A stretch of DNA of 64,000 nucleotides, taken from the NCBI GenBank assembly GCA_021738565.1, contig JAIPBT010000006.1:1-64000 (forward strand), given 5' to 3'. A model generated the notes under the pieces. The model was given only the letters and a program-made list of their open reading frames with translations. It was not told the DNA's origin and searched no databases. This DNA comes from Bacteroidales bacterium. Lineage in GTDB: Bacteria; Bacteroidota; Bacteroidia; Bacteroidales; GCA-2748055. The position numbers and the translations under genes are program-made. Positions 1 through 64,000 of the stretch are shown piece by piece. How positions within the stretch are numbered: position 1 is the stretch's first letter; each line of letters starts with the position of its first letter.

Positions 1-185
1 TCAGGCCATTTTAAGCAGTTTTCGAAAAAATACAGATTTTCAGATATATTCAGTCGGCAAAAATTTTATGGATTGTATGACGCTCTGTTCAACTCATATG
101 GATTATCTTTAGTTAGGAAATGAGTTTTTACACAGACTCTCGTTAGCGGTCATGCTGAAAAAACACAATCGAAACATTAAAAATT

Positions 186-917
186 ATGAATGGATTAGAA
201 CTAAATACTGAAAGTGAAAATTGCCTAAAACTTTATAGGCTTGGAAGTATTGCAGCATTTTTGATTGCAATATTAATGTTTGGAGAAATACTTGTTTATG
301 CACTTATTCCAAATAGTGACAATCCGCTTGAAATATTTGAGCTTTTTAATAATAGTAATTTGTTAGGACTCTTATTCTTTGATTTGTTAGGGATGATTTC
401 TTATATACTATTCATTCCGTTCATATTATCATTATATATGATATTAAAGAAATCAGACTGGACTATATTAATTTCAGGGACAATCCTTTTTTTTATCGGT
501 ATTGCTATTTTTATTGCGAACAATACTGGATTTTCAGTTCTAAGACTGAGCAACCAATATGATTTTACGACAACTAATGAAGAAAAAGCTATGCTTATAG
601 CAGCTTGTAAGACAATGATTACTTTATTTGATGTGAATGCCTTTTTAGTTAGCTACGTTTTAGTATCAGTTGCGTGGACAATGATATCCTATGTAATGTT
701 AAAAAGTAAGATTTTTATTAGAAAAGCTGCGTATGCTGGATTATTTGCTGGTTTATCAGGAGTTATTGCTGAAATTATTGAAAATACACTAAATCAATTT
801 CTTGTGATAGCAATAAGTTTTTACTTTTTGGCTATCGTTTTTTTAATTATTTGGGTAATATTATCAGGCAGACAACTCTATCAAATGGGTTTTAATTATA
901 AAAATGGAGTCAATTGA
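186..917 (+). CDS. Six-helix integral membrane protein, DUF4386-like
   Basis: The 243-residue product is almost entirely hydrophobic, with about six membrane segments (roughly residues 20-41, 58-85, 92-113, 146-170, 179-197 and 204-227) and no signal peptide cleavage site. The spacing of helices and the length match DUF4386-type inner-membrane proteins, a family of unknown function; this assignment is from general resemblance. Codon use is strongly AT-biased compared with the genes from 3 kb onward, and the gene sits alone between repeat-like sequences, which suggests recent acquisition. A CGTTAGCGG sequence at 141 lies 45 bases before the start. No catalytic motif is visible. Confidence 0.75.
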   Translation: MNGLELNTESENCLKLYRLGSIAAFLIAILMFGEILVYALIPNSDNPLEIFELFNNSNLLGLLFFDLLGMISYILFIPFILSLYMILKKSDWTILISGTILFFIGIAIFIANNTGFSVLRLSNQYDFTTTNEEKAMLIAACKTMITLFDVNAFLVSYVLVSVAWTMISYVMLKSKIFIRKAAYAGLFAGLSGVIAEIIENTLNQFLVIAISFYFLAIVFLIIWVILSGRQLYQMGFNYKNGVN

Positions 918-1000
918 CTGAAAAACATATGATAACATGGACTCATAACCCCTCTTGCAAAGCAATTCAACGGTGACTGTAGTATTCAGGATAGGGCTCT

Positions 1001-1016
1001 GTCCGCCGCGGCGGAC
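1001..1016. repeat. 16-bp perfect GC palindrome (copy 1)
   Basis: GTCCGCCGCGGCGGAC is a perfect palindrome followed by CAG. The inner 14 bp and the following ACCAG recur at 5100, and related palindromes occur at 5235 and 26549. It lies in a non-coding, AT-rich stretch where it stands out by composition. Confidence 0.8.
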
Positions 1017-1032
1017 CAGCCACCCAGTGTAA

Positions 1033-1293
1033 ACGGTAAATAACAATGTACAATTTTTCGCAATTAAGAATGCACAAGTTTTAACCATTATTTTGGCATG
1101 CTGTTTTTTCCTATTTTTTTCCTGCTCAGAAAATGGGATTGATGAGCTTGATGACATAGGATTAAATGGAAAATGGAATTTGATTTCAGTAAGTTGTTTT
1201 TGTGAACCAGTTAATCTAGAAAAGGGAGATCAAATCTGGTATATAGATTCTCTTCAGAATAAACTGCAAGTCATTAATAATGTAACAGTATAG
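1033..1293 (+). pseudogene. Broken lipoprotein gene fragment
   Basis: An open frame without an ATG runs from 1033 to the stop at 1291-1293. It encodes a hydrophobic stretch ending in a lipobox-like FFLFFSC, followed by SENGIDELDDIGLNGKW and a cysteine-containing segment typical of the start of small lipocalin/META-like lipoproteins of Bacteroidota. The frame could only start at a TTG (1093), the hydrophobic core extends upstream of that, and the protein stops after about 66 residues where such proteins normally continue for another 60 or more. I read it as a remnant that has lost its start and its 3' half. The family assignment is inference. Confidence 0.45.
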
Positions 1294-1398
1294 TACATTG
1301 CTTTGTCACGTCTTTTGCAGGTAGTTTTTCGTAATTCATTAAAATTATTTAACTTATCCCATGAAACCAGGTTCAGCGGACAGGCAAAAGCCGCGCCA

Positions 1399-1495
1399 GC
1401 TGTTCCGGTTAAAGAAACCCTCGCATTTCGCGCAAGCACTATTGTGCTTTTTTCCATTATACCAACGCGCACCGGGTTTCTTTAACCGGAACAGC
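1399..1495. repeat. 22-bp perfect inverted repeat with nested hairpin
   Basis: Bases 1399-1420 and 1474-1495 are perfect reverse complements (core CCGGTTAAAGAAACCC / GGGTTTCTTTAACCGG). The 53-base loop contains a second hairpin, AAGCAC-TATT-GTGCTT (1434-1449), followed by a T run. The whole structure lies about 90 bases upstream of the DUF4185-like gene and is followed by the motif at 1508-1526. Minor open frames crossing it on both strands are products of the palindrome. Confidence 0.85.
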
Positions 1496-1507
1496 ACAGC
1501 AACGCAC

Positions 1508-1526
1508 CATACCGCCGGAACGTTGT
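1508..1526 (+). other. Candidate cassette recombination-site motif, copy 1
   Basis: CATACCGCC, four bases, then CGTTGT. The same pair of words separated by three bases occurs at 5584-5601. Both lie 60-85 bases upstream of an accessory open frame and downstream of foldback sequence. A site ending in CGTT just before a gene is the layout of integron attC sites, but the classical GTTRRRY core is not matched exactly and no integrase is present. This is inference. Confidence 0.35.
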
Positions 1527-1586
1527 AGCCAATTTAAGAAATGACCAGTTGATTAAAGATTAATTACATGGAAACTTAATAAAAAA

Positions 1587-2639
1587 ATGAAACATCTACT
1601 TTGCTTTATAATATCAGTTTTTAGTTTATTATCAAATTTACGATCTCAACCCTATCCTCTTAGTGAAATTGGTGTCAAATACAACGAACACACAAAAGAA
1701 CAATGCGCACCAGGAAGCGACAATTTCCAAGTAACATGGGCTGATGATGATCATCAGTATGCAGCATGGGGAGATGGAGGTGGATTTGGCGGCACAAACT
1801 CAGAAGGTAGAGTTAAACTCGGCGTTGCTCGAATTGAAGGAGATAAGAATAACTATTTTGGAACTAATGTTTGGGGCGGATTCAAATCAGAGAATGCAGC
1901 TAAATTTAAGGGGAAAAGTTGGGGTATGATATGTATTGACAGCACTTTATATATGTGGGTAACAACCGAACAACACCCTCATATAAAAGATGTTACCTTA
2001 GCTTACTCAGTAGATCACGGTGCGCATTGGACAAAATCTGACGTAAAATTCTATAATTCTGAGAATATGACAATCCCTACTTTTTTACAGTTTGGCAGAG
2101 CTTATAGTGACGCAAGAGATGATTATGTATACAGCTATTTTATTCACTCATTACTTCAAACTGAAGATTTTGGCATTAGCAAACCAGGCAAGATATACCT
2201 GGCTAGAGTTCTAAAGGACTACATTCTGGATAAATCAAAATATGAATATTTTGCAGGAATTAATGATTCCACTGTTTTATGGTCAAACGCAGTGGACGAT
2301 AAAAAACCTGTTTTTATAAATGAGATTGATGGAGTGGGATGGAATTTAAGCGTAAGCTACAACAAACCACTGCAGAGATACTTTCTGATGACTGAACATA
2401 CTGAAACTATAGCTGGCTATCATGGAATCTTTGATGCCCCCACTCCATGGGGTCCCTGGACAACTGCAGAATATGTCAATGGTAACTGGTTAGATTATGG
2501 AAGCACATTCTTCCGATGTTTCTCAAATAAATGGCTCAGTATGAATGGTAAAGACTTTGTTATGATATTTACCGGAACAAATATGGATGGTAATAATGAT
2601 GCATGGAATCTAATAGAAGGCTCCTTTATCCAGAAATAA
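1587..2639 (+). CDS. Secreted DUF4185-like beta-propeller protein
   Basis: The 350-residue product starts with a Sec signal peptide (about residues 1-20, ending LRSQP). It contains a segment at about 43-75 reading SDNFQVTWADDDHQYAAWGD followed by a glycine-rich loop and a GVARIEGD strand, the start typical of DUF4185 proteins, which are related to five-bladed propeller glycosidase folds (GH43/sialidase-like). Later blocks such as YSVDHGAHW and APTPWGPW resemble propeller strands of secreted sugar-active proteins. A substrate cannot be named. The gene is AT-rich relative to hflK and stands alone between the inverted repeat and an IS remnant, so lateral acquisition is plausible. Confidence 0.7.
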   Translation: MKHLLCFIISVFSLLSNLRSQPYPLSEIGVKYNEHTKEQCAPGSDNFQVTWADDDHQYAAWGDGGGFGGTNSEGRVKLGVARIEGDKNNYFGTNVWGGFKSENAAKFKGKSWGMICIDSTLYMWVTTEQHPHIKDVTLAYSVDHGAHWTKSDVKFYNSENMTIPTFLQFGRAYSDARDDYVYSYFIHSLLQTEDFGISKPGKIYLARVLKDYILDKSKYEYFAGINDSTVLWSNAVDDKKPVFINEIDGVGWNLSVSYNKPLQRYFLMTEHTETIAGYHGIFDAPTPWGPWTTAEYVNGNWLDYGSTFFRCFSNKWLSMNGKDFVMIFTGTNMDGNNDAWNLIEGSFIQK

Positions 2640-2710
2640 ATAATTGCCTGAAAAATCACAAATTATAGAGAATGATAAATTGATACTTAGTTGCTCGGAT
2701 TTAGTTCAAT

Positions 2711-2866
2711 TTAAAAACCCACCGTCTTTGACGGTGGTAATGTTCTTTTGGGTTTGCCTATATTTGTAATATGAGTAAGTATAAAAAGCTTTCGCATGTT
2801 ATATATAAATTTGATTACCACATTGTTTGGGTTCCCAAGTATCAATTTCGGATATTCACACGTTAA
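2711..2866 (+). mobile_element. IS200/IS605-family left-end remnant with truncated tnpA
   Basis: An ATG at 2771 opens a 31-codon frame, beginning MSKYKKLSHVIYK and continuing DYHIVWVPKYQFR before TAA at 2864-2866. This is the conserved N-terminus of the Y1 transposase TnpA of IS200-type elements; the catalytic HUH and tyrosine parts are missing. Upstream, at 2719-2737, is a perfect 8-bp hairpin CCACCGTC-TTT-GACGGTGG, as expected for the subterminal hairpin such transposases recognise. A TATATTTG box lies at 2759-2766. The rest of the element has been lost before hflK. Confidence 0.8.
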
Positions 2867-2969
2867 AAAGCACAATTTTTCGAAATATTGAAAAGATAAC
2901 ATAGATTCATTGACTAACCATATTATAAGTTGTAAATTTATAGATTATTAAAATCTAAAAAAAAAATTT

Positions 2970-3935
2970 ATGGATAACCAGGAATTCAATGTAGATGAAA
3001 TACAACAATTCATAAAAAGACATTACAAGAAAACAGTTATTGTAATTGTGCTTTTAGTTGTTGGATTTGGTTCTTTCTTCCAGATAGGTACGGAAGAAGA
3101 AGGTGTGGTAACGCGTTTCGGAAAACATGTTCGGACGGTTGATCCCGGGTTGAAAATGAAAATACCCTTAATGGAAAAGGTTTACAAAGTACCTGTGGAA
3201 AGGCAAAAAAAGCAGGAATTTGGTTTTCGTACGGAGCAGGCCGGAGTCAGGACCCAATACACTCGCACGGGTTCCGTTACAGAAGATGAAGCCATCATGC
3301 TGACTGGTGATTTGAACCTTGCCAATGTACAGTGGGTGGTACAATACCGCGTAAGCGATCCTTACAATTACCTGTTCAAGGTACGTGAACCCGACAATAC
3401 CCTGCGCGACCTTTCCGAAGCTGTAACACGGCAGATTGTCGGCGACCGAACCGTTAACGAAGTATTAACCGTTGGAAGATCGGAAATTGCCAGTGAAGTA
3501 AAAGTCCTGTTACAGGAGATGGCGAGGGAATATTCACTTGGAATTGAAATAGCCCAGGTAGTCCTTCAGGACATCAATCCCCCGGAGTCGGTAAAACAGG
3601 CTTTTAATGCCGTAAATGAAGCCCAGCAGGAAAGGGAAACCCTGATAAACGAGGCCAAATCGGAATACAACAAGGTAATTCCCAGGGCCAGGGGTCAGGC
3701 GGAGGAAACCATCCAAAAAGCCGAGGGATATGCTACCCAGCGCGTAAACAATGCACAGGGAGAAGTGGCAAGATTTAACGCTCTTTACGACGAGTACATC
3801 AGAGCGCCCGAAGTAACCAAAAGAAGAATCTATCTTGAAACACTACAGGAGGTTCTGCCTAAACTCGGAGATAAAATCATCACTTCGGAAGATGGAAACA
3901 ACATGATTCCTTTACTTAAAAAGGAACTGAATTAA
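2970..3935 (+). CDS. hflK: HflK, FtsH-associated SPFH membrane protein
   Basis: The 321-residue protein has a short cytoplasmic N-terminus, one membrane anchor (about residues 20-42) and an SPFH/band-7 domain (about 43-250) with the motif GTEEEGVVTRFGKHVRTVDPG, then a long coiled coil. In characterised bacteria HflK forms a large periplasmic cage with HflC around the FtsH protease and modulates turnover of membrane proteins. hflC follows 32 bases later on the same strand, so the two form an operon. It lacks the glycine-rich N-terminal extension found in proteobacterial HflK. GC content is clearly higher than in the upstream accessory genes. Confidence 0.93.
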   Translation: MDNQEFNVDEIQQFIKRHYKKTVIVIVLLVVGFGSFFQIGTEEEGVVTRFGKHVRTVDPGLKMKIPLMEKVYKVPVERQKKQEFGFRTEQAGVRTQYTRTGSVTEDEAIMLTGDLNLANVQWVVQYRVSDPYNYLFKVREPDNTLRDLSEAVTRQIVGDRTVNEVLTVGRSEIASEVKVLLQEMAREYSLGIEIAQVVLQDINPPESVKQAFNAVNEAQQERETLINEAKSEYNKVIPRARGQAEETIQKAEGYATQRVNNAQGEVARFNALYDEYIRAPEVTKRRIYLETLQEVLPKLGDKIITSEDGNNMIPLLKKELN

Positions 3936-3967
3936 GCAACACCCATTAATTTATTAAAAGGAAGACA

Positions 3968-4915
3968 ATGAATAAAAAAAATAAAATAGTACTTATTGCA
4001 GCGATTATTATTGGCGGCATTATTGTATTATCTCAAAGTATTTACGTTGTAAATGAAACGCAACAGGTTGTGATAACTCAGTTCGGCAGGCCAATCGGTG
4101 ATGCCGTAACCGAGCCCGGGTTGAAAATCAAAACTCCTTTTGTTCAGAAAGCAAATTATTTCGAAAAGCGTTATATGGAGTGGGACGGCGATCCCAACCA
4201 AATTCCGACAAAAGAGAAAAAATTTATTTTTGTTGACAGTTACGCCCGCTGGCATATTACCGACCCGCTGCAGTTTTATAAACGCCTTACCAACGAGCGG
4301 GGCGCGCAAAGCAGACTCGACGATATCATTGATGGTGAAACGCGAGACCAGGTTGCCAGTCACAGTCTGGAAGAAGTTGTAAGGAACACCAACCGGGAGG
4401 CTGATACAACCGCTAAGATAAGTGTAATGATCGAAGATTCGCTTGCCCGGATTGAGGTGGGCAGAAAAAGAATCCAGAATCTTATTCAGGAAAATGCGAA
4501 TGAGGAGACAAAAGAGCTTGGCATCGAAATACTTGATTTCCGGTTTAAAAGGATCAATTACGTCGAGGATGTCAGGGAACGGGTTTACGACCGCATGAAG
4601 AGCGAGCGAATCCGTATTGCCGACAAATTCAGATCCGAAGGTGAAGGCGAAGCTTCAAGGATTAACGGAGAGAAAGAACGCGAATTGAACCAGATACAGT
4701 CGGAAGCATATAAAGAAGCTGAAACAATTAAAGGAAAAGCTGACGCTGAAGCTGCCCGCATCTATGCCGGCGCCTACAACAGATCAAGCAGGTCAATAGA
4801 ACTGTACAGCTTTATAAAAAGTATGGAAACGTTTGCTAATACATTCGATTCCACCACCACGGTTATCCTTTCAACCGACAGCGATCTTTACAAATACCTG
4901 GAAAGCATGGAATAA
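3968..4915 (+). CDS. hflC: HflC, FtsH-associated SPFH membrane protein
   Basis: The 315-residue protein has an N-terminal anchor (about residues 6-26) directly followed by an SPFH domain with VVNETQQVVITQFGRP, the usual HflC start, and a C-terminal helical region rich in Glu/Lys/Ala repeats (about 215-270) that forms the coiled-coil wall of the HflK-HflC cage. FYKRLTNERGAQSRLDDIID is characteristic of HflC rather than HflK. A GGAAG ribosome-binding sequence lies just before the ATG. It is the downstream gene of the hflKC operon; no gene follows for about 760 bases. Confidence 0.94.
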   Translation: MNKKNKIVLIAAIIIGGIIVLSQSIYVVNETQQVVITQFGRPIGDAVTEPGLKIKTPFVQKANYFEKRYMEWDGDPNQIPTKEKKFIFVDSYARWHITDPLQFYKRLTNERGAQSRLDDIIDGETRDQVASHSLEEVVRNTNREADTTAKISVMIEDSLARIEVGRKRIQNLIQENANEETKELGIEILDFRFKRINYVEDVRERVYDRMKSERIRIADKFRSEGEGEASRINGEKERELNQIQSEAYKEAETIKGKADAEAARIYAGAYNRSSRSIELYSFIKSMETFANTFDSTTTVILSTDSDLYKYLESME

Positions 4916-5099
4916 AATAAGCCATCAAACAATATAATTGCTCACAAATCCGGATGACTACCTGAAACAAATAAAAAACTTGATTTTATCCTATATACTG
5001 CATTAACAAGGTCACTAAAAAACCTGGTAATATTTAATTCACATAATAGATATATAGAATTTGGAAAACGGCCAGCTTGTAATCGTAGATGGCCGGTGA

Positions 5100-5113
5100 T
5101 CCGCCGCGGCGGA
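5100..5113. repeat. 14-bp GC palindrome (copy 2)
   Basis: TCCGCCGCGGCGGA, identical to the inner part of the palindrome at 1001-1016 and likewise followed by CCAG. A half copy, GGCGGACCA, lies at about 5154. Confidence 0.75.
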
Positions 5114-5234
5114 CCAGTGCGCCTCTCACAGTTCTCCTCCTTCATTTCATTACGGCGGACCACCGTATCCCGTCATGAAGCCGGGATCGGCTTAAACAAT
5201 AGGAAAGTTTGTTACTCCCTCCGGTCGTGAGCTC

Positions 5235-5248
5235 TTCGCCGCGGCGAA
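5235..5248. repeat. 14-bp GC palindrome (variant)
   Basis: TTCGCCGCGGCGAA is a perfect palindrome that shares CGCCGCGGCG with the copies at 1001 and 5100. Confidence 0.6.
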
Positions 5249-5404
5249 TCGGTTCCTTTACTGCGTTCATCACTGAACACCAGCTTGCAACTTGCTAAGC
5301 AGCTTCTCCAACTCGCTGCTAAGGGACTGGCACCCATCGGCCGCCAAAGGCTTGCCGATGGCGAGGCCTCTGGTATATTTTGCACCCCTCCTTTTGCTTA
5401 TTGA

Positions 5405-5431
5405 AATAAATTTGTATTTTTCAAATTTATT
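5405..5431. repeat. 10-bp AT-rich hairpin
   Basis: AATAAATTTG (5405-5414) and CAAATTTATT (5422-5431) pair perfectly around a TATTTTT loop. It may be a terminator-like foldback or part of a larger decayed recombination site. No gene clearly ends before it. Confidence 0.5.
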
Positions 5432-5583
5432 CAGAGCTTCCATGTGGGTGCAATGCTTACCCATGCAGGGCACACACATCATGTACAAGTCATAGCCGAC
5501 TCCTGCTCTAATAATTAGCAATAAAAACCTAAATTAATATAACGATAACCAAAACTATTACCCTCCGTTTCTCCGGTACTAAT

Positions 5584-5601
5584 CATACCGCCATCCGTTG
5601 T
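5584..5601 (+). other. Candidate cassette recombination-site motif, copy 2
   Basis: CATACCGCC, three bases, then CGTTGT. It repeats the motif at 1508-1526 and lies 80 bases upstream of the Fic fragment. The same limits apply: no integrase, and no exact attC core consensus. Confidence 0.35.
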
Positions 5602-5652
5602 GCTTCAAGCTCAGAAACCGCATTGTCAAAAGGATTTAACACAAAAATTGAG

Positions 5653-5660
5653 TATATTTG
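5653..5660 (+). promoter_or_regulatory. Bacteroidota-type -7 box upstream of Fic fragment
   Basis: TATATTTG matches the TAnnTTTG consensus of the primary sigma factor of Bacteroidota and is 20 bases upstream of the ATG at 5681. No clear -33 TTTG is at the ideal distance. Confidence 0.4.
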
Positions 5661-5680
5661 TGTATAAATAATTGGATTAA

Positions 5681-5905
5681 ATGAGAATTACAGAACGAAA
5701 ATATTTAGACACATATTTTAAATCAATCGGACATGAGATTCCCGAATTAATCGCAAATTATGACTTCTCAGAAAATCGAGGCGGATTTGATTATTTGACA
5801 AAATCTTCTGCGGTTTATTCATCTAATATTGAAGGTAATAGTATTGATTTGAATTATGACAAATGTATTGGATTTTTAAAAATGCTTCCAAATTGTCTAA
5901 AATAA
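5681..5905 (+). pseudogene. Fic/DOC-family protein, N-terminal fragment
   Basis: The 74-residue frame carries FDYLTKSSAVYSSNIEGNSI, the conserved N-terminal segment of Fic-family proteins in which the SSxIEGN motif precedes the Fic core. The catalytic HxFx(D/E)GNGR loop is absent because the frame stops at 5905 after unrelated residues. Fic proteins transfer AMP or other groups to target proteins, and many are toxins. Here only the start remains, joined at about 5880-5905 to the YoeB-like remnant. The intact start codon and upstream promoter-like box suggest a recent truncation. Confidence 0.7.
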
Positions 5906-6095
5906 AGCGAGAAAGATCAATGAGTTGATTGAAGATATTTCCCGAAATCCATTCAATGGAATTGGAAAGCCCGAGCCGCTATAATACAAGTATAATGGAT
6001 ACTTGTCCCGAAGAATTGATCATGAACACAGACTGATTTGCAGAGTCGTTGAAGATGAGATATGGATTGCGAAATGCCGGCATCATTATGATTAA
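5901..6095 (+). pseudogene. yoeB: YoeB/Txe-family toxin remnant
   Basis: One frame from about 5901 to TAA at 6093-6095 reads KINELIEDISRNPFNGIGKPEPL, a TAA stop at 5982-5984, then a segment containing LSRRIDHEHRLICRVV and ending AKCRHHYD. This is the C-terminal two thirds of YoeB, a ribosome-dependent mRNA interferase. Intact YoeB reads GYWSRRID at the position where this copy has GYLSRRID. The N-terminus is missing and the internal stop disrupts the reading frame, so it is a pseudogene. No YefM antitoxin gene is visible next to it. Confidence 0.8.
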
Positions 6096-6138
6096 GAAAT
6101 AATTGGTACGTGTGCCAACATAGTCGTTACCTCACAGT

Positions 6139-6777
6139 ATGAAAAAAGCGCTGTTCATCATATCTACTCTACTAGTACCCATAAGCTATATTGGGGCTCA
6201 AACTCAGGATAGTGACATCTGGGTAATGAAATCGGATCCGGTTAATAACGGGACTCCTGGATATGTTGATTTGAACGATAATGTTAAAATCCCTTTTGGC
6301 AAGTACAGAATTTGTTTTACAGATACTTTTAGAACCTATGCATTTGTATTACATGATAACCTGAAGTTTGTATTTATAGACAGAAATGATAGCATATTAT
6401 TTGAAGTTTATCCATTTGACAATGGTCCCGATTATATTGCAGAGGGTACATTCAGAATAATAAAGAATAATAAAGTGGGCATTGCCGATACATTAGGCAA
6501 TACTATCATTCCACCCGTTTATGATTTCGTTTATCCTTTTCAGGATGGCCTGGCAGTAGCGAATATCGGTGGAGAAAAAGTACCAGTGGAACCTGAAAAT
6601 AAACACTGTGAATATTTTACCTGGTCTGGAGGAAAATGGGGTGTCCTGGATAAAAATAATGATGTTTTACTGGATATTAAATATGATCTGAAATTCGATG
6701 AAATTACTTCCAATAAAATTTTTTCCTCTGAAAATGAAAGTTATTTTATAAAAGATGGTGTGATAATTAGAAATTAA
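6139..6777 (+). CDS. Exported WG-repeat protein
   Basis: The 212-residue protein has a Sec signal peptide (about residues 1-20, ending SYIGAQ). WG-type repeats follow: KVGIADTLGNTIIPPVYD (about 115-132) with PFQDGLAVANIGG, and KWGVLDKNNDVLLDIKYD (about 176-193). WG repeats form beta-rich folds of unknown binding role and are common in exported Bacteroidota proteins. With only two or three repeats it is short for the family. It stands alone, AT-rich, with a strong terminator just after the stop codon. Confidence 0.75.
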   Translation: MKKALFIISTLLVPISYIGAQTQDSDIWVMKSDPVNNGTPGYVDLNDNVKIPFGKYRICFTDTFRTYAFVLHDNLKFVFIDRNDSILFEVYPFDNGPDYIAEGTFRIIKNNKVGIADTLGNTIIPPVYDFVYPFQDGLAVANIGGEKVPVEPENKHCEYFTWSGGKWGVLDKNNDVLLDIKYDLKFDEITSNKIFSSENESYFIKDGVIIRN

Positions 6778-6811
6778 AAAAGGTGGCCCTATTTCGGGTC
6801 ACCTTTTTTTA
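6778..6811. terminator. Bidirectional intrinsic terminator
   Basis: AGGTGGCCC and GGGTCACCT pair (one G-T) around a short TATTTC loop, flanked by A and T runs on either side. It lies between the convergent WG-repeat gene and katG and can serve both. Confidence 0.85.
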
Positions 6812-6851
6812 TGAATATGATTTCGGTATTGAGTTCGAAAAGGCACTTTTA

Positions 6852-9092
<2,241 letters not shown>

Positions 9093-9385
9093 TTAATATA
9101 TTTAATTAATAATTTTTTCGTTGATCAGTGTGTCCCAAAAGTTTTATGGTCAAGCAATTCCATATAACTCCAAACCAATGATGCTATTAATATACAAAAA
9201 TATTGAATGTATAAAAAGTACCTGATAAAGGTTTGTAAAACAATATTCGATTTTGCTTTTTTACGTAAATGAATCTATAATTTCGAAATTGTGAAAGTTA
9301 TTCGCCCTCCGGTCGGATTCTAACTAAATTCGTAACCTGATTCTTTTATAAACGTAAAAGCCTGAAACAAGCACTGCTTAATAAG

Positions 9386-9967
9386 ATGCCCTCTAAAGCA
9401 ATTCATACTTTTACATGCACATTTGTGACAACAAAGCAAAGGTTTACCGCAATCTTTTTTACACTGCTTATTTCAATTCCAGCAAGTTGTGATGTATTGT
9501 TCTCGCCTTATGATAGTTCGAAATTTACACATTCTGTAGAGTTGATCGTCAGTCACGAAATAGCCATCAGCAGAAGATGGAGCACTGTGCTCAGGGCCGG
9601 AGTCGGGGCGGCCGGATCATTTGAATTTTTAGAAATGCCGGTGGCAGGAATGGAACTTGCTGCTGAAGAGAGATTCTATTTTAAGAACAACACATTGCAG
9701 GGTGCATTTATCAGCGGATACATCGGGGCAGCTTTTATGACCAATCTCTCTGAAATATACGATGTTGGTGTCGTATCGGGCATCAATCTTGGGTTTAAAA
9801 ATCAATATGCCCGGGACAGGGTTTTTGAACCATTTATAGGAATATCGGTTCCGGTGGGTTATAGTTTCAAGAATTCAGAGATTTATATCCCCATTCCCGT
9901 ATTTACAATCGGACTCAGGTTTGGTATTTACAATACACTTAGGAACAGCTATTATTCATCCTGGTAG
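9386..9967 (+). CDS. Exported protein, possible small outer-membrane barrel
   Basis: The 193-residue protein has an N-terminal hydrophobic segment (about residues 20-36, FTAIFFTLLISIPASCD) that could be a signal peptide; the cysteine there is not in a good lipobox. The rest alternates in beta-strand style (VLRAGVGAAG, GAFISGYIGAAF, GVVSGINLGF, FTIGLRFGIYN), like small eight-stranded outer-membrane barrels with glycine-rich aromatic strands. No family could be named. It is divergent from katG with about 300 bases between. Confidence 0.5.
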   Translation: MPSKAIHTFTCTFVTTKQRFTAIFFTLLISIPASCDVLFSPYDSSKFTHSVELIVSHEIAISRRWSTVLRAGVGAAGSFEFLEMPVAGMELAAEERFYFKNNTLQGAFISGYIGAAFMTNLSEIYDVGVVSGINLGFKNQYARDRVFEPFIGISVPVGYSFKNSEIYIPIPVFTIGLRFGIYNTLRNSYYSSW

Positions 9968-10025
9968 CAGGCATTAAAAAATCCGGGACCGGATTGATAA
10001 AGACGGTCGTATTGATGCATTGTAA

Positions 10026-10184
10026 GACGACAATGCACTGCTGATTGTGTCGGACTATTTTATCATCAAGATTCCCAAAACCATGGATTACCAGATGAAG
10101 GTTGAATTCGATGTTATTAATAACGGCTGTTTTGATACGATATATATGTCATATATGCCAGGGAGATTGAATCTTGGTATTTGA
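10026..10184 (+). pseudogene. Possible 3' end of a decayed gene
   Basis: A frame of 52 codons without a start near its beginning encodes a plausible protein segment (LLIVSDYFIIKIPKTMDYQ) that ends MSYMPGRLNLGI and a TGA at 10182-10184. Stops precede it. It may be the tail of a lost gene or chance. No family is recognised. Confidence 0.25.
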
Positions 10185-10754
10185 AGCAAAAGAAAGCTAA
10201 TGTCATGTATGGAATTCAACCGGCAAATTTTAATAAATTCCAACAAATAAATATAATTCATTTTTTATCATTCATCAGATAAATGGAACCGTACACCATA
10301 AAAATCAGGCTATCCATTGATTTTCTGCATGTTATATATGCTACTTCTCTTGACAAGCAAATGATTATATTGTAAATTGAACTACTTTAAGGTCTAACCT
10401 TAGAAGGCTTGCTGTAACTCTCTGACCTGATTTGTTCAGTTAAAATTATTTCAACAGACATTTAATTAACGAGTTTCTGTAAATGTGATAGTGATCGAAT
10501 GGATTGTCGATCATCAATTTTACAACTACAAAGATTGATTGTTGAGATGTTCATTGCCGGAAATATTGAATATATCTGACCCTGCAATGCTTTATCTCTG
10601 TGTGCAACGCTGTAAATATGATGCCGGTCGTACAGGGAACAAGGGCTGACCCCCCTATCAATCATTACCTCAATAATTAAGTGTGGAGTCAGACCCCACG
10701 TTAAAAAACGGGACCATTGCTTTATGGTTAATTTAATATTTAAAAAACTGCATT
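10185..10754. other. Gene-poor spacer
   Basis: About 570 bases without a supported gene. A minus-strand frame (10462-10665) has no family resemblance. Near its end are GGGCTGACCCCCC (about 10644) and the palindrome at 10683, phrases often found in repeat-type mobile sequences. Confidence 0.5.
10683..10699. repeat. REP-like imperfect palindrome
   Basis: GTGGAGTCAGACCCCAC folds as GTGG/CCAC around AGTCAGACC and lies about 56 bases before the LipL32-like gene. The GGAGTCAGACCCC word is common in short dispersed repeats of other genomes. Only one copy is seen here. Confidence 0.3.
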
Positions 10755-11447
10755 ATGAAACATTTATTTAAATTCATTGGATTTGTTCTTATTCTTATAC
10801 TGTCTGCAGGCACGATGGAAGCTCAAAAACTCGGAGCTTTTGGCAGCTCGGTCTCAAAAAAAGTGGGACCCAAGACAATTGCCGTTCCTTATACAGATGT
10901 TATAACCTACCTTGGGTATGCAGCAACAGGAAATGAAGATGCTGTAGTGGACGGTAAAAAATTTTACTATATCTATGTCTGGATACCTGCTGTGGCCCCC
11001 GAATTGGGTGTTCGTATGATGTCCCCGGTGGGCAAGACTAAAGTTAAAAAACCAATTGAATCACAGGCATATCTCGACAACAAGGACTCGGAAGATTATT
11101 TTGATACCTACATCACACTGGAAAGATCCGACATCGTTCAGAAGGATAAGATCTCGGAGGAAGCGGTTGAAAATGCCAACTGGTATATCCTGGCCCGGAA
11201 CGACGACAGCGGTGAGATGCCCGCGAACCCGGGAGGAAGTAAGTACAATTCATTGCTCAGGTACAAGAGTGAGGCAAGTGATCCCTTAAAGGCCCTTACA
11301 ATTGGATTGTACCGTATTGGGTTTACTACTTACAAGCGGGGTGAAGTAAGCGGCACTTTCCTTGCAGAAGTTGCTGCGCCGATAAAATTGCCCGGCGTGG
11401 CAGTTGCGAAGACTATACCTGAATTGCTGGAGCAGATGAGTGAATAA
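10755..11447 (+). CDS. LipL32-like exported surface protein
   Basis: The 230-residue product has a signal peptide (about residues 1-24, ending GTMEAQ). The mature part matches, block by block, the major leptospiral surface lipoprotein LipL32 as I recall its sequence: VDGKKFYYIYVWIPAVAPELGVRMMSP, YFDTYITLER, KYNSLLRYK and GLYRIGFTTYKRGEVSGTF (quoted blocks, shortest cores IYVWIPAV and GLYRIGFTTYK). LipL32 is a jelly-roll protein that binds calcium and host matrix proteins. Here the acylated cysteine is missing, so it is probably periplasmic or secreted rather than a lipoprotein. The polyacidic loop of the leptospiral protein is absent. It appears monocistronic, with a terminator after it. Confidence 0.8.
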   Translation: MKHLFKFIGFVLILILSAGTMEAQKLGAFGSSVSKKVGPKTIAVPYTDVITYLGYAATGNEDAVVDGKKFYYIYVWIPAVAPELGVRMMSPVGKTKVKKPIESQAYLDNKDSEDYFDTYITLERSDIVQKDKISEEAVENANWYILARNDDSGEMPANPGGSKYNSLLRYKSEASDPLKALTIGLYRIGFTTYKRGEVSGTFLAEVAAPIKLPGVAVAKTIPELLEQMSE

Positions 11448-11466
11448 AGATACTCAGTTGATTTAC

Positions 11467-11525
11467 AAAGCAGTGACGTTCTAAATTACCTGCCAGACAG
11501 CGTAGTGTGTATCGTCACTGCTTTT
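11467..11525. terminator. Foldback terminator after LipL32-like gene
   Basis: AAAGCAGTGACG (11467-11478) pairs perfectly over 12 bp with CGTCACTGCTTT (11513-11524), followed by T. The loop of 34 bases is longer than usual for an intrinsic terminator. Confidence 0.6.
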
Positions 11526-11704
11526 CATTTGTACAGCTGTATAAACCCTGCCCCTTCTCAATGATCAACAAAACATTTCCTCCTTTCTGTCGTCTCATTA
11601 TTCCGGAATCAGCATCTCCTGGTTCATCTGTAATTATTTGACATTCCTCTAATGTGCTATCCGAATCGCTGATATTTGTTAATTCTTTTTAATAAATTGC
11701 AGGC

Positions 11705-13453
11705 ATGTTAGTCGATTTTACGTATTTTAAGATCAAGCTTCGCCCTGTCCCCTTTACCACTGGTGCAGGAAAAAAATTTGAAACAACAACCTGCATCTCA
11801 TTTTTTGACGATTCCAATAAAGAACTTGCTTACCATGAGCTTGCATTTTGTGATGCAGAAGATATTTATAAAGCCATTGAAGCCGGTGATGACATCAACC
11901 TTGATGAATGTTACATCGAAAACTTTTCATTGTCCTTATTTCGAAAGTCCAGGAAATTAAAAGGTGAAACAGAGATCACACTGAATAACTTCAGTGCCCG
12001 CGGAACATTTTTTGATTCAAAAATAGCAACCGATTTCTCACTGGCACACTTTAAAGGAGAAGAAATCTCTTTTAAAAACAGCCGTTTCATTCATGGAACT
12101 ACATCCTTCCATAAGTCCCACTTTGAGGGAAACGGCAAGGATTTCTCCAATGTGATCTTTAAGAATGGTGAGGTCGATTTTTCCAATGCATTGTTTTATC
12201 CCGGAAATGTTACATTCAAAAACTCAGTATTCTTTGATGGCATTAAAAATTTTCAGTATACTGAATTTGATTCCGGAAACGTGGAATTCAGTTATACTCG
12301 CTTCAACAAAGGAGATGTCAATTTTATAAATACAAATTTCGGAACCGGGAATACTTCATTTAAGGGAGCACAGTTCGGGGCCGGGAAAATAGAGTTCCAG
12401 TTTGCAAGGTTTGGTGACGGAGACATTTCATTTGAGCGAACTGAATTTGGTGACGGGAAGGTTGATTTCCGCAAAGTCGAATTTGGCACGGGAAAGATCA
12501 ATTTTAACCGTGCATTGTTCGGGAATGGAGATGTAACCTTTGAAGAAAGTGAACTCCATGAGAGCAGGATTACCTTCAAAAAGACTAATTTCAGTGTCGG
12601 CGACATACATTTTGAAGAGGCAAACTACAAAACTTCGGAAGTATTGCTCGAAAACGCACAGTTTGACGATTGCAACCTGTTCTTTTCAAAATCATCATTC
12701 AAAAAGCTTAGCCTCATATCCTGCCATCTCGATCAATATGTTGATCTCAGGGTACTTTACTGCGAATACCTTGATCTGTCTGATACGATCACCAGGGACA
12801 TCGTTGATTTTTCCTCCTACGATCACAATGTCGAAATACATTGTCTGAACCTTGCCGGCATGCGTCTGCTTGGCCAGATATACATCGACTGGAACGAGAA
12901 CAGGGTAAAAGAGATCATCAGCCGTCAGCAAACAACTACGCATGCTGAAAAATCCGAACAATTCAGGATCCTTAAAGAAAATTACGGACGTATTGGCAAT
13001 TACAAGTCTGAAGACCTCGCGTACATTCAATTTAAAAGGAACGAACAAAAAGCAGACCTTGAAAAAGCACTTAAGAAATCCAAATTAAGTGCATTATGGC
13101 AACTGCCCCTGTTTGGATTTAAATTTTTGGTCATAGATCGCATGGGACTATATGCAACCAGTCCACTGCGGGTTATTACCAGCCTTATCTTGATCTATTT
13201 TACCTTTAGTATAATTCATTTTGCATGCCCGTTTCTTATGAACACCAGCATCTCCTGTATTCCGACAGACGGCACATTCTATGAAAAGATTTTGAATACC
13301 TTCTATTACAGTTTAATAACATTCACAACGGTAGGTTACGGAGACTGTGTTCCAACTGGATTTCTTCGCTCCATCGCAGCCATAGAAGGATTTATAGGCC
13401 CTTTTATGATGTCCTATTTCACCGTTGCATTTGCAAGAAAAGTGCTCAGGTAA
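11705..13453 (+). CDS. Potassium channel with N-terminal 12-residue repeat beta-helix
   Basis: The 582-residue protein has no signal peptide. From about residue 111 to 320 it repeats every 12 residues: Phe at 111, 123, 135 and so on to 303, a second Phe five residues after most of these, and Gly at 155, 167 and so on to 275. This resembles a pentapeptide-type right-handed beta-helix but with a 5+7 register. The C-terminus is a two-helix channel: a first membrane segment (about 488-509), a pore loop with the selectivity filter TTVGYGD (541-547) and a second helix (about 555-577). By homology it conducts potassium across the inner membrane. The repeat domain would sit in the cytoplasm and may gate or bind a ligand; that is inference. 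Confidence 0.88.
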   Translation: MLVDFTYFKIKLRPVPFTTGAGKKFETTTCISFFDDSNKELAYHELAFCDAEDIYKAIEAGDDINLDECYIENFSLSLFRKSRKLKGETEITLNNFSARGTFFDSKIATDFSLAHFKGEEISFKNSRFIHGTTSFHKSHFEGNGKDFSNVIFKNGEVDFSNALFYPGNVTFKNSVFFDGIKNFQYTEFDSGNVEFSYTRFNKGDVNFINTNFGTGNTSFKGAQFGAGKIEFQFARFGDGDISFERTEFGDGKVDFRKVEFGTGKINFNRALFGNGDVTFEESELHESRITFKKTNFSVGDIHFEEANYKTSEVLLENAQFDDCNLFFSKSSFKKLSLISCHLDQYVDLRVLYCEYLDLSDTITRDIVDFSSYDHNVEIHCLNLAGMRLLGQIYIDWNENRVKEIISRQQTTTHAEKSEQFRILKENYGRIGNYKSEDLAYIQFKRNEQKADLEKALKKSKLSALWQLPLFGFKFLVIDRMGLYATSPLRVITSLILIYFTFSIIHFACPFLMNTSISCIPTDGTFYEKILNTFYYSLITFTTVGYGDCVPTGFLRSIAAIEGFIGPFMMSYFTVAFARKVLR

Positions 13454-13489
13454 TTATTATCAACTTATCAACATATAAGTAACGTGATC

Positions 13490-14356
13490 ATGAATAAAGC
13501 AATCTTAATTTTCACGACTGTATTTCACCTGGCAGGTTTGCTGGCCCTTGCTCAAACCGGAAAGGTATTCGACAACATGTCAATGCAAAGTGAGATCCTA
13601 AACAATGAAAGAAAATTTGCAGTTTACCTTCCGCCCGATTATTCCACTTCAATCAGAAGTTACCCGGTACTCTATCTGCTTCACGGTGCTGGTGATGACC
13701 AGACCGGTTGGGTGCAATTTGGTGAGATATTGCGGATCGCTGACGAAGCGATAAAGAGTGGCACTGCCACACCCATGATCGTTATCATGCCGGATGCAAA
13801 TACAGGAAAAAGAGGATATTTCAATGACATATCGGGCGAATGGCGATACGAAGATTTCTTTTTCGGGGAGCTCATGCCATTTGTTGAAGAGAAATTCAGG
13901 ATCAAGAAAGAAAAAAGGTACCGGGCCATTGCCGGGCTGTCGATGGGAGGAGGTGGAACCCTGATGTATGCACTTCACCATCCGGAATTATTTTCTTCAG
14001 CCTGTCCCCTGAGCGCCTATGTTGGGCCCCTTACAGTGGACGGACTTAAAGAGAGGCTTGACAGAAATGAAGAGAAATATTCTGAAAATGATCTCCAGGC
14101 TTATTTCGAACGACACAATGCTGTTGAACTGGTGAAGGATGTGCCTGTGGAAGATATCAAATCGGTCAGATGGTACATTGATTGTGGCGACGACGACTTT
14201 CTATACGAAGGAAACAGTTTGTTGCACATTGAAATGAAAAAACGTGACATCCCGCATGAATATCGCGTAAGGGACGGTGTTCACAGCTGGACCTACTGGA
14301 GGGAATCTCTTCCGGAAGTGTTGAAATTCGTATCAGATGCTTTTCATCAGTATTAA
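13490..14356 (+). CDS. Exported esterase D / putative esterase family hydrolase
   Basis: The 288-residue alpha/beta hydrolase has a signal peptide (about 1-22, ending LALAQ). The first ATG at 13490 is preferred over an in-frame GTG six bases upstream. LYLLHGAGDDQTGW forms the oxyanion side, AGLSMGGGG contains the nucleophile Ser, DCGDDDFL is the likely acid and GVHSWTYW supplies the His. This is the PF00756 family that includes feruloyl and acetyl-xylan esterases and mycolyltransferases; many act on acylated plant polysaccharide. The gene is 30-40 bases from the channel gene and is followed by a sugar-active lipoprotein, so a glycan role is plausible but not shown. Confidence 0.85.
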   Translation: MNKAILIFTTVFHLAGLLALAQTGKVFDNMSMQSEILNNERKFAVYLPPDYSTSIRSYPVLYLLHGAGDDQTGWVQFGEILRIADEAIKSGTATPMIVIMPDANTGKRGYFNDISGEWRYEDFFFGELMPFVEEKFRIKKEKRYRAIAGLSMGGGGTLMYALHHPELFSSACPLSAYVGPLTVDGLKERLDRNEEKYSENDLQAYFERHNAVELVKDVPVEDIKSVRWYIDCGDDDFLYEGNSLLHIEMKKRDIPHEYRVRDGVHSWTYWRESLPEVLKFVSDAFHQY

Positions 14357-14394
14357 TCAAACATTTCTTCCTCAAAACCAAAAACTTACCTGTT

Positions 14395-15576
14395 ATGAGA
14401 AAAATCGCCAGCAGGTTATCAATCATAATAACTTGCTTTACCTGGTTTATTTATAATCACTCCTGTTCAAGCACGCGTAACAATGAAACACTTGATGATC
14501 AATACCATGTAGCTGCATATATTTGGCCATCATGTCACGACGGTGAAAGGAACAGGAAAGTTTTGTGGCCGGAAGGAGTAGGTGAATGGGAAATAATACG
14601 AAAAGGAACACCCCGGTTTGAAGGACATTACCAGCCGAAAATACCTCTTTGGGGTTATGAGATGGATAATGATCCGCTTGTCATGGAACGCTGGATAGAA
14701 AAGGCTACGGAGCATGGTATCAATGTTTTTATATTTGACTGGTACTGGTTTGACGGCGCTCCATTCCTTGAAAGCTCGCTTAATGATGGTTTTCTTGAAG
14801 CCAGTAACAGCCAGGATATGGATTTCTACCTCATGTGGGCCAACCACGATGTAAAGAAAAATTACTGGAACCATTTCAAGTACAGTTCTGATTCACTTTT
14901 ATGGGAGGGGGCAGTGGACCAGCAAAACTTTGAAATCATAACAAGGAGGGTCATCCAGCGATATTTTAGTCTACCCAATTACTATTGCATCAACGAATGT
15001 CCGGTTTTTTCAATATTCAGCCTGCACAATTTTCTCGAAAGCTTCAGTGATGTTGCAGAAGCAAAAAAAGCACTGAATTATTTCCGGGATGAAACCAAAA
15101 AAGCTGGATTTCCAGGGTTGCACCTGCAACTGATCGGGAATGGGGGACCCTGGGATGACATCATAGAAAAGATCGACGTTCTTGGATTTAACAGTGTCAC
15201 AAAATACAACTGGGGAGGACCACACCCTGAAGATTACATCCAATGGGCTGAAGAATCCATGGCTAGGCGAAAGCAATGGGATGAAGCGCTTTCTATCCCC
15301 TATTTTCCAAACGCATCAATTGGCTGGGATGATACACCCAGGTTTCCTGACAAAGGGGTAAAAGATGTTGTGCATTACAACAACTCACCTGAAAGTTTTG
15401 CCACCTATCTTCAGTTGACAAAAGAATACCTGGACAGTCATCCCGGACAGCCAAAGCTGATGACAATTTTCTCCTGGAACGAGTGGGTTGAAGGAGGCTA
15501 TTTATTGCCTGACATGAAATACGGTTACGGTTATCTGGATGCCGTAAAGAGAGTCCTTGAGGGCGAATACGAATGA
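14395..15576 (+). CDS. GH99/WbsX-like glycan-active lipoprotein
   Basis: The 393-residue protein has a hydrophobic leader and a possible lipid-attachment Cys (NHSCSS, about residue 24). It carries the features of WbsX/GH99-like TIM barrels: VAAYIWPSCHDGERN at the start, ERWIEKATEHGINVFIFDWYWFDG (core GINVFIFDWYW), DFYLMWANHD, and FSWNEWVEGGYLLPD near the end. Such domains cleave or remodel mannose-rich or O-antigen glycans; specificity cannot be told. It lies 38 bases after the esterase gene on the same strand and is probably co-transcribed with it. Confidence 0.8.
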   Translation: MRKIASRLSIIITCFTWFIYNHSCSSTRNNETLDDQYHVAAYIWPSCHDGERNRKVLWPEGVGEWEIIRKGTPRFEGHYQPKIPLWGYEMDNDPLVMERWIEKATEHGINVFIFDWYWFDGAPFLESSLNDGFLEASNSQDMDFYLMWANHDVKKNYWNHFKYSSDSLLWEGAVDQQNFEIITRRVIQRYFSLPNYYCINECPVFSIFSLHNFLESFSDVAEAKKALNYFRDETKKAGFPGLHLQLIGNGGPWDDIIEKIDVLGFNSVTKYNWGGPHPEDYIQWAEESMARRKQWDEALSIPYFPNASIGWDDTPRFPDKGVKDVVHYNNSPESFATYLQLTKEYLDSHPGQPKLMTIFSWNEWVEGGYLLPDMKYGYGYLDAVKRVLEGEYE

Positions 15577-15679
15577 TTTAAACTACGCTTTTTATAAAGA
15601 AATATTTACCAACACTTTCAGCGATTATTCTTGCCCTGCAATCTGCTCTGTGAACATCTGCACTAATCATTACCCCTTG

Positions 15680-16051
15680 CTAATCCCTGACAGCAGATCG
15701 TTCAAGCAAGGCCAGAACGATAATGCCAATGCGAGCTATGATAAAAGCTGAAATCCCAAGTAAAGGACCAATCAAAGCCATCTTCAAGCCCCCTGCCATA
15801 AGGCTGGGGGTAATTTCCCCGGCCACAGCAATTTTATCAAATGCCATGATCAAACCAAAAGTTCTCCCCAAATAACCCCATGCCAGGGCAAACCAACCAA
15901 TGGATGCAATAAGTGACCTGATTTTCAGGTGTTGGCTTTCTCTTTCAAGAAGTGCTTTAATAAACAATCCAATGATAACAAGGATCAGGACCAGGATCGT
16001 ATAGCTAATGACGGGTCCGCCATCATTTAATTTACTGATTATTGGATTCAT
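15680..16051 (-). CDS. Small MotA/TolQ/ExbB-like membrane protein
   Basis: The 123-residue protein has three predicted helices (about 14-35, 48-70 and 88-115). GGLKMALIGPLLGISAF resembles the conserved helix of TolQ/ExbB/MotA proton-channel proteins, and the hydrophilic insert normally seen in TolQ is very short. No ExbD/TolR partner is adjacent, which is unusual because these subunits work as pairs at the inner membrane. It is convergent with the GH99-like gene. It could instead be a structural relative with another function. Confidence 0.6.
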   Translation of the reverse strand: MNPIISKLNDGGPVISYTILVLILVIIGLFIKALLERESQHLKIRSLIASIGWFALAWGYLGRTFGLIMAFDKIAVAGEITPSLMAGGLKMALIGPLLGISAFIIARIGIIVLALLERSAVRD

Positions 16052-16156
16052 AGTTTTATGATTTAAAGGATTATCATTTGCTGGACTACATACTTTACCA
16101 GGTAAGCAGAAGCTACAGGAATTCAGTGGGGAAGACTGAAAAAACCTGGTTAAGCA

Positions 16157-17701
16157 TCAGTCCAGTTTTTCTTCTCCTTCCAGCATCGGGTTGCCATAGA
16201 ATATCTTGCGCTCGAATTCAAAATCATACAGGGTTAAAATTCTTATATAAAAATAAGATTCCCAGTAATTTTCAATGGATCGAATATAATCTCTCTTGGC
16301 TGATTCCCTGTCGCTTAAAGAAATATTCAATTCCGTGATACTGATCTCCCCGTTCTGGAATTTACGCTGTGCGATCTTATAGCCATTCTCGGCAACTTTA
16401 TCAGCTTCTTCGGCAGTTTTTAACTGTTCCTTAAGGAGGTTAAAGCGCTCCACCTGGACAACCACCCTTCTTTCGAAATCTTTCTTGTCCCTTTCCACAT
16501 CATATACTACCAGTTCTCGTTGCGATTCTGCCAGTTTTACCTGGGAGGCCGACCGGCCCCAGTCGAGTATGGGAATGCTTACAGACAATTTAACATACTG
16601 CTGCTGCTCCGGGTTCTTATAAACCCCTCCAAGGACTTCTGAAGAATTGGACAGTCCGTAACTGCCGCTTAATGTTGCGCTCAGGCTGTTGTCTCGTTTT
16701 GCCTGTTCCAATTCACGTTCGGCGTACAGCAGTCTGCTCTTGAATTGGATTACATCATCCTTGTTCTCATTTGCCTCCTTCAATGCCTTATCAGGATCGA
16801 TATGGTATAACGTCATATCCAACGGGATTATAAGTTCAATTTTCGCATTCTGGTCAAGATTGATGTATGATTTCAATGCAAAATCAGCATTCCTGAGATC
16901 CATATCCGCATTCCTGACTGATTTTTGAGCATTTAGAACCGAAAGCCGTATCCTGGAGTAATCATTTTCTGAAATGGTTCCAAGTTCACGGCGCACTTCA
17001 GCGATGTCAAGGTTGCTCATGCTGTTTTTTAAATTGCTTTCAGCAAGGTTGTAATTTGTCTGTATCCTGAGGTAACTAAAGAAATATGAGGTTGCCCTGT
17101 GGGATATCTCTTCAATCGTTTCAAGATAATCTCGTTGTGACCTTTCGTATTCCAGCGGAGCTGTTCTTTTGTACCACTTTGCCCAGTTGTATTGAAAGAT
17201 CGGCTGGTAGAACCCTATGTAGAAAGGACTGCCGGAAAATTCCTGATCTCCGGACCGTATATCATTGATACCGTAGGCCGAAGTTGCAGCAAATATGGAA
17301 GTATTGGTTCTGGCAATATTCTGGTTGAGGGCCAAATTCGCGGATGATGAGAGTCTTTGGATCCGCTGGAACTTTATACTCCCGTCCGGCTGCGTAATTG
17401 GACTGTTGGTATTCTCAAATTTAGGAAGATCGCCCGTCAGAACAAGCTGCGGTCTGAACCTGGTAAGAAAGTTCTTGTACCTCCAGTAAGCGTTAACATT
17501 TGTATTCTGGGCATATTTTATTGCAGATGACTGACTTACTGCCAGATCGATGACATTCCTGAGACTCAACCTGTAGGTAATTGTATCCAGCTTTCCTGAT
17601 GTATCTATTGAATCAAGTACGATCGTATCATTTTGCTGGGCTATAATATACATGGAAATTAGTCCGGCAACAACAAGTAAAAAAATACGCTTTACTATCA
17701 T
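16157..17701 (-). CDS. TolC-family outer-membrane efflux protein
   Basis: The product is about 514 residues from the ATG at 17701; a longer in-frame start at 17758 would remove the signal peptide from the N-terminus and overlap the upstream gene. A signal peptide (MIVKRIFLLVVAGLIS) is followed by the repeated helical hairpins of TolC proteins, for example LRNVIDLAVSQSSAIKYA, KLSVSIPILDWGRS and the C-terminal KFQNGEISITELN. It forms the trimeric outer-membrane duct of export or efflux pumps. Its start lies right at the stop of the adaptor gene 17703-18920, so the two are co-translated and probably work together. Confidence 0.9.
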   Translation of the reverse strand: MIVKRIFLLVVAGLISMYIIAQQNDTIVLDSIDTSGKLDTITYRLSLRNVIDLAVSQSSAIKYAQNTNVNAYWRYKNFLTRFRPQLVLTGDLPKFENTNSPITQPDGSIKFQRIQRLSSSANLALNQNIARTNTSIFAATSAYGINDIRSGDQEFSGSPFYIGFYQPIFQYNWAKWYKRTAPLEYERSQRDYLETIEEISHRATSYFFSYLRIQTNYNLAESNLKNSMSNLDIAEVRRELGTISENDYSRIRLSVLNAQKSVRNADMDLRNADFALKSYINLDQNAKIELIIPLDMTLYHIDPDKALKEANENKDDVIQFKSRLLYAERELEQAKRDNSLSATLSGSYGLSNSSEVLGGVYKNPEQQQYVKLSVSIPILDWGRSASQVKLAESQRELVVYDVERDKKDFERRVVVQVERFNLLKEQLKTAEEADKVAENGYKIAQRKFQNGEISITELNISLSDRESAKRDYIRSIENYWESYFYIRILTLYDFEFERKIFYGNPMLEGEEKLD

Positions 17702-17702
17702 T

Positions 17703-18920
17703 TTAATTGCTCCTGTTATAGATGTCCACCTGTTCCTTGTTCCTGAGGAGGGATACATCAGAAATGATCACCTGGTCGCCTGGTTCAAGGCCTGATTGTA
17801 TTTCAAGATAATTATCTCCCAGTATACCAGTGGTTACATGCTGTCTTACAGCAACATTCCCCTCCACTTTATAGATGTCGAAAGATGACGAGCGCTCGAC
17901 TGAAGGGCCGTATTTAACCCGCATCACGCTATCCACCCGGTCAATAACAACCTTCATGGGGATGGTCATATTCGCCCTCAGTCGCGGGTGATTGCTGTCC
18001 TCCAGGTAAACATCGAATTCAACCTTCTTATTTTTGATCGCCGGACTTACAGTCCCGATCTGTCCGTTTAATATTTCCTGGGGAAGTTGTATGATCACTT
18101 GATTTCCGGTTCGGATGTGGTCAAAATGACTGTCGTCAGTATTCGCACGGATCTTAAAGTTTGACAGGTTGGACATCTTGACAAGCAATTTATCCTTGTT
18201 CACTTTTTCCCCCTGCTGTCCGTCAAGCGACAGGATAATGCCGGAGGATGGAGCGCGCACGATCATTTTCTTCAGCAGTTCCTTTTGCTGTTCAAGTTCT
18301 TTTTCCTGGATCGCGATCTGCAGCTTCAGTCCTTCATCATCAGTTTTAAGTTGCTGCAGCCTGATGTTATTTCTTGCACTGACGGTTTCCAGGTCTTTCT
18401 CAGCCAGTACAAGTTCCTGTTTAGTTTGCTCGTATCTTGCAGGTGATATACCACCAACCTGAAGCAGTTGCTCCTGGTCGGCCAGCTCAGATTTCAATGA
18501 AGCAATCCTGAGTTTTTTCACTTCAATATTGTAATCGAGATCGACCCGTATGCTTCTTGCATTCAGTTCATTTTTCCGGAGCGAATTCCGCTTCACCTCA
18601 AGCTGATCTTCAATTTTTTCAATCTGCTCCTGGACAGGTGTCGGATCAAGGATGATGATTGCTTCGCCCATTTCAACCCTGCTTCCCACATCTTTAACAA
18701 TCCGCTTTATTAAACTCGATGCCGGACTCAGGATCAGCACTTCACTCTCCGGCTCCACAGTCCCTTCAGCGGGGATGGTCGAAACAACTTTACCTATTTC
18801 AACTTTGGAAATTTCGAACTGACTGGTATTGATTCTGCCGGTGGGTACGAATTTCACGAATACATAAACAATAACAGCAATCGCAATTGCAATAAGTGCA
18901 AATATTAGATATTTTTTCAC
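17703..18920 (-). CDS. Periplasmic adaptor (membrane fusion protein), MacA/RND type
   Basis: The 405-residue protein has an N-terminal anchor (about 4-25), a first half-biotinyl region (GTVEPESEVLILSPASSLI, then VGSRVEMGEAIIILD), a long coiled coil (about 105-225), a second lipoyl half (VRAPSSGIILSLDGQ) and beta-barrel/membrane-proximal domains up to GLEPGDQVIIS. This is the layout of MacA- and RND-type adaptors that link an inner-membrane pump to TolC. TolC follows directly. No MacB or RND pump gene is in the window. Confidence 0.88.
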   Translation of the reverse strand: MKKYLIFALIAIAIAVIVYVFVKFVPTGRINTSQFEISKVEIGKVVSTIPAEGTVEPESEVLILSPASSLIKRIVKDVGSRVEMGEAIIILDPTPVQEQIEKIEDQLEVKRNSLRKNELNARSIRVDLDYNIEVKKLRIASLKSELADQEQLLQVGGISPARYEQTKQELVLAEKDLETVSARNNIRLQQLKTDDEGLKLQIAIQEKELEQQKELLKKMIVRAPSSGIILSLDGQQGEKVNKDKLLVKMSNLSNFKIRANTDDSHFDHIRTGNQVIIQLPQEILNGQIGTVSPAIKNKKVEFDVYLEDSNHPRLRANMTIPMKVVIDRVDSVMRVKYGPSVERSSSFDIYKVEGNVAVRQHVTTGILGDNYLEIQSGLEPGDQVIISDVSLLRNKEQVDIYNRSN

Positions 18921-19118
18921 AGTAAGTAATTGGTTTGGTATATTTAAAAACCTGTGTTGTACACGTAATTTTTCTCTTCGTTTTTGTCACTCACACCAAA
19001 GAATGCAACGTACAAAAATAATCATTATTATAATCCCGATGTTAGAATATCTGGTCATCCCGTTATATGTAATGAATCTAAGTTTTTGAAAGAGCAAAAC
19101 AAAATTATTTACCTCTGT

Positions 19119-20423
19119 TCATATTTTTTTCTGCCTTGAAACTGCACTTCTCACTGGGTTGAATATTCTTTGCAACAGACGCATATTATCGGTTATAATT
19201 TCTGCAGTACCATGCATTTGCTGATGAAAACCAATTTCAATTCCATAATATGTTTTTAAGCCATCCGGGAGCTGAACCTCAACTGAATAAAAGTCATTTT
19301 GGGGTACTTTGGAAACGTTGGTCACTTCTCCCCTTATCATGCCATATTTAAGGTACGGAAAATTGTCAAGCATGATGTTTACCTGCTGTCCGGTTTGAAC
19401 CTCTCCTGCCCCTCTGAGCGGGAGCATGATCTTTCCAAGTAAATGACCCGCATCACCAGGGATCACGGTCATGACTTTATCGCCAACCTTTACATTCTGG
19501 TTTTCACTCCAGATATCATTAAAAGTCACCTGGCCCGATACAGGTGCAATGATCAGGAACTGCTTTTCCCACTGGGCAATAGCTGCCTTCAATTTATTAA
19601 GGGACTCTTCAACTTTTGTAAGTTTCAATGTCCTTTCTTCCTGCTGCCTCAGTTCCATTTCAAGGATTTCTTTCCTGATACCGGCAATGAGAATATCATT
19701 CTCTGATTTTAGGCTTGCCACCTGTTGCCAGTCACCCTGCTTTTGCAGCATAACCGATTTTGAATTCTCAAAATCCGATTCTGAAACCACGCCCTGAGCG
19801 TAAAGAACTGAATCCCTGTTATATTGTTTTGCTGCTAGTTCATACTCCTCGTTAAGAATCGCTGTTCTTTGGATGAGTCTTGATGAATGATCACGGTACA
19901 ACTGCAACTCTTCACGCAGCAGTTCAATTTTTCTCCTGTGATAATTCAGTTCAATGAAATCCAGGTAATCCCTCCGGTTTTTATTGAAAACAGCGAATTC
20001 ATCCTGGATGGTCCCAAATTCTGCATCCCCGTTCAATGGAAACTCAATACTTTGATAATCTACATTATACAGATCAATTCTTCCAATGTGCAATTTCAAG
20101 TTCTGAACATCCTGCAAATCGGCTGAATTTTCTATTTCGGCAAGAATTGTACCCTCTTCAACATTTTCATTATCAAAAACCAGCAACTTTTCTATTTTGC
20201 CAAAGGACCTGGCTTCAATTTGCGCGGGAGGTTGAATGGAGGTTATGGTTATGCTTGCTTTTTTAACATCAGGTACTTTGAATATCCATGATCCGAGCAA
20301 AAGAATACTGATGATCACGAGAAAGATTATAGCGCCGTTTCTGGTGACCCAACCTGGTACCCTGCCAAGTATGTCTTCCACCTCATCACTTTTTATAATG
20401 ATATGATCCTTTTTTCCAGGCAT
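19119..20423 (-). CDS. HlyD-family secretion adaptor
   Basis: The 434-residue protein begins with a cytoplasmic stretch (MPGKKDHIIIKSDEVEDIL), one membrane anchor (about 30-50) and then a lipoyl-coiled coil-lipoyl-barrel arrangement (ARSFGKIEKLLVFDNENVEEG at about 70-90, coil 130-285, IIAPVSGQVTF at about 295-305). This resembles adaptors of type I exporters for peptides and bacteriocins in Bacteroidota, which normally neighbour a peptidase-containing ABC transporter. That ATPase is not present here. The gene is 81 bases downstream of gyrB and 198 bases upstream of the second adaptor gene. Confidence 0.85.
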   Translation of the reverse strand: MPGKKDHIIIKSDEVEDILGRVPGWVTRNGAIIFLVIISILLLGSWIFKVPDVKKASITITSIQPPAQIEARSFGKIEKLLVFDNENVEEGTILAEIENSADLQDVQNLKLHIGRIDLYNVDYQSIEFPLNGDAEFGTIQDEFAVFNKNRRDYLDFIELNYHRRKIELLREELQLYRDHSSRLIQRTAILNEEYELAAKQYNRDSVLYAQGVVSESDFENSKSVMLQKQGDWQQVASLKSENDILIAGIRKEILEMELRQQEERTLKLTKVEESLNKLKAAIAQWEKQFLIIAPVSGQVTFNDIWSENQNVKVGDKVMTVIPGDAGHLLGKIMLPLRGAGEVQTGQQVNIMLDNFPYLKYGMIRGEVTNVSKVPQNDFYSVEVQLPDGLKTYYGIEIGFHQQMHGTAEIITDNMRLLQRIFNPVRSAVSRQKKI

Positions 20424-20503
20424 ACAATAAATTACTGGAAACGAAATTAAAAAAAAATATATGAATCGCCACCAGTATAAGCAATTACTGACAATGTTGA
20501 TCC

Positions 20504-22908
<2,405 letters not shown>

Positions 22909-23613
22909 TCAGTCAAAGAAATCCTCCAATTGCCGCACAAAATATCCGAGGCTTGACATCGTTTCTGAAAGTTTATGTGTGAAAAAATCAAAGTCAAGTT
23001 TGCTAACAATGCTGTTTATCTTGTTCCGTTTTTTAATATAATCATGGTTAACCAGTCTGTACACATGTTTAAGATCAAATGCCGGCGCTTCTCTTAGCTC
23101 CATATTATCACGGCGCGGATTGAATCCAAGCTGGCTCTCAATATATTCCGGGGTAAGTTTTGAAGACACTTTCAAAAAATGCCTGTATTCTCCAAGGAAC
23201 CAGGCTTCAGTTTCCATCACTGCAAGAAAAATATGTGTCACGGCACCCTTTTGCGACAGCTGGTAATTCAAACCCTTTTTTAATTTCGGTATCTGATCGT
23301 GGGTAAAATTGGGATAAACATCCCTCAAACCGATAATACATGTGTATCCCTTATCAAGCAAGCTTTGCCGCTGGGCAAGCATGTAGCTCTTTACATTTGT
23401 TTCTCCGCCGCAATCATAAATGAGTACATAAAAGTCCGCTTCCCTTTTTGTTTGTGCTGCATGCAATACGGTGAACGACATGCGCACATTGTGCCCCCCA
23501 GTTATCCTCATCGTCTGTATAGCAATGTTCTTTTTCGCCATGACAGTCTCCAGCATTCTTCTAACCAGTATCTGTTCAGTTTGTCCTTCTACAAATATGG
23601 CGATTCGCTTCAT
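22909..23613 (-). CDS. TOPRIM-like (DUF4276-type) putative nuclease
   Basis: The 234-residue protein begins MKRIAIFVEGQTEQ, in which Glu9 is the likely TOPRIM glutamate. FYVLIYDCGG gives an acidic residue at 67, and METEAWFLGEY (about 133-143) resembles the ETEAW motif of DUF4276 proteins. The pattern fits a single-domain TOPRIM nuclease. Its start codon overlaps the stop codon of the AAA ATPase gene (ATGA), so the two are translationally coupled. ATPase plus TOPRIM pairs of this kind include the phage-defence effectors PARIS and OLD/Gabija-type systems; membership in any of these is inference. Confidence 0.65.
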   Translation of the reverse strand: MKRIAIFVEGQTEQILVRRMLETVMAKKNIAIQTMRITGGHNVRMSFTVLHAAQTKREADFYVLIYDCGGETNVKSYMLAQRQSLLDKGYTCIIGLRDVYPNFTHDQIPKLKKGLNYQLSQKGAVTHIFLAVMETEAWFLGEYRHFLKVSSKLTPEYIESQLGFNPRRDNMELREAPAFDLKHVYRLVNHDYIKKRNKINSIVSKLDFDFFTHKLSETMSSLGYFVRQLEDFFD

Positions 23614-24758
23614 TCAGAGTTATCTTTGAATCCGGTTTTAAAAAACTCACTGGCATAAAAATCGAAATTGTTCAAACCGGTGTATTTGAACTCCTCAAAG
23701 ATTTCTCTGGAATTTTCATAATTGTATAAACTGATCTTATTCCCTTCCCTGTGCAGTACTGCCCAGTTTTCAATATTCACGGTATTCATGATAAAGGAAT
23801 CGTTCGTTGACATGATCAACTGGATCCCTGATGACTCTGCTTTTTTAATGAGCAGGTTGACAAGCAGTTTGGCCCTTGAAAAATCAATTCCTTCACCAAT
23901 ATCATCAATAACTACGCAGCCAGTTTTACCTTTAAGGATGTACCTGTTCAGCCTGGCGATAACACTGAATGCCCGGAACATTCCCTGTGACATGTCATGC
24001 TGGGCCACCTGTTTTTCCAATCCTGATTCGGTTGTATAGACTGCATAACGATCCTGCTTATTGCGGCTGTTCTTGTCCGAGAATTGCATTATCCCGAGAT
24101 CCTCAAGCTGGTAACCGATCTCATTCATATCCTGAATTAGTTGTTCCCTGTAACCTTTAAACTGCTCCATGGCCAGGTAAAGCAATGGCACAAGGGAAGT
24201 ATCTGCATTGCGGAAATTGACTTCATCTTCTTCAAAGACTGCCTTCAAGGAGTAGCTGTTCTTCCCCAGGTCACCACTGAAATTAAACCTACGCATGTCT
24301 ATGGCCCAAAAATAAATCTGTTCAAGGTAAGGATGCTGTTTCTTGTCCCGCTTTGCAAAACAGGCCATCTGGTTCAGTGATATTGCAAATTCAAGGGACA
24401 AACTTTCCTTACCGCCCATGTATATAATCCAGCCAGATCCGTCCTTTCCGCGTTCAAGCACCTTTTCTCCATCCCAGGTCAGCATCTCATTAAGGATTAT
24501 ACCGCCGTCATATTCAAATTCAAGAAGTACCTCCTTTTCATCATGAATAAAAGTCGCCCTGTATTTTCCATGGACCTTGGGTATAAAAGATCCTCCGGTC
24601 AGCATATCAACCATGTCGTCAATGGCATTCAGTGTCCTTGTCTTACCACTGGAGTTCTGTCCCACGATCAGGTTGATCTTACCAAGGTGAACGTTGTCGA
24701 TCAGCCATTCGATCTTCTTACCCTCGTTTTCCCGGAATGTTAATTTGCGCAGATACAT
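23610..24758 (-). CDS. AAA/ABC-type ATPase partner of TOPRIM-like protein
   Basis: The 382-residue ATPase has Walker A GQNSSGKT (33-40), an ABC-signature-like segment DMSQGMFRAF (255-264), Walker B CVVIDDIGEG (281-290, catalytic Glu289) and an STND switch (317-320), the order seen in AAA_15/AAA_21 SMC-like ATPases. There is no long coiled-coil insertion, so the head domains may dimerise directly. Fusion or coupling with a TOPRIM nuclease is typical of OLD-family defence proteins; here the nuclease is a separate coupled gene. It could also be a housekeeping DNA-repair ATPase. It is located between the gyrB region and an outer-membrane protein gene. Confidence 0.75.
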   Translation of the reverse strand: MYLRKLTFRENEGKKIEWLIDNVHLGKINLIVGQNSSGKTRTLNAIDDMVDMLTGGSFIPKVHGKYRATFIHDEKEVLLEFEYDGGIILNEMLTWDGEKVLERGKDGSGWIIYMGGKESLSLEFAISLNQMACFAKRDKKQHPYLEQIYFWAIDMRRFNFSGDLGKNSYSLKAVFEEDEVNFRNADTSLVPLLYLAMEQFKGYREQLIQDMNEIGYQLEDLGIMQFSDKNSRNKQDRYAVYTTESGLEKQVAQHDMSQGMFRAFSVIARLNRYILKGKTGCVVIDDIGEGIDFSRAKLLVNLLIKKAESSGIQLIMSTNDSFIMNTVNIENWAVLHREGNKISLYNYENSREIFEEFKYTGLNNFDFYASEFFKTGFKDNSE

Positions 24759-24821
24759 ATTTGTATTGTTTGTTGCTTACCAAAGATAAAAAAATTGGGA
24801 GGCATTGCTGAGTTGTTTCTA

Positions 24822-26519
24822 TTAGAGTGCGTATGTAAATCCCAGCATAAACCTGAACCTGTAAGATGGATAATTGTGCCACATGTAATAGGGTTGTGCT
24901 GTTATGTTGTTAAACCTTGCCCAGAAAGAGAGCAGTGTGTTGTACCTGTATTCAACACCCAGGTTCAAATCAACTGTAGTTTTTAATGATGCAACAGGAT
25001 TTGCAGTAAGTGCCGTTTGCGGGTATGACCTTGGTCCGATTACATACAAACCGGCATCAGCAATGATCTTATCGGCAACATTGTATCTGGCCAGCAGACT
25101 TACATCAAAAACAGGCTTGTACCAGGCTCCCAAAAGATTGTCCATCTGATAATAGTAATAATTGCCCTTAATGAAAGTGCGGAATGATCCCGTTGGTGAG
25201 ATATTCAGTTCAGCAGAAACATTCATCATAGTAAGGCTGTCGTAGGCTACAAGGAACTGGTTGTTAAGGTAATTCGAAGTATCCGTTGCAAAGAAATACT
25301 GGTTATCGATGTTCGCATAGGATGCCTTCAGGTCCCAGGTAAGGTAATCGGTGATTTTTCCTTTGAATCCGGCAAAAGCTATGATCCGGTAATTCGTTGG
25401 CGTTACCACAAGTCCGGGCACTACATAAGGATTCTCACGTGTAATCTTCATGTAATTGTTTGACTCCATGTGCCCGTCCACACCCATATAGGGTACCAGG
25501 ATATTTTCAACAATATTGAAAGAAAACTTTGCCCTTGGATAAAAGTGGGGTATCACATTGCCATTCCTGACTTCTGTATAGGTGTTCAGTCCAACCTTAA
25601 GGTCCCATTCAGAACTTGACTTGGAGACAAAGGGATTCAGCTTTATGATGAAATGATTGGTGAGCAGGGTATCCCAGGTAGTCGGATGACCAAAATAGCT
25701 CACTCCCAGGTCTCCTCCTACCCTGAAATCCCTGACAAGATCACTGATGGTCGCATCAAGTACTGCACCATGTTCCATCTGGTCGAAATCGTGCGTAAAG
25801 AAATCATATTGAAGGCTCCCTTTATATTGAAAATGGAATGAATCCGGGCGTGCAGACTGAAAAGCAATCTCAGCATGACCGTTGAAAAATGGATGACTCA
25901 TGCCATCCCTGGTTACAGAATCTGCGTATGTGGTATCAACACCATAATGCTGGTAAATATCATAAGATGCCCCTGCATTGTATTCAAATATGCTCCGGCG
26001 CAGGAATCTTTTTCCATAAAACTCCATAGAGTTCTCATTGAAACCGGCATCAACCTTCTGATCGTTGGCAAGCCTGACAGATCCATTCATTGAATGGTGT
26101 TTAAGGAACAGTCCGGCAGTTCCCTTTGAAGACCTTACCTGGTTGATTCTCAGCTCTGCCAGCGGGGTAAGGTAATTGCCTCCTCCCAGGGTCAGCTCAC
26201 TTTTATACAGTTTGTTCAGTGTTGGCTGCACCATTCTTGCCGGTTTTATGGGGGTTACACGGTAGCCGGTCTCATAGCGTTTTGAAAAGATCCGGTATTC
26301 AAATTCAGGATGTTCATGAGAGATCGAATCGCCAATTCGCGGCAGCAATTGTATCTTGTCTGCTCCGGAAAGTGTCGGGGTGTATGGTTTAACAACCTTC
26401 ACCTCTTCCTGCTGTGCTGTTGCAACAACAGTAAGGGCTGCCATTGCTGCCAAAAATATGATCCTTGTGTATCTCTCCGTTTTCAATATTTTATTTTCAA
26501 AATGCTTCACGGTCTCCAT
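24822..26519 (-). CDS. Outer-membrane beta-barrel protein
   Basis: The 565-residue protein has a signal peptide (about 18-36, IIFLAAMAALTVVATA) and then a barrel-like sequence of alternating aromatic strands to the C-terminus, which ends in a strand finishing with FTYAL. It lacks a plug domain or TonB box, so it is not a classical TonB-dependent receptor. It is the second gene after a large TPR protein on the same strand (80 bases between them), a pairing common in Bacteroidota outer-membrane loci. Function unknown. Confidence 0.65.
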   Translation of the reverse strand: METVKHFENKILKTERYTRIIFLAAMAALTVVATAQQEEVKVVKPYTPTLSGADKIQLLPRIGDSISHEHPEFEYRIFSKRYETGYRVTPIKPARMVQPTLNKLYKSELTLGGGNYLTPLAELRINQVRSSKGTAGLFLKHHSMNGSVRLANDQKVDAGFNENSMEFYGKRFLRRSIFEYNAGASYDIYQHYGVDTTYADSVTRDGMSHPFFNGHAEIAFQSARPDSFHFQYKGSLQYDFFTHDFDQMEHGAVLDATISDLVRDFRVGGDLGVSYFGHPTTWDTLLTNHFIIKLNPFVSKSSSEWDLKVGLNTYTEVRNGNVIPHFYPRAKFSFNIVENILVPYMGVDGHMESNNYMKITRENPYVVPGLVVTPTNYRIIAFAGFKGKITDYLTWDLKASYANIDNQYFFATDTSNYLNNQFLVAYDSLTMMNVSAELNISPTGSFRTFIKGNYYYYQMDNLLGAWYKPVFDVSLLARYNVADKIIADAGLYVIGPRSYPQTALTANPVASLKTTVDLNLGVEYRYNTLLSFWARFNNITAQPYYMWHNYPSYRFRFMLGFTYAL

Positions 26520-26548
26520 ATTATTAGAAAATAATTATAAGCGTGTGT

Positions 26549-26564
26549 TCCGCCAACCGGCGGA
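26549..26564. repeat. GC-rich foldback, variant of the 1001/5100 palindrome
   Basis: TCCGCC-AACC-GGCGGA, between the TPR and barrel genes. The arms equal those of the palindromes at 1001 and 5100, but the centre is an AACC loop instead of GCGG. It may stop or slow transcription between the two genes. Confidence 0.5.
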
Positions 26565-26599
26565 TCATGGCTCGGTTCATTTTCCTGTGCTGGTCTTTT

Positions 26600-29500
26600 T
26601 CATTCATATTGCTGGTCCTCATTTTCCTCCGGGAATTCCACATCTTCATCAGCTTCAGCAGTCAGGCTGTCGTGGCGTTTTTTAGCCTCTTCAATGATCC
26701 CGTCATCCGGTATGCTGTAATAATCGATCACGCTTTTTAATGTATGTATTGCCTGGAATTCATCGTTTAGCATCAGGTAAACGTCGGATAGTAATAAAAA
26801 TGCCTTTCCCATCCAGTACTGGTGCGGGGTATTCTTCTCTATAAAATCGTAGATCTCGTTTTCAACCTCACGAAATGCCTCCGGGTCTGTTTCACTGCTT
26901 GCCAGCGCCCTGTCATATTTCATCTTTGCAACCATATATTTTGATTCCGCACCTTCTTCGGAGTTGACATAGTCAGCATTTTTACTGAAATATTCAAATG
27001 CCCTCTCTTTTTCATTCAATGCAAAATATGATTTAGCCATCTTATACCACGCTTCACGCCGGATCTCTTCCGGCAGTTTTTCCATAGCCAGCACATCATT
27101 CGCTGCACCGGTAACATTTGCATATTCTTCAAGCCGATAATAGCAGCGCATGATCCCAATCCTTGCCTCGCTGATGTTTTGAACATCATTTGCAATCGCA
27201 ATCAGTTTGATATACTGGTTCACCGCGACATTGTAATTCTCCTTTCCGAAATGGATCCTGCCTGAAACGATCAAAGCAGGTTCAGAGAACATATTCCTTG
27301 GCTGGGATGCTATGTAGTCAAGGTATGCAATTGCTTCATCCGGTTTTCCGGCTTTCAGGTGACAGTCTGCCAAATAATAGTTGGCGTTGAGCAGGTAATT
27401 TCCGTCGGAGTGTTTGGCAATGTAATTTTCCATGGCCTCTATTGCTTTTTCACAATTTCCTGCAGTATAGGCATTCTCTGCGGAAACATACATCAGTGAA
27501 TCCTGTTGCTTGTTGGACAGGTCCCGTCCCAATCCGTTCACGAAAGCAAGGTATTCCTCAATATTGCTGTTTTTTAAATAGATGCTTTCCAGGCTCTGCA
27601 GGGCATTGTCGGCTTCCGGCGTCCCGGGGTAGTCCATGACAACCCTGGTATAATATTCCATTGCACTGTCATAAACTGCATCATTAAAATAGATCAGCCC
27701 CAGTTGGTTCAGTGTCTTACTGAGGTAGCTACTGTTGGGGTGATCCTCTACCAGCATCATATAAGCCTTAACGGCTTCCCGGCTTCTTCCGAGCGCCAGC
27801 AATGTTCGTCCGGTTTCAAATTTGGCATCATCAATATAAGGTGATTCCGGCATGTCTTGCTGGATATCGAGCATTACCTCTAATTTCTGTTCGGGCCTGT
27901 TAAGGATGCCATAGGTAAATCCTTTTTGAAAATAGGCATAATCCCTGTCAGACCTTCCCATCCTGATGGATTCGTTGTAATATTCAATGGCCCTCCAGTA
28001 ATCCTTTTGCACGAATTTGCAGTCGCCAAGCCTGTTGTATGCATCGGAAAGGGATTGTTCCCGTTCATTTTTTTCCAGCTTTGTATAGGTTTGAAACCAC
28101 CTCTCTGCATCACTGTACTGCTCTTCATTAAATGCAATATACCCCATGCTGTAATGTGCCAGAGGATACTCTTCGATCATGTGCGCAAATTCCTCATCAA
28201 GAAATTCAGAATAATAGGTTTTAGCCATCAGCAGATCATCACCCCGGTAAGCAGCCTCACCAAGCCAGTAGTAGGTCCTAGCCCGGATCCGGTCATCATA
28301 TTTCCCGAATTCCAGCGAACGCTCCAGGATATCTACCGCTTCTATGAAGCGCAGGTTATTGTATAATTCAAGTCCGCGGTAGAAGGCTACTTTCTGGTAT
28401 GCCCGTTCAATTGCTGCATCCCTGAACTTTATCTTCTCGAGAGATTCAAGGGCCAGGCTGAAATTTTGGGTCTGCATGTATGCAAGAACCAGGTAGTTAT
28501 AAGCCTCATCAATCCTTTCAGAGGAGGGATAATAGGAGATGTACTGGTTGAAGGCCCTGATTGCTTCGTTGAATGGATCATAAGACAGTTCAAAAGTAAG
28601 TTTTGCATAATTGAAAAGCGCGTCTTCCTGAATGTGCTGATCGTAATCCATCTTCGATGCCTGGGAAAATGCGATCATGGCCTTGTTTTTGTCATTCATC
28701 CGGATGTAGCAATCTGCCAGGTGGTAAAGCGCACTCTGAGCAATCTCAGACCTTCGGTAGGTGATCTTTTCAAACAGGTCCCTTGCCTTTTCATATTCCC
28801 CGGCCTTGTAAAAGGCAAATGCCATCTGGTATCGATCCTTGACAGAATTACCCCGTGTATTTTTCCTGTAAGTTTCAAGGTAAGGGATGGCTTCATTGTA
28901 TCTTTCGGTCATAAAATAACTTTCACCAATGATCTTGGCCATTTCACCCTCCCGCTTTTCTGAAATGGTTTCCATCAAGGGTGGAGCGTATTCAATTACT
29001 TCGTCGTATTTTTTTTGAAGGTATAATATCTGAGAAATATAATAAGGAGCTATTTTCCTGAAAGCCGGATCGGTATCTATCTTCCTGAATCCGTTCAAAG
29101 CGGTCTCGTAATTCTCTTCCTCGTAATGGATATGGGAATAATAATAGGTTGCGGGCGCTGTGTACGGCGTATCCATATCGATGATCTCATAGAAATCCAC
29201 CCTGGCCTCCCGGTATTCCTTTCTCATGTAATAGGCATATCCACGCTTGTAATAAAACTCTGAACGTTCCTGGTTCGAAAGATCCTGCCAGTCTACCCGG
29301 TTGTACCACATGATGGCCCTGGCCCAGTTCATCTTGTAATGAAAATAATTTCCCATGGCAAAGGCAATGTCATTGATGTGCGGACTTTCAGGATTTTCTG
29401 CTGTAAAACGGAATGCATGGTATTCTGCATCCAGGTTGTACAACCTTATGGCGCTCATTGCATGATAATACATGGCTTCCGACCGGAGCTGTGACTCATT

Positions 29501-29689
29501 CCCTTCAGCCCGCTCAATGATCTCCCCGAATGCTCTCCTTGCCGCACCGTATTTCTCCCGTTCATACAATTCAATTCCTTTCCTGAAATCCTGATCTGAA
29601 TAGAAATAAGCAGCGCTTTTCTGACCGCTGACCGACGGAAAAACAACTATGATGAGCAGTATGATGCAGTACCTTGTTCTTTGACCCAT
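26600..29689 (-). CDS. Large exported TPR-repeat protein
   Basis: The 1029-residue protein has a signal peptide (about 1-22, ending FPSVSG) and then about 20 tetratricopeptide-type repeats (for example ALYHLADCYIRMNDKNKA, AYNRLGDCKFVQKDYWRA, AKFETGRTLLALGRSREA), ending with an acidic tail (EDVEFPEENEDQ). It is predicted to be a periplasmic or surface solenoid that binds partner proteins. Comparable proteins next to barrel proteins act in outer-membrane assembly or cell-envelope trafficking, but the exact role is unknown. It is probably co-transcribed with the barrel gene and divergent from ftsE. Confidence 0.85.
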   Translation of the reverse strand: MGQRTRYCIILLIIVVFPSVSGQKSAAYFYSDQDFRKGIELYEREKYGAARRAFGEIIERAEGNESQLRSEAMYYHAMSAIRLYNLDAEYHAFRFTAENPESPHINDIAFAMGNYFHYKMNWARAIMWYNRVDWQDLSNQERSEFYYKRGYAYYMRKEYREARVDFYEIIDMDTPYTAPATYYYSHIHYEEENYETALNGFRKIDTDPAFRKIAPYYISQILYLQKKYDEVIEYAPPLMETISEKREGEMAKIIGESYFMTERYNEAIPYLETYRKNTRGNSVKDRYQMAFAFYKAGEYEKARDLFEKITYRRSEIAQSALYHLADCYIRMNDKNKAMIAFSQASKMDYDQHIQEDALFNYAKLTFELSYDPFNEAIRAFNQYISYYPSSERIDEAYNYLVLAYMQTQNFSLALESLEKIKFRDAAIERAYQKVAFYRGLELYNNLRFIEAVDILERSLEFGKYDDRIRARTYYWLGEAAYRGDDLLMAKTYYSEFLDEEFAHMIEEYPLAHYSMGYIAFNEEQYSDAERWFQTYTKLEKNEREQSLSDAYNRLGDCKFVQKDYWRAIEYYNESIRMGRSDRDYAYFQKGFTYGILNRPEQKLEVMLDIQQDMPESPYIDDAKFETGRTLLALGRSREAVKAYMMLVEDHPNSSYLSKTLNQLGLIYFNDAVYDSAMEYYTRVVMDYPGTPEADNALQSLESIYLKNSNIEEYLAFVNGLGRDLSNKQQDSLMYVSAENAYTAGNCEKAIEAMENYIAKHSDGNYLLNANYYLADCHLKAGKPDEAIAYLDYIASQPRNMFSEPALIVSGRIHFGKENYNVAVNQYIKLIAIANDVQNISEARIGIMRCYYRLEEYANVTGAANDVLAMEKLPEEIRREAWYKMAKSYFALNEKERAFEYFSKNADYVNSEEGAESKYMVAKMKYDRALASSETDPEAFREVENEIYDFIEKNTPHQYWMGKAFLLLSDVYLMLNDEFQAIHTLKSVIDYYSIPDDGIIEEAKKRHDSLTAEADEDVEFPEENEDQQYE

Positions 29690-29911
29690 AAAGATTATCT
29701 TATCCTGTAAAAATAGTAAATATGCAAGGGTGCTTTTTTACAATGCTTTCTTTTTAATTAACAGGGTTTTGTTAATTTTTATTTTAAATGAGCACCTGTT
29801 TTATATTCCCTGCTGTGTACCTTGCAGCCAGTCGACCTGTGTCATGCATCGTTAATAAAAGACTATGGGTTTGAATATTTTTGTATTTTCGTGCATATAA
29901 AAACAGGAATT

Positions 29912-30625
29912 ATGTCCATTGATGCGGTTATCTCTTTCGAACATGCAAACATCAAGGTAAACGATCATCTTGTGTTATCGGACGTTAATTTCAAAGTAAA
30001 TAAAAATGAATTCGTATATCTCATCGGCAAGGTTGGAAGCGGAAAAACCAGTCTGATAAAAACGATCAATGCCGAAAATCCACTTGGGGAAGGTTCCGGT
30101 ACTGTGGCAGGTTTCCAGTTGGAAAAACTCAGAAGAAAGGAAATTCCGAAGCTGAGAAGGAAGCTGGGAATCGTGTTCCAGGATTTTCAGTTGCTGACAG
30201 ACCGGAACATCAACAAGAACCTTGAGTTTGTCTTAAGCGCTACAGGCTGGAAGAACAGAAAGGAGATGAACGATCGCATCGCCGCGGTTATGGAAAAAGT
30301 TAACCTTGGCTACAAAGGTTATAAAATGCCGCACCAGCTCTCAGGCGGGGAGCAGCAGCGCGTGGTGATCGCCAGGGCCCTGCTCAACAATCCTGATATT
30401 ATCCTTGCAGACGAACCCACAGGCAACCTGGATCCGGCAACCTCCGAAGAGATCATGTACATTCTCAGTGAAATATCACACCAGGGCAGGGCTGTAATCA
30501 TGGCCACTCATAATTACAACCTGATCAAAAAATTTCCTGCAAGGACGGTAAAATGCGAAGGTGGAGCAGTAAAAGATACCAACCTGAGCGAAGCAGACCT
30601 TGACAGATTGATTCAGAATGAATAG
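29912..30625 (+). CDS. ftsE: FtsE-like ABC ATPase
   Basis: Using the ATG at 29912 gives a 237-residue ATPase; the upstream extension of the open frame is unlike the family. Walker A GKVGSGKT is at 39-46, signature LSGGEQQR at 143-150 and Walker B IILADEPT at 163-170, followed by GNLDP and the MATHN switch. These match FtsE, which with FtsX regulates cell-wall hydrolases at division. As in other Bacteroidota, ftsX is not adjacent. The next gene (16 bases downstream) encodes a GNAT-like protein. Confidence 0.85.
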
Positions 30626-30641
30626 GAATACCTGACCACTT

Positions 30642-31724
30642 ATGAAGATCAATATATACAGGATCTCAGATCTGGATGCATTGCTCCGTTCCGGTCTTTA
30701 CAGGAAGGATGGCTGTGTTCCTGTCACCCCTGAACGTGTATCTTCCTATGCCCGGAATCCCCGTGCTGAAGACCACATGCCTGTACTCTTTACCATGGAA
30801 TCACAAGATCAGCTCGTTGCCTTCAGGAGCCTTCTTCCTGATTATTTTTTTTCCGGAAATGAAAAGATCTCTTTTGCCTGGCTCAGTGGAAATTATGTTG
30901 TACCTGCCTACAGAAGGAAAGGAATATCACTGAAATTGTTCAGAGAGGCGGAAAGTGCCTGGAACGGACGGTTAATGTACACCAATTATTCCCCGGCGGC
31001 CAGGGCTGTATATGATAAATCAGGATCATTTTCCGCATTTGCAACCCGCAAGGGGGCCAGGTATTACATGCGCTCCTCCCTCTGCACACTGTTTAAGAAC
31101 AGGATCAAATTCACTTCCCCCTTAAGGGCCGTTGACAGTGTCGTTAATGGCTTTCATGATGCTTTTATCGCGAATATGAAATTTGATATCCCCGATGGCA
31201 CAGAGTATTCAGAAGTCGAATCGCTTGATGCATCAACAGAAAAAATTATCGGGCAAACAAATGACCTCTCACTCTTCAGGCGCAATCAGAAAGAATTTTA
31301 CTGGATAAAAGAGCATCCCTGGGTAACCGGGGACCCCGGCATTTCCATGAAGGGAAACTACCCCTTCACCCACATCGTGGAAAGATTTGAGAACAGGTGG
31401 TTTAAGATACAGCACAAGAATGCAACTGCATTTCTCTGGATCAAAGTATTAAATGAGCGCGTAAGTGTTCCCTACTTTTTTTATGATGACCCCATTTTGC
31501 TTGTAGCAGCAAGACAACTGCTGCTCAATGAAATGATCAGCAACAAGAGTGCTTACCTTACGATCAGGCATCCTGATCTTGGACCTGTGATGGGAACGCG
31601 AAAGAATCCATTCCTGCTGACCAGGAGCATGCCGCAACATTATTTTGCACACCATTCGCTCAGGGAAAGCCTTCCCGAAGGACAGTTGATACATGATGGA
31701 GATGGAGATTGTGTCTTCACCTGA
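30642..31724 (+). CDS. GNAT-like acetyltransferase
   Basis: The 360-residue protein contains a GNAT-type core in its first half (MPVLFTMESQDQLVAFRSL, then SGNYVVPAYRRKGISLKLF, where YRRKGIS is the acetyl-CoA-binding motif A, about 88-95) and an extended C-terminal half probably with a second degenerate domain. The substrate is unknown. It follows ftsE by 16 bases, so they are probably co-transcribed, and converges with a polysaccharide deacetylase gene three bases from its stop. Confidence 0.7.
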   Translation: MKINIYRISDLDALLRSGLYRKDGCVPVTPERVSSYARNPRAEDHMPVLFTMESQDQLVAFRSLLPDYFFSGNEKISFAWLSGNYVVPAYRRKGISLKLFREAESAWNGRLMYTNYSPAARAVYDKSGSFSAFATRKGARYYMRSSLCTLFKNRIKFTSPLRAVDSVVNGFHDAFIANMKFDIPDGTEYSEVESLDASTEKIIGQTNDLSLFRRNQKEFYWIKEHPWVTGDPGISMKGNYPFTHIVERFENRWFKIQHKNATAFLWIKVLNERVSVPYFFYDDPILLVAARQLLLNEMISNKSAYLTIRHPDLGPVMGTRKNPFLLTRSMPQHYFAHHSLRESLPEGQLIHDGDGDCVFT

Positions 31725-31727
31725 AAA

Positions 31728-32732
31728 TTATCGCCTGGTGGCATTCCTTCCCGCAATCTTTCTGAATCTTCTCCTGTTAAACTCCCCCCGCAATGTTGAC
31801 CTTGCATCCATGTGCAGCTGTTCCATGGGAATGCGCTGATAATAAGCCGGCCAGGGATCATCCTTCAATCCGGCAGTGCCAAATCCGGCATCAATTATTC
31901 TCTTTTTGAACAATTCATCAATGGTGCTGTCCTCCACTCCACTGTCGGTAAAAGGAAATGCAAAAAAATTATAATCAAGTTTGAATTTGTCCCTGATGCC
32001 CTCCACGCTGCTCCTGATATGATCGACAACAACCTCTCTTTTTAGCAGGGAGAAAAGCGGATGGTCGATGCCGTGTGACCCAATCTCGAATCCGTCCTCA
32101 AGCATCTTAATAATCTGAATAGAAGAGAGATATACCGGTTTTTTTCGCAGGTATTCAACAAAAGAAAAGCCATATATTTTCGCTACCTGGTCGGTCATTT
32201 CACGCTCTGCATACGATACCCTGAGAAGGCGCTTCTTAATCTCAGTATTCCGACAATGCAGCACCTCTGAAGCCCGGTTCCTGGCTGCTTCACCTGCACC
32301 ATCAGTGAGGTCTGCAAGCAAGTTGGCCTTGAACCTGAAAAACATGGACTTGTTGTCAATAAAAGCGTTGTTGAGAAAAAAAGCCGCTGGCACACCTTTT
32401 GACAGAAGCAGTGGCACCACCTGGTTGTAACATTCTGCCAGTCCGTCATCAAAACTAAGGACCATCAGGGGCCGGCCAGCCCGGGGTCTGACCTGTCCGA
32501 AAATAAGATCACTCATCTTCACAGGCGTGAAATAACGCAACAAATATTCAAGGTCCCTTTTGAATTCATCCACCGTTGGCAAATGATACAGGTGTGTCAG
32601 GTGATTCAGCTTTTCATCTGATGCAGCATGATAGAAAGGAAAAATTACATCAATATTGTTACGTTTCAGGAAATTCGGAGGATTGACCGGCCCCGGTACC
32701 ATGGCAGCGATATGTTTGATCAGGTCAGACAC
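31728..32732 (-). CDS. Polysaccharide deacetylase family protein
   Basis: The 334-residue NodB-type hydrolase has the metal-binding SFDDG (93-97, aspartate pair) and GSHGIDHP with the paired histidines, plus VPAAFFLNN of strand beta-2. Such enzymes remove acetyl groups from chitin-like or surface polysaccharides, or peptidoglycan. No signal peptide is evident, so it may act on intracellular lipid-linked glycans. Its start overlaps the end of the FemAB/GNAT-like gene by 8 bases, implying co-translation. Confidence 0.85.
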   Translation of the reverse strand: MSDLIKHIAAMVPGPVNPPNFLKRNNIDVIFPFYHAASDEKLNHLTHLYHLPTVDEFKRDLEYLLRYFTPVKMSDLIFGQVRPRAGRPLMVLSFDDGLAECYNQVVPLLLSKGVPAAFFLNNAFIDNKSMFFRFKANLLADLTDGAGEAARNRASEVLHCRNTEIKKRLLRVSYAEREMTDQVAKIYGFSFVEYLRKKPVYLSSIQIIKMLEDGFEIGSHGIDHPLFSLLKREVVVDHIRSSVEGIRDKFKLDYNFFAFPFTDSGVEDSTIDELFKKRIIDAGFGTAGLKDDPWPAYYQRIPMEQLHMDARSTLRGEFNRRRFRKIAGRNATRR

Positions 32733-33636
32733 GTTTGATCTTTTTTATGATATTGCCCGCGGTGCTATGAATACTGATTCGCTGATAGATTTCAGGTTTT
32801 GCGCCAAATCCCCTGAAAAATCTTGCAATCGATACAATATTGGAACCTTCGAAATCAAGGCTTATTCGCTCCCCTGCATGGTCACGTATGAATTGATCAA
32901 CGATCAGGAACATGGCTCTTTTTTCCTTTCCCAGTTCACTTGAAGCAGAAAGAAGGAAAAAAACACGCTTGCTGCTGTAGGCAAAAACAGCAGCAGCAAG
33001 GAGGTGATCACCTGTGCGTGCCCCAAGTATACGGATCTTGTCCTGTGCTGCCAGTTCAGAAAACAATTTCTTCCTGAAGGCATGAACTGCAGGGGAATGC
33101 ATTGTTGTCTCGCTGATCTTTTTCAGTGTAATAATTTCTTTCAGGTCGACCTCCTCGGAGTAAGCAATCTCAGATTTGTGTGCTTTCCTGATGTTGCGCC
33201 TGCAATTCTCATTGTAATTGGCATGCATTTTTTCATAAGGAATGGAGAGGTCCAATACATAATTGGTATTGTCCGTCACTTCAACCCCTTTCTCTTCGCC
33301 TATAACATTTCCTGCATTGAAAGCAAAATCCCCCATTTTGAACACCGCGGCAAGCCGGTGAAGGAACATTCTAACGATCTCAATGTCTATTTGGGACCTG
33401 GAAAACACGCCTAATTGCTGACAGTACAAAGGCTGATACGTATATTTCAATCCAATTTTCTTTCTGAAAACCACCGGCATGATGCATTCATAATCGTTCA
33501 TTACAAGCCCAAGCCAGTTGTCGGCGCATCTATCCAGGTACCATGTATAGGGGTAGATCATCTCAAAAGCAGATCCGGCTATAACTTCGTCCCACTTTTT
33601 ATCATTGATTTGCTTTCGGCTCAGGATCTTTATCAT
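32725..33636 (-). CDS. FemAB/GNAT-fold acyltransferase-like protein
   Basis: From the ATG at 33636 the product has about 303 residues (33 bases shorter than the longest frame). It has the two-lobed arrangement of FemAB-like/GNAT_acetyltransf_6 proteins: YPYTWYLD and VFRKKIGLKYTYQPLYCQQLG in the first lobe, and NYNENCRRNIRKAHKS and ISLDFEGSNIVSIARFFRGFGA in the second. Families of this kind add amino acids or acyl groups to cell-envelope precursors. The gene is 41 bases after mutS2 and overlaps the deacetylase gene. Confidence 0.75.
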   Translation of the reverse strand: MIKILSRKQINDKKWDEVIAGSAFEMIYPYTWYLDRCADNWLGLVMNDYECIMPVVFRKKIGLKYTYQPLYCQQLGVFSRSQIDIEIVRMFLHRLAAVFKMGDFAFNAGNVIGEEKGVEVTDNTNYVLDLSIPYEKMHANYNENCRRNIRKAHKSEIAYSEEVDLKEIITLKKISETTMHSPAVHAFRKKLFSELAAQDKIRILGARTGDHLLAAAVFAYSSKRVFFLLSASSELGKEKRAMFLIVDQFIRDHAGERISLDFEGSNIVSIARFFRGFGAKPEIYQRISIHSTAGNIIKKIKRV

Positions 33637-33677
33637 TTGCAGGATTATGCGCTTGAAATTTAGATTCAAATATACTA

Positions 33678-36176
33678 TTAGAAGCTGAACCTGACAACCG
33701 TTATTCCGGCCCCGCCCCTGTCCACATGTTCATCACCAAACCAATCGACCACATCGCTTGACTGCAGGAACTCACGGATCATCTGTCTAAGAATACCGTC
33801 ACCTTTGCCGTGCAGTATCCTGACCTCGGCAGCTCCTACCATTATTGCCTCATCGATCAATTCACTGACCAGCCTGACGGCTTCTTCGGCACGCTTCCCT
33901 CGCAGGTCGATCTCGGGTCTGAAATTCACCCGCCTCCTGCTAACGTTCCATTCACCAAGGTTGACACGCGAGGGTCCTTTTTGATCACCCTTTATTTTTT
34001 TTCGGGAAGTATTTTTTTCAAGTTTGTCAATTTTTACAGTGGATTTAAGGTTCCCAAAAGCAATTACGGCGTTTTTACCCCTGACCTCGAGCACTTCCCC
34101 TTCACTTTCCTGACCCCGGATCATAACCATGTCACCTGTCCGTATAATAACATCACTCTTTGGCTCCTCTTTTTTCGGTTTGCCCTTTTGTATCTTCCTG
34201 CGTATGTCTGGCCGCTGCTGGCCCAGTTCAGATTCCCTTTGTTTCAGCTCCCTGTATTCCCTGGCCAAATAATTCTCCGCATCCGATTCCTTCTCCACTT
34301 TTTCCCGGAGAAACTGCTCAAGTTTTTGTCTGGCTTCCCGTGTCTGTTTTTTCTCTGCATTGGCTTCTTTAATCTCACGAATGGTATTTTCTATCTGCCT
34401 GTTCGCCCCTGAAATCATTTCTTCGGCCTGCTTTTTTGCTTCATCGATGAGCGCCTTGCGTTTTTTCTCACTCATCCCCAGCTCTTCCTCGTATTTCAAC
34501 ATAAGTTCTTCCAGTCTCTTTTCCGACTGACGGATCTTTTGACGTTTACGCTCCCAGTATTTTTTGTCACGCAAAATGTCACGCAGGTGTTTGTCAAAAT
34601 CAATATGATCCTGTCCTGCCTTCTCCGATGCTGTTTGAAGAACGTCCTCAGGTAAACCAATTTTCCTGGCGATCTCAAAGGCAAATGAACTACCCGGTTT
34701 TCCGATCTGCAGCTCATACAATGGCTCCATTTTTTGATTGTCAAAAAGCATGGCTCCATTGATCACGCCATCGGTTGAAGCAGCATAATGTTTCAGATTG
34801 GCATAATGTGTTGTCATTACTCCGAATGTACCTGAATCGTTCAGAGATTCAAGGATCGATTCCGCGATGGCGCCCCCGAGCACAGGTTCTGTTCCGGTCC
34901 CGAATTCATCGATCAATACAAGCGATCCGTCTGTTGCATTCCTTAGAAAATATTTCATATTCATCAAGTGTGAGCTGTAGGTACTCAGGTCATTGTCGAT
35001 GGATTGTTCGTCACCGATATCAATAAATATGGCTGAGAACACCCCTGCCTTTGAATCTTTATCTGCAGGAACCAGGAAGCCGCATTGCAGCATATACTGC
35101 AACAAACCCACGGTCTGAAGGCACACCGATTTACCCCCGGCATTGGGTCCTGAAATAAGTAAGATCCTCCCTGATTCGTTGAGTTCCATGGAAAGCGGGA
35201 CCACATTTCTTTCGGTATCTTTCAGGGCAAGGTAAAGCAAAGGATGTACAGCATTCTTCCAGAATATTCCCGGACCATCCATTACCTGTGGCCGCACGGC
35301 GCTGATCCTGACTGCAAATAAGGCACGTGCCCGAATGGAATCAATTTCTGCCAGGAAAAAATGAAGTTCTTCAAGTTCCGCAAGGTAGGGTCTGATGGCA
35401 TCTGTAAAGGAAACTAATATCCTGACTATTTCACGTTTCTCAGCATATTCAAGCTCCCGTATCTCATTGGTAAGTGATACGACTTCGGAAGGCTCAATAA
35501 AAACAGTTTTCCCGGAAGTGGATTCATCATGGATAAGGCCGCTCAGGCTTCGTTTATAAGATGCTGAAACCGGGATCACCGGCCGCCCGTTCCTGAGCGT
35601 TGCTCCCATGTCCTTCTCCACCCAGCCTTCAGATTGTGCCTTTTTCAGGATTTTATTCACAAGCCTGCTTACAGAAGACTCTTTGGCTGCAATATCCCTC
35701 CTTATCAGCAGCAGCTCCTGGCTGGCATTGTCCCTGACCTGTCCATGCCTGTTCAGTAATTTGCCGATCCTGTCGGAAACGAAAGGGTATAACTTTACAG
35801 ACTTACACAATTTCCTGAGGTGCGGATATTCCTCGCCTTCCCTTTTCTCAAAGAAATTCAGGATCAGGCGTACCGATTCAAGACTTTTTGCAAGACCGGC
35901 CACATCCTCCACTTCCATGAAAGTGCCTTCGATCGCAGCATTCTTCAGGGCCTTCCTGCTGTCGTAAAAATGGTAGACCGGCAAATCTTCATCTCCCTGC
36001 TGAATGGTCTTTAATTCATCAACCAGATCAAGTTGTTCAATAATAGCAGCGGCATCATCCATCATGGAAAGCTGTGATACCAGTTCTCTGCCAGGTTCAA
36101 AGAGGCAGTTTTCCATAACGAGTTCCCTGATGCGGTTAAACCCTGTCTTCTCTTCAAAGTTTTCGGGATAGATCAC
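33678..36176 (-). CDS. mutS2: MutS2 endonuclease
   Basis: The start is set at the GTG at 36176 because family members begin IYPENFEEKTGF directly after Met; an upstream ATG at 36224 would add 16 residues. The 832-residue protein has Walker A GPNAGGKS, Walker B VLIDEFGTGTEP, a long coiled coil and a C-terminal Smr domain ending with LHGKGDGILR. MutS2 suppresses homologous recombination and, in some bacteria, rescues collided ribosomes; it lacks the mismatch-recognition domains of MutS. It heads the mutS2-FemAB-deacetylase gene string and is divergent from the large FGE/PQQ gene. Confidence 0.93.
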   Translation of the reverse strand: MIYPENFEEKTGFNRIRELVMENCLFEPGRELVSQLSMMDDAAAIIEQLDLVDELKTIQQGDEDLPVYHFYDSRKALKNAAIEGTFMEVEDVAGLAKSLESVRLILNFFEKREGEEYPHLRKLCKSVKLYPFVSDRIGKLLNRHGQVRDNASQELLLIRRDIAAKESSVSRLVNKILKKAQSEGWVEKDMGATLRNGRPVIPVSASYKRSLSGLIHDESTSGKTVFIEPSEVVSLTNEIRELEYAEKREIVRILVSFTDAIRPYLAELEELHFFLAEIDSIRARALFAVRISAVRPQVMDGPGIFWKNAVHPLLYLALKDTERNVVPLSMELNESGRILLISGPNAGGKSVCLQTVGLLQYMLQCGFLVPADKDSKAGVFSAIFIDIGDEQSIDNDLSTYSSHLMNMKYFLRNATDGSLVLIDEFGTGTEPVLGGAIAESILESLNDSGTFGVMTTHYANLKHYAASTDGVINGAMLFDNQKMEPLYELQIGKPGSSFAFEIARKIGLPEDVLQTASEKAGQDHIDFDKHLRDILRDKKYWERKRQKIRQSEKRLEELMLKYEEELGMSEKKRKALIDEAKKQAEEMISGANRQIENTIREIKEANAEKKQTREARQKLEQFLREKVEKESDAENYLAREYRELKQRESELGQQRPDIRRKIQKGKPKKEEPKSDVIIRTGDMVMIRGQESEGEVLEVRGKNAVIAFGNLKSTVKIDKLEKNTSRKKIKGDQKGPSRVNLGEWNVSRRRVNFRPEIDLRGKRAEEAVRLVSELIDEAIMVGAAEVRILHGKGDGILRQMIREFLQSSDVVDWFGDEHVDRGGAGITVVRFSF

Positions 36177-36308
36177 AGTGTAATCAATTTCATCCAAAAT
36201 TAATAAAAGGCGGGGATGCGGCAAACAGATTGACCGCTGGAGTTGAAATCACAGGAGCAAACTCTTTTTGAAATACTCCGGGAGTTGATTATCTTTCTGT
36301 TCCCTTAA

Positions 36309-39300
36309 ATGGATGACATGCATTATCACCGATTGATTTTCCCACTGATCACCGTATTGGTATTTATTCCCCGGATATCCACAGCCCAACCTACTGATCA
36401 AATGGCAGAAGAAGCCTTGACTAAACAAAAATACAGGGCGAGGATTGTTGATTTCGGTTCTGATCACGGATCAGGATTTTACAGGGATACTCCCGGCACG
36501 AGGCACAGTGAAGTGAAGATCGATGTTGACGGTGACGGCAGCACCAGTGATGACGGTGTGGCTTTCTGGAAATTCAGCCTGGATGAGCCCATGAATCCCT
36601 CACCAATTCACTATGATATATACGCACCAAGTGCAATTTATTTCGGTGGTATTACAGGATATTTTGATAAGCCTGACCAGCAGCTTACGGAGGGATTGAT
36701 CAATGAAAACCATGAATTGAGGGACGACCAGAACATGATGTCCGTTCATTCAGATGTATCCCTGAATAAAAAAGCCTACGGCCTCTGGTACTGGAAAAAA
36801 GAACATTTCCTGAATGGCGGTAATGCTGATTCGAATCATGTTTCTTTCGATGATGAAAGCCTGATTGCTGTGCACATCTCCAGGTACTGGAGCGGCATCG
36901 AAGGAGGAAGGTTCATTGTAAGTGATAATGGCCGGTTTTACATCTCAGAAGTGATCTTCGACGGAATAAGGACCTCACATACACTGGTTCCCACCCGGAG
37001 CCGGTGGACTGAATACAACCCCCTGGAACCCTATGATATTGGATTTGATGCTGATGCCGCAAACTGGGAGAACCTGACCTTTGAAGATGTCGATGCAGTA
37101 GGTTTTTATATTTTCAAGGATGCACTCAACAATGTCAATGTGCAGGTAAAATGGCACTCCGTGGAAGTATGGGCGAACATCGAACGGGAACCGACAGCTT
37201 CTTTCCTTCTGGACATGGTCAGTATACCGGCAGGTAATTTTGGAGGTCCGTTAGAGGATTTTTACGTTTCAACCACAGAGGTCCCATACCACACATGGCA
37301 TAAGGTATATAAATGGGCCGTTTCGAACCAGTATTGTTTCGACGTGGCTGATTCGCGCGGTTATGTATTTGAACGGGATGGGGATATGGGATCCATGGAC
37401 CACGGAGAAGGTCCGCACACATCGCTGGAACCTGTGACCGATATATCATGGCTTGATGCTGTATTGTGGTGCAATGCATTGTCGGAATATGAAGGATATC
37501 AACCCTGCTATTACGCTGATCCTAATCTCACAGAGCGCCTAAAAGCTATCCGGAACAGGGATAATCCCTGGGAATACGACCAGACCCATCCTGTATATGT
37601 GGATTTCACAGCAAACGGTTACAGGCTTCCAACAATTTCAGAATGGAGTTACGCTGCCAGTGAAGGGACTGGTTCTGCATCAGCGGATGCCGCCTATGCG
37701 CATACAGGAATGCCCGCCACACAGGAGGTTGGACAGCTTAAACCAAACAACTGGGGCGTTTACGATGCCATTGGGAATGTATGGGAATATACATGGGACA
37801 TTCCGGGAGCGACGGATATGTACGCCCCGGATACAGATACGCTAAGAATTGTAACCGGAGGCGATTTTTTGTCACTTACACCTCCCAGGGAAGCTGCTCT
37901 TCGCTTTGGAGAATACCCTTTCCAAGGACAATACAATATTGGTTTCCGGGTAATGCGCGCTGAAAATGGAACGGTGCCACCCGCAATCAATGATCCGGGC
38001 ACCCTTCCGGTATGGGAGATCAGGAAAGATTCTGTGCTTCACCCTTCCACCCCCGGCGAAAAGACCGACACAATTGCAGCCAGTAAAATGGTTTATCTTT
38101 CCGGCTCCCATGTCTTTGGTTCACCAGCCGATTATTTTTATGAGGATGACAACCTGGGTTACATGCGTGTCGACGGTGCATTTGTAACCATAACTCCTTT
38201 TTACGCTTCTACAACAGAAATCAATTACCATACCTGGAGAGAAATTTACAACTGGGCCGTGTTGAACGGTTATACCTTCGATCGCGACGGGGACATGGGA
38301 TCCATGGACTGGAACGTGTCCCAAATATCCCATAACGGCAATGAACCTGTCACGGATGTCGGATGGAACGATGCGGTTGTCTGGTGCAATGCGCTATCGG
38401 AATACGAAGGTCTGGATCCTGTGTATTTTAAAGATACGACCGGGGAGCGACAGGTCCTGAGGGAAGCCAACCAGTGGCGACTCAGAATGGAACACAGGCC
38501 CGGTTATAATGTTTCGACAACCACACAGTTCATGACCGTAATTCCTGATTTTAGCAAAAACGGGTACAGGCTCCCGACCCTGGCCGAATGGGAGATCATG
38601 GCACGGGCAGGCAATGAAAATGAATATCCCGGGGAGCTGCCGGCTGCCGACTGGTACAGTAGCAATTCGGATGACCGCACGCACAATATAGGTACTTCAG
38701 CCACAAATGGATTCAACATCCATGACCTCGGAGGAAATGTTGAAGAGTGGGTATGGGACTGGGTTAAAATGGATTATTATGTGAGCCATAATCCGAAAGG
38801 ATCCGATGATCCCGATCTGCTGTTCGGAAAGGGAGTTAAAGGATCCTCTTTTGGAGGTGAAAGGACAGGAATCAATAAAACCCGGAAAGAGCGGGAGTCT
38901 GCAGCCCGACCCTATATTGGATTCCGGGTCGTTCGCTGCGACAGCGGAGAGCATCCTGCCAGGGATATTTTTATTCCGGAAGTGATCCTTGAATTTGATC
39001 CTGGTGATTATGACCTACTGGATGGTCAGACTTTCAGAAACAACCTGTTGAGAAACGGGAGTTATGATGTTACCGGAATACAGGAGGGCCCTGTTGAAAT
39101 AAAATGGGAATACAGTACAGGCGGATCAGTGAAGAGCTCCCCGGTAATGGTAGGCGGAACAATCTATGCAGGAAGCAACGACGGCATGGTATACGCCATT
39201 AACGCAGAGACAGGGGAGCTTGAATGGAAATATAACTGTGGGGCCGCCGTGACGGCATCGCCAACTATTGCAGACAGCATCCTTTACATTGGTGACCATT

Positions 39301-40712
39301 CCGGTTATTTTCATGCCATATACACATATGATGACCCTTCTGCAGCAATAGTTGCCGGAGCGGCAAAATGGAAAGTAAGGGCAGCATCGGATCCCATTGA
39401 AAGTACGGCAGCTGTTTTTTATGGAATTGCTGTTACAGGATGGCAGGGTTGGAGCACGAATAATAAATATATAGGATTTGATACAGAGACGGGTCAGGAG
39501 AAATGGCGGTACAGGGGTTACCGCGCAAACGGCGGATTTGGCGGTTTAACGGTCGATACTTTCAATATCTACGCACCTGTAACCGATAATATGTATATGA
39601 GTGCCTCCATTTCAACCGAGATCACTGATTGGAAATCAACCGGAATTCACGGCTACAATTTCTGCCCTGTCATAAACCAGGATCTCGTTCTGTATGCCTG
39701 TGAGAATTTCATACGTGCAAGCAGGCGAAATGACGGATCCACGGCCTGGACCTTTTATAACGGCGACAACACAGACAAGCACCAATTCTCATCTCCGGCT
39801 ATAGGAAGCATTGTTAGCAACGGGAATAATGTCGATGTGGTTTATTATGCCCAGCTTAACGGTACCATAACCTGCCTCAGGGCAATAACCGGAGAGGAAG
39901 TCTGGCGCTCCTCAGGGTTCGGGGCCTTTCTTTCCTCCCCTTCTTATGCGGACAATCGTGTTTTTATAGGCAGCGACGATGGTTTCATCTATGCCTTCAA
40001 TGCAGGGAACGGCAAAGTAGAATGGTCATGGGAAGTCGGTTCACCGGTTATTTCATCGCCATTGCCTTCAGAAGGTGTGATCTGTTTTGGTGCAGATAAT
40101 GGTATGATCTATGCCATTCAGAAAGAGGGTACATTTGTTAACTCTCCTCCGACAGTTGATCCACTCAACGATATTACCCTGACCGCTGATGACAGCCTGC
40201 AGCAATCCATTGCCCTGTCAGGGATCAGCGATGGAAATAACGGCTCACAGGAACTCACCATCACAGCCTCAAGTTCCAATATTGAGGTGGTGGACAACGT
40301 ATATGTGGATTACACTGCCGGCTCGTCAAATGCCACGCTTTATTTCACGCTTCAAAAAGAAGAAGGAACAACCACAATTGAGATCATACTGGATGACGGA
40401 CAGCCTGTTAACAATCGGACATCGATTTCATTTAACGTAACTGTCGGACCTTCAGCAATTAAAAGAATACCGGAAAAGTCATTATCAATCTATCCAAATC
40501 CTGCAAATTCAGAGATAAGGATCATATCGGACGAAGAACCGATAAAAAGAGTTTTTTTAACAGACATGAACGGAAGGATATTGATCATGAAAAGGCCCAT
40601 GTCAAGGGATTTTTTACTGGATCTTCTTGATCTTGCAAGCGGGACCTATTACCTTAAGATCACTTCTGCAGAACAAGTTTATCATGCAAAGATAATAAAA
40701 TCAAAACACTGA
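36309..40712 (+). CDS. Secreted FGE-FGE-PQQ propeller protein with T9SS sorting domain
   Basis: The 1467-residue protein has a signal peptide (about 1-26, ending RISTAQ). An N-terminal jelly-roll-like part (about 45-295) precedes two formylglycine-generating-enzyme/SUMF1-like domains (about 300-552 and 590-885) with paired motifs PVTDISWLDAVLWCNALSEYEG and PVTDVGWNDAVVWCNALSEYEG (core DAVxWCNALSEYEG) and IGNVWEYTWD/LGGNVEEWVWD. A PQQ-type beta-propeller follows (about 915-1280, repeats VYAINAETGELEWKY and IYAFNAGNGKVEWSW), then a cadherin-like module and a type A T9SS sorting domain (from about 1387, IYPNPANSEIRI). Surface-exposed; catalytic cysteines of true FGE are not evident, so the domains may bind rather than oxidise. 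Confidence 0.88.
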   Translation: MDDMHYHRLIFPLITVLVFIPRISTAQPTDQMAEEALTKQKYRARIVDFGSDHGSGFYRDTPGTRHSEVKIDVDGDGSTSDDGVAFWKFSLDEPMNPSPIHYDIYAPSAIYFGGITGYFDKPDQQLTEGLINENHELRDDQNMMSVHSDVSLNKKAYGLWYWKKEHFLNGGNADSNHVSFDDESLIAVHISRYWSGIEGGRFIVSDNGRFYISEVIFDGIRTSHTLVPTRSRWTEYNPLEPYDIGFDADAANWENLTFEDVDAVGFYIFKDALNNVNVQVKWHSVEVWANIEREPTASFLLDMVSIPAGNFGGPLEDFYVSTTEVPYHTWHKVYKWAVSNQYCFDVADSRGYVFERDGDMGSMDHGEGPHTSLEPVTDISWLDAVLWCNALSEYEGYQPCYYADPNLTERLKAIRNRDNPWEYDQTHPVYVDFTANGYRLPTISEWSYAASEGTGSASADAAYAHTGMPATQEVGQLKPNNWGVYDAIGNVWEYTWDIPGATDMYAPDTDTLRIVTGGDFLSLTPPREAALRFGEYPFQGQYNIGFRVMRAENGTVPPAINDPGTLPVWEIRKDSVLHPSTPGEKTDTIAASKMVYLSGSHVFGSPADYFYEDDNLGYMRVDGAFVTITPFYASTTEINYHTWREIYNWAVLNGYTFDRDGDMGSMDWNVSQISHNGNEPVTDVGWNDAVVWCNALSEYEGLDPVYFKDTTGERQVLREANQWRLRMEHRPGYNVSTTTQFMTVIPDFSKNGYRLPTLAEWEIMARAGNENEYPGELPAADWYSSNSDDRTHNIGTSATNGFNIHDLGGNVEEWVWDWVKMDYYVSHNPKGSDDPDLLFGKGVKGSSFGGERTGINKTRKERESAARPYIGFRVVRCDSGEHPARDIFIPEVILEFDPGDYDLLDGQTFRNNLLRNGSYDVTGIQEGPVEIKWEYSTGGSVKSSPVMVGGTIYAGSNDGMVYAINAETGELEWKYNCGAAVTASPTIADSILYIGDHSGYFHAIYTYDDPSAAIVAGAAKWKVRAASDPIESTAAVFYGIAVTGWQGWSTNNKYIGFDTETGQEKWRYRGYRANGGFGGLTVDTFNIYAPVTDNMYMSASISTEITDWKSTGIHGYNFCPVINQDLVLYACENFIRASRRNDGSTAWTFYNGDNTDKHQFSSPAIGSIVSNGNNVDVVYYAQLNGTITCLRAITGEEVWRSSGFGAFLSSPSYADNRVFIGSDDGFIYAFNAGNGKVEWSWEVGSPVISSPLPSEGVICFGADNGMIYAIQKEGTFVNSPPTVDPLNDITLTADDSLQQSIALSGISDGNNGSQELTITASSSNIEVVDNVYVDYTAGSSNATLYFTLQKEEGTTTIEIILDDGQPVNNRTSISFNVTVGPSAIKRIPEKSLSIYPNPANSEIRIISDEEPIKRVFLTDMNGRILIMKRPMSRDFLLDLLDLASGTYYLKITSAEQVYHAKIIKSKH

Positions 40713-40756
40713 AAATGCAACAGCTGTAAATCTATCCAGATCGCATCAAAACTTAG

Positions 40757-40792
40757 AATATATATATTATAATATATATTAATATATATATT
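40757..40792. repeat. AT-only inverted repeat
   Basis: AATATATATATT occurs at 40757-40768 and 40781-40792, separated by another alternating AT tract, and is followed by T-rich sequence. It may form a weak terminator after the FGE/PQQ gene or simply be low-complexity DNA. Confidence 0.45.
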
Positions 40793-40923
40793 TCTTTTTG
40801 TAACTTTTTTGAACCGGGAAATCCGGTTACAGTTGTATGCTCTCAAGGCCAACGAAATCCTTTTCTTGATAATGTATCCATTACTTTATGATAGTTTCAT
40901 CTTCTTTTTCTATTTTTATTCCT

Positions 40924-40974
40924 TTATAACCAAACTAAAACAACGCTATTATAACCAAACTAAAACAACGCTAT
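40924..40974 (+). repeat. 25-bp tandem duplication ending in the start codon region
   Basis: Two copies of a 26-base word (ATAACCAAACTAAAACAACG core), offset by 25 bases, run right up to the ATG of the Gfo/Idh/MocA gene. The second copy ends two bases into the start codon; the first copy ends CTATT and would not start translation. Confidence 0.9.
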
Positions 40975-42127
40975 GGCAAAAAGAAAAATCAATATGGGTA
41001 TGGTGGGCGGAGGTCCGGGCTCGTTTATAGGCGCAATACACTTTAACGGTGCAATACTTGACGGACAGATAGAGTTGGTTTGTGGTGCATTCAGCTCTGA
41101 TCCTGAAAAATCAACCATCACAGGGAAAGAATATTACCTCCCTGCAAACAGGGTTTATGGTTCATACCAGGAGATGATCGAAAAGGAAAAATTGCTTCCC
41201 GAGGGAGAAAGAATGGACTTTCTTTGTATAGCAACACCCAACCATGTGCATTTCGGACCGGCAAAAATGGCCCTTGAGAATGGGTTCCATGTGGTTAGCG
41301 ACAAACCGCTGACTTTTACAACCACTGAAGCCGAAGAGCTCGTTGCTCTCGTTGAAAGAACAGGGCTTGTATTTGCAGTCACCCATGCATACACGGGCTA
41401 TCCACTGGTTAAAGAAGCCAGGGAAATGATAAAAAAAGGCGAACTGGGAAAGATAAGAAAAGTGGTGTCAGAGTATCCCCAGGGATGGCTTTCCGATCCC
41501 ATCGAAAGAGAGAACCAGACGCAGGCGAGCTGGAGGACGGATCCGGGTCGTTCCGGAAAATCAGGATGTATGGGTGATATTGGCACCCATGCCCTTAACC
41601 TGGCAGAATATGTTACTGGTTTGAAGGTTACGGAACTTTGCGCAGACCTCTCAATTATGGTTGAAGGACGGCCGCTGGATGACGATGGCAATGTGCTGGT
41701 GAGGTACGAAAACGGAGCCAGGGGAATTATCTATGCCAGCCAGATCTCTGCCGGAGAGGAAAATGGACTTCGAATAAGGGTTTATGGAGAAAAAGGCGGT
41801 ATTGAATGGGTACAGGCAGAACCAAACCGGATGGAGGTCAAGTGGACAGATCGTCCGATGGAAATTAAAAAACCCGGCAATGCCTACCTCAGCGATCTTG
41901 CGCAATATAATACACGTATGCCTCCCGGTCATCCCGAAGGACTCATAGAGGCCTTTGCAAATATTTACAGGAATGTGGCTACCTGTATCCAGTGCCGGCT
42001 TGACGGCACAGAGCCACCAGCAGAGGCGCTCGATTTTCCGGATGTATACGATGGACTCAGGGGAATGCAATTTATTGACAAATTGATTGAATCCAGTGAT
42101 TCGGAAAAGAAATGGATTGCATTTTGA
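40973..42127 (+). CDS. Gfo/Idh/MocA-family oxidoreductase
   Basis: The 384-residue enzyme has an N-terminal Rossmann motif (GMVGGGPGSFIGAIH, about 9-23), the family catalytic segment VVSDKPLT (about 108-115, Lys in the EKP-type position) and a C-terminal substrate domain with GCMGDIGTHALNLAEY. The GDIGTHA segment carries the usual His. These enzymes oxidise or reduce sugars and cyclitols with NAD(P). A TIM-barrel sugar isomerase lies 2.2 kb downstream on the same strand, a frequent partner in inositol or keto-sugar pathways. The substrate is not indicated. Confidence 0.9.
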   Translation: MAKRKINMGMVGGGPGSFIGAIHFNGAILDGQIELVCGAFSSDPEKSTITGKEYYLPANRVYGSYQEMIEKEKLLPEGERMDFLCIATPNHVHFGPAKMALENGFHVVSDKPLTFTTTEAEELVALVERTGLVFAVTHAYTGYPLVKEAREMIKKGELGKIRKVVSEYPQGWLSDPIERENQTQASWRTDPGRSGKSGCMGDIGTHALNLAEYVTGLKVTELCADLSIMVEGRPLDDDGNVLVRYENGARGIIYASQISAGEENGLRIRVYGEKGGIEWVQAEPNRMEVKWTDRPMEIKKPGNAYLSDLAQYNTRMPPGHPEGLIEAFANIYRNVATCIQCRLDGTEPPAEALDFPDVYDGLRGMQFIDKLIESSDSEKKWIAF

Positions 42128-42151
42128 TCCTGCAAACAAACCCCGGATTAT

Positions 42152-42214
42152 CAGGTTGTCAGTATTCCGGGATACAACCTGTGGATTGGCTCACAATCAG
42201 CAATAATGATTGTG
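42152..42214. terminator. Two adjacent foldbacks after the oxidoreductase gene
   Basis: CAGGTTGT/ACAACCTG (42152-42159 and 42174-42181) and CACAATCA/TGATTGTG (42192-42199 and 42207-42214) form two consecutive 8-bp hairpins. Neither is followed by a good T run, so they may be attenuating or RNA-processing structures rather than classical terminators. Confidence 0.45.
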
Positions 42215-42318
42215 GTTCATAAAGTTTGGCATTCAAAAAACTGGGCGCCTTATGAACGGACCTGTTGCCGCCAAAATGAAATTAACTTGATAAGCATATA
42301 AAACCTAAAAATACCATA

Positions 42319-43611
42319 TTGCCTTATTGCGCCTTATTACTGGTTGCATTGATATGTATACCTGCCTGCAACAGTGCATCCCGCAATGAAAAATCGGATC
42401 ACACCATTTCCAGGCTGGAAGGATATTATGAGCAAGAACATTATTTCAGGTTTCATAATTATTTCTTTGCAAATGCTGCATTCCTTCCGGGCAGGGAACG
42501 ACTCTATTTTCATTCACTGATCGATCAGGCCTTTTACAGGCATGCTTCATCAAACCAGAAGATCGATAAATTGCTGCGCAGGTACAGGCGCTCACTATCT
42601 GATCAGGAAATAACGAACCTGCACAGGGCGAAGTATATGAACCATTACAATCTTTTTGAATATGAAAGTGCCCTGGAAGAGTGCAACCTGCTTATTTCAG
42701 ATCATGAGAGCAACATGGATTCGGCTGAATACCGGCATTTGTTCAACGAGCGGAAGATTCTGAACGCCATAAGCCATATGCCTGCTCAGACAATTACAAA
42801 AATGGCGGACAGCCACATACGGCTTAAAAAAGATAAAAGAGGTCTTTTAAACATCCCTCTTAAGATCAACAGCGATAGCATAGACTTCCTGTTTGATACC
42901 GGTTCCAGCTTTTCATTCATCAGCAGAAGCATTGCAGAGAAAAGTGGCATGAGCATCTTTGATGTGGATTTCGAGGTGGAAGGAGCAACAGGAAATGTTG
43001 TCGTCTGCGATGTGGGTGTTATCGATTCATTTTCCATGGGAAACATATTGGTTCAAAATTCAGTATTCTGGATCTTTGAAGATGCAGACCTCAGCCTGCC
43101 TGAATATGATTATTCAGTTAACGGCGCCATTGCTTTCCCGATCCTCAGGGCACTGGAAGAGTTTCACTATGGGATAGAAGAATACCTGTTCATCCCTGAG
43201 AAGACCATGACCTATAATAACAACAACCTTGCCATCAATGACCTTGATCCCGTGATTGCGGTACGCAACGGAACAGATACACTGCCGTTCTATTTTGATA
43301 CAGGATCATCATTCACTTCTTTATACAAACCCTATTTTGACCTGTACAAAGAAAAGATCACCAACACCTATCAAATAAGAACTTATAATATAGGCAGCCT
43401 TGGGGGGGTGGTTGAATTCAGCAGCTATATCATTGACTCCATGTTGATTGAATGCGGTGGACAATCTGCTGCAATTTACGATATAGAAACACATACAGAC
43501 TACATTTACAAAGATGCTGAGAAAGTATACGGCAATCTCGGGCAGGATTTTATCTACCAGTTCGAGCACATGATCATAAGTACGAAACATGCATCGGTGT
43601 TGTTTGAATAA
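42319..43611 (+). CDS. Aspartyl-protease-like lipoprotein with two DTGSS motifs
   Basis: The frame has no ATG; the nearest plausible start is TTG at 42319, followed by ALLLVALICIPAC, a lipoprotein leader with Cys at about residue 17. Without an upstream basic N-region the true start is uncertain. After a helical region (about 30-160) come two retropepsin-like halves: DFLFDTGSSFSFIS with DTGSS at 193-197 and FYFDTGSSFTSLY with DTGSS at 327-331, each followed by a hydrophobic-Gly segment (NGAIAFPIL, GNLGQDFIY). Two aspartates in one chain would let a single molecule form the complete active site. It acts in the periplasm or on the outer membrane, by inference. Confidence 0.75.
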   Translation: MPYCALLLVALICIPACNSASRNEKSDHTISRLEGYYEQEHYFRFHNYFFANAAFLPGRERLYFHSLIDQAFYRHASSNQKIDKLLRRYRRSLSDQEITNLHRAKYMNHYNLFEYESALEECNLLISDHESNMDSAEYRHLFNERKILNAISHMPAQTITKMADSHIRLKKDKRGLLNIPLKINSDSIDFLFDTGSSFSFISRSIAEKSGMSIFDVDFEVEGATGNVVVCDVGVIDSFSMGNILVQNSVFWIFEDADLSLPEYDYSVNGAIAFPILRALEEFHYGIEEYLFIPEKTMTYNNNNLAINDLDPVIAVRNGTDTLPFYFDTGSSFTSLYKPYFDLYKEKITNTYQIRTYNIGSLGGVVEFSSYIIDSMLIECGGQSAAIYDIETHTDYIYKDAEKVYGNLGQDFIYQFEHMIISTKHASVLFE

Positions 43612-43712
43612 CCGAGAATACAGGTAGAATATGAATGCTTTTTCTATATTAGCATATTGTAACCGGTATCGGCAGGGTATGTGCCGGTCAGTAAAAACCA
43701 AATGGAATTGAA

Positions 43713-44177
43713 ATGGAAAAACTTGTTATCAACAGTCATGCAGACTTTGAGAAATATGTCGGTGAGATCCTGGGGGTTTCCAAATGGCAGAAGATAACAC
43801 AGGAACAGATCAATACATTTGCTGACGCCACTCTGGATCATCAATGGATCCATACAGATCCTGAGCGGGCAAAAAAAGAAAGTCCTTTCGGGACAACCAT
43901 TGCCCATGGTTACCTTAGCGTATCATTGCTCGCGTATCACTGGGATCAGATCGTAGAGGTAAATAACATTAAGATGCTTATCAACTATGGCATGAGCAAC
44001 CTTAAATTCGGCCAGCCTGTGTTGGTAAACAGTGAGGTCAGGATCGTTGCAAAACTTCAATCCATAAAGGACCTGAGGGGTATGTCGAAGGCTGAGATCA
44101 ATGTAACCATGGAGATCAATGGCAGTAAGAAAAACGCGATGGAAGCAACCGTTATTTTTATATACCATTTTAAATAG
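43713..44177 (+). CDS. MaoC-family (R)-specific hydratase
   Basis: The 154-residue hot-dog protein has the catalytic D-x4-H pair, Asp42 and His47, in DATLDHQWIHTD, followed by FGTTIAHGYLSVSLL, typical of (R)-specific enoyl-CoA hydratases of the MaoC group. It hydrates 2-enoyl-CoA, or in related enzymes mesaconyl-CoA or similar. The stop codon TAG (44175-44177) coincides with the first bases of the dispersed repeat that follows. There is no clear pathway neighbour. Confidence 0.85.
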   Translation: MEKLVINSHADFEKYVGEILGVSKWQKITQEQINTFADATLDHQWIHTDPERAKKESPFGTTIAHGYLSVSLLAYHWDQIVEVNNIKMLINYGMSNLKFGQPVLVNSEVRIVAKLQSIKDLRGMSKAEINVTMEINGSKKNAMEATVIFIYHFK

Positions 44178-44325
44178 TGTCTGTCCATAATGTCCGTTTG
44201 CTGCGTTACGCTCGTAGGGAAATTGCTCATCCCGATAATATATCGGGACTCCGCATTTCCCGACTTCGCAGGCTTTGCAAACGAACATTATGATCCAGCC
44301 ACTCCAACTTTATTGACAGACTCTA
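44175..44325. repeat. Dispersed inverted-repeat element, copy A
   Basis: A 151-bp element bounded by TAGTGTCTGTCCATAA at the left and TTATTGACAGACTCTA at the right, which are reverse complements with two mismatches. It contains a near-perfect internal foldback centred on CCCGATAATATATCGGG (44231-44247). A 104-base core (44200-44303) matches copy B (49382-49485) with six mismatches. It has no coding capacity, as in MITE-type elements. Confidence 0.8.
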
Positions 44326-44376
44326 AATAGCGGTTAATTACAGGAAATTAATTATTCATCCATAAAACCATAAATT

Positions 44377-45366
44377 ATGAGACCAGTAACCTTATTCACC
44401 GGACAGTGGGCAGACCTGACACTTGAAACAGTCTGCCAGAAAGCAAAATCATTCGGCTACGACGGAGTTGAACTGGCCTGCTGGGGAGACCACATCGAAG
44501 TTTCAAAAGCCGATGAAGCCTATTGCAAGTCAAGGCTTGAACTCTTAAAAAAATATGATCTCAGCCTTTTCTCCATTTCCACACACCTTGTGGGGCAGGC
44601 TGTATCCGACAACATCGATGAAAGACACAAGGGGGTGTTGCCTCCGCACATATGGGGTGACGGCGATCCCGAGGGGGTGAGGCAACGTGCTGCTGAAGAG
44701 GTCATAAAGACCGGGGAAACGGCAAAGAAACTGGGACTGGATATCGTCAATGGTTTTACCGGAAGTCCCATCTGGCACCTACTCTATTCCTTTCCCCCAG
44801 TTCCTAAAAGCATGATCGATAAAGGGTATAAAGATTTTGCACTCAGATGGAAACCCATCCTCGACGCATTTCAAAAAATGGGTGTTAAATATGCCCTCGA
44901 AGTACATCCGACAGAAATTGCATTTGACATAGCATCCGCGGAAAGAACACTGGAAGCACTGGATCATCATCCTGCCTTCGGCTTCAATTACGATCCCAGT
45001 CATTTCCCATACCAGGGAGTCGATTATGTTGAATTTATATACAGATTCGCCGAAAAAATATTCCACGTCCACATCAAGGATTCAAAATATTCTGAAACAC
45101 CGCAAGAGGCGGGAGTGTTTGGCGGGCATCTTGAATTTGGAGACCGCCGCAGGTTCTGGGATTTTGTCAGTCCTGGAAGAGGGGATGTTGACTTTGAGGA
45201 GATCATCAGGGCTTTGAACCGGATCAATTACAACGGTCCGCTTTCTGTTGAATGGGAAGACAGTGGAATGGACCGGGAACATGGCGCAAGGGAAGCCTGC
45301 GAATTCGTCAGGAGCGTCGATTTCAAACCGAGTGATGTTGCTTTCGACGATGCGTTTCAGAGTTAG
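44377..45366 (+). CDS. TIM-barrel sugar phosphate isomerase/epimerase
   Basis: The 329-residue protein belongs to the AP-endonuclease-2 superfamily of xylose-isomerase-like TIM barrels. [70 protein letters not shown] and [12 protein letters not shown] hold the Glu, Asp and His metal ligands and the lysine expected for the family. It probably acts with the Gfo/Idh/MocA enzyme upstream on a keto-sugar or cyclitol. It follows dispersed-repeat copy A by 51 bases. Confidence 0.85.
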
Positions 45367-45381
45367 ACGGTTCTACCGCCA

Positions 45382-46593
45382 TCATTTCCTGAAGTTACGC
45401 TTTTTCTTATGATAATGACGTTTGCCTTTGTTGGGGCTCCGTCCGGTTGTCCATTGCGGACCGGGTCCCAGCTCTTCAGGCGGTTGTTGCTTTGCTATGT
45501 TCTTTTCTATGAGACGTTCTATGCTGCGCATGCGATGCATATCGCGGGGATTCACAAGGGTAACCGCTTCGCCTGATGTTTCAGCCCTTGCCGTTCGTCC
45601 GACCCTGTGTACATAATCTTCTGCATCCCGGGGAACGTCAAAATTGATCACCATGTTGATGTCCTTTACGTCAATCCCCCTGCTCATCAGGTCTGTTGCC
45701 ACAAGTATCCTGGTCCGGCCGGAACGGAAACCACGAAGTACTTCTTCACGCTCTGATTGTTCAAGGTTGGATGATATTCCTTTCGAAGGAAACCCGTTTT
45801 TCTGAAGGGACCTGACAAGTTCAGTTACCTTGCTCTTGGTTGATGTGAAAATCAGAATACTCTTATAATCGGGACGTTCATTGATGATGTATTGGATCAG
45901 TGGTATCTTCTGCACATCATTTACAAGAAAAACCTGCTGGATCACCCCCTCTACCGGCTTTGCAACAGAAAGAGATATCTCAGCCGGTTTATAAAGGATC
46001 TGCTTTGCGAAACTGCGGATATTGTCGGGCATGGTGGCGCTGAACATCAATGTCTGGCGTTCACGTGGCAGGAAAGTGATGATCTTCCGGATGTCATCAA
46101 TAAACCCCATATCCAGCATCCTGTCGGCCTCATCCAGGACAAGGTGTTCAACCTTGCTGAAATCAACGTATCCAAGGTTCAGATGCGACAATAATTTACC
46201 GGGTGTAGCGATCACGATATCTGTGCCCCGCTTCAGGGCAATCTTCTGATTTGTAAAATCCTTTCCCTCTCCCCCACCATAAACTGCAATGGATCCAACG
46301 TTCAGGAAATATGAAAAACCCTGTATCTGCTGCTCGATCTGAACGGCAAGCTCGCGGGTCGGTACAATAACAAGCGTGTTGATACCTGTTCTTTTCCTGT
46401 GGATAATCTTTTCCAGCAAAGGAAGTACAAATGCGGCAGTTTTCCCGGTTCCGGTCTGGGCACAGGCAATCAGGTCGCGGTTCTCAAGGATCAGCGGAAT
46501 CGCCTGTACCTGGACCTGTGTTGGCTCCTCAAAACGCATATAGGACAATGCATCAAGCAGATCGTTATCTAAATTGAACTCATTAAAATTCAC
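45382..46593 (-). CDS. rhlE: DEAD-box RNA helicase, RhlE type
   Basis: The 403-residue helicase shows the Q motif (PTQVQVQAIP), motif I (AQTGTGKTAA), Ia (PTRELA), II (DEAD), III (SAT) and VI (HRVGRTAR), followed by a short basic tail ending HYHKKKRNFRK that probably binds RNA. It unwinds RNA duplexes, often in ribosome assembly or cold adaptation. The gene converges with the isomerase gene, 15 bases apart. A thioesterase gene lies 18 bases upstream. Confidence 0.9.
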   Translation of the reverse strand: MNFNEFNLDNDLLDALSYMRFEEPTQVQVQAIPLILENRDLIACAQTGTGKTAAFVLPLLEKIIHRKRTGINTLVIVPTRELAVQIEQQIQGFSYFLNVGSIAVYGGGEGKDFTNQKIALKRGTDIVIATPGKLLSHLNLGYVDFSKVEHLVLDEADRMLDMGFIDDIRKIITFLPRERQTLMFSATMPDNIRSFAKQILYKPAEISLSVAKPVEGVIQQVFLVNDVQKIPLIQYIINERPDYKSILIFTSTKSKVTELVRSLQKNGFPSKGISSNLEQSEREEVLRGFRSGRTRILVATDLMSRGIDVKDINMVINFDVPRDAEDYVHRVGRTARAETSGEAVTLVNPRDMHRMRSIERLIEKNIAKQQPPEELGPGPQWTTGRSPNKGKRHYHKKKRNFRK

Positions 46594-46611
46594 AATGCAA
46601 TTGTATTACAG

Positions 46612-47040
46612 TTATTTATCAAGGTCAGAAATCTCTGATAAAGCCCTGATCATATATTCAGGCACCCTGACCGGCCTGTTGGTCTTCCCGTTGAGAAACA
46701 CAAGTGTTACTTCAGCTGTATGCACAACCTTGTTTTCGGAATTGTAAATGGTGTGGTAAAAAACCATCCTGGCTGCAGGCATTTTCCTGAGTGTGGTCTC
46801 AATGGTGATCAGCTCATCATAATACAACGGCAGCTTGAATTTTGCATTCACCGATGCCACAGGCATATATACCCCCGTTGATTCAAGTTCCCTGTATGTA
46901 TAGCCCATTTCACGAATCATTTCAGACCGGCCGATCTCATAGAAACGCGCATAATTGCCATAATAGACCACCCCCATCTGATCTGTATCTGCGTACCTGA
47001 CCCTGTATGTTGTTTTTGTTGTAAACATGCTAAATTTCAA
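46612..47040 (-). CDS. YbgC/4-hydroxybenzoyl-CoA-type thioesterase
   Basis: The 142-residue hot-dog enzyme has YADTDQMGVVYYGNYARFYE, whose D(x)2MGVVYYGNY core is the catalytic signature of 4HBT/YbgC thioesterases. An in-frame ATG at 47028 could be used instead of 47040. It hydrolyses short acyl-CoAs, or aromatic acyl-CoAs. It is 18 bases upstream of the helicase gene on the same strand, so the two may be co-transcribed. Confidence 0.88.
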   Translation of the reverse strand: MKFSMFTTKTTYRVRYADTDQMGVVYYGNYARFYEIGRSEMIREMGYTYRELESTGVYMPVASVNAKFKLPLYYDELITIETTLRKMPAARMVFYHTIYNSENKVVHTAEVTLVFLNGKTNRPVRVPEYMIRALSEISDLDK

Positions 47041-47195
47041 ATAATAATAATAATAGCCTGAGGTTATCTGTTTATTCTACATGGTTTTTCCCATTCTGAA
47101 ATTCAGAGACACATTGCAGATTTTCCATGGGTACAAAATCGCTGGAAACAACCGGATCCCGGAAAGTTCTGCATGTGTTCCGGACTTCATTGAAC

Positions 47196-49310
47196 CTACT
47201 CCTTTATCCCTTCCAGCATAAAGATAAAGGCATACTCCATTGCCGTCTCCCTGTACCTTTCAAATCTTCCGCTGGCTCCCCCGTGGCCTGTATCCATGTT
47301 ACAATATAGCAACAAAAGGTTGTCATCTGTTTTCATATCCCGCAACCTGGCCACCCACTTGGCCGGCTCCCAATACTGGACCTGGCTGTCATGTAATCCG
47401 GTGGTCACAAGCAGGTTCGGATAATCTTTTTGCTCTACCTGGTCATAAGGTGAATAGCTGAGCATGTATTCGTAGTAATCCTTCTCATTGGGATTTCCCC
47501 ATTCATCGTATTCACTGGTAGTAAGGGGGATGGTTTCGTCGAGCATTGTGGTGACAACATCCACAAAAGGTACCGCTGCAATTACTCCGTTGTAAAGTTC
47601 CGGGCGAAGATTAATTACCGCTCCCATCAGGAGTCCGCCAGCACTCCCTCCCATTGCATACAGCCTGTCAGGATTGGTATATCCCTCGTTAATGAGTGCT
47701 TCGGCACAGCTGTTGAAATCTGTGAAGGTATTTATCTTATTTAACAATTTGCCGTCTTCGTACCATTCCCTCCCGTAGATCTGTCCACCCCTGATATGAG
47801 CGATCGCGTACACAAATCCGCGGTCAAGCAAACTCAGTCTTACTGAACTGAACCTGGGATCCATGGTAGCTCCGTAGGAACCGTAACCATATATCATTGC
47901 CGGGTTCTTGCCGTTCAATTCCAAACCTTTGCGATAAACAAGGCTTACCGGTACCTTCGCACCATCTGAAGCCGTGGCATATATCCTTCGTGCCTCATAA
48001 TTTTCAGGTTCAAAATCCCCCAGCACCTCCTGTTGCTTCAGCAGTTCCTTTTCCCTGCTGACCATATTATAGTCAAAAGTGGAATAGGGAGTCGTAAGTG
48101 AAGTATAGGAAAACCTCAGGAGGTCGGTATCGAATTCCGGGTTGTAGGAAATCCCGGCTGTATAAACTTCTTCCCAGAATTCCATGTAATGTTCACTTCC
48201 GTCTTTCATATGTATTATCCTGAGCTGGCTCAGTCCGTCCTTTCTTTCATCGATGACCATGTAATTGCTGAACAACTCGATGCCTTCGAGCATAACATCC
48301 TCACGGTGCGGTATGACCTCGATCCAGTTGTCTTTGGTGGTCCTGTTCACGGGTGTTTTCATCAGCCTGAAATTCTTGGCATCCAGGTTGGTAACGATAT
48401 AAAAATGGTCTCCAAAATGTGATACCGAATACTCCAATCCCCTGGTCCTTGGCTGTATCACCCTGAACTCCCTGTCAGGATGATCGGCACTTACAACCCT
48501 GTATTCGTTGGTAAGGGTGCTTGATGATCCAATTACAATGTATTTCTCAGATTTTGTCTTGTAAACATAGGTGCTGAAAGTTTCATCATCCTCATTGTAT
48601 ACCAGCAAGTCATCACCGGATGAATTACCAAGGCTGTGGGTATATATGGCTTTTGAACGCAACGTCTGCTCATCCTTCCGGGTGTAAAATATGGTTTTAT
48701 TGTCATTTGCCCATGTTGAGCCTCCTGTGGTTACAGCTATTTCATCATCCAGGATCTTACCAGTTTCCAGGTCCTTTATATGGATCGTATACTTCCTTCG
48801 GCTGATGGTGTCAACGCCAAAGGAAAGATAGCGATTGTCGGGACTAACACTCAGACCAACAGCTGCATAATAGGCATAGCCTTTTGCCATTTCATTGACA
48901 TCCAGCATGATCTCCTCTTCACTCTCCATGCTTTCTTTCTTCCTGCAATAGATCGGGTATTCTTTCCCTTCTTCATACCTTGTGTAATAATAGTATCCGT
49001 TTTTCCTGTAGGGCACCGATTCGTCGGTCTGCTTGATCCGTCCGACGATCTCTTCATACAAATTTTCCTGCAGTTCTTCAGTCTCTTTCATCATTGCCTC
49101 ACGGTAAGCATTCTCTGATTCCAGGTATGCTATTACTTCAGGATTGTCACGTTCACGAAGCCAGTAATAATTATCAACTCTTGTATCACCGTGAATAGTC
49201 AATTCTTTTGGTTTTTTCTCTGCAACAGGTGGATTCATAGATAGATCATTTTTACATGCCGATACAAGGATGATCAGCACCAATGTAACAATCAAGTTTG
49301 ATGTATTCAT
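47196..49310 (-). CDS. Oligopeptidase B-like S9 lipoprotein
   Basis: The 704-residue serine peptidase has a lipoprotein leader (LVLIILVSACKN, Cys about residue 19). An S9A propeller (about 60-430) is followed by an alpha/beta hydrolase domain with AMGGSAGGLLMGAV (Ser at about 556), a likely Asp after TGLHDSQV and His676 in DTGHGGASG. It would cleave after basic residues, by homology to oligopeptidase B. Being lipidated, it is placed in the periplasm or at the outer membrane, unlike the cytosolic enzyme of proteobacteria. Dispersed-repeat copy B lies just upstream of its start. Confidence 0.9.
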   Translation of the reverse strand: MNTSNLIVTLVLIILVSACKNDLSMNPPVAEKKPKELTIHGDTRVDNYYWLRERDNPEVIAYLESENAYREAMMKETEELQENLYEEIVGRIKQTDESVPYRKNGYYYYTRYEEGKEYPIYCRKKESMESEEEIMLDVNEMAKGYAYYAAVGLSVSPDNRYLSFGVDTISRRKYTIHIKDLETGKILDDEIAVTTGGSTWANDNKTIFYTRKDEQTLRSKAIYTHSLGNSSGDDLLVYNEDDETFSTYVYKTKSEKYIVIGSSSTLTNEYRVVSADHPDREFRVIQPRTRGLEYSVSHFGDHFYIVTNLDAKNFRLMKTPVNRTTKDNWIEVIPHREDVMLEGIELFSNYMVIDERKDGLSQLRIIHMKDGSEHYMEFWEEVYTAGISYNPEFDTDLLRFSYTSLTTPYSTFDYNMVSREKELLKQQEVLGDFEPENYEARRIYATASDGAKVPVSLVYRKGLELNGKNPAMIYGYGSYGATMDPRFSSVRLSLLDRGFVYAIAHIRGGQIYGREWYEDGKLLNKINTFTDFNSCAEALINEGYTNPDRLYAMGGSAGGLLMGAVINLRPELYNGVIAAVPFVDVVTTMLDETIPLTTSEYDEWGNPNEKDYYEYMLSYSPYDQVEQKDYPNLLVTTGLHDSQVQYWEPAKWVARLRDMKTDDNLLLLYCNMDTGHGGASGRFERYRETAMEYAFIFMLEGIKE

Positions 49311-49328
49311 TCGTTTAATATTTATTAT

Positions 49329-49507
49329 TTAGTGCTTGCAAGAACCGAGTTTACGAGCTCAGCGAAGCTAAAACGCCAATAGCTGCGTTACGCTCGTCGG
49401 GAAATTGCTCATCCCGATAATATATCGGGACTCCGCATTTCTCAACTTCGCAGGCCTTGCAAACGAACTTTATGATCCAGTCACTGGACTTTATTGACAA
49501 GCACTAA
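49329..49507. repeat. Dispersed inverted-repeat element, copy B
   Basis: Bounded by TTAGTGCTTG at the left and TTATTGACAAGCACTAA at the right (the 3' end complements the left end over TTAGTGCTTG). The core 49382-49485 matches copy A with six differences in 104 bases, including the CCCGATAATATATCGGG foldback. The left end contains an extra segment (ACCGAGTTTACGAGCTCAG) absent from copy A. Confidence 0.8.
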
Positions 49508-49628
49508 GTGTGTGTTTGACAGTAAATTCAGTGAATGATCATGATTAAACAATTAAACATCGGATCATATTAAAAGTTCATTTTCAAGGATTGCGAAGGT
49601 ATGAAATAAATCCTTTTTTAAGGATAAC

Positions 49629-50609
49629 TTATTTGATATATTTAGTAACATCATCAACGATTTCAAGCCCGGCATGTTCTCCCTTTCCTTCAAAAATAAC
49701 ATCACCTTTATTATCTGTCAATCGCACCTTTAGGTTTGCATCAAGGCTTTCAGCAATTTTCCTGCTCATTTTTCCTTGAACGGGCGCTTTCAGCTGACCG
49801 CTGACCTGCCTGAAGATTGTCACTTCCAGCCTGTACCTTGGATTGTTAAGTTCTACTTTGACAGCATCAGGTTCTATCTCCAGGTATTTGATCTTAGATC
49901 GGTTATATGTTGCAAAGCGGTATATCTTATCTGCGATCATAATAAATGACAAAAATCCCGGGAAATGGCCATTTAACCAGGGAATCCTTGCAATGGATAT
50001 CATAATGGAACAGTCATCCCGTCCTTGAAAGTGATTGCATTGAAGCCAAATCCAGTCAGAAGGCATGGACCTTCCCCAGTCCTTCTCAATATATCCCTTG
50101 CCCCCGGTGAAATCGACAGTTTCACCATTGATATTCAATAACCCGTTAAGGCTGTGATTCATTGATACAATTCCGTGATAACATTCCATGAAGGGTGCGT
50201 AGGTATACCATCCCATGATGCCGGGGGCAAGAAGTTTTTGCGGATACAATGAGATCTTGTTATACAGGATCTGTCCCTCGATCGAATATTTCTCTCCTGA
50301 AAGGTCCATCTCAATATGGTTCTGCGTGATTGTATTATTTCCGATGGATACCCTGAGCCGTTTCCTGTCATATGAAAAACCCTCTATTGCAAAACGGATG
50401 TAATCAGTATCACCACTCTTTCCGTTGATTACCTGTATAAAACTATGCGGATCATCGGAATGTGATACACCGAAAATAAACGACCAGATATACTTGCCTT
50501 GCAGGTCAACATGCTTGTAATACCAACCTTCGAAATAATTCTTATGATTTCTTCTCCCCTGATAAACCGGCGGGTGAAAAAGCCTGGGAAAAAATGCAGG
50601 GAATCTCAT
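49629..50609 (-). CDS. Tocopherol cyclase-like protein
   Basis: Starting at the ATG at 50609 gives about 326 residues; the longest frame adds 16. Segments FEGWYYKHVDLQGKYIWSFI, GWYTYAPFMECYHGIVSMNHSL and YIEKDWGRSMPSDWIW match the PF14249 tocopherol-cyclase-like family (lipocalin-like fold). True tocopherol cyclases close the chromanol ring of vitamin E in phototrophs. Bacteroidota members without the rest of that pathway are of unknown substrate, probably another lipid. It is divergent from copy B and convergent with no neighbour; Tex follows upstream. Confidence 0.7.
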   Translation of the reverse strand: MRFPAFFPRLFHPPVYQGRRNHKNYFEGWYYKHVDLQGKYIWSFIFGVSHSDDPHSFIQVINGKSGDTDYIRFAIEGFSYDRKRLRVSIGNNTITQNHIEMDLSGEKYSIEGQILYNKISLYPQKLLAPGIMGWYTYAPFMECYHGIVSMNHSLNGLLNINGETVDFTGGKGYIEKDWGRSMPSDWIWLQCNHFQGRDDCSIMISIARIPWLNGHFPGFLSFIMIADKIYRFATYNRSKIKYLEIEPDAVKVELNNPRYRLEVTIFRQVSGQLKAPVQGKMSRKIAESLDANLKVRLTDNKGDVIFEGKGEHAGLEIVDDVTKYIK

Positions 50610-50803
50610 TGATCTGGCATAATTGGTGCTACCGGAAAGATAGTAAAAATATGACACCGAAAACCGGCATCGGAGAATCTCAGGATGGTATAAATTAAAT
50701 ACGTCATAATACCCTCAAGCACTGGCGCAAAAAAAAAGAATGAACAGAACCCTGGTTTCAGATCAGGGTGAGAGGTCAAAATAGATCATACTGCAAATGC
50801 AAA

Positions 50804-52942
50804 TCAGCTTCCAAACTGCCGTACTCCTTTCATTGCCAGACTGATTCTGTTGCGTTTCTCATCAACATCAAGTACTTTAACCCGCACTTTTTGATTGATT
50901 TTGACCACATCATTGGGATCTTTTACAAACCGGTCAGCCAACTGGGAGATATGCACCAGTCCGTCCTGTTTCACTCCTACGTCAACGAAGGCACCGAAAT
51001 TGGTAATGTTTGTCACCAGTCCGGGAAGTTCCATACCAGGATTCAGATCTGAGACGTTCATAACATCTTTGGAGAATTCAAATACCTGGATATCCTCTCT
51101 GGGATCACGTCCCGGTTTTTTCAACTCCGCAACAATATCCTTTAATGTTGGAATGCCGATGTTTCCAGATACATAGGTGTTGATATCCAGGGAATCGATC
51201 ATGGACTCACTTTTGATCAATTCATCCAGATCGCATCCAAGATCACCGGCCATCCGTTCTACAACAAAATAGCTTTCCGGGTGGACAGCCGAATTATCCA
51301 GTGGGTGGATGGCATTGCGAATGCGGAGGAATCCGGCACATTGTTCAAAAGCCTTATCTCCCATACGCGGAACCGACCTTAGGGATTCTCTCGAAGCAAA
51401 CGGTCCGTTTTCTTTTCTGAAATTGATGATGTTTTTAGAAAGTACAGGACCAAGTCCGGAAACATAATTCAGCAGGTGGTGACTGGCGGTATTTACATCA
51501 ACTCCTACCATGTTAACACAACTTTCCACCACTTCGTCCAGCCCCTTCTTCAGCATTCCCTGATCAACATCATGCTGGTATTGCCCCACTCCAATAGACC
51601 TGGGTTCGATCTTTACAAGTTCTGCCAACGGATCCATCAGTCGCCGCCCGATGCTTACAGCTCCCCTGACCGTCACATCATAATCAGGAAATTCTTCTCT
51701 TGCAACCTTCGATGCAGAATATATGGATGCTCCTGCTTCATTAACAACATACACCTGCACATCCTCCGGCATCCTGACCAGCCTGATGAACCGTTCGGTC
51801 TCCCTGCTGGCAGTTCCGTTTCCAATGGCGATGGCCTGAATTTTATACTGCTGAAGGAGGGCGCTTATTTTCTTTGAGGCGCCTGACCTGTCGGATTGCG
51901 GAGGATGCGGATAAACAGCGGCATTGTGCAACAGGTTTCCCTGTGCGTTGAGACAAACGACCTTGCATCCGGTCCGGTACCCCGGATCAATGGCCAGTAT
52001 GCGTTTTTCTCCCAACGGTGAAGCAAGCAACAACTGTCTCAGGTTTTCAGCAAATACACGTATGGCTTCCTCATCTGCCTTCTCCTTGGAGTCTGACTTG
52101 AATTCATTTTCAATGGATGGAGCAAGCAGGCGCTTGTATGCATCGCGAACGGCAAGCTCCACCTGGATCGATACATCATTATTTCCCTTTAAAAAAAAAT
52201 GAAAGAGATCATCCAATACTTTTGATGCAACTGGTTCGATGGTCACTTTTAAAAACCCTTCTGTTTCTCCCCTCCTGATGGCAAGTATGCGATGACTCGG
52301 ACATTTCCTCAACGGTTCATGGTAGTTAAAATAATCCCTGTATTTTGAACCTTCTTCCTCTTTTCCCTTTGCCACTTTTGAATAAATAACGGCTTCCCTG
52401 GTAAAATGCTGCCTCACAATGTTCCTTGCACGTTGGTTCTCATTGATCCATTCGGCGATAATATCCCTTGCTCCCTCCAAGGCTTCTTCAACTGTTGGAA
52501 CCTCGTCGCTTATGAATTCTGATGCACGCTGATCAAGCGACATTTCCTGCTGTTTCATAATGACCTTCGCCAGCGGTTCCAAACCTTTTCCCCTTGCCAC
52601 ACTGGCCCTGGTTTTCTTTTTGGGCTTATAAGGAAGATAAATATCCTCCAGCGCTTTCGGATCAAGTGTATCTTCTATCTGCTTGCGAAGCTCATCGGTA
52701 AGATTTCCCTGGGTGTCAATTGTTTTTAGGATATATTGCTGTCTTTTTTCCAATTCCTTCAATTGCTCGTATGTATCCCTGACCCCTGCCAACTGAAGTT
52801 CATCCATACTTCCGGTTCGCTCCTTGCGATATCGGCTGATAAACGGAATGGTTGCCCCTTCATTGATAAGTTCAAGGGTGTTCTTAACCTGCACCAGTCC
52901 AAGATTTAGCTTACTCGCAATTATCTCTTCATATATGATCAT
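50804..52942 (-). CDS. tex: Tex transcription accessory / RNA-binding protein
   Basis: The ATG at 52942 with an AAGGA-like sequence is preferred over the upstream in-frame start at 52981. The 712-residue protein has the Tex N-terminal domain (ILKTIDTQGNLTDELRKQI), an YqgF/RuvC-like fold (RILAIDPGYRTGCKVVCLN), helix-hairpin-helix motifs (VSGLGPVLSKNII) and a C-terminal S1 domain (VTNITNFGAFVDVGVKQDGLVHISQL). Tex binds structured RNA and DNA and influences transcription and stress tolerance. Monocistronic, length normal. Confidence 0.93.
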   Translation of the reverse strand: MIIYEEIIASKLNLGLVQVKNTLELINEGATIPFISRYRKERTGSMDELQLAGVRDTYEQLKELEKRQQYILKTIDTQGNLTDELRKQIEDTLDPKALEDIYLPYKPKKKTRASVARGKGLEPLAKVIMKQQEMSLDQRASEFISDEVPTVEEALEGARDIIAEWINENQRARNIVRQHFTREAVIYSKVAKGKEEEGSKYRDYFNYHEPLRKCPSHRILAIRRGETEGFLKVTIEPVASKVLDDLFHFFLKGNNDVSIQVELAVRDAYKRLLAPSIENEFKSDSKEKADEEAIRVFAENLRQLLLASPLGEKRILAIDPGYRTGCKVVCLNAQGNLLHNAAVYPHPPQSDRSGASKKISALLQQYKIQAIAIGNGTASRETERFIRLVRMPEDVQVYVVNEAGASIYSASKVAREEFPDYDVTVRGAVSIGRRLMDPLAELVKIEPRSIGVGQYQHDVDQGMLKKGLDEVVESCVNMVGVDVNTASHHLLNYVSGLGPVLSKNIINFRKENGPFASRESLRSVPRMGDKAFEQCAGFLRIRNAIHPLDNSAVHPESYFVVERMAGDLGCDLDELIKSESMIDSLDINTYVSGNIGIPTLKDIVAELKKPGRDPREDIQVFEFSKDVMNVSDLNPGMELPGLVTNITNFGAFVDVGVKQDGLVHISQLADRFVKDPNDVVKINQKVRVKVLDVDEKRNRISLAMKGVRQFGS

Positions 52943-53029
52943 ATTTTTCCTTCTTTTACCATCAAAATTAATGTAATTCACTAAATATTCTTCTGCATTA
53001 CCAAAAAATGAAACCTACATGACCAAATA

Positions 53030-53051
53030 TAGTTTCTGTCCATAATGTCCG
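53030..53051. repeat. Dispersed-repeat fragment, left end only
   Basis: TAGTTTCTGTCCATAATGTCC matches the first 22 bases of copy A with one mismatch, but no right end follows before copy C. It looks like a truncated copy. Confidence 0.65.
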
Positions 53052-53104
53052 ATATACTCATACATTTTTAAATGGCACTAATCTTAAATTAATCGAAATT
53101 TTCC

Positions 53105-53112
53105 TATTTTTG
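53105..53112 (+). promoter_or_regulatory. Possible Bacteroidota -7 box upstream of rpe
   Basis: TATTTTTG fits TAnnTTTG and lies about 155 bases before the rpe start, with repeat copy C in between. Spacing to a -33 element is unclear. Confidence 0.25.
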
Positions 53113-53145
53113 AATTATGATTATTGTGAATTACAAACGTTTAAC

Positions 53146-53250
53146 TAGTGTCTGTCTATAATGCCCATAATCTTCGTTGTTGCTCCGCACGCCTTGATCT
53201 CGAACATTCGCTTCGCAGAGCTCGCAAGCTCGGTTTTGATCCAGCCACTA
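53146..53250. repeat. Dispersed inverted-repeat element, copy C (divergent centre)
   Basis: Begins TAGTGTCTGTCTATAATG, as copy A does, and ends TTTTGATCCAGCCACT (the last 12 bases GATCCAGCCACT equal copy A), but the middle is unrelated and contains its own GAGCTCGCAAGCTC foldback. The right terminal repeat is missing. It lies just upstream of rpe. Confidence 0.65.
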
Positions 53251-53267
53251 ACTAAAATATTTTTTAA

Positions 53268-53918
53268 GTGAATCATCTCATAGCCCCATCCATACTGAAT
53301 GCAGATCTGCTTCGTTTGGGAGAAGTAATCGCCATGCTCAATGAAAGTCAGGCTGACATGATCCACCTGGACATCATGGATGGTGTTTTTGTGCCCAATC
53401 TTTCATTTGGTTTCCCGATAATTAAGCAGATCAAGTCTGTAGCCGGGAAGCCCCTGGATGTGCACCTGATGATTGCGGATCCAAACAGGTATATTGAGAG
53501 ATACAGGGAATCCGGCGCTGATTATCTGACTGTTCATTATGAAGTCTGCGAGGACCTTGCAGCGACATTGAAAAGGATATCAGGAGCCGGAATGAAAGCA
53601 TCTGTTTCTGTAAAACCCAAAACCGATGTTGCCCTCCTGAAACCTTTTCTTGAATACCTTGATATGGTTCTGATAATGACAGTTGAACCTGGTTACGGCG
53701 GACAGGAATTCATTGAAACCTCTTTTGAAAAAATCAGATTGCTCAGGAAGTTGATTGATGAAGCCGGGACCGGTACTTTGATCGAGGTGGATGGCGGGAT
53801 CGGAATGGATAACCTGGAACAATTAAGGGATGCAGGCGCAAATGTCTTTGTGATCGGAACCTCTATCTTCAGTGCTGAAAATCCTTTGAAGATGATCTCT
53901 GAACTTAAGAATCTATAG
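53268..53918 (+). CDS. rpe: Ribulose-phosphate 3-epimerase
   Basis: The 216-residue TIM-barrel enzyme starts at a GTG (53268): NHLIAPSILNADLLRLGE. HLDIMDGVFVPNLSFG contains the catalytic Asp and metal ligands, TVHYE the second His, VEPGYGGQ the conserved loop, and DGGIGMDN the other Asp. It interconverts ribulose-5-phosphate and xylulose-5-phosphate in the pentose phosphate pathway. It is shorter than some homologues only by the C-terminal tail. Its TAG stop is also the first three bases of the small repeat at 53916. Confidence 0.94.
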   Translation: MNHLIAPSILNADLLRLGEVIAMLNESQADMIHLDIMDGVFVPNLSFGFPIIKQIKSVAGKPLDVHLMIADPNRYIERYRESGADYLTVHYEVCEDLAATLKRISGAGMKASVSVKPKTDVALLKPFLEYLDMVLIMTVEPGYGGQEFIETSFEKIRLLRKLIDEAGTGTLIEVDGGIGMDNLEQLRDAGANVFVIGTSIFSAENPLKMISELKNL

Positions 53919-53938
53919 TGTCTGTCCAGTAGACTCTA
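53916..53938. repeat. Minimal dispersed-repeat element supplying two stop codons
   Basis: TAGTGTCTGTCC (left end of the element family) is followed after one base by AGTAGACTCTA (right end), with the internal sequence deleted. The left TAG is the rpe stop codon and, on the minus strand, the right CTA supplies the stop codon of the gene at 53936-55141. Confidence 0.7.
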
Positions 53939-55141
53939 TAGTCCCCTGGCAAAATCTTCCAGGTAACTGAAATGATCCGTTAGTTTGCCTTTCCTTGCGA
54001 TTGTAGCCCTGTCGATCATCCCCTGATCTCCCCTGCCGGTAAGGGCCGGAAATACATGAGCTGACAGCGCCCTCCCAAAATCCTCCGAAGCATCCCTGGG
54101 CAATTCCCCTGGTAAATTGTCCACTGCCATCACGGTAATGACGCCATCACCAAAGGTACACTTTGCTTCCTTCTCTTCAACAGGGTCGTAACCATACAGT
54201 GGATCCCCGATAGTGGAAGCCCTTGTGGTTGATGCAATTGGGCCGTTTATGTCGCAGCTTATATCAGCGATAACCTGCAGGGGCAATCCGGGAATCCGCA
54301 AGTCCTCATTTCCAAGAATCACCGGGGAACGCGGATCCCAGTAATGACAGGCCATATAAATATCCGTGACCATTGCAAAAGGTAGGAATGCATTTTCATA
54401 TTCTTCGGGAAAACTGATGAAATGATTAAAATCAAAATCCTGTCCGGTGGGATGCTTCGTGTAATGCCACGGATCAAGGCGGCTGAATACAGGACGATCG
54501 CGCATTCCGCTCAAATACGCTTCCGGAGAAACTTCCATGATACCTGCTGCTTTTAGCATCTCAACGGCGCCCAGGGCCACTCGCCCGCCACCTGTCATTG
54601 CTATCCTTACATCACCAGGATGAATACCAGCCAGTTGCTGCCTGACCCCGGCAAGACCTTCCAGTTTCCATGCAGGCCGCAAACGGTATGTATTATTGCG
54701 CAAACCATAGGCCCTCAACCCATTGTAAGCACCTACGATACCGGCCCACCTGCCAAATGCCACAATACGGGTATTGTCTGCCCCGGTAAGGTATTCATAA
54801 TCGATCAGCGTAATATTTTTATCCAGGACCTGTTGCAGCAATTCTCGGTTGTAGGGTTGTTCCTTGGCAGTATGTGAGAAAAAAAGGTAGGTCTTCTCTT
54901 CAGTCAACTTATCTACTGCCACCTCTTTTACACCAAGAAGGAGATCGCAATCTGCAAGGTTGTCCGCTAATTTTATCCCTGCTTCTATGTATTCATCATC
55001 TGTAAAACATCGGTCATCCGAGGGCTGAACAACAATCTCAAGTTCATCATGACTTTTCATTAATTCCCTGCACTGTGCCGGAGAAAGTGGAACACGTTTA
55101 TCTGGCGGTATTTTTGTCTCTTTCAGGATGCCTGCTTTCAT
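53936..55141 (-). CDS. AlaDH/PNT-fold dehydrogenase, saccharopine-dehydrogenase-like
   Basis: The 401-residue protein has the N-terminal domain of alanine dehydrogenase/NAD transhydrogenase (GILKETKIPPDKRVPLSP, then YLFFSHTAKEQPYN with the catalytic His-Lys region) and a dinucleotide-binding segment MTGGGRVALGAVEML. GRWAGIVGAYNGLRAYG (about 132-148) is typical of the lysine-forming saccharopine dehydrogenase subgroup rather than alanine dehydrogenase. It probably oxidises or reductively aminates an amino acid with NAD. No lysine-pathway neighbours are present, so function is inference. Confidence 0.7.
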   Translation of the reverse strand: MKAGILKETKIPPDKRVPLSPAQCRELMKSHDELEIVVQPSDDRCFTDDEYIEAGIKLADNLADCDLLLGVKEVAVDKLTEEKTYLFFSHTAKEQPYNRELLQQVLDKNITLIDYEYLTGADNTRIVAFGRWAGIVGAYNGLRAYGLRNNTYRLRPAWKLEGLAGVRQQLAGIHPGDVRIAMTGGGRVALGAVEMLKAAGIMEVSPEAYLSGMRDRPVFSRLDPWHYTKHPTGQDFDFNHFISFPEEYENAFLPFAMVTDIYMACHYWDPRSPVILGNEDLRIPGLPLQVIADISCDINGPIASTTRASTIGDPLYGYDPVEEKEAKCTFGDGVITVMAVDNLPGELPRDASEDFGRALSAHVFPALTGRGDQGMIDRATIARKGKLTDHFSYLEDFARGL

Positions 55142-55337
55142 ATATTTCGAATTTTCGTATGTATACTTAATAAGTCAGAAAATTAATTTAACCATTTGCA
55201 CTACAACAATAAAAGGCCTGTTCAAGTTGCCCCCGGGTCTGTATGCCATCATCACCGTGAACCAAAATTTCAATAAATGAAAAAGTGCAATTTAAAATTA
55301 AAAAAGTTCGGGCCCATCTACAAAAACTAAAAATAAT

Positions 55338-55345
55338 TACTTTTG
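55338..55345 (+). promoter_or_regulatory. Bacteroidota-type -7 box upstream of the nuclease gene
   Basis: TACTTTTG fits TAnnTTTG and is 28 bases before the ATG at 55373. A good -33 TTTG is not obvious. Confidence 0.45.
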
Positions 55346-55372
55346 AGCCTTACATTGAGCTGAATTTAAATT

Positions 55373-56482
55373 ATGAAACGAAATAAATCCCTGGTTATTC
55401 CGGTTGCACTTATCATTCTTCTTACACTTACAAGCTGGGGTAAGTCAGGACACTCGATCATCAGCTTCAGAATCAATTTGTCCTTCAATTATGAAATGTC
55501 CTTCTTTAATGACTGGGTATTCTATCTTTCAGAACATGCCTCAGATGCAGATGAACGGAAGAAATATGATTCCAATGAAGCACCGAGGCACTATATTGAT
55601 ATTGATAATTATCCGGATTTTATTGCAGATGGAAGCATTAATCAGTCGCTCGATTCCTGTATCAATGCATATGGTGAGGATTTTGTTGCCGGTAACGGTT
55701 TTTTACCCTGGGCTACAGCAGCCATGTACGATTCAGTCGTGAATTGCCTGAAAAGAGAAGATTGGGCTAATGCCAAAAAATATGCTGCCGATCTCGGGCA
55801 TTACGTGGCGGACGGTCACATGCCCATGCATCTGACAAGGAACTATGATGGTCAGTTTTCGGGCAATAAAGGCATCCACGCAAGGTACGAAATCACCTTA
55901 ATCAATAAGATCAGTGATCAGATCATTTACGAAGGCACCCCAGCATCCATTATTGAGGATGTTGAAGGTTATGTTTTTAATTACATATACAGAAATTATT
56001 CATATGTGGATTCCATTCTTATAGCCGATGACTATGCCGCTGAAATGGCAAACGGGAATACTTCAGATCTCTATTACAATGCACTTTGGGATCGCACGGA
56101 AAACATTACGAACGAGTTATTCAGCAGGGCTTCCAATGCAATTGCAGAGCTCCTGTACACTGCCTGGAAAGAGGCAGGTAAACCGGGAAGTTCCACAACC
56201 GGAGAAATCAATGATGATGCAACCGGATTGTCATTGCAGCTTTTTCCCAACCCTGTCAGGGATCATTTGAATGTATCCTTTAAATCTCCCGATCAGTCAC
56301 CATTCAATGCCACCATATTCAATGCAAAGGGGCAACCCGAGAAATACTTCAATGATCATGAAATTACTCCCGGTCCTCAGAATTTCAGGTGGAGCACGGA
56401 AAGCCTTGGCAATGGAACCTATTTGTTTGTAGTGAGAACAGAGAACAATTGGAGTTCGAAAATATTCATGGTCGCACGGTAA
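55373..56482 (+). CDS. Secreted zinc-dependent P1/PLC-type nuclease with T9SS domain
   Basis: The 369-residue protein has a signal peptide (about 1-21) whose predicted cleavage leaves WGKSGHSII at the mature N-terminus; in S1/P1 nucleases and zinc phospholipases C the N-terminal Trp is a zinc ligand. Other ligands are in RHYIDIDNYPDF and LGHYVADGHMPMH. From about residue 285 the LQLFPNPVRDHLNVSF motif starts a type A T9SS sorting domain, so it is a secreted surface or extracellular enzyme. Whether it cuts nucleic acids or phospholipids cannot be told. Confidence 0.82.
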   Translation: MKRNKSLVIPVALIILLTLTSWGKSGHSIISFRINLSFNYEMSFFNDWVFYLSEHASDADERKKYDSNEAPRHYIDIDNYPDFIADGSINQSLDSCINAYGEDFVAGNGFLPWATAAMYDSVVNCLKREDWANAKKYAADLGHYVADGHMPMHLTRNYDGQFSGNKGIHARYEITLINKISDQIIYEGTPASIIEDVEGYVFNYIYRNYSYVDSILIADDYAAEMANGNTSDLYYNALWDRTENITNELFSRASNAIAELLYTAWKEAGKPGSSTTGEINDDATGLSLQLFPNPVRDHLNVSFKSPDQSPFNATIFNAKGQPEKYFNDHEITPGPQNFRWSTESLGNGTYLFVVRTENNWSSKIFMVAR

Positions 56483-56676
56483 ACACCGTTACCTGTAATG
56501 AGCCCTTTGTCTTTCAGAAAGCTGCTTCTGTCCATAGTCAAGCCGGCCTGCAAGGTCATCATGTTGTTCAAATAGCGATAAACCAATTGTTATCCCCGGC
56601 AATTCAATTGCAGTAATTACAAAATCGACCCCTTAATATTAACATGTTTTATAGCATATATTATTTATAAGTTTTC

Positions 56677-56684
56677 TATCTTTG
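56677..56684 (+). promoter_or_regulatory. Bacteroidota-type promoter before the leucine operon
   Basis: TATCTTTG is a close match to the TAnnTTTG -7 element, 74 bases before the leuC start. The untranslated leader has no obvious leucine-rich leader peptide or attenuator. Confidence 0.55.
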
Positions 56685-56757
56685 CAGCTCCCTCCCTGAT
56701 CATCATATCAAGGGAACAGTATCTATTTGGATTCATGAATTAAAAAAACTGAGAAAA

Positions 56758-58158
56758 TTGGCAGGAAAAACATTATTTGATAAGGTATGGGACGCTCATG
56801 TTGTGCAGGAGATACCAAAGGGTCCAGGTGTTGTATACATAGACAAGCACCTGATCCACGAGGTAACAAGTCCGCAGGCATTTGCCGGGCTGGATGCAAG
56901 GGGGCTCAAAGTGTTTCGTCCCCGGAACACAGTTGCTACGGTCGATCACAATGTACCCACAGTCAACCAGGAACTTTCAATTAAGGATGAATTATCCAGG
57001 TTCCAGGTAAACAAATTATCGGAGAACTGCAGGAACCACGGGGTTGACCTGTATGGACTGAACCATCCCTACCAGGGAATCGTACATGTGATCGGTCCGG
57101 AATTGGGCATCACGCAACCAGGAATGACAATCGTATGTGGTGATTCACACACATCAACCCACGGTGCCTTTGGAAGCGTTGCTTTTGGTATCGGAACAAG
57201 TGAAGTGGAAATGGTACTTGCTACGCAGTGTATACTTCAGCCCAAACCAAAAAAGATGCGCATCAATATTGAGGGAAAATTACACAAAGGGGTCAGGGCG
57301 AAAGACATCATACTGTACATCATATCCCGTATATCCACAAGTGGTGGAACAGGCTATTTCATTGAATATGCCGGATCAGCAATACGAAGCCTTTCCATGG
57401 AAGGAAGGATGACCATCTGCAACATGAGTATTGAAAGCGGGGCACGTGGCGGACTTATTGCGCCTGATGAGGTTACTTATGATTATCTCAGGGGAAGGGA
57501 GTTCGCTCCTTCAGGGACAGACTTCGATAAAGCTGTTGAACAGTGGGAAGCATTAAAAAACGATCCTGATGCAGTATTTGACAAAGAGTTACATTTTGCG
57601 GCCGAAGATATCCGGCCCATGATCACCTACGGGACCAATCCCGGAATGGGAACAATGATCAGAGGATCAATTCCGGGGGAGGAAGAATTGGAGATTGAGA
57701 GCATCAACAGTTTCAGAAAATCGATGCAATACATGGATTTCAGACCCGGGGCGAAGATTGAGGGAACCCCGGTTGACTATGTATTTGTCGGTAGCTGCAC
57801 AAATGGAAGGATCGAGGACCTTCGTGAGTTCGCAAATTTTGTTAAAGGCAAAAAGAGAGCATCAAACATTACCGCCTGGATCGTTCCCGGATCAAAACAG
57901 GTTGAAAAACAGGCACTGGAAGAGGGACTGGATAAAGTGCTTGAAGCGGCGGGGTTTGAGCTCCGTCAACCCGGTTGTTCGGCCTGCCTTGCCATGAATG
58001 ATGACAAAATACCTGAAGGAAAGCTGGCAGTTTCAACTTCAAACAGGAACTTTGAAGGCCGCCAGGGGCCGGGGTCAAGGACAATGCTGGTAAGTCCGCT
58101 GACCGCAGCTGCTGTTGCTGTTACCGGAAAGGTTACAGATCCTTCTGAAATGATTTAA
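56758..58158 (+). CDS. leuC: 3-isopropylmalate dehydratase large subunit
   Basis: The 466-residue aconitase-family protein begins at a TTG (56758), the only start that places [15 protein letters not shown] correctly; upstream frame continues open without an [22 protein letters not shown] and [10 protein letters not shown] carry the cysteines that hold the [4Fe-4S] cluster. With LeuD it isomerises 2- to 3-isopropylmalate in leucine synthesis. leuD starts 12 bases after its stop. The TTG start may lower translation. Confidence 0.95.
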
Positions 58159-58170
58159 AGAACGTTTACT

Positions 58171-58764
58171 ATGGCTATAGAAAAATTTCAAAAATTGTTA
58201 TCAACTGCCGTACCCCTGCCGATCGAGAATGTAGATACCGATCAAATCATTCCCGCCCGATTCCTGAAAGCTACCACCCGGGAGGGATTTGGCGAAAACC
58301 TTTTCAGAGACTGGAAGTTCGATAAAGCAGGGAACCCAAGGGAAGATTTTGTTCTGAACAATGACAAATACCACGGCTCTATCCTGGTGGCCGGAAAGAA
58401 TTTCGGCAGTGGATCCAGCAGGGAGCATGCTGCCTGGGCAATTTATGACTACGGATTCCGGGCTGTAGTTTCCAGCTTCTTTGCAGATATTTTTAAAAAT
58501 AATTCGCTTAACAACGGACTGTTGCCAGTGCAGGTAACTGATTCATTCCTGGCCGGATTATTCAAAGAAATTGAAGGGGATCCCAACACCAGGATAGAAA
58601 TCAACCTTATTGAACAGGTGATCAGGATCCCCGCTAAAGACATCAGTGAGAAATTTGATATCAATCCCTACAAGAAAGAGTGTCTGTTGAACGGTTACAC
58701 GGATATAGACTACCTGATCAGCATCATGGACAGGATAGAAGAATTCGAAAGAAACAGAACTTAA
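58171..58764 (+). CDS. leuD: 3-isopropylmalate dehydratase small subunit
   Basis: The 197-residue partner of LeuC has [16 protein letters not shown] at the start and [17 protein letters not shown], the loop that swivels over the substrate. Length is normal. It is separated from leuC by 12 bases, so the two are co-translated. After its stop comes an AT-rich long hairpin before the next gene. Confidence 0.95.
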
Positions 58765-58787
58765 AATCCCAGCATGTCAAACTAAAA

Positions 58788-58841
58788 ATGATATTTATTA
58801 ATCATACCCTCATACTAAGGTATAATGATTAAAAATATCAT
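58788..58841. repeat. Long AT-rich hairpin between leuD and leuA-like gene
   Basis: ATGATATTTATTAATCATACC (58788-58808) pairs imperfectly with the complement reading GGTATAATGATTAAAAAT (58819 onward to 58841). It may be a partial terminator or RNA-processing site that sets the expression ratio inside the operon. Confidence 0.5.
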
Positions 58842-58930
58842 GTTAGAGCAAACCGGTTGCAACAAACCAATCAGCAGTTCAACTGCGGGCAACCGGTTAC
58901 ACGAATGATGAAATAAAAATTTTAGAACGT

Positions 58931-60442
58931 ATGAACATAACGGTAATGGATACGACACTTCGTGATGGAGAACAAACATCCGGAGTTTCCTTTACAGCAG
59001 GAGAAAAGCTTAATATTGCCAGGTTGCTGTTGGAAGAGCTAAAAGTAGACAGGATTGAAATTGCTTCAGCCAGGGTTTCGGAGGGTGAATTCCTGGGAGC
59101 AAAAGCGATCTTCAAATGGGCAAAGGAGCATGGTTACCTTGACAGGGTTGAGGTGCTTGGTTTCGTAGACGGGGAAGAATCCATTGACTGGATTAAAAAA
59201 GCCGGTGGAAAAGTGATCAACCTCCTTACAAAGGGATCCCGGAATCATTGTGAAAACCAGCTCAGGAAGACGCCCGAAGAGCATGCCTCAGATATAAAAA
59301 ATTCGATCAGGTTAGCCTATCAGCAAGGGATCGGAGTAAATATCTATTTCGAGGACTGGTCGAATGGTATGCGGAACTCCCCGGATTATGTATATTTTAT
59401 GCTGGACCAGCTGAAAGAAGAGAAGATCGAAAGGTATATGCTTCCTGACACACTGGGAATCCTGAACCACCAGGAAACCTATGAATTCTGCCTGGATATG
59501 ATAGCCAGGTATCCTGACCTTGCATTTGATTTTCATGCACACAATGATTACGACCTTGCCACCGCAAATGTCTTTTCAGCCATAAATGCCGGTATTACAG
59601 GAATCCATACAACTGTAAACGGGTTGGGTGAAAGGGCCGGAAACGTTCCCCTATCAAGTGTAATCGGAATCGTCGAGGATCATTTTAAATACAAGATGTC
59701 TGTCAATACAAAAAAATTATATGCTGTAAGTAAGTTCATCGAAACCTTTTCCGGGGTAAGGATACCTGACAACAAGCCGTTGATCGGAGAAAATGTATTT
59801 ACCCAGACAAGTGGTATTCATGCAGATGGCGATCACAAGGACAATCTCTACTTCAATGACCTGCTGCCGGAAAGATTTGGAAGGAAAAGAGCCTATGCCC
59901 TTGGAAAAATGTCGGGAAAGGCCAGCATATTGAAAAACCTGGAAGAACTTGGCATCGAGCTTTCAAAAGAGGAAATGAGGAAGGTTACCAAAAGGGTCAT
60001 TGAACTTGGGGATAAAAAAGAAGTGGTAACCCAGGATGATCTCCCGTACATCATTTCAGACGTATTAAGGGGACAGCGGATCAAGGAAAAAATCAAGATC
60101 AGGAATTATTCCCTGTCTGTTGCGGCCGGTTTGAGATCCATGGCCACGCTCAGTATCGAGATCAACAAAGAAGTGTATGAGGCCACTGCCAGTGGCGACG
60201 GTCAATACGATGCCTTTATGAAAGCACTCTGGAAGATCTACGAACAGCTTGAAATGAAACGTCCGGTGCTTGCCGACTACAATATAACAATACCACCCGG
60301 GGGTAAAACAGATGCCCTTGTGGTATGTACCATCACATGGGAATATGAAGGCAAAAACTTTAAGACACGCGGGCTTGATTCTGACCAGACAGTTGCGGCT
60401 ATCAAATCAACCATAAGAATGTTGAATGTTCTAAATACATAA
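58931..60442 (+). CDS. 2-isopropylmalate synthase / citramalate synthase-like enzyme
   Basis: The 503-residue DRE-TIM metallolyase family protein begins [16 protein letters not shown] (aldol-type active site) and has [13 protein letters not shown], with the metal-binding His pair, and [13 protein letters not shown]. The C-terminal domain (about 380-500) resembles the LeuA regulatory domain with dimer fold. It condenses acetyl-CoA with 2-oxoisovalerate (LeuA) or pyruvate (CimA). Bacteroidota have both types and the sequence alone does not decide. It lies in the leucine operon between leuD and leuB, which argues for a role in leucine or isoleucine synthesis. Confidence 0.85.
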
Positions 60443-60483
60443 ACCAAACGTTGCCGGTAACGGCAAAGAAACACGATATCCAT

Positions 60484-61542
60484 ATGAATTTCAAAATTGC
60501 AGTATTGCCGGGAGACGGCATCGGACCCGAGATCGTTGAACAGGCATTAAAAGTTTTAAAAGCAGTGGCTTTAAAATTTAATCATTCTTTTGAATTCACA
60601 GAAGGACTGGTCGGTGCAGCTGCAATAGACCAGACAGGCAATCCCTACCCTGATGATACGCACAGGATCTGTATGGATGCCGATGCAGTTATTTTCGGCG
60701 CAATCGGTGATCCGAAATACGATAACGACCCAAAAGCCCGGGTAAGACCTGAACAGGGCCTGCTGGCCATGAGGAAGAAACTGGGACTTTACGCCAACAT
60801 CCGGCCTGTTGCAACATTCCCCTCCCTGATCCACAAATCCCCGCTGCGCAAGGACCTTGTTGAAGGGGCAGATTTTGTAGTGATAAGGGAGCTTACCGGT
60901 GGTATTTATTTCGGCGAACCCAGTGGCAGATCTGAGGATGGCAACAAAGCTTACGATACGAACATTTACACAAAGGAAGAGGTAAGAAGAATCGTTAACC
61001 TGGCATTTGAATATGCCCGAAAAAGGAACCGGAGGCTCACCGTGGTGGATAAAGCCAATGTCCTTGCCACGTCCAGGTTATGGAGAGAAACTGTACAGGA
61101 AATGGTTCCCGATAACAGTGATATTGAGGTTGATTACATGTTTGTAGACAACGCGGCCATGCAGATTATCCAGTGGCCAAAAAAATTCGATGTAATGGTA
61201 ACCGAAAATATGTTTGGTGACATTCTGTCTGATGAGGCAAGTGTAATAACCGGGTCACTTGGACTTCTCCCTTCAGCCTCCGTAGGCATCCACACATCGG
61301 TTTATGAACCCATTCATGGTTCCTATCCCCAGGCCGCAGGCAGAAACATTGCCAACCCGCTGGCCACAATACTATCTGCTGCAATGCTGCTTGAGGGTCT
61401 AGGCCTGACCAGCGAGGCATCTGCTGTCAGGAATGCAGTAACGAATTCAATGGATAAAGGAATTGTAACTGAAGATATTGCTAAAGGTAAAACCTACAGC
61501 ACTTCGGAGGTGGGCGACTGGATCACCGGGGCAATCGGTTGA
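60484..61542 (+). CDS. leuB: 3-isopropylmalate dehydrogenase
   Basis: The ATG at 60484 starts [18 protein letters not shown], the usual LeuB start; an upstream TTG-initiated frame is unlikely. The 352-residue enzyme shows [26 protein letters not shown], the KANVL segment, and the conserved [17 protein letters not shown]-like region (here [16 protein letters not shown]). It oxidises and decarboxylates 3-isopropylmalate with NAD. It closes the leucine operon. Confidence 0.95.
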
Positions 61543-61616
61543 TTGTTGCTTCCCCGGGTATACCTGTAAATGATTGCAATTTTTAACTGAAATAATTGTG
61601 GCTGCACTTTACAATA

Positions 61617-63851
61617 CTATTCGATCACTTTTTTCTCTGAAGCATTCACAAAAAGAAGTTGACCCAGGTTCTCATAACCCTCAAACAACTCTTTCCCCTT
61701 GAGTTTGAGCAGTTCCCCTGTAAAACCTATGATGGTGAGCGCAGTCCTTTCAGACTTCATATTGATATCTTTCCTGAAATCAGTGTGATCCCTGCTCTCA
61801 ATGATGTCAATATTCTTTGTGGTAATGGGCAAACGACCTGTGGTGATAAGGTCCTCCAGACTTTTTCGTGTTTTATCCTTCTCTTCAGGCTTGCATATCT
61901 CAAAGATGCGGATGTTGCTTTTCTTCCATACCGGATGTCCCTGTATGATAAAACTCAGGAGAATCATCAGGTGTGAATTATTGTAATCAACGGACCTGAG
62001 CCATACATCAATACCATTCCTGTAATTAATTGGTTTTGATGAACTTCCAAGTATACAAACATCAAAATTACCAGCATTTACCAGGGAGTAGTTTTCAATG
62101 ATGCTGTTGAGATTTACAGGATTCCTGCGATCATACTCCAGAAGCAACATATTATTTTCCATTCCCGAAATACCAGGCAGCTGAATGGTCTGGGCGATGG
62201 CTGAAGTATAGGATGGAGAGATCAAAGTATCGATATAGACATGACTTCCAATCCCCTTGTATTGATTGACCAGTTCTGCAAGGATCGACTGCGCTTGTTT
62301 GTGGGTGGATTTTGAATAATAATCCTCAATAAGATGAATGTATGTACCAAACCCCAACCTGTGACTGATCCAATTCAACAGTTGAAATGCATCCTGGCGC
62401 TCAAAAGAATCCTTTGAAATACATATGGCACTTGGCCTCCATTCTTTCGCCCCCCGTGATTTCCTGCTCTGTTGCAAAAATACCTGAAGAGAGCGGTTCA
62501 ATTGCAGCAGTGCATTGGTAAATATGGAAACCAGGCCTTTTCTTGTTTTGTGGTAATTGCTGATATACATATAGAGCAAGATAATCAGAATGATAGCTGC
62601 GGTCGCATATCCCGTACTGATCCTGAACATTATCCATATTGCAGTAATAAAGCCCACCAGGGAGATATACCAGCGCGACCTGAAACCGGGACGGTACGAT
62701 GGCGAAGCACCAAAATGGTACAAAAATGAGATAAGACATAATGAACCATAGGTTACCATAAAGAACATGGAAATGATGGATGCAACAGAGTTGACATTTC
62801 CAAGGGCAACAAAAACAACTGCTATGACCACAGTGACAAGGGTTGCATTAAAGGGTTCCTTTTTTTCTCCTTTGCCCCTAGCAAGAAATACATTCATTTT
62901 TCGCGATGGGAACGAGCGGTCGCCTGCAAGCGCCTGCAGTGTTCTGGGAGCAACAAGAATAGACCCTATGGCTGATGAGATGGTTGATGCAGCAAGACCG
63001 AGCGGAATGATATAACTGCCACCCAGCGCTATCTGTGCCATGATCAACTGGTTGTTTGTCAGATCATCGATATTTGCCGAAGAAGCAAGCTTGTATACAA
63101 TAAAGAAATATATGATCATCCCTGAGATGGTTGCAATGGACGTCCCCAGCGGTATCGACCTTGAAGGATTTTTAAGATCGCCCGACAATCCCACTCCGGC
63201 TGTCATACCTGTAAACGCAGGAAAGACTATTGCAAAAACGATAAAAAAACTGTCCATGTTACGGCCTTCTAAATCCAGCAACGAGAAACTGTGCTGCATT
63301 GAAAATTCAGTCTTACCCAGAAAAAACAACAGCAGTGATATAAATAAAATGGCAACTACGATGTAAAGTAGCTTCACTCCAATATCTGCTCCCTTCTTAA
63401 GAATAATAAAGGAAAGCAAAGCAATGGATGGCAGGCTGACCACCTGCCTGGGGAGGACCATATCGAATTTAAGGGCCACCCAGTTGAAAAAAAACTCAAA
63501 GGCTTCTGTAAAGGCAATGATATAAAATGCAACACTTATCGCCTGTGAAAGGTAAAGTGTAAAACCTATGGTAGCGCCGATATTCAATCCAAATGAACGG
63601 GAAATAATAAAATACTCCCCTCCCCCTTCAACCCTTTTGTTCGTTGCAAGTTCTGAAATGGCAAGGGCCGTGGGTATGGTAACCAGGTGACCGAGGAGGA
63701 TGATCAGAATGACGCCCCAGAAGCCCAGGGTTCCAACAGCAAAACCAAATCTCAGGAAAAGAATGGCTCCAAGTATGGTGGAAATTGCAGTAAAAAATAC
63801 AGGGGCAGTGCCAAAGGATTTGGAGGATGTTGCCATGAATTTTTTTGCCAA
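61617..63851 (-). CDS. SLC12-like amino acid/cation-chloride transporter
   Basis: The 744-residue protein has about 12 membrane segments in its first 440 residues, with SFGTAPVFFTAISTILGAILFLRFG, GLSGDLKNPSRSIPLGT and a C-terminal soluble domain of about 290 residues with Rossmann-like strands. This arrangement matches the bacterial cation-chloride cotransporter/APC group. The ion or solute carried is not given by sequence. The cytoplasmic domain may regulate transport, as in SLC12 proteins. The gene converges with leuB; no terminator is obvious between them. Confidence 0.8.
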   Translation of the reverse strand: MAKKFMATSSKSFGTAPVFFTAISTILGAILFLRFGFAVGTLGFWGVILIILLGHLVTIPTALAISELATNKRVEGGGEYFIISRSFGLNIGATIGFTLYLSQAISVAFYIIAFTEAFEFFFNWVALKFDMVLPRQVVSLPSIALLSFIILKKGADIGVKLLYIVVAILFISLLLFFLGKTEFSMQHSFSLLDLEGRNMDSFFIVFAIVFPAFTGMTAGVGLSGDLKNPSRSIPLGTSIATISGMIIYFFIVYKLASSANIDDLTNNQLIMAQIALGGSYIIPLGLAASTISSAIGSILVAPRTLQALAGDRSFPSRKMNVFLARGKGEKKEPFNATLVTVVIAVVFVALGNVNSVASIISMFFMVTYGSLCLISFLYHFGASPSYRPGFRSRWYISLVGFITAIWIMFRISTGYATAAIILIILLYMYISNYHKTRKGLVSIFTNALLQLNRSLQVFLQQSRKSRGAKEWRPSAICISKDSFERQDAFQLLNWISHRLGFGTYIHLIEDYYSKSTHKQAQSILAELVNQYKGIGSHVYIDTLISPSYTSAIAQTIQLPGISGMENNMLLLEYDRRNPVNLNSIIENYSLVNAGNFDVCILGSSSKPINYRNGIDVWLRSVDYNNSHLMILLSFIIQGHPVWKKSNIRIFEICKPEEKDKTRKSLEDLITTGRLPITTKNIDIIESRDHTDFRKDINMKSERTALTIIGFTGELLKLKGKELFEGYENLGQLLFVNASEKKVIE

Positions 63852-63884
63852 ATGTACAACTTAAATGATTATTAATCGATACCT

Positions 63885-64000
63885 CTAGAAATAGAGATCG
63901 CGTTCCCCCGCTTTTATCAAATTCAACCTTTCAACCAGTTTTGATTTGAATTCCATGTCATCATATTCACCGATTGTCCTGTCAATCAGTTTGTAACCAT
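63885..64000 (-). CDS. C-terminal end of an unidentified gene (runs off window)
   Basis: Reading on the minus strand, a frame covers the window edge to a TAG at 63885-63887 and encodes about 38 residues, including LIDRTIGEYDDMEFKSK and a tail ending LIKAGERDLYF. It is likely the end of a gene upstream of the transporter gene on the same strand. No family can be named from so short a piece. Confidence 0.4.
   Translation of the reverse strand, partial: GYKLIDRTIGEYDDMEFKSKLVERLNLIKAGERDLYF

Follow-up and report, generated by a model that had tools for sequence, protein, structure and literature searches.

A LipL32-family protein from a Bacteroidales genome lacks a lipobox and retains the five calcium-ligand positions

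The 64,000-nucleotide stretch of Bacteroidales contig JAIPBT010000006.1 analyzed here (the window) encodes, at positions 10755–11447 of the + strand, a 230-aa protein which is almost certainly a genuine relative of LipL32, the chief lipoprotein of pathogenic Leptospira, and a member of the PF12103 family. The open reading frame starts with ATG and its 230 residues fill the stretch; the first frame of the reverse complement contains stops. PF12103 (Lipl32) is the single Pfam match of the protein in hmmscan (256.8 bits, E = 1.1e-76, gathering cut-off 25 bits) and spans residues 40–216 of the protein and positions 1–178 of the 179 in the profile. The LipL32 core obtains nearly the same score against this profile (256.2 bits). 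Among the PDB sequences, phmmer matches the LipL32 chains 2zz8, 3frl and 2wfk with E-values from 3e-28 to 4.6e-28, and the only further match has an E-value of 0.93. These values rule out a chance resemblance and bear out the first-pass annotation, which had proposed a LipL32 homologue outside Leptospira from several sequence blocks, all of which are present. The NCBIfam equivalog NF038394 describes LipL32 in the strict sense with a cut-off of 300 bits; the window protein reaches 110.9 bits and three homologues reach 115.2, 118.6 and 144.5 bits. Since the score of the window protein is well below the cut-off, it belongs to PF12103 without being LipL32 in the strict sense.

The predicted structure points in the same direction. 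The AlphaFold2 model, for which the window protein was aligned with 29 relatives (29 of 51 representatives), has a pLDDT of 82.0 and a pTM of 0.80. LipL32 chains occupy the top eight rows of the Foldseek search (E = 1.7e-16 to 3.2e-13), followed in row nine by a Thermococcus subtilase (E = 1.5e-3). In VIA-align, calcium-bound LipL32 (2wfk) matches the model with Z = 18.3 over 196 residues (rmsd 3.5, 37% identity), versus Z = 9.3 for the next folds, the C2-like domain of calpain-7 and the Tk-SP subtilase. Of all structure matches, that of LipL32 alone stands out, and judging from the model the window protein is a LipL32 jelly roll, as had been suggested from the sequence. Neither a missing profile match nor a different fold, the outcomes named beforehand as speaking against the relationship, was found.

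LipL32 carries its lipid anchor at the lipobox cysteine Cys20 (PMC5566480). In the window protein, the signal region comprises residues 1–24 (10755–10826, + strand; putative cleavage site), is hydrophobic and terminates in MEAQ-KL, without a lipobox. No cysteine is present in residues 1–45, in agreement with the earlier observation that the lipobox cysteine is absent. The pattern is missing from the first 45 residues of all homologues checked (0/91), and the signal ends in 'AQ' in every one of them (91/91); the 91 proteins are those left of 93 after removal of two without a usable start, the protein of L006 and a copy from L030. The lipobox test was a regular expression rather than a trained predictor, and for a few rows the start that was chosen precedes the likely one. 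The lipobox-less proteins include those of three Formosa loci (L045, L055 and L065), and Formosa is one of the genera listed with LipL32 orthologues in PMC4080168. On the sequence evidence, the absence of a lipobox is a group property of the close homologues checked. A mis-called start, with the real signal carrying a lipobox and making the protein a lipoprotein, is an explanation for which the family name alone speaks. We give it negligible probability and reject it, since the reading frame continues upstream of the ATG for just six codons before it meets a stop, the N-terminus is free of cysteines and the homologues agree.

The calcium ligands of LipL32 are Asp132, Thr133, Asp164, Asp165 and Tyr178 (PMC5566480). 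Their equivalents in the window protein are D117-T118 (11103–11108), D150-D151 (11202–11207) and Y164 (11244–11246), all on the + strand. All five are invariant in the 93 aligned proteins from 84 loci (L001–L084), the window copy included, so that a loss of the calcium positions is ruled out. Homologues were collected with a motif filter that required DT[WY] and F[TS]T[YF][KR] and could have biased the count for Asp132-Thr133; however, an unfiltered BLAST clustering of open reading frames (94 members, 84 loci) has no member without these motifs, so the filter did not create the invariance. The first-pass annotation had described the acidic calcium loop as shorter than in LipL32. This is wrong, because 12 residues separate the equivalents of Asp165 and Tyr178 in LipL32 and in 93/93 homologues alike. 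The loop is merely less acidic, with three (39 proteins) or four (54 proteins) acidic residues versus nine in LipL32. A real difference in length lies elsewhere: the segment between KYNSLxR and GLYRI has 15 residues in 93/93 homologues versus 25 in LipL32. The poly-Asp loop and the longer segment preceding GLYRI, both traits of strict LipL32, are thus absent from the window protein. At this level of comparison, a weakened calcium site in the window protein is not supported. In the model, the calcium-loop block (residues 151–160) has a pLDDT of 54 and is the least certain part beyond residue 20.

In addition to the profile family, the jelly-roll fold and the five ligand positions, the window protein shares with LipL32 of Leptospira interrogans the blocks YVWIPAV, GVRM, KYNSL, GLYRIxFTTYK and GEVxGxF. 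The two proteins are 43% identical by sequence alignment and 32–37% by structure alignments, and differ in the lipobox, the acidity of the equal-length loop and the ten residues by which the pre-GLYRI segment is shorter in the window protein. A second characterized member of the family is PtlL32 of the environmental bacterium Pseudoalteromonas tunicata, which is reported to be 47% identical to LipL32, grouped with Leptospira in the published tree and was tested for a role in attachment (PMC4080168). PtlL32 is called a lipoprotein in that paper, whose main text mentions neither 'lipobox' nor 'signal peptide'. The occurrence of LipL32-family proteins outside Leptospira is therein already in print since 2014, with orthologues in three Bacteroidetes genera, Cellulophaga, Formosa and Ulvibacter, and with the proposal that Leptospira obtained the gene from environmental bacteria (PMC4080168). 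In the open-licence literature searched, we found no print report of the uniform lack of a lipobox combined with invariant calcium positions. Relatives from Aquimarina, Formosa, Nonlabens, Labilibaculum and other taxa (29 aligned) are 63–73% identical to the window protein and share with it the AQ signal end, the missing lipobox and the calcium positions. That these relatives lack the anchor yet always keep the calcium positions suggests that the calcium-binding jelly roll, rather than surface display, is what has been conserved.

The family is patchily distributed, as indicated by the few matches in our genome draws and in agreement with what is described in PMC4080168. The genome under study (98.47% complete) encodes one copy and is the only one with a match among 28 genomes of its family; the other three genomes of the genus, one of which is 68% complete, have none. 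An even draw from the same order yielded matches in 9 of 393 genomes, our genome included, whereas the draw from the phylum yielded 1 of 395, again our genome. For the order of an Aquimarina locus, the corresponding figure is 2/395, one of the two being the centre genome, and the 14 control genomes gave no LipL32-family match in any draw. A pattern scan of the genome contig collection recovered 184 relatives, the best 80 of which were kept and correspond to 75 loci; the patterns favor close relatives, and more distant members are expected among the 104 beyond the best 80. These 75 loci are titled Bacteroidota, with the exception of one Chlorobiota and one 'bacterium', and many of the relatives among the best 80 bear marine or alga-related names. 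At least two LipL32-family copies are present in ten Aquimarina loci (L013, L014, L015, L025, L026, L028, L029, L030, L034 and L041), within fetched stretches of up to ~12.7 kb. No relative was found in two pattern scans of viral contigs or in searches of plasmids and of phages at E = 1e-5, and a phage- or plasmid-borne gene accordingly has no support.

The closest sequences to the window protein, among the best 80 of 184 relatives, are those of Aquimarina, at about 71–77% over the best segment, whereas the eight homologues from the same order reach 47–55%. In a tree with LipL32 as the outgroup, the window gene groups with 53 mostly flavobacterial rows, and a branch of 1.38 (100/100) separates this set from the eight same-order sequences (L002–L009); the bootstrap of this tree had not converged, and the PDB core was its sole Leptospira sequence. 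The same split is recovered with 100/100 when LipL32 is omitted. The LipL32-family sequences considered here therefore likely fall into two subfamilies. The same-order one may be nearer to LipL32 than that of the window gene, judging from the single member scored, L005, which obtains 144.5 bits versus 110.9 bits on NF038394. It is plausible that the family is older and that LipL32 is a specialized branch of it. The tree itself gives no direction of descent, because the LipL32 branch is long (5.07, flagged for long-branch joining) and no sequence from outside the family roots it.

The sequence similarities and the position of the window gene across the 1.38 branch, together with the match in 1/28 genomes of the family and in none of the three other members of the genus, would be explained if the gene had been acquired horizontally, not necessarily recently, from a flavobacterial line and persisted as a stand-alone accessory gene. 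We regard this scenario, which concerns origin and is compatible with the functional explanation given below, as possible but short of probable. The nearest tree partners of the window gene, L031 and L066, are tied to it weakly (95/51), and no starred set of at most half of the rows contains the window gene, whether LipL32 is included or not. Neither a constrained placement with the eight same-order rows (p-AU 0.428) nor one with Labilibaculum (p-AU 0.388) is rejected. The composition of the gene is host-like, with a GC3 of 0.459 against 0.41–0.52 for most genes of the window, arguing against recent transfer from a donor of different composition. An empty insertion site was not found in the same genus, where the best match of the neighbouring gene lies in another setting.

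The window gene has no second copy in its genome and stands isolated. Upstream of it lies a gene whose 193-aa product matches no Pfam family, and downstream follow genes for a 582-aa protein that carries an ion-channel domain at its C-terminus, for an esterase and for a WbsX-type protein; none of these clusters with the families that recur around the relatives of the LipL32-family gene. The 582-aa protein (11705–13453) contains, by eye, many short degenerate repeats followed by the C-terminal Ion_trans_2 domain; no DNA tandem repeat was found in its gene, and a 44% homologue occurs in a genome of the same genus in a different gene setting. A short inverted repeat with a terminator-like flag (GTGGGGTCTGACTCCAC on the − strand) is located at 10683–10699, 55 bases upstream of the LipL32-family gene. 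A 12-base pattern built post hoc from it has a single occurrence in the window, where 0.02 are expected; a 15-base pattern from the same repeat has one in the genome. Elsewhere in the window, positions 22909–24758 encode an overlapping pair of an ATPase (AAA_21) and a DUF4276/TOPRIM-like protein, beside a gene which we take to be gyrB-like. In PADLOC, the ATPase is matched best by AriA and AbiLi and its partner by HEC-01B, with weak to moderate scores, making the two a candidate defence pair. A 1467-aa protein encoded at 36309–40712 carries a type IX secretion tail together with two FGE-sulfatase-type stretches and stretches of the PQQ beta-propeller type.

The surroundings of the relatives are more informative. 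We compared 84 loci with flanks, namely L010–L084, L088–L091, L093–L096 and the window, excluding L092, L085 and the short loci L001–L009, L086 and L087; this set is not identical to the 84 loci of the calcium-site alignment. Four families recur near the LipL32-family gene: a 140-aa small membrane-type protein (F1) in 46 loci, a TPR histidine kinase (F2) and a LuxR-type response regulator (F3) in 31 loci each, and a SIMPL protein (F4) in 27; these counts overstate independence, because many of the loci are from close Aquimarina relatives and some lie on one contig or overlap. F1 looks like a membrane protein; one of its members matches DUF4149 below the cut-off and another matches nothing. All 27 SIMPL genes are on the same strand as the LipL32-family gene and less than 400 bases upstream, with a median gap of 45 bases. 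The four families occur together in 16 loci and at least one of them in 50. The remaining 34, in some of which the flanks end at contig ends, have none; among them are the window and every one of the seven same-order loci for which flanks are available (L088–L091 and L093–L095). In the Cyclobacteriaceae loci L052 and L061, the kinase and regulator genes are arranged divergently and are followed by F1; that the same genes are kept in another arrangement speaks for a functional tie. A band-7 (SPFH) protein recurs as well in Aquimarina loci. The genome under study has no match to F1, in a search run without a positive control, and none to SIMPL, in a search that matched 7 of the 14 control genomes. 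This neighbourhood is possibly new, as no print report of it was found in the open-licence literature searched.

We propose that the window protein is exported and acts in the cell envelope, by default in the periplasm, as a jelly-roll protein that binds calcium; placement and role taken jointly, the chances for and against this proposal appear evenly balanced. The protein would use the Sec route across the inner membrane, lose its signal near 'AQ', fold around one calcium ion and act as a soluble or peripherally bound envelope protein. The periplasm is the default place because no type IX secretion tail model from Pfam or NCBIfam matched the protein at E-values up to 1. In many flavobacterial and the two cyclobacterial relatives, the gene would probably serve a regulated envelope response, since a kinase, a LuxR-type regulator, a membrane protein and sometimes SIMPL adjoin it; the window copy would have lost the kinase/regulator setting or never had it. 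Against this proposal stand the 34 loci without any of the four families, the missing F1 and SIMPL matches in the genome under study, the low model confidence of the calcium loop, and the fact that PtlL32, a non-Leptospira orthologue with a known phenotype, is described as acting in attachment (PMC4080168). The last of these raises the alternative of a secreted or surface adhesin, in which a calcium-stabilized jelly roll would bind a collagen-like matrix or polysaccharides, those of algae among them, by analogy with PtlL32, a reading that we consider rather unlikely. Deletion of PtlL32 is reported to lower Matrigel binding ten-fold, restored in trans, and to reduce attachment to Ulva (PMC4080168), and many of the relatives are named for marine or algal sources. 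Clostridial collagen-binding domains are among the structural neighbours of the model, at Z = 6.8–7.3, a range permitting no more than a common arrangement. However, a surface route is not evident, since neither a lipobox nor a type IX sorting tail was matched; moreover, LipL32 itself has been found to be subsurface and a lipL32 transposon mutant is reported to be equally adherent (PMC3544172). The subsurface location argued there for LipL32 fits the shared envelope role that we prefer.

Extended to the family as a whole, the envelope reading would imply that the ancestral and more widespread form is soluble, non-lipidated and calcium-binding, that it works in part of the Bacteroidota as a module with the TPR kinase/LuxR-type regulator, the small membrane protein and SIMPL, that the Leptospira line gained lipidation, its poly-Asp loop and the additional segment late, and that the core function of LipL32 lies in the envelope and not in adhesion. 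We regard this scenario as unlikely at present. The finding is a modest extension of the known LipL32 family, and the kinase/regulator/SIMPL neighbourhood provides a testable lead to its core function in marine environmental bacteria.
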